A stretch of 7,355 bases of DNA, taken from NCBI GenBank assembly GCA_040757115.1, contig JBFLYA010000187.1, positions 1-7,355 on the forward strand, written 5' to 3'. Below, piece after piece: positions 1-7,355 of this stretch. Both the position numbers and the translations under genes were made by a program. The notes beneath the pieces were generated by a model. That model was not told the origin of the DNA. It saw only the letters and a program-made list of their open reading frames with translations, and made no database searches. The stretch comes from a bacterium. Lineage in GTDB: Bacteria; UBA9089; CG2-30-40-21; SBAY01. Numbering within the stretch: position 1 is the stretch's first letter; each line of letters opens with the position of its first letter.

Positions 1-44
1 TAGCCTATTTGATAATATTACAGCTAAAAACCAAAAGGGCTTTT

Positions 45-311
45 TCAAAATTCACTATTACTCAGATTACAAGAAAAATAAATCGGGAATGCAACTTGCA
101 AACCCTTATCCAAGAGCATTTTCATTTGGCATCCTTCATAACCTAAACAATCTCGTAGTAATATGCCACTTTTGGAATTATCAGGATTATCTTTATCGTC
201 ATAAATCTGTAACCACCAGACACCGTCTCCAATGAAATCATCTATATCAAAAGATAAACTGAAATAAAATCTTTCTCCTTCTATTAAAATTTGCTTTAAT
301 TTAGTTGGCAT
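45..311 (-). CDS. Small hypothetical protein downstream of the DNA methyltransferase
   Basis: I do not recognise this 88-residue protein. It begins MPTKLKQIL, has an aromatic and acidic centre (FDIDDFIGDGVWWLQIYDD) and ends in NLSNSEF. I see no signal peptide, membrane segment or catalytic motif. An in-frame GTG lies four codons further upstream at 323, but the ATG at 311 is better: GGAG lies six bases before it (GTGGAGATTACT-ATG). With this start the gene overlaps the last 16 bases of the methyltransferase, so the two are probably translated together. The position suggests an accessory partner of the methyltransferase, for example a restriction or control protein. That is inference from context only. 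At 88 residues it is short for a restriction enzyme. No convincing terminator is visible in the 44 bases beyond its stop. Confidence 0.6.
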   Translation of the reverse strand: MPTKLKQILIEGERFYFSLSFDIDDFIGDGVWWLQIYDDKDNPDNSKSGILLRDCLGYEGCQMKMLLDKGLQVAFPIYFSCNLSNSEF

Positions 312-1381
312 AGTAATCTCCACAATTCTTGTTGGTTTGTCTTTGCTCTTGTTTCTTCAAAATTCTTCACAATAATGCTTTTTAATAAATATCCTCTTTT
401 CAGAACCTCCTGCATACAATAAAAGCCCAAAGGTATCCACTCGCCTTTAGAATATTTATCACCTATTACAAGAGCAAAATATCGTCCCTTTTGTAAATAT
501 GGGGTTACATTATCAATTACTTCTCCGAGCATCTTCAAAAATTCCTCTGTATTTTTCGCATTTGAAAGGTCCCTGCCATCTTTTGAAAACTTAATTATAT
601 CGTGATAAGGAGGATGCATAATGAGAAATTGCACCTGACTTATCTTATATTTGCCAAGAATGGTTTTTATATCGATTGTTCTACTATCTCCAACAATTAC
701 TTCAGAAATTACATCATTTAGGTTCAGTTCTAAGTTGATTAATTCTTTTGCCTTTTCTGCTACTTCTTGATTTAGTTCTATTCCAATGCCATTTCTTCCC
801 AGCCTTCTGCATTCAATCAATGTTGTTCCACTTCCAACAAATGCGTCTAAAACCCAATTTTTCTTTGTGGTATATCTTAGCAACATTTGATGTGGAATTT
901 GGGGGATAAAATTTCCCCAATACCAACCAAGATGAGCACCAGAAGTATCTCTTTTATCTAAAACCCAAAGGCTATCAGTAATAATTTCATCATATTCCTT
1001 CCAGCGAAGAAGATTTATATCATTAATTTTGCTGGTTTTAATCTTTTGGACGCCATTTTCTAATCTTTTGAGATAGTAATTTGCTCTTTCCGATGTTCGT
1101 GCCTCCAAAATTTGATCCAGTTCAGAAACTAAAACATCTTTACGTACAGAAATTGTATCTCCGTTAGCATCAATATTTACAATACCTTCCCTGTCATTCT
1201 TTGGATAAGTTACAATATTTTTCAATCCATTTATTTTAGCTTTCATAGAGTTTAAGTCTTTTAAAGTATCAATCTCACATAACACATTGACAAATTTTTC
1301 TTTGTTTAGAATAATAGCACCATAAGTAAGAGGTATGGTTTCTAAATTTTCAAGTGTTAATTGAGTGTTATTTATTTTCAT
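296..1381 (-). CDS. Amino-type (N4-cytosine or N6-adenine) DNA methyltransferase
   Basis: This 361-residue protein should transfer a methyl group from S-adenosylmethionine to an exocyclic amino group in DNA. Visible motifs are the SAM-binding motif I VLDAFVGSGTTLIE (177-190), acidic motif II IGIELN (199-204), GDSRTID (231-237) and the catalytic motif IV MHPPYHDII (255-263). The segment FIPQIPHQMLLRYT (158-171) in front of motif I looks like motif X. Motif I therefore precedes PPY, the reverse of the beta-class order seen in most N4/N6 enzymes with FxGSGTT. The first catalytic position is His rather than the usual Asp, Asn or Ser. A conserved-looking block, VIGDKYSKGEWIPLGF (305-320), follows. 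Residues 1-125 are unrecognised and may hold target recognition. AGAGG lies 10 bases before the ATG, and the start overlaps the stop of the gltX remnant (ATGA). No restriction enzyme is recognisable. The gene is clearly more AT-rich than hisA. The methylated base and site cannot be read from sequence. Confidence 0.88.
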   Translation of the reverse strand: MKINNTQLTLENLETIPLTYGAIILNKEKFVNVLCEIDTLKDLNSMKAKINGLKNIVTYPKNDREGIVNIDANGDTISVRKDVLVSELDQILEARTSERANYYLKRLENGVQKIKTSKINDINLLRWKEYDEIITDSLWVLDKRDTSGAHLGWYWGNFIPQIPHQMLLRYTTKKNWVLDAFVGSGTTLIECRRLGRNGIGIELNQEVAEKAKELINLELNLNDVISEVIVGDSRTIDIKTILGKYKISQVQFLIMHPPYHDIIKFSKDGRDLSNAKNTEEFLKMLGEVIDNVTPYLQKGRYFALVIGDKYSKGEWIPLGFYCMQEVLKRGYLLKSIIVKNFEETRAKTNQQELWRLLCQLN

Positions 1382-1564
1382 ATTCCATTTTCCTCTTTAA
1401 TCCTTTTCAACATACTTCCTTGCCCAATACCGATATAATTTTTAGGTAAATCAGGGCCCTGTATCTTACCGCTCAACACCGCTTCGAATGGACATAAATA
1501 ATTCCTTACCTTTAACACCAATTTCTGCTCTAATATCTTTAATCATCTCGATTATCTTTTCTGG
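1378..1564 (-). pseudogene. gltX: Frameshifted C-terminal remnant of glutamyl-tRNA synthetase
   Basis: On the minus strand one frame reads PEKIIEMIKDIRAEIGVKG-KELFMSIR and then runs to a TAA. The next frame takes over with EAVLSGKIQGPDLPKNY, then GSMLKRIKEENGI and a TGA. Joined, this matches the familiar GluRS C-terminus, of the form 'GVKGKxLFMPIRxALTGKxxGPEL...LGKExxLxRI'. Only about 60 residues survive of a protein normally near 470-500 residues. The catalytic and anticodon-binding parts are absent, so it cannot be functional. The TGA overlaps the methyltransferase ATG as ATGA, an arrangement typical of coupled operon genes. Upstream the reading frame ends at a junction with a GxxExxY gene fragment near 1562. 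The identification rests on remembered family motifs. The frameshift is seen directly but could be an assembly error; the missing front could not be. Confidence 0.68.
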
Positions 1565-1660
1565 ACATAGGCTGACTCTAATAAACCAGGACCTAAATGC
1601 CTATGAAGTGCCATTGTTGCTCCAATTATTTGCTCTCTAATTGCTTTTTCTAAAAATCAT
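1561..1660 (-). pseudogene. N-terminal remnant of a GxxExxY-family gene
   Basis: The minus strand reads LEKAIREQIIGATMALHR and then HLGPGLLESAYVQ, which carries the N-terminal signature of GxxExxY proteins (from memory 'xxIIGxxIEVHxxLGPGLLESxYE'). An ATG at 1660 starts MIF but is one base out of frame with this block. The fragment stops at TAA 1554-1552 shortly after the glycine/leucine motif. About 30 residues remain of a family usually near 120-130 residues. Just before the ATG is GTTCACCACAGAGA (1674-1661), a copy of the repeat that borders the other GxxExxY remnant at 2634-2884. It is fused directly to the gltX remnant. The family's function is not established, although it is placed in a PD-(D/E)XK-like group. 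This copy is dead. Confidence 0.7.
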
Positions 1661-1695
1661 TCTCTGTGGTGAACGATTACTCCTTCATTGACCAT

Positions 1696-2493
1696 TTACC
1701 ACGGATTTCCACTATCTCTTATTGGGAATTTTTTTATCTGAGCACCTGTTGGTGGTGTTACTGGGGAAGTATCTTTGGCAATGGCAATTGCCTCCTCTAA
1801 TTTCACATCCTGTGTATAGAGTGCCTTACCAACAATTATCCCCACTACTCCATATTGAACATAAGGGAGTAATTTTTTTATATCTTCCAATGTGGAGACG
1901 CCGCCAGAGACAATAGTTCTCATTTTAATTGCCTGAGTAAAACTACGGATAGCATCAAAGTTAGGTCCTTCAAGCATACCATCACGGGTAATATCCGTAT
2001 AAACCAATTCTCGCACACCAATTTGTTTCATTTCTTGAGCTAATGTCACGGCAGAATATTCTGTCATTTGTTGCCAGCCCCAAACCGCAACATTGCCACC
2101 TTTGGCATCAATACTAACAACTATCCTTTCTCTAAATTGAGCAATAATAGCGCGGGTAAAATTTGGGTCAATAGCGGCTTTTGTGCCAATAATAAGTCGG
2201 CTCACCCCTGTCTCGAATGCCTCTTTTACACTCTTTATGTCTCGAATGCCACCACCCAGTTGAACCGGTATTTTAATCTGTGAGACAATTTCTTTTACCC
2301 GGGGTAAGTTTTCTAATCTGCCGGAGATAGCACCGTCTAAATCTACTACATGGAGCAGTTTTGCCCCCTTTTCTTCCCACATCTTAGCAATTTCAACTGG
2401 ATTGGCAGAATAAATAGTTTCTTCCTCTGGTTTGCCTTGAGTTAGCCTGACAACTTTGCCTCCTTTTAAATCTATTGCTGGAATAATTAACAT
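1696..2493 (-). CDS. hisA: HisA, ProFAR isomerase of histidine biosynthesis, with an extra C-terminal tail
   Basis: HisA catalyses the Amadori isomerisation of ProFAR to PRFAR, the fourth step of histidine synthesis, in the cytosol. The 265-residue protein shows the full (beta/alpha)8 pattern. It has IPAIDLKGG with the catalytic Asp8, VVDLDGA (49-55), QLGGGIR (78-84), IIGTKA (101-106), VSIDAKGG with the second catalytic Asp129, YTDITRDGM (165-173), IVSGGVS (194-200) and the phosphate-binding GIIVGKALY (218-226). The usual end is near residue 240. Here about 25 further residues follow (DTSPVTPPTGAQIKKF, then PIRDSGNPW) and match nothing I know. A strong GGAGG lies nine bases before the ATG. 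No other his gene is visible. A clean promoter sits about 100 bases upstream (2593-2621). The tail ends about 20 bases before the CAGAGA repeat and gene debris downstream, so it may come from an insertion that replaced the native stop. Confidence 0.96.
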   Translation of the reverse strand: MLIIPAIDLKGGKVVRLTQGKPEEETIYSANPVEIAKMWEEKGAKLLHVVDLDGAISGRLENLPRVKEIVSQIKIPVQLGGGIRDIKSVKEAFETGVSRLIIGTKAAIDPNFTRAIIAQFRERIVVSIDAKGGNVAVWGWQQMTEYSAVTLAQEMKQIGVRELVYTDITRDGMLEGPNFDAIRSFTQAIKMRTIVSGGVSTLEDIKKLLPYVQYGVVGIIVGKALYTQDVKLEEAIAIAKDTSPVTPPTGAQIKKFPIRDSGNPW

Positions 2494-2512
2494 AATTCAC
2501 CACCTCCATTTT

Positions 2513-2555
2513 GGTAACTGATAATTGGTGAATGGTGATTAGTTACCAATTATCA
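2513..2555. repeat. Palindromic element in the hisA leader
   Basis: TGATAATTGGT (2519-2529) and ACCAATTATCA (2545-2555) are perfect 11-bp inverted copies around a 15-base loop. GGTAACT (2513-2519) and AGTTACC (2541-2547) form a second overlapping inverted pair. The block lies between the hisA promoter and its ribosome-binding site, so it would be in the mRNA leader. It could be a repeat remnant or a cis-acting hairpin. I see no known leader-peptide attenuator or riboswitch. Confidence 0.5.
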
Positions 2556-2592
2556 CTTACTTGCTTTTAAAGTCTTCTTAGACTGATTTTAA

Positions 2593-2621
2593 ATTATAAC
2601 ATACTTAACAATAATAATCAA
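2593..2621 (-). promoter_or_regulatory. Sigma70-type promoter for hisA
   Basis: On the minus strand TTGATT (2621-2616) and TATAAT (2598-2593) are 17 bases apart. This is a perfect -10 and a four-of-six -35 with ideal spacing. Transcription would start near 2586, giving a leader of about 90 bases that contains the palindrome at 2513-2555. The promoter lies just outside the left end of the inverted-repeat cassette at 2634, so hisA would keep its own promoter despite the insertion. Confidence 0.6.
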
Positions 2622-2633
2622 CAAAAAAATTAG

Positions 2634-2884
2634 TAAGCGTTCACCGCAGAGACACAGAGACGCAGAGAAAAAATTAAAAACTATTTACCATACGCTTCAT
2701 TCCATTCCTGATTTTCATCAGAGCAAGCTTTTGAGGCCCGACATCTCATGATTGATTAATAATTTGGTTTTGATGTCCTATGTATGACAATGATTACCTC
2801 AATAATCTTTTCTGTTATCTGATTTATTTCCATATCTTCTCTGTTCCTCTGCGTCTCTGCGGTAAAGGATTACCTGAACGCTTA
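2634..2884. mobile_element. Inverted-repeat-bounded GxxExxY cassette (decayed)
   Basis: The left end reads TAAGCGTTCACCGCAGAG and continues with CAGAG-type units to 2669. The right end, read on the minus strand from 2884, gives TAAGCGTTCA, about 12 extra bases, then ACCGCAGAGACGCAGAG and CAGAGAA. The outer 10 bp are perfect inverted copies, and the inner CAGAG blocks match with few changes. The 250-bp element fills the gap between the recG stop (2901) and the hisA promoter. It contains only the two ends of a GxxExxY gene. I see no transposase and no clear target-site duplication, so any movement would have depended on other functions. Confidence 0.6.
2674..2833 (-). pseudogene. Internally deleted GxxExxY-family gene
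   Basis: From ATG 2833 the minus strand reads MEINQITEKIIEVIIVIHR, the standard N-terminus of a GxxExxY protein, then goes out of register and stops at 2756-2758. After a further in-frame stop, an open stretch reads DVGPQKLALMKIRNGMKRMV and then NSF before TAA at 2674-2676. This resembles the family C-terminus 'xLxINFNxxxLxxGxKRxVN'. The middle, including the LGPGLLESxYE motif, is gone, so about 120 residues have shrunk to two end pieces. Both ends sit exactly inside the CAGAG inverted repeats, showing that repeats and gene once formed one unit. The protein is surely not made in active form. Assignment is from motif memory. Confidence 0.68.
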
Positions 2885-2900
2885 CCTGATAATTCAATCT

Positions 2901-5081
2901 TTACCCAATTTCCCCCAGCACAAGTTTATCCTTGAATTGATAAGAGAATGTTTTATAAATAAATTGGTTTTCTGTTTTTTTTAAGAACGGGTCTTTATCG
3001 AGGATAGCAAAGGCTTCTTTGCGGGCTAATTCCAGCCATTTAACATCATAAAGGATATTAGCCAATTTCAATCTAATCATTCCGTGTTGGCGAGTGCCAA
3101 AGAATTCGCCTGCCCCGCGAATTTCTAAATCTACTTCAGCGATTTTAAAGCCATCTGAGGTTTGACATAGCGTTCCCAGTCGCCTGGCACCTTTTAAAAT
3201 AGTCGAATCAGGGTCTTCCTGTAGATTTATTGGCTGATTAGAATTAACCAATTCAGCAATATCTTTCTTAGTAACCAGGATACAATATGATTTATGTTCC
3301 CCTCGTCCCACCCGACCACGGAGTTGATGTAATTGTGCCAGCCCAAATCGCTCGGCATGTTCGATTAACATTATCGTCGCATTTGGAATATCAATCCCCA
3401 CCTCAATGACCGTAGTTGAGACTAAAATATCTATTTCCTTATCTGCAAAACTTTTCATTACCTTATCTTTTTCTTCGGTTTTAAGTTGGCCATGTAAAAG
3501 GCCTAATTTGAATTCAGGGAAATCATTTTTTTGTAAATGGGCAAACATCCTGGTTGCGGCTTTTAATTCCAGCTCTTCTGATTCCTCAATCAATGGATAG
3601 ACAACATAGGCCTGCCTGCCTTTTTGAATTTCATCTTTAATAAAGGCATATATTTTTGGCAAGTCTTTTTCTGACCGACATTTGGTAATGACCTTCTGGC
3701 GATTAGGCGGCAATTCATCAATGACTGAGGTATCTAAATCTCCATAAAGCGTCAGGGCTAAAGTTCTGGGAATCGGTGTCGCGGTCATTACCAGGACATC
3801 CGGGCTTATGCCTTTACAGGCTTCTTTTGCCTTGTTTTTTAACTCCGCCCGCTGAAGGACACCAAACCGATGTTGTTCATCAATAATACATAATCCTAAA
3901 TTTTTAAACTCTACCCCTTCCTGAATTAATGAATGAGTGCCAATAGCAATATTTATCTCACCATTCTTTATCTGACTTAAACTTATGTCTTTATCAGATT
4001 TTTTTATACTACTGGTTAATAAAGCAACATTTATCCCAAAATTTGACAATAATCCTTGAATGGTTAAATAATGTTGTTCTGCAAGGATTTCTGTTGGCGC
4101 CATAATTGCAGTCTGGTAATCATTTTCAAATGCCACTATGGCGGCACAGGTTGCCACAACGGTTTTCCCGGAACCAACATCCCCATGAATAAGTCGATTC
4201 ATTGGTTTTTCAGAGGTCATATCCGTAATTATTTCTTTAATCACCTTTTTTTGAGCCGAAGTGAGAACAAATGGCAAAGATTGGATAAAAGCGGTAAGTA
4301 ATTTAAAATCTGTCTGAAATTTAATATATTTTTCTTGTTCTGCCTTTTTTTTAGTCATCCCTAAGGCTAATTGTAATAAAAAAAACTCCTCAAAAATGAG
4401 TCTGTTCTTTGCATTTTTATACCCTGTCCAATTTTCTGGAAAATGAATATTATTCAAAGCATATCTAATATCTGGTAGTTGATATTTGGAGAGAATACTG
4501 GCTGGTAAAATCTCAATAAGATTAGCGGTGTATGTCTCTAATGCCTTTTTAATTGCGGTCCGAATTAATCTTTCACCAGGAACAGGCGAAACTTCTTGCG
4601 TCAAAGGATAGATAGGAACAATCCGATTATGATGAATCATCTCATTTTCCTGCTCATTTAAGATGTCATACTCAAAATCCGTGATTTGTATCTCTCCACG
4701 AAACCGACGCACCCGCCCACTCACAATTAATTTTAAACCAGTGGTCAGGAACTTTTCCATTTTGGGCTGGTTAAAGAATAACAAAAAGGCATAACCCGTG
4801 CCATCTGAAATAACCACCTTGAGTAACTCTATTTTCCGTCCTGGCAATCTTGATTTCTTATACCCAATGATTGTTCCTTGAAATGTTTCCTTATCCCCAT
4901 CGACTAAGTTAAATATAGATTTAAGATGTCTTCTATCGTGATAGGCACGCGGATAATATTCAAGCAGGTCTTTTATCTGGTTAATGCCGAGTGCGGCAAG
5001 GATTTTTGCCCGTTTTTCTCCTACCCCTTTCAGATATTTAACCGGCATCCTCAATTCATTCAGTAGAAAATTAGCTTCCAT
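2901..5081 (-). CDS. recG: ATP-dependent DNA helicase RecG
   Basis: RecG is a double-stranded DNA translocase that reverses stalled replication forks and processes branched recombination intermediates. From ATG 5081 it is 726 residues, near the usual ~690 plus a short N-terminal extension. Positions below count from this ATG. VKYLKGVG (14-21) opens the wedge region, and an OB-like fold covers roughly 60-140. Helicase motifs are Walker A GDVGSGKT (300-307), DEQH (401-404), TATPIPRTLAL (433-443) and QLRGRVGRG (586-594). The RecG-specific TRG motif is RGAGEFFGTRQHG (655-667), where the commoner form has RGPGEF and TRQSG. A longer frame begins with TTG at 5108, but the ATG at 5081 has GAGG five bases upstream (TGAGGATAAG-ATG) and is preferred. 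All motifs are intact, so it should be active. The cassette at 2634-2884 begins 17 bases after the stop. No terminator hairpin is seen. Confidence 0.97.
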   Translation of the reverse strand: MEANFLLNELRMPVKYLKGVGEKRAKILAALGINQIKDLLEYYPRAYHDRRHLKSIFNLVDGDKETFQGTIIGYKKSRLPGRKIELLKVVISDGTGYAFLLFFNQPKMEKFLTTGLKLIVSGRVRRFRGEIQITDFEYDILNEQENEMIHHNRIVPIYPLTQEVSPVPGERLIRTAIKKALETYTANLIEILPASILSKYQLPDIRYALNNIHFPENWTGYKNAKNRLIFEEFFLLQLALGMTKKKAEQEKYIKFQTDFKLLTAFIQSLPFVLTSAQKKVIKEIITDMTSEKPMNRLIHGDVGSGKTVVATCAAIVAFENDYQTAIMAPTEILAEQHYLTIQGLLSNFGINVALLTSSIKKSDKDISLSQIKNGEINIAIGTHSLIQEGVEFKNLGLCIIDEQHRFGVLQRAELKNKAKEACKGISPDVLVMTATPIPRTLALTLYGDLDTSVIDELPPNRQKVITKCRSEKDLPKIYAFIKDEIQKGRQAYVVYPLIEESEELELKAATRMFAHLQKNDFPEFKLGLLHGQLKTEEKDKVMKSFADKEIDILVSTTVIEVGIDIPNATIMLIEHAERFGLAQLHQLRGRVGRGEHKSYCILVTKKDIAELVNSNQPINLQEDPDSTILKGARRLGTLCQTSDGFKIAEVDLEIRGAGEFFGTRQHGMIRLKLANILYDVKWLELARKEAFAILDKDPFLKKTENQFIYKTFSYQFKDKLVLGEIG

Positions 5082-5107
5082 CTTATCCTCATGAATTGGT
5101 AATAACA

Positions 5108-5137
5108 ATCATACACTATTTAACAACTTCCCAGTAA
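5108..5137 (-). promoter_or_regulatory. Possible recG promoter
   Basis: On the minus strand TATGAT (5113-5108) is a five-of-six -10, preceded after 18 bases by a poor -35, TTACTG (5137-5132). It would start transcription about 20 bases before the preferred recG ATG. The -35 lies in the first bases of the inverted-repeat element at 5133-5339, so that element may contribute to recG expression. The assignment is weak. Confidence 0.3.
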
Positions 5138-5339
5138 TTATTCAGCCACAGATAGACACGGCTGAAACACTGAAAATTCGTAAATCGTGTCCGTAGTTAG
5201 GCTGAAGGTTTTTCCTCCTGTTGTCCTCTGCCCTCTGCCCTCTGCTCTCTGCCTTCTGCCCTCTGCCTTCTGCCCTCTGCCCTCTGTCCTCTATATTTAT
5301 CCCTGCTAATCCGTGTTAATCAGTGGCTGAATAGTTACC
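5133..5339. mobile_element. MITE-like element with 29-bp terminal inverted repeats
   Basis: The left end (5133-5161, AGTAATTATTCAGCCACAGA then TAGACACGG) matches the reverse complement of the right end (5311-5339) at about 23-24 of 29 positions. The shared core is TATTCAGCCAC...GAT...ACACGG. The 207-bp element fills the space between the recG start and the DarT-macro stop. It codes for nothing recognisable. It holds a TAGGCTGAAGG segment (5199-5209) and a 70-bp heptamer array. No target-site duplication is obvious. The 'CAGCCACAGAT...ACACGG' sequence is, from memory, a dispersed repeat in many environmental bacterial genomes. Confidence 0.55.
5225..5294. repeat. Ten tandem 7-bp repeats (CCTCTGC)
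   Basis: Ten consecutive heptamers follow the pattern CCTCTGC, with variants TCTCTGC, CTTCTGC, CCTCTGT and CCTCTAT. On the minus strand this is GCAGAGG/GCAGAAG. It is perfectly in phase for 70 bases, all pyrimidine on the plus strand except for one G per unit. It is untranslated. A related purine/pyrimidine heptamer theme returns in the spacers at 6561-7225. Length should vary between strains by slippage. Confidence 0.9.
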
Positions 5340-5354
5340 TTTGCCATATCAATC

Positions 5355-6530
5355 TTATCCTATTAAGAATTTTTTAGTAAGATATTCTTCAGACATTTTC
5401 TCTTCTGCTGGTAAATATATTCTAACGGAAATGTCTAAATTTTTTAAATATTTACACATTAAAGGCCCAATATCTTGCCACTTTAAATTTCCAAGTCCAC
5501 ACCCAAGAGCAGGTAAAGCCAGAGATTTTATTGCTTCTTTTTTATAATTATCAACTATCCAATTTAGCCCTTTTTCAATCCCTTTTATATCTGCATCTTC
5601 TTTAAAGTGTTGCTTGGTAGGAAATAGAAGAAACCATGTTGCACCATTCCCATTTTTTAATGTAGATGGTTCATCTGCCAATTGATAATCAAGAGAACTC
5701 TCTCGTTTGTAAAGATATGGTTTTCCCATTTGTAATTGTAATGGACGATTTCTGCAAACATATTGGTATTGAACATAGACATCTGGAAACTGCCATTTTG
5801 CACGAGAAGCAAGTCCTTTTCCCATAACACCAACACAATTTACACTTATAGTAAGTGTTTGCATCCTTGAAAAGAACATATCTCCGTCTGTTACATATAA
5901 CAACGGAGTAATTTCTATCTCACGAGAAGGTTTGAAAAACATATTCGGTTGGGGAACAACAGATATAGGGAACGATGATAAAAATTCTTTTATTTTATTA
6001 GCAATATTATGATTTGCAACATAAATTGTATGAATATATTCTGGTGAAATCATATCCGGGACAAGACACTCAGCCATTATTTTCCTTTTATCTCCACTTT
6101 CTTCAGTCCACCATTTTTTATCAAGAACTTCTGTTAATTTATATAGTGTTTTCTTTCCCTCTTTGGCTGGAAGTATTTCTGTAGCAGAACTGGCTGCATT
6201 ACCCGAAGAAATAAAAATATCATTACGATTCAATATATCTAACTTAATAGCGATAACTACAATATCATTATCTGATTTCTCACAGACTACCCTGAATAAC
6301 ATCGGATTTCTTGGTTGAAAATACACATTAGCAAAATCCCATAGATTTCTACCACTGCCATCAGGTATAATTCTATTACGACGATTTTCTATAATCTCTT
6401 TATCATATATGGGTGTATAACTGATTTGGCGTTCTTCTACCTGTTTATGTGACAAAATGCCATTCTTCAATATAGAAGGTAAATTGTCTATGTGTGTAAT
6501 ATAATATAAATGTCTAATTTTAAATGCCAT
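5355..6530 (-). CDS. DarT-type DNA ADP-ribosyltransferase fused to a DarG-type macrodomain
   Basis: This 391-residue protein joins a toxin and its antidote domain. DarT enzymes use NAD+ to attach ADP-ribose to DNA bases and block replication; DarG macrodomains remove it. Residues 1 to ~200 are DarT (DUF4433). They show LYYITHIDNLPSILKNGILS (8-27), NRRNR with Arg51 in the place of the catalytic Arg51 I recall for Thermus DarT, FANVYFQPRNPMLF (66-79) and MAECLV with Glu154 as the catalytic glutamate. The NAD-contact His of YHITH is Tyr10. Residues ~205-375 are the macrodomain, with SVNCVGVMGKGLA (229-241), LLFPTKQHF (301-309, Lys306 probably catalytic) and LPALGCGLGNLKW (339-351). Both halves look intact. 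Known darT and darG are usually separate genes, and DarG has a further C-terminal DarT-binding domain absent here. The ATG at 6530 has GGAAG seven bases upstream. The gene is AT-rich and lies next to repeat arrays. Function is inferred from motifs. Confidence 0.88.
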   Translation of the reverse strand: MAFKIRHLYYITHIDNLPSILKNGILSHKQVEERQISYTPIYDKEIIENRRNRIIPDGSGRNLWDFANVYFQPRNPMLFRVVCEKSDNDIVVIAIKLDILNRNDIFISSGNAASSATEILPAKEGKKTLYKLTEVLDKKWWTEESGDKRKIMAECLVPDMISPEYIHTIYVANHNIANKIKEFLSSFPISVVPQPNMFFKPSREIEITPLLYVTDGDMFFSRMQTLTISVNCVGVMGKGLASRAKWQFPDVYVQYQYVCRNRPLQLQMGKPYLYKRESSLDYQLADEPSTLKNGNGATWFLLFPTKQHFKEDADIKGIEKGLNWIVDNYKKEAIKSLALPALGCGLGNLKWQDIGPLMCKYLKNLDISVRIYLPAEEKMSEEYLTKKFLIG

Positions 6531-6654
6531 ATCTACACTTCCAATGGTTCTCCTAAAAATAGGAAATAGAAAGTAGAGAGTAGAAAGTAGAAAGTAAAGA
6601 AAACATCACTCCTCACGCCTATCTCCTTACCTCCCACCTTCTATCTCCTACCTA

Positions 6655-6710
6655 CTATTTTCATCCTCATTTGTGAACCCACGGTTCATGAGCGTTTCCC
6701 CTGAAAATAA
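6655..6710. repeat. Hairpin element, copy 1
   Basis: The outer arms are CTATTTTCA (6655-6663) and TGAAAATAA (6702-6710), with only the last base unpaired. The inner hairpin is TGAACC (6674-6679), loop CAC, GGTTCA (6683-6688). After it comes TGAGCGTTTCCCC. Confidence 0.75.
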
Positions 6711-6802
6711 GGAAGTAGAAAGTAGAGAGTAGAAAGTAGAAAGTAAAGAAAACATCACTCCTCACGCCTATCTCCTTACCTCCCACCTTCTATCTCCTAC
6801 CA

Positions 6803-6858
6803 CTATTTTCATCCTCATTTGTGAACCCACGGTTCATGAGCGTTTCCCCTGAAAATAG
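6803..6858. repeat. Hairpin element, copy 2
   Basis: The outer arms CTATTTTCA (6803-6811) and TGAAAATAG (6850-6858) pair perfectly. The inner hairpin TGAACC-CAC-GGTTCA (6822-6836) is identical to copy 1. The start of the element is 148 bases from copy 1. Confidence 0.75.
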
Positions 6859-6933
6859 CGAATTAGTGAATTAGAGATTAGCGAATTAGTATAGTATCCA
6901 CAGACTCGTATCCTATGGTGTAGAACAGATATT

Positions 6934-6951
6934 CCCCCTTAATAAAGGGGG
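6934..6951. repeat. CCCCCTT-AATA-AAGGGGG hairpin in spacer 3
   Basis: A perfect 7-bp stem with a 4-base loop is followed by GTTAGGGGGTTG. There is no T-tract after it on the plus strand, so it is not a typical intrinsic terminator. A related C/G hairpin is at 7302-7317. This looks like a dispersed repeat. Confidence 0.5.
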
Positions 6952-6970
6952 TTAGGGGGTTGTTCTTCCA

Positions 6971-7026
6971 TTATTTTCATCCCCCTTTGTGAGCCGCAGG
7001 TTCATGAGCGTTTCCCCTGAAAATAA
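6971..7026. repeat. Hairpin element, copy 3
   Basis: The outer arms are TTATTTTCA (6971-6979) and TGAAAATAA (7018-7026). Both end bases changed relative to copy 2 and still pair. The inner stem is TGAGCC-GCA-GGTTCA, which keeps pairing through one G-T (G-U) wobble. Confidence 0.75.
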
Positions 7027-7118
7027 GGAAGTAGAAAGTAGAGAGTAGAAAGTAGAAAGTAAAGAAAACATCACTCCTCACGCCTATCTCCTTACCTCCC
7101 ACCTTCTATCTCCTACCA

Positions 7119-7176
7119 CTATTTTCATCCTCCCTTGTGTCCACCCCGTGGACATGTCCGGTTCTCCTGAAAATAG
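7119..7176. repeat. Hairpin element, copy 4, with a different inner stem
   Basis: The outer arms CTATTTTCA (7119-7127) and TGAAAATAG (7168-7176) are perfect. The inner stem is TGTCCAC (7138-7144), loop CCC, GTGGACA (7148-7154). Its sequence differs on both sides from copies 1 and 2 and is still perfectly paired. The tail reads TGTCCGGTTCTCC, close to the half element at 6546. Confidence 0.75.
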
Positions 7177-7232
7177 GCTGAAGGCTGAAGGGTATAGGCT
7201 GAAGTTTTGAACGCTATTTCCTTCAGCCTATT
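7173..7232. repeat. GGCTGAA heptamers and a GGCTGAAG/CTTCAGCC hairpin
   Basis: GGCTGAAGGCTGAAG (7177-7191) is two in-phase heptamers, and a third follows GGGTATA. ATAGGCTGAAG (7194-7204) pairs perfectly with CTTCAGCCTAT (7221-7231) around a 16-base loop. AATAGGCTGAAG at 7173-7184 can pair with the same arm for 12 bases, so two alternative hairpins exist. Confidence 0.6.
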
Positions 7233-7245
7233 TTTCATCGTCCTC

Positions 7246-7355
7246 GTATAATATATATTGTTGGTCATTTTGAATGCCACAATCCTAATTCCTTATTAAA
7301 GCCCCCAAGATTGGGGGGTGGGGGTTGAAAATAAAATTAAAAAATTAATTATTAG
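7246..7355. other. Non-coding end of window with one C/G hairpin
   Basis: I see no gene or RNA here. The only structure is CCCCCAA (7302-7308), GA, TTGGGGG (7311-7317), followed by a G-rich run and an AT-rich tail. It is similar in style to the hairpin at 6934. The next gene upstream may lie outside the window. Confidence 0.5.

Follow-up and report, generated by a model that had tools for sequence, protein, structure and literature searches.

A natural single-chain fusion of DarT and a DarG-type macrodomain, and the rearrangements within its family

In the two-gene DarT2-DarG systems, such as those of Thermus, Mycobacterium tuberculosis and a number of plasmids (L072-L076, L078 and L079), the DarT gene precedes a separate gene for DarG, a protein of 344-362 aa in which the macrodomain is followed by a C-terminal domain. 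The latter blocks DarT through ssDNA mimicry (PMC11481870), and the Thermus macrodomain is a sufficient antitoxin by itself, provided that it retains K80, a lysine with a described catalytic role; the K80A form does not inhibit DarT (PMC5179494). In DarT1-NADAR, the eraser is a NADAR domain. Toxin and antitoxin may also share one chain, as in CapRel, where a phage protein triggers the fused toxin-antitoxin directly, with the antitoxin retained (PMC9712102). Closest to the gene described here is a protein of Thermosipho africanus, deposited in the PDB as 7OMU under the title 'Thermosipho africanus DarTG in complex with ADP-ribose' and released in 2021, in which DarT and a macrodomain follow each other in a single chain. 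We take this structure to be the one described in Schuller et al., Nature 2021; a literature search for 7OMU, and for Thermosipho together with DarT or DarTG, yielded no paper.

A fused gene of the T. africanus type

In the window, as we call the whole 7,355-nt stretch of DNA analysed, a frame on the minus strand leads from an ATG at 6530 to a stop ending at 5355, through 391 codons and zero internal stops (Table 1). The initial annotation had read it as DarT and macrodomain in one uninterrupted frame, and the profile searches agree: DarT and DarG profiles of NCBIfam and PADLOC are each matched by the protein, and Pfam reports a significant Macro match besides DarT. The motifs on which that reading was based are all found in the protein, with NCVGVMGKG at residues 231-239, FPTK at 303-306 and LPALGCGLG at 339-347, while KIMAECLVP (150-158) contains E154. 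The macrodomain proper extends over about residues 205-375 and resembles that of Taq DarG (5M3E) with a Z score of 17.9; the DarT fold is shared with DarT1-NADAR (8BAQ, Z 17.9), from which the window protein differs in having a macrodomain as its eraser. The DarG profile is matched at positions 3-157 of 338 only, before the protein ends at residue 391, and the C-terminal toxin-binding domain of DarG is absent from the fusions. AlphaFold models of the fusion, obtained from shallow alignments, were of moderate quality at best, with pTM values of 0.62 and 0.72.

Table 1. Coordinates of the fused gene and its features in the window
Feature	Position	Strand	Basis
Fused darT-darG(macrodomain) gene, 391 aa	5355..6530	-	ORF; Pfam, NCBIfam, PADLOC; 7OMU whole-chain match
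DarT ADP-ribosyltransferase domain, aa 9-199	5934..6506	-	PF14487, 6e-51
DarG-type macrodomain and short tail, aa 205-391	5355..5918	-	NF048014, aa 213-383; PDLC02990; 5M3E fold match
R50, equivalent of Thermus DarT R51	6381..6383	-	Alignment; invariant in 25 lone fusions
Catalytic Glu E154, corresponding to Thermus E160	6069..6071	-	Alignment; invariant in 25 lone fusions
Insertion particular to the family, macrodomain aa about 277-297	5640..5702	-	Alignment with split DarGs
Macrodomain catalytic Lys K306, corresponding to K80 of Taq DarG	5613..5615	-	FPTK motif; PMC5179494 for K80 role
GGAAG, probable ribosome-binding site	6538..6542	-	8-12 nt upstream of ATG

The best PDB match is 7OMU, which covers the whole chain (E 2.5e-143) and superimposes over 365 residues with an rmsd of 2.7 (VIA Z 38.9), at 52-53% identity in structural alignments. 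It is of near-equal length, has the same domain order and the macrodomain insertion, and, although named DarTG, is of the same extent as the window protein and so likewise ends without the DarG C-terminal domain; its deposited chain has an alanine, presumably engineered, at the position of E154. The one-chain architecture, presented as if new in the initial annotation, is therefore already known from this structure, and the window gene adds a member. The two-gene DarT2-DarG systems have DarT before the macrodomain as well, and key residues equivalent to those of the window protein in both catalytic domains, but differ in their separate genes, in the C-terminal domain of DarG and in lacking the insertion. 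As the window gene is a single frame rather than separate toxin and antitoxin genes, we place it with the fused T. africanus type, with which it shares the single chain, the missing C-terminal domain, the insertion and the grouping with 7OMU.

Could the frame result from two overlapping genes merged through a frameshift or an assembly error? Split neighbours exist in related genomes (G003 and G017), as would be expected in that case. Against it stand the homologues in other genomes, which are single-frame at 41-96% identity, so that the same residues are by no means always divided between two genes and many assemblies carry both domains in one frame, and the one-chain crystal structure. Nor did the window gene offer a convincing ribosome-binding site for an internal start yielding an intact free macrodomain, and this candidate was rejected. 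The window gene is thus a natural single-chain DarT-macrodomain fusion, an artefact being excluded by the single-frame homologues and 7OMU to the point of deserving practically no weight.

Conserved residues and target base

E154 aligns with the catalytic glutamate of Thermus DarT, as had been anticipated, while the arginine first named at position 51 has to be moved by one: Thermus R51, which has a role in base recognition and proton abstraction (PMC11281641), aligns with R50, and residue 51 varies among the lone fusions, i.e. those that have no separate DarT beside them. R50, E154 and K306 are kept together in 25 of 25 lone fusions, and K306 in all 37 fusions. In a comparison of the window gene with its homologue L017, the DarT half has a dN/dS of 0.16 and the macrodomain half one of 0.11. 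Both halves are thus under purifying selection, and together with the invariant residues of the lone fusions this makes it appear that the family is selected for writing as well as for erasing.

This bears on a reading in which the protein serves mainly as an eraser against foreign DarT while its own DarT half is being lost. Derivatives consisting of the macrodomain alone do occur at a shared locus (see below), and the DarT half evolves faster, with the macrodomain better conserved than DarT in 298 of 300 lone-fusion pairs (mean identity 72%, as against 57%); yet the DarT catalytic residues stand in every one of the 25 lone fusions, and with a dN/dS of the DarT half as low as that given above we regard its decay as highly improbable.

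The position of the thymine-reading histidine of Thermus DarT is occupied by N111 in the window protein, so the target base can only be inferred; it is most likely thymine. An asparagine is also found near the base-reading position in DarT1-NADAR, and a guanine specificity was considered on the strength of N111; it was dropped, as asparagine is apparently also present in M. tuberculosis DarT (7YK3), described as modifying thymidine (PMC12170906), and is hence not decisive.

A further mark of the family is an insertion of about 20 aa, just before the strand leading to the FPTK motif. All fusions have it, as do their macrodomain-only relatives, and 12 split DarGs lack it; in the AlphaFold model with a pTM of 0.72 it falls below a pLDDT of 50. 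What our comparison adds to the known structure is that the fusions are one clade, without the DarG C-terminal domain and with this macrodomain insertion.

Distribution, genomic context and history

A search for the same domain order in other genomes, suggested in the initial annotation, returned one-frame homologues as well as split pairs (G003, G017). The fusion is present in 5 of 386 sampled genomes; a sixth match, in G360, looked fused but is two genes. The identity to the window protein is 96% in G001, 84% in G002 (L017), 70% in SM23_31 (L018), 57% in G009 (L004) and 51% in G057 (L005). In the window's own phylum, 4 of 19 genomes have the fusion and two the split form, and in the phylum of G057, 37 of 84 genomes were matched at E below 1e-60, with 31 places that read through both domains. 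On a viral contig (L025) the fusion lies at the contig end, before a methylase and a type III Res gene, and the matches opened in plasmid records are two genes. The phage contig MT837167, at first a candidate fusion, also has two genes: in L077 (MT837167.1, 1435-3120) those for DarT and macrodomain lie in the same frame, a single stop apart. An arrangement of this type could give rise to a fusion by loss of the stop.

In trees, the fused family falls on one side of a branch separating it from 11 split systems (support 92/89 for DarT and 100/100 for the macrodomain), which fits a single ancient fusion event. In G003 and G017 the split pair, and in G002 the fusion, lie next to similar methylase fragments (about 53-71% identity) and have a common downstream gene (77-90%); L017 and the G002 locus agree in match position and identity. 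Since G002 and G003 share a genus code, fused and split forms occupy the same restriction-modification place within one genus.

The surroundings of the window gene itself speak rather against a defence role. Its neighbours on the 7.4-kb contig are recG and hisA, with no defence gene directly beside it, and an orphan-looking methylase lies about 4 kb away. After this DNA methyltransferase (45-1381, minus strand; PADLOC MTase_II, 5.7e-132) comes a frame of 92 aa that matches no family; the methyltransferase is possibly an orphan or part of a small restriction-modification pair. Directly upstream of the fused gene, 6548-7176 holds three to four copies of a dispersed repeat of about 160 bp, with 69 matches genome-wide, many at 85-98% identity; an Rfam search of the window, this repeat included, returned no family. 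Between recG and the fused gene, an imperfect short tandem repeat rich in CTCTGCC occupies 5220-5290.

A more varied picture emerges in the phylum of G057. Besides lone fusions, it has tandem loci, in which a gene for a separate DarT (212-239 aa) lies immediately upstream of the fusion, and genes that encode a macrodomain alone (about 200 aa). In one genus, all three recur in a slot that borders on a large inverted gene of family F0: a lone fusion in L038-L043 and L045, DarT plus fusion in L049, L051, L053 and L054, and the macrodomain alone in L062 and L064-L067. Loci of each kind are among the several that share an upstream gene for a WYL regulator and one for an AAA_35 ATPase. The macrodomain-only genes fall among the lone fusions in the tree, and inside the fused radiation the main group of tandem fusions is sister to that of their DarT partners (86/80). 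A second tandem, L060, has the same upstream neighbour as L046, a lone fusion from its genus. Two genomes, G420 (L036, L059) and G421 (L033, L056), each carry a lone fusion plus a separate tandem locus.

WYL regulators have been linked to phage defence (PMC9122588, PMC9122601), and although none is present on the window's own contig, their position upstream of homologues at the recurrent locus makes a regulated expression of these plausible. Together with type III restriction-modification, this context of the homologues points to defence rather than to a regulated DNA mark, i.e. ADP-ribose that is written and erased at genomic sites for signalling. In favour of such a mark, M. tuberculosis DarTG has been reported to steer replication and transcription by DNA ADP-ribosylation (PMC12170906), and every lone fusion retains both active sites; but a distribution as patchy as that in the sampled genomes, the restriction-modification and WYL neighbours of the homologues and a toxin part that has been lost or duplicated more than once all suit defence better, making a housekeeping mark of this kind rather unlikely.

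Proposed control of a toxin joined to its eraser

How might a toxin be controlled that cannot be parted from its antitoxin? With both catalytic sites on one polypeptide, release through antitoxin loss is closed to the fusion, as had been noted at the outset. We consider it probable that the T. africanus-type DarT2-DarG fusion is an anti-phage toxin that is kept safe by its tethered eraser and released while the antitoxin stays in place; the activity, base specificity, trigger and anti-phage role of the window protein are inferred. The N-terminal half would transfer ADP-ribose from NAD+ to a base of ssDNA, most likely thymine, and the C-terminal macrodomain would hydrolyse the same adduct via K306. 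As the ssDNA-mimicking domain of DarG is missing, the safe resting state would lie in the 1:1 tethering to an active eraser, possibly aided by extra contacts of the family-specific insertion. Control chiefly by erasing is also what the Thermus macrodomain leads one to expect, since it neutralises via its catalytic lysine and the known binding inhibitor is lacking here. When writing outruns erasing, net ADP-ribosylation would arrest phage or host replication. Such an excess could come from the large amounts of ssDNA in phage replication, from a factor that disables the macrodomain or makes the protein open up, or from induced expression.

CapRel offers a precedent of the same logic for a different mechanism, in which the toxin, with the C-terminal half docked on it, is released through direct binding of a phage protein, and in both cases loss of the antitoxin cannot set the toxin free. 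The macrodomain insertion would be a candidate contact. The CapRel toxin is unrelated, though, and its antitoxin is a binding domain where the window protein has an enzyme (PMC9712102). Moreover, the sensing domain is the least conserved part of CapRel, while here the macrodomain is the better conserved half almost throughout, a pattern that gives no sign of a fast-evolving sensor in that half; we thus hold a sensor of this sort to be quite unlikely.

W64, S229, S242 and Q256 are invariant in the 25 lone fusions, whereas the 12 tandem-group fusions, a count that includes L050 by clade and L057 with only a partner fragment, all have T229, L242 and E256 and, with one exception, L64; T229, and mostly L242, are also the states of split DarGs. 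The three macrodomain residues change identically in two lineages having a separate DarT, as L060 does not group with the main tandem clade when the tandem-residue columns are removed before the tree is built, and takes 5 of 16 tandem-specific states where lone fusions take 0-2. A test by independent pairs had two such pairs only, too few for significance. A short gene conversion around residues 218-256 may explain the states of L060, which over residues 229-260 is 84% identical to L054 and 81% to L046. The pattern gives a hint that residues 64, 229, 242 and 256 matter when an eraser serves its own writer. A loss of the catalytic arginine in tandem fusions was considered and discarded, because a 6-residue insertion renders the column ambiguous, with an arginine one column away; L054 is the only tandem fusion clearly without the catalytic glutamate. 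In the main tandem clade, the separate DarT partners (L049, L051-L056, L058 and L059) have isoleucine or leucine at the position of N111, and may have another target base or sequence. Among the macrodomain-only proteins, L062 and L064-L067 share S229P and mostly S242L, and L064 (3992-4669, minus strand) has MGRG in place of MGKG, suggesting an altered constraint after the DarT half was lost.

Tentatively, and as a possibility we would not yet favour, the fused family could be a self-erasing toxin out of which two-gene systems are built anew: the second DarT of the tandem loci, itself derived from a fusion, would be the toxin and the fusion its dedicated antitoxin, with a retooled DarT domain that perhaps binds the partner DarT; the changes at W64, S229, S242 and Q256 would then mark the switch from self-directed to partner-directed erasing.

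The isolated T. africanus fusion thereby gains a family, a distribution and anatomical marks, having lost the inhibitor domain and gained an insertion, and this family makes it testable how a toxin-antitoxin system works when its two parts are inseparable. In one chromosomal slot of related species it occurs as fusion, as fusion plus separate toxin or as eraser alone, with residues that change accordingly, so that the wider fused family illustrates how a self-contained toxin-antitoxin gets rearranged in evolution.

Follow-up and report, generated by a model that had tools for sequence, protein, structure and literature searches.

A stem-loop repeat in a bacterial contig is the junction between non-coding hairpin cassettes whose arrays often begin at Shine-Dalgarno-like tracts

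The repeated hairpin element recognized near one end of the DNA analysed here (the window, a 7,355-nt stretch that makes up contig C187 in a genome of 4.3 Mb and 462 contigs) is the joint of two independent cassettes, made up of the end of one and the start of the next. Read on the + strand, a cassette consists of TTTCYCC-TGAAAATA, a payload, the stretch TATTTTCAT...TTTGTG, a hairpin and CATGNNNG; it measures ~150–170 bp and is non-coding, and the payloads are family-specific and about 40–150 nt long. We lean towards the view that these are trans-mobilised non-coding cassettes, with a structure-conserved hairpin at one end, lying in head-to-tail arrays.

The initial annotation had described four copies of the element at about 6655–7176, and they were found where it put them, with the stems it described. 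Copy 1 (6656–6709) and copy 2 (6804–6857) have the inner stem TGAACC/GGTTCA, copy 3 (6972–7025) has TGAGCC/GGTTCA with one G.T pair, and copy 4 (7120–7175) has TGTCCAC/GTGGACA. The 9-bp outer arms that it assigned to the element needed slight correction, in that TATTTTCA/TGAAAATA pair over 8 bp in all four copies, and the ninth pair is present in copies 2, 3, and 4 but is replaced by C..A in copy 1. The array also overruns these coordinates both ways, to a lone right arm at 6545–6561 and a decayed left arm at 7229–7246.

The array, which we describe on the + strand, starts with the lone right arm (R; TGGTTCTCCTAAAAATA, 2 mismatches). Cassette 1 (6548–6694), whose boundary was placed by the linkage break described below, comprises R, a GTAG-type payload (6562–6655), a left (L) arm (6656–6675), the hairpin TGAACC-CAC-GGTTCA (6674–6688), and TGAGCG. 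The nearly identical cassette 2 (6695–6842) has a GTAG-type payload (6710–6803), an L arm (6804–6823), and a TGAACC/GGTTCA hairpin (6822–6836). Cassette 3 (6843–7010) contains a GAATTAG/CCCCC-type payload (6858–6971), a TCCCCC-variant L arm (6972–6991), and a TGAGCC/GGTTCA hairpin (6990–7004); payloads of this type are followed by the AGCC hairpin in 14 of 15 copies and by the TCCCCC arm in 13 of 15. Cassette 4 (7011–7161) returns to a GTAG-type payload (7026–7119), a type that folds no better than its shuffles (z −0.14), followed by an L arm (7120–7139) and the hairpin TGTCCAC-CCC-GTGGACA (7138–7154). Cassette 5 is a remnant (7162–7246) in which a GGCTGAAG-type payload, itself a strong hairpin (z −5.4), precedes the decayed L arm, and the terminal hairpin has been lost; a payload of this type lacks its hairpin at locus L151 as well.

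DarT-type toxins and their antitoxins are usually encoded by separate genes. The gene downstream of the array (5355–6530, − strand) fuses a DarT ADP-ribosyltransferase domain (Pfam PF14487, 6e-51) to a Macro (DarG-like) domain (PF01661, 6.9e-06) in a single 391-aa ORF. The window also holds a DNA methyltransferase of the N6/N4 family (296–1381, − strand), hisA, and recG, together with two more long imperfect palindromes, at 2633–2889 and 5133–5338, whose ends differ (GTAAGCGTTCA...TGAACGCTTAC and GTAATTATTCAGCCAC...GTGGCTGAATAGTTAC). Both palindromes are made up of recurring short words (CGCAGAGACACAGAGACGC, for example); the word CGCAGAG is widespread, also outside the cassette family, and CCCTCTG/CCTTCTG 7-base near-repeats form a run at 5217–5295, inside one of the palindromes.

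The division of each repeat into two units is drawn from linkage across it. Among internal cassettes, payload type is tied to the arm (z 10.8) and the hairpin (z 5.7) that follow it, whereas there is no link to the hairpin that precedes it (z 1.0). A position-wise linkage test over 114 junctions of standard form showed that each variable base between the start of L and the third base past CATG, both inclusive, followed the left payload and that the final base of R followed the right payload (0/500 shuffles in each case); left and right payloads were independent of each other. The unit therefore runs from TTTCYCC-TGAAAATA through payload, L, and hairpin to CATGNNNG. The bases at the arm ends share information across the payload (0/2000 shuffles as high), but not across the hairpin (1317/2000 shuffles as high), and we therefore rejected a whole-element stem of outer arms plus inner hairpin, in which the initial annotation had placed the outer arms under common selection. 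Its proposal that the outer end pair changes in concert fared no better, with a mutual information of 0.031 compared with 0.036 ± 0.015 in shuffles. For the four payload cores tested, we likewise rejected the view that the payload is a palindromic mobile element in its own right: R and L bound them in nearly all cases, with both arms flanking 74/88, 37/43, 9/12, and 8/8 copies, and none was found in the reverse orientation. The three bases past CATG (e.g., 6691–6693 and 7157–7159 in the window) vary strongly within an otherwise conserved stretch (AGC, TCC, ACC, ACG, CCC, and others) and track the cassette that they end. As a point of method, an apparent stem-loop repeat can be a two-unit junction, and linkage across the repeat reveals it as such.

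The initial annotation anticipated copies beyond the locus, and these proved abundant: of 150 candidates scored with a covariance model in each genome, at least 143 in the window's genome and at least 132 in a sister genome were matches. Copies with exact ends number 29 in the window's genome (reversed-pattern control, 0), and a strict motif occurs 66 times there and 50 times in the sister genome, with no match in 384 other genomes searched; no family copies were found in the viral contigs, plasmids, or phages searched. Scoring L (TATTTTCATCNTC(A/C)TTTGTG) and R (CGTTTCYCCTGAAAATA) over 0.91 Mb of the window's genome and 0.72 Mb of its sister, in contigs sampled mostly for holding matches and thus biased toward them, gave 126 arrays with 184 hairpin junctions. 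Most arrays that are not cut by a contig end have a lone R at their head; the final unit stops after its hairpin at CATGNNNG-TTTCTCCT, beyond which the sequence is unrelated host DNA. Adjacent junctions within 500 nt share the same orientation in 59 of 59 cases, with none opposed. No gene-bearing cassette was obvious among the listed inter-arm gaps of >200 nt, nor was an autonomous, gene-bearing version of the family found.

Both assemblies are short-read-like, with many contig breaks near repeats, and some array orders may therefore be misassembled; as the junction tracts are shorter than usual assembly words, linkage within a cassette is safer than the order between cassettes. Contig ends lie about 65–165 nt from a junction in many contigs, namely C26, C34, C40, C151, C184, and C286 of genome G000 and C17, C71, C250, C285, and C294 of genome G001. 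Much of the assembly breakage is probably due to the family's repeats.

In 52 of the 87 arrays with a leading R (60%), the minus-strand AGGAG of the first arm is placed where an ORF's Shine-Dalgarno would be, 3–19 nt (mostly 4–8) ahead of the start codon in a reading frame of ≥60 codons. Random positions reach 10% by this measure, and AGGAGAA motifs as a whole 21%; there are about 126 sites at which an array starts at a Shine-Dalgarno-like tract. The window itself is atypical, since the minus strand of its lone R reads TATTTTTAGGAGAA and lies 19 nt ahead of the DarT-macro ATG, which exceeds normal Shine-Dalgarno spacing. The core (CTCC or CCCC) partly follows the next payload and is mostly CTCC at array starts, whilst CCCC is found at 1/29 array ends as opposed to 85/184 internal positions. 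To judge from these base distributions, the pattern suggests that the terminal core is host sequence, with the crossover falling in the common TTTCYCC tract. Host and cassette both influence the first core, which localises any crossover no finer than the TTTCYCCTGAAAA tract. Within one array, the left core often does not match the right one, the single cassette at L187 has CTCAT at both sides, and no consistent target-site duplication was seen at the array cores compared.

Support for the idea that cassettes come and go, and do so fast, comes from the two sister genomes, which carry different cassettes at each of the 13 orthologous sites compared although the flanks are mostly about 90–99% identical; the payload labels used in that comparison are coarse, and the sequences show the differences directly for most sites. 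Loci L144 and L184 are exactly one GAATTAG-type cassette apart, with matching flanks and an intact junction in the shorter one. A clean never-occupied site was not found among those compared, the closest being L138, which is perhaps a deletion scar. L130 and L209 are one site in the two genomes, with a cassette array in one genome and an unrelated GGTAACTGG.../...CCAGTTACC palindrome in the other, and several kinds of palindromic element seem to contend for the same intergenic slots.

Such turnover could have arisen in a different way, namely from old repeats reshuffled without a dedicated enzyme, through tandem duplication and slippage and through recombination, ordinary or by single-strand annealing, between near-identical arrays, with the arms kept complementary by mutual templating in replication. 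The junction repeat spans about 17–24 nt, and a 24-bp repeat could permit the loss of a cassette through slippage. L119/L091 carry duplicated blocks in the order A-B-A-B, cassettes 1 and 2 of the window resemble such a duplicate, and the sequence classes of the hairpin could come from template switching. Nevertheless, we think this rather unlikely, as neighbouring cassettes are independent, with a sharp break within one short tract, and duplication leaves the starts at Shine-Dalgarno sequences (both those in the spacing test and the larger set of sites) unexplained.

In contrast to the outer arms, the inner hairpin behaves as the initial annotation had suggested from its paired changes. Across 36 distinct stems genome-wide, 94.4% of positions are paired compared with 79.1 ± 1.7% in shuffles (0/500), and the covariation score is 0.422 versus 0.145 when shuffled (0/500). 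Sliding the partner arm destroys the pairing, and 38 distinct arm pairs, with the 3′ arm anchored on CATG, are 89% paired versus 57 ± 4% in shuffles. Covariation and copies elsewhere, whose absence would have refuted the initial annotation by its own account, were both obtained. Its broader conclusion of selection on structure is supported for the inner hairpin but not for the outer arms, and the templating of one arm by the other during repair or replication could produce paired changes that mimic selection. Similarly, its view that the copies are "not just copied debris" fits the data, although the sequence-level evidence favours mobile DNA.

Four outer positions of the stem are invariant, and two of them are G.U/U.G on the + strand. 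As to which strand folds, wobble pairs overall show a weak bias (G.T versus A.C, 22 vs. 10, p 0.05), with which folding energies disagree. Translated mini-ORFs behind a minus-strand AGGAG...ATG were considered and rejected, as the hairpin classes differ in length modulo 3 (judged by hand).

A covarying stem that sits on the sense strand just upstream of gene starts is also what one might see in an RNA regulatory or mRNA-stabilising 5′-leader element, in which a minus-strand transcript, such as that of the DarT-macro gene, would carry hairpins just upstream of its Shine-Dalgarno. We consider this improbable. A regulatory RNA conserved in the host is hard to reconcile with hairpin content and number that change at every one of the orthologous sites compared; moreover, the base of the stem has conserved G.U pairs that favour folding of the + strand, which is antisense to the gene, even if the overall wobble bias is weak, and no Rfam family was matched at gathering score.

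A known system with a similar organisation is the integron, whose attC sites are defined by a GTTRRRY core and a RYYYAAC inverse core that bound a palindrome (PMC3053210). As in integron cassettes, the payload is linked to a structured site at its 3′ end and neighbours are independent of one another; the likeness extends to a hairpin whose shape is kept over its sequence, free shuffling of neighbours, and a short insertion core that is also present at the array start (PMC3053210). The two differ in that our family comprises well over a hundred arrays across two genomes, with non-coding payloads and no adjacent integrase. The cassettes could, in principle, be integron cassettes stranded without an integron, i.e., attC arrays minus integrase, moved by the genome's own IntI. 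Their head-to-tail arrangement, with a hairpin site at the 3′ end, matches, and G000 encodes an apparently intact 460-aa integron integrase (L231 1471–2853, in C39; 368.6 bits vs. an NCBIfam cut-off of 265), plus several broken or partial ones (C30, C63, C114, C116, C118, and C324). However, the family's core reads GTTTCYC (G-TTTCYCC in the junction consensus) and not GTTRRRY (PMC3053210), and the left arm has no RYYYAAC. The integrase locus contains what reads like an ordinary, canonical attC site (L231:3680–3760), but no copies of the family, and the payloads are non-coding. We rank this explanation lowest.

Very improbable, too, is that the cassettes are miniature elements of the REP/REPIN type, or PATE-like ones derived from IS200/IS605, that a Y1 transposase (RAYT) mobilises. 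REP/REPIN sequences resemble the family as small palindromic intergenic repeats of high copy number that are plausibly moved in trans (PMC3116915, PMC3733652), the hairpins described here are similarly small, dispersed, and intergenic, and both genomes contain Y1_Tnp genes. In contrast, REP sequences lack cassette linkage, and the feet of our hairpin, 5′ (A/C)TTTG and 3′ ATGNNCG, have neither the GTAG nor the CGTC tag. Inverted doublets are absent, there being no neighbours in opposite orientation, and the Y1_Tnp loci that were fetched (L235–L242) have no convincing copies beside them, with no arms save weak isolated matches at L237, L239, and L240.

Generic MITEs (ERIC, Correia, and RUP) are likewise small, non-autonomous elements near genes, but the true unit of this family has no flanking terminal inverted repeat and forms arrays with interchangeable payloads. 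Compared by organisation, the nearest known non-coding parallel is BOX of Streptococcus (boxA-(boxB)n-boxC; PMC3049150). Both are short, modular, structured non-coding repeats in many copies, with a tandem module number that varies between strains, and for neither has a dedicated enzyme been established. In BOX, a single main module is repeated between end modules of distinct kinds, and its hosts belong to a different phylum, whereas our family has several payload families with their own terminal hairpin variants, free joining, and docking at Shine-Dalgarno sequences.

Returning to trans-mobilised cassettes, we infer that an enzyme moves them, with the hairpin as its recognition element, and that any effects on genes are secondary. 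The conserved TTTCYCC tract would be the joining point for new cassettes, each of which would recreate it, so that arrays would grow in one orientation. Because this tract complements the Shine-Dalgarno AGGAGAA, arrays would start at the 5′ ends of genes and would supply the gene with a replacement Shine-Dalgarno. The trans-acting recombinase or transposase is proposed to rely more on the shape of the hairpin than on its sequence, and this would account for the covarying stems; no hairpin copies were found near the integron-integrase or Y1 transposase loci examined.

It is conceivable, albeit doubtful, that this is a second integron-like system, in which some recombinase puts shape-recognised non-coding hairpin cassettes into Shine-Dalgarno sequences genome-wide and thereby rewires 5′ leaders between close species. 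If movement is enzymatic, the system would spread non-coding hairpins by the hundred while targeting the ribosome-binding site, a motif found at nearly every gene start, with the gene being handed a replacement. Cassette shuffling would then reach beyond the protein-coding integrons, and the orthologous genes of the two sister genomes would offer a natural collection of numerous alternative 5′ leaders.
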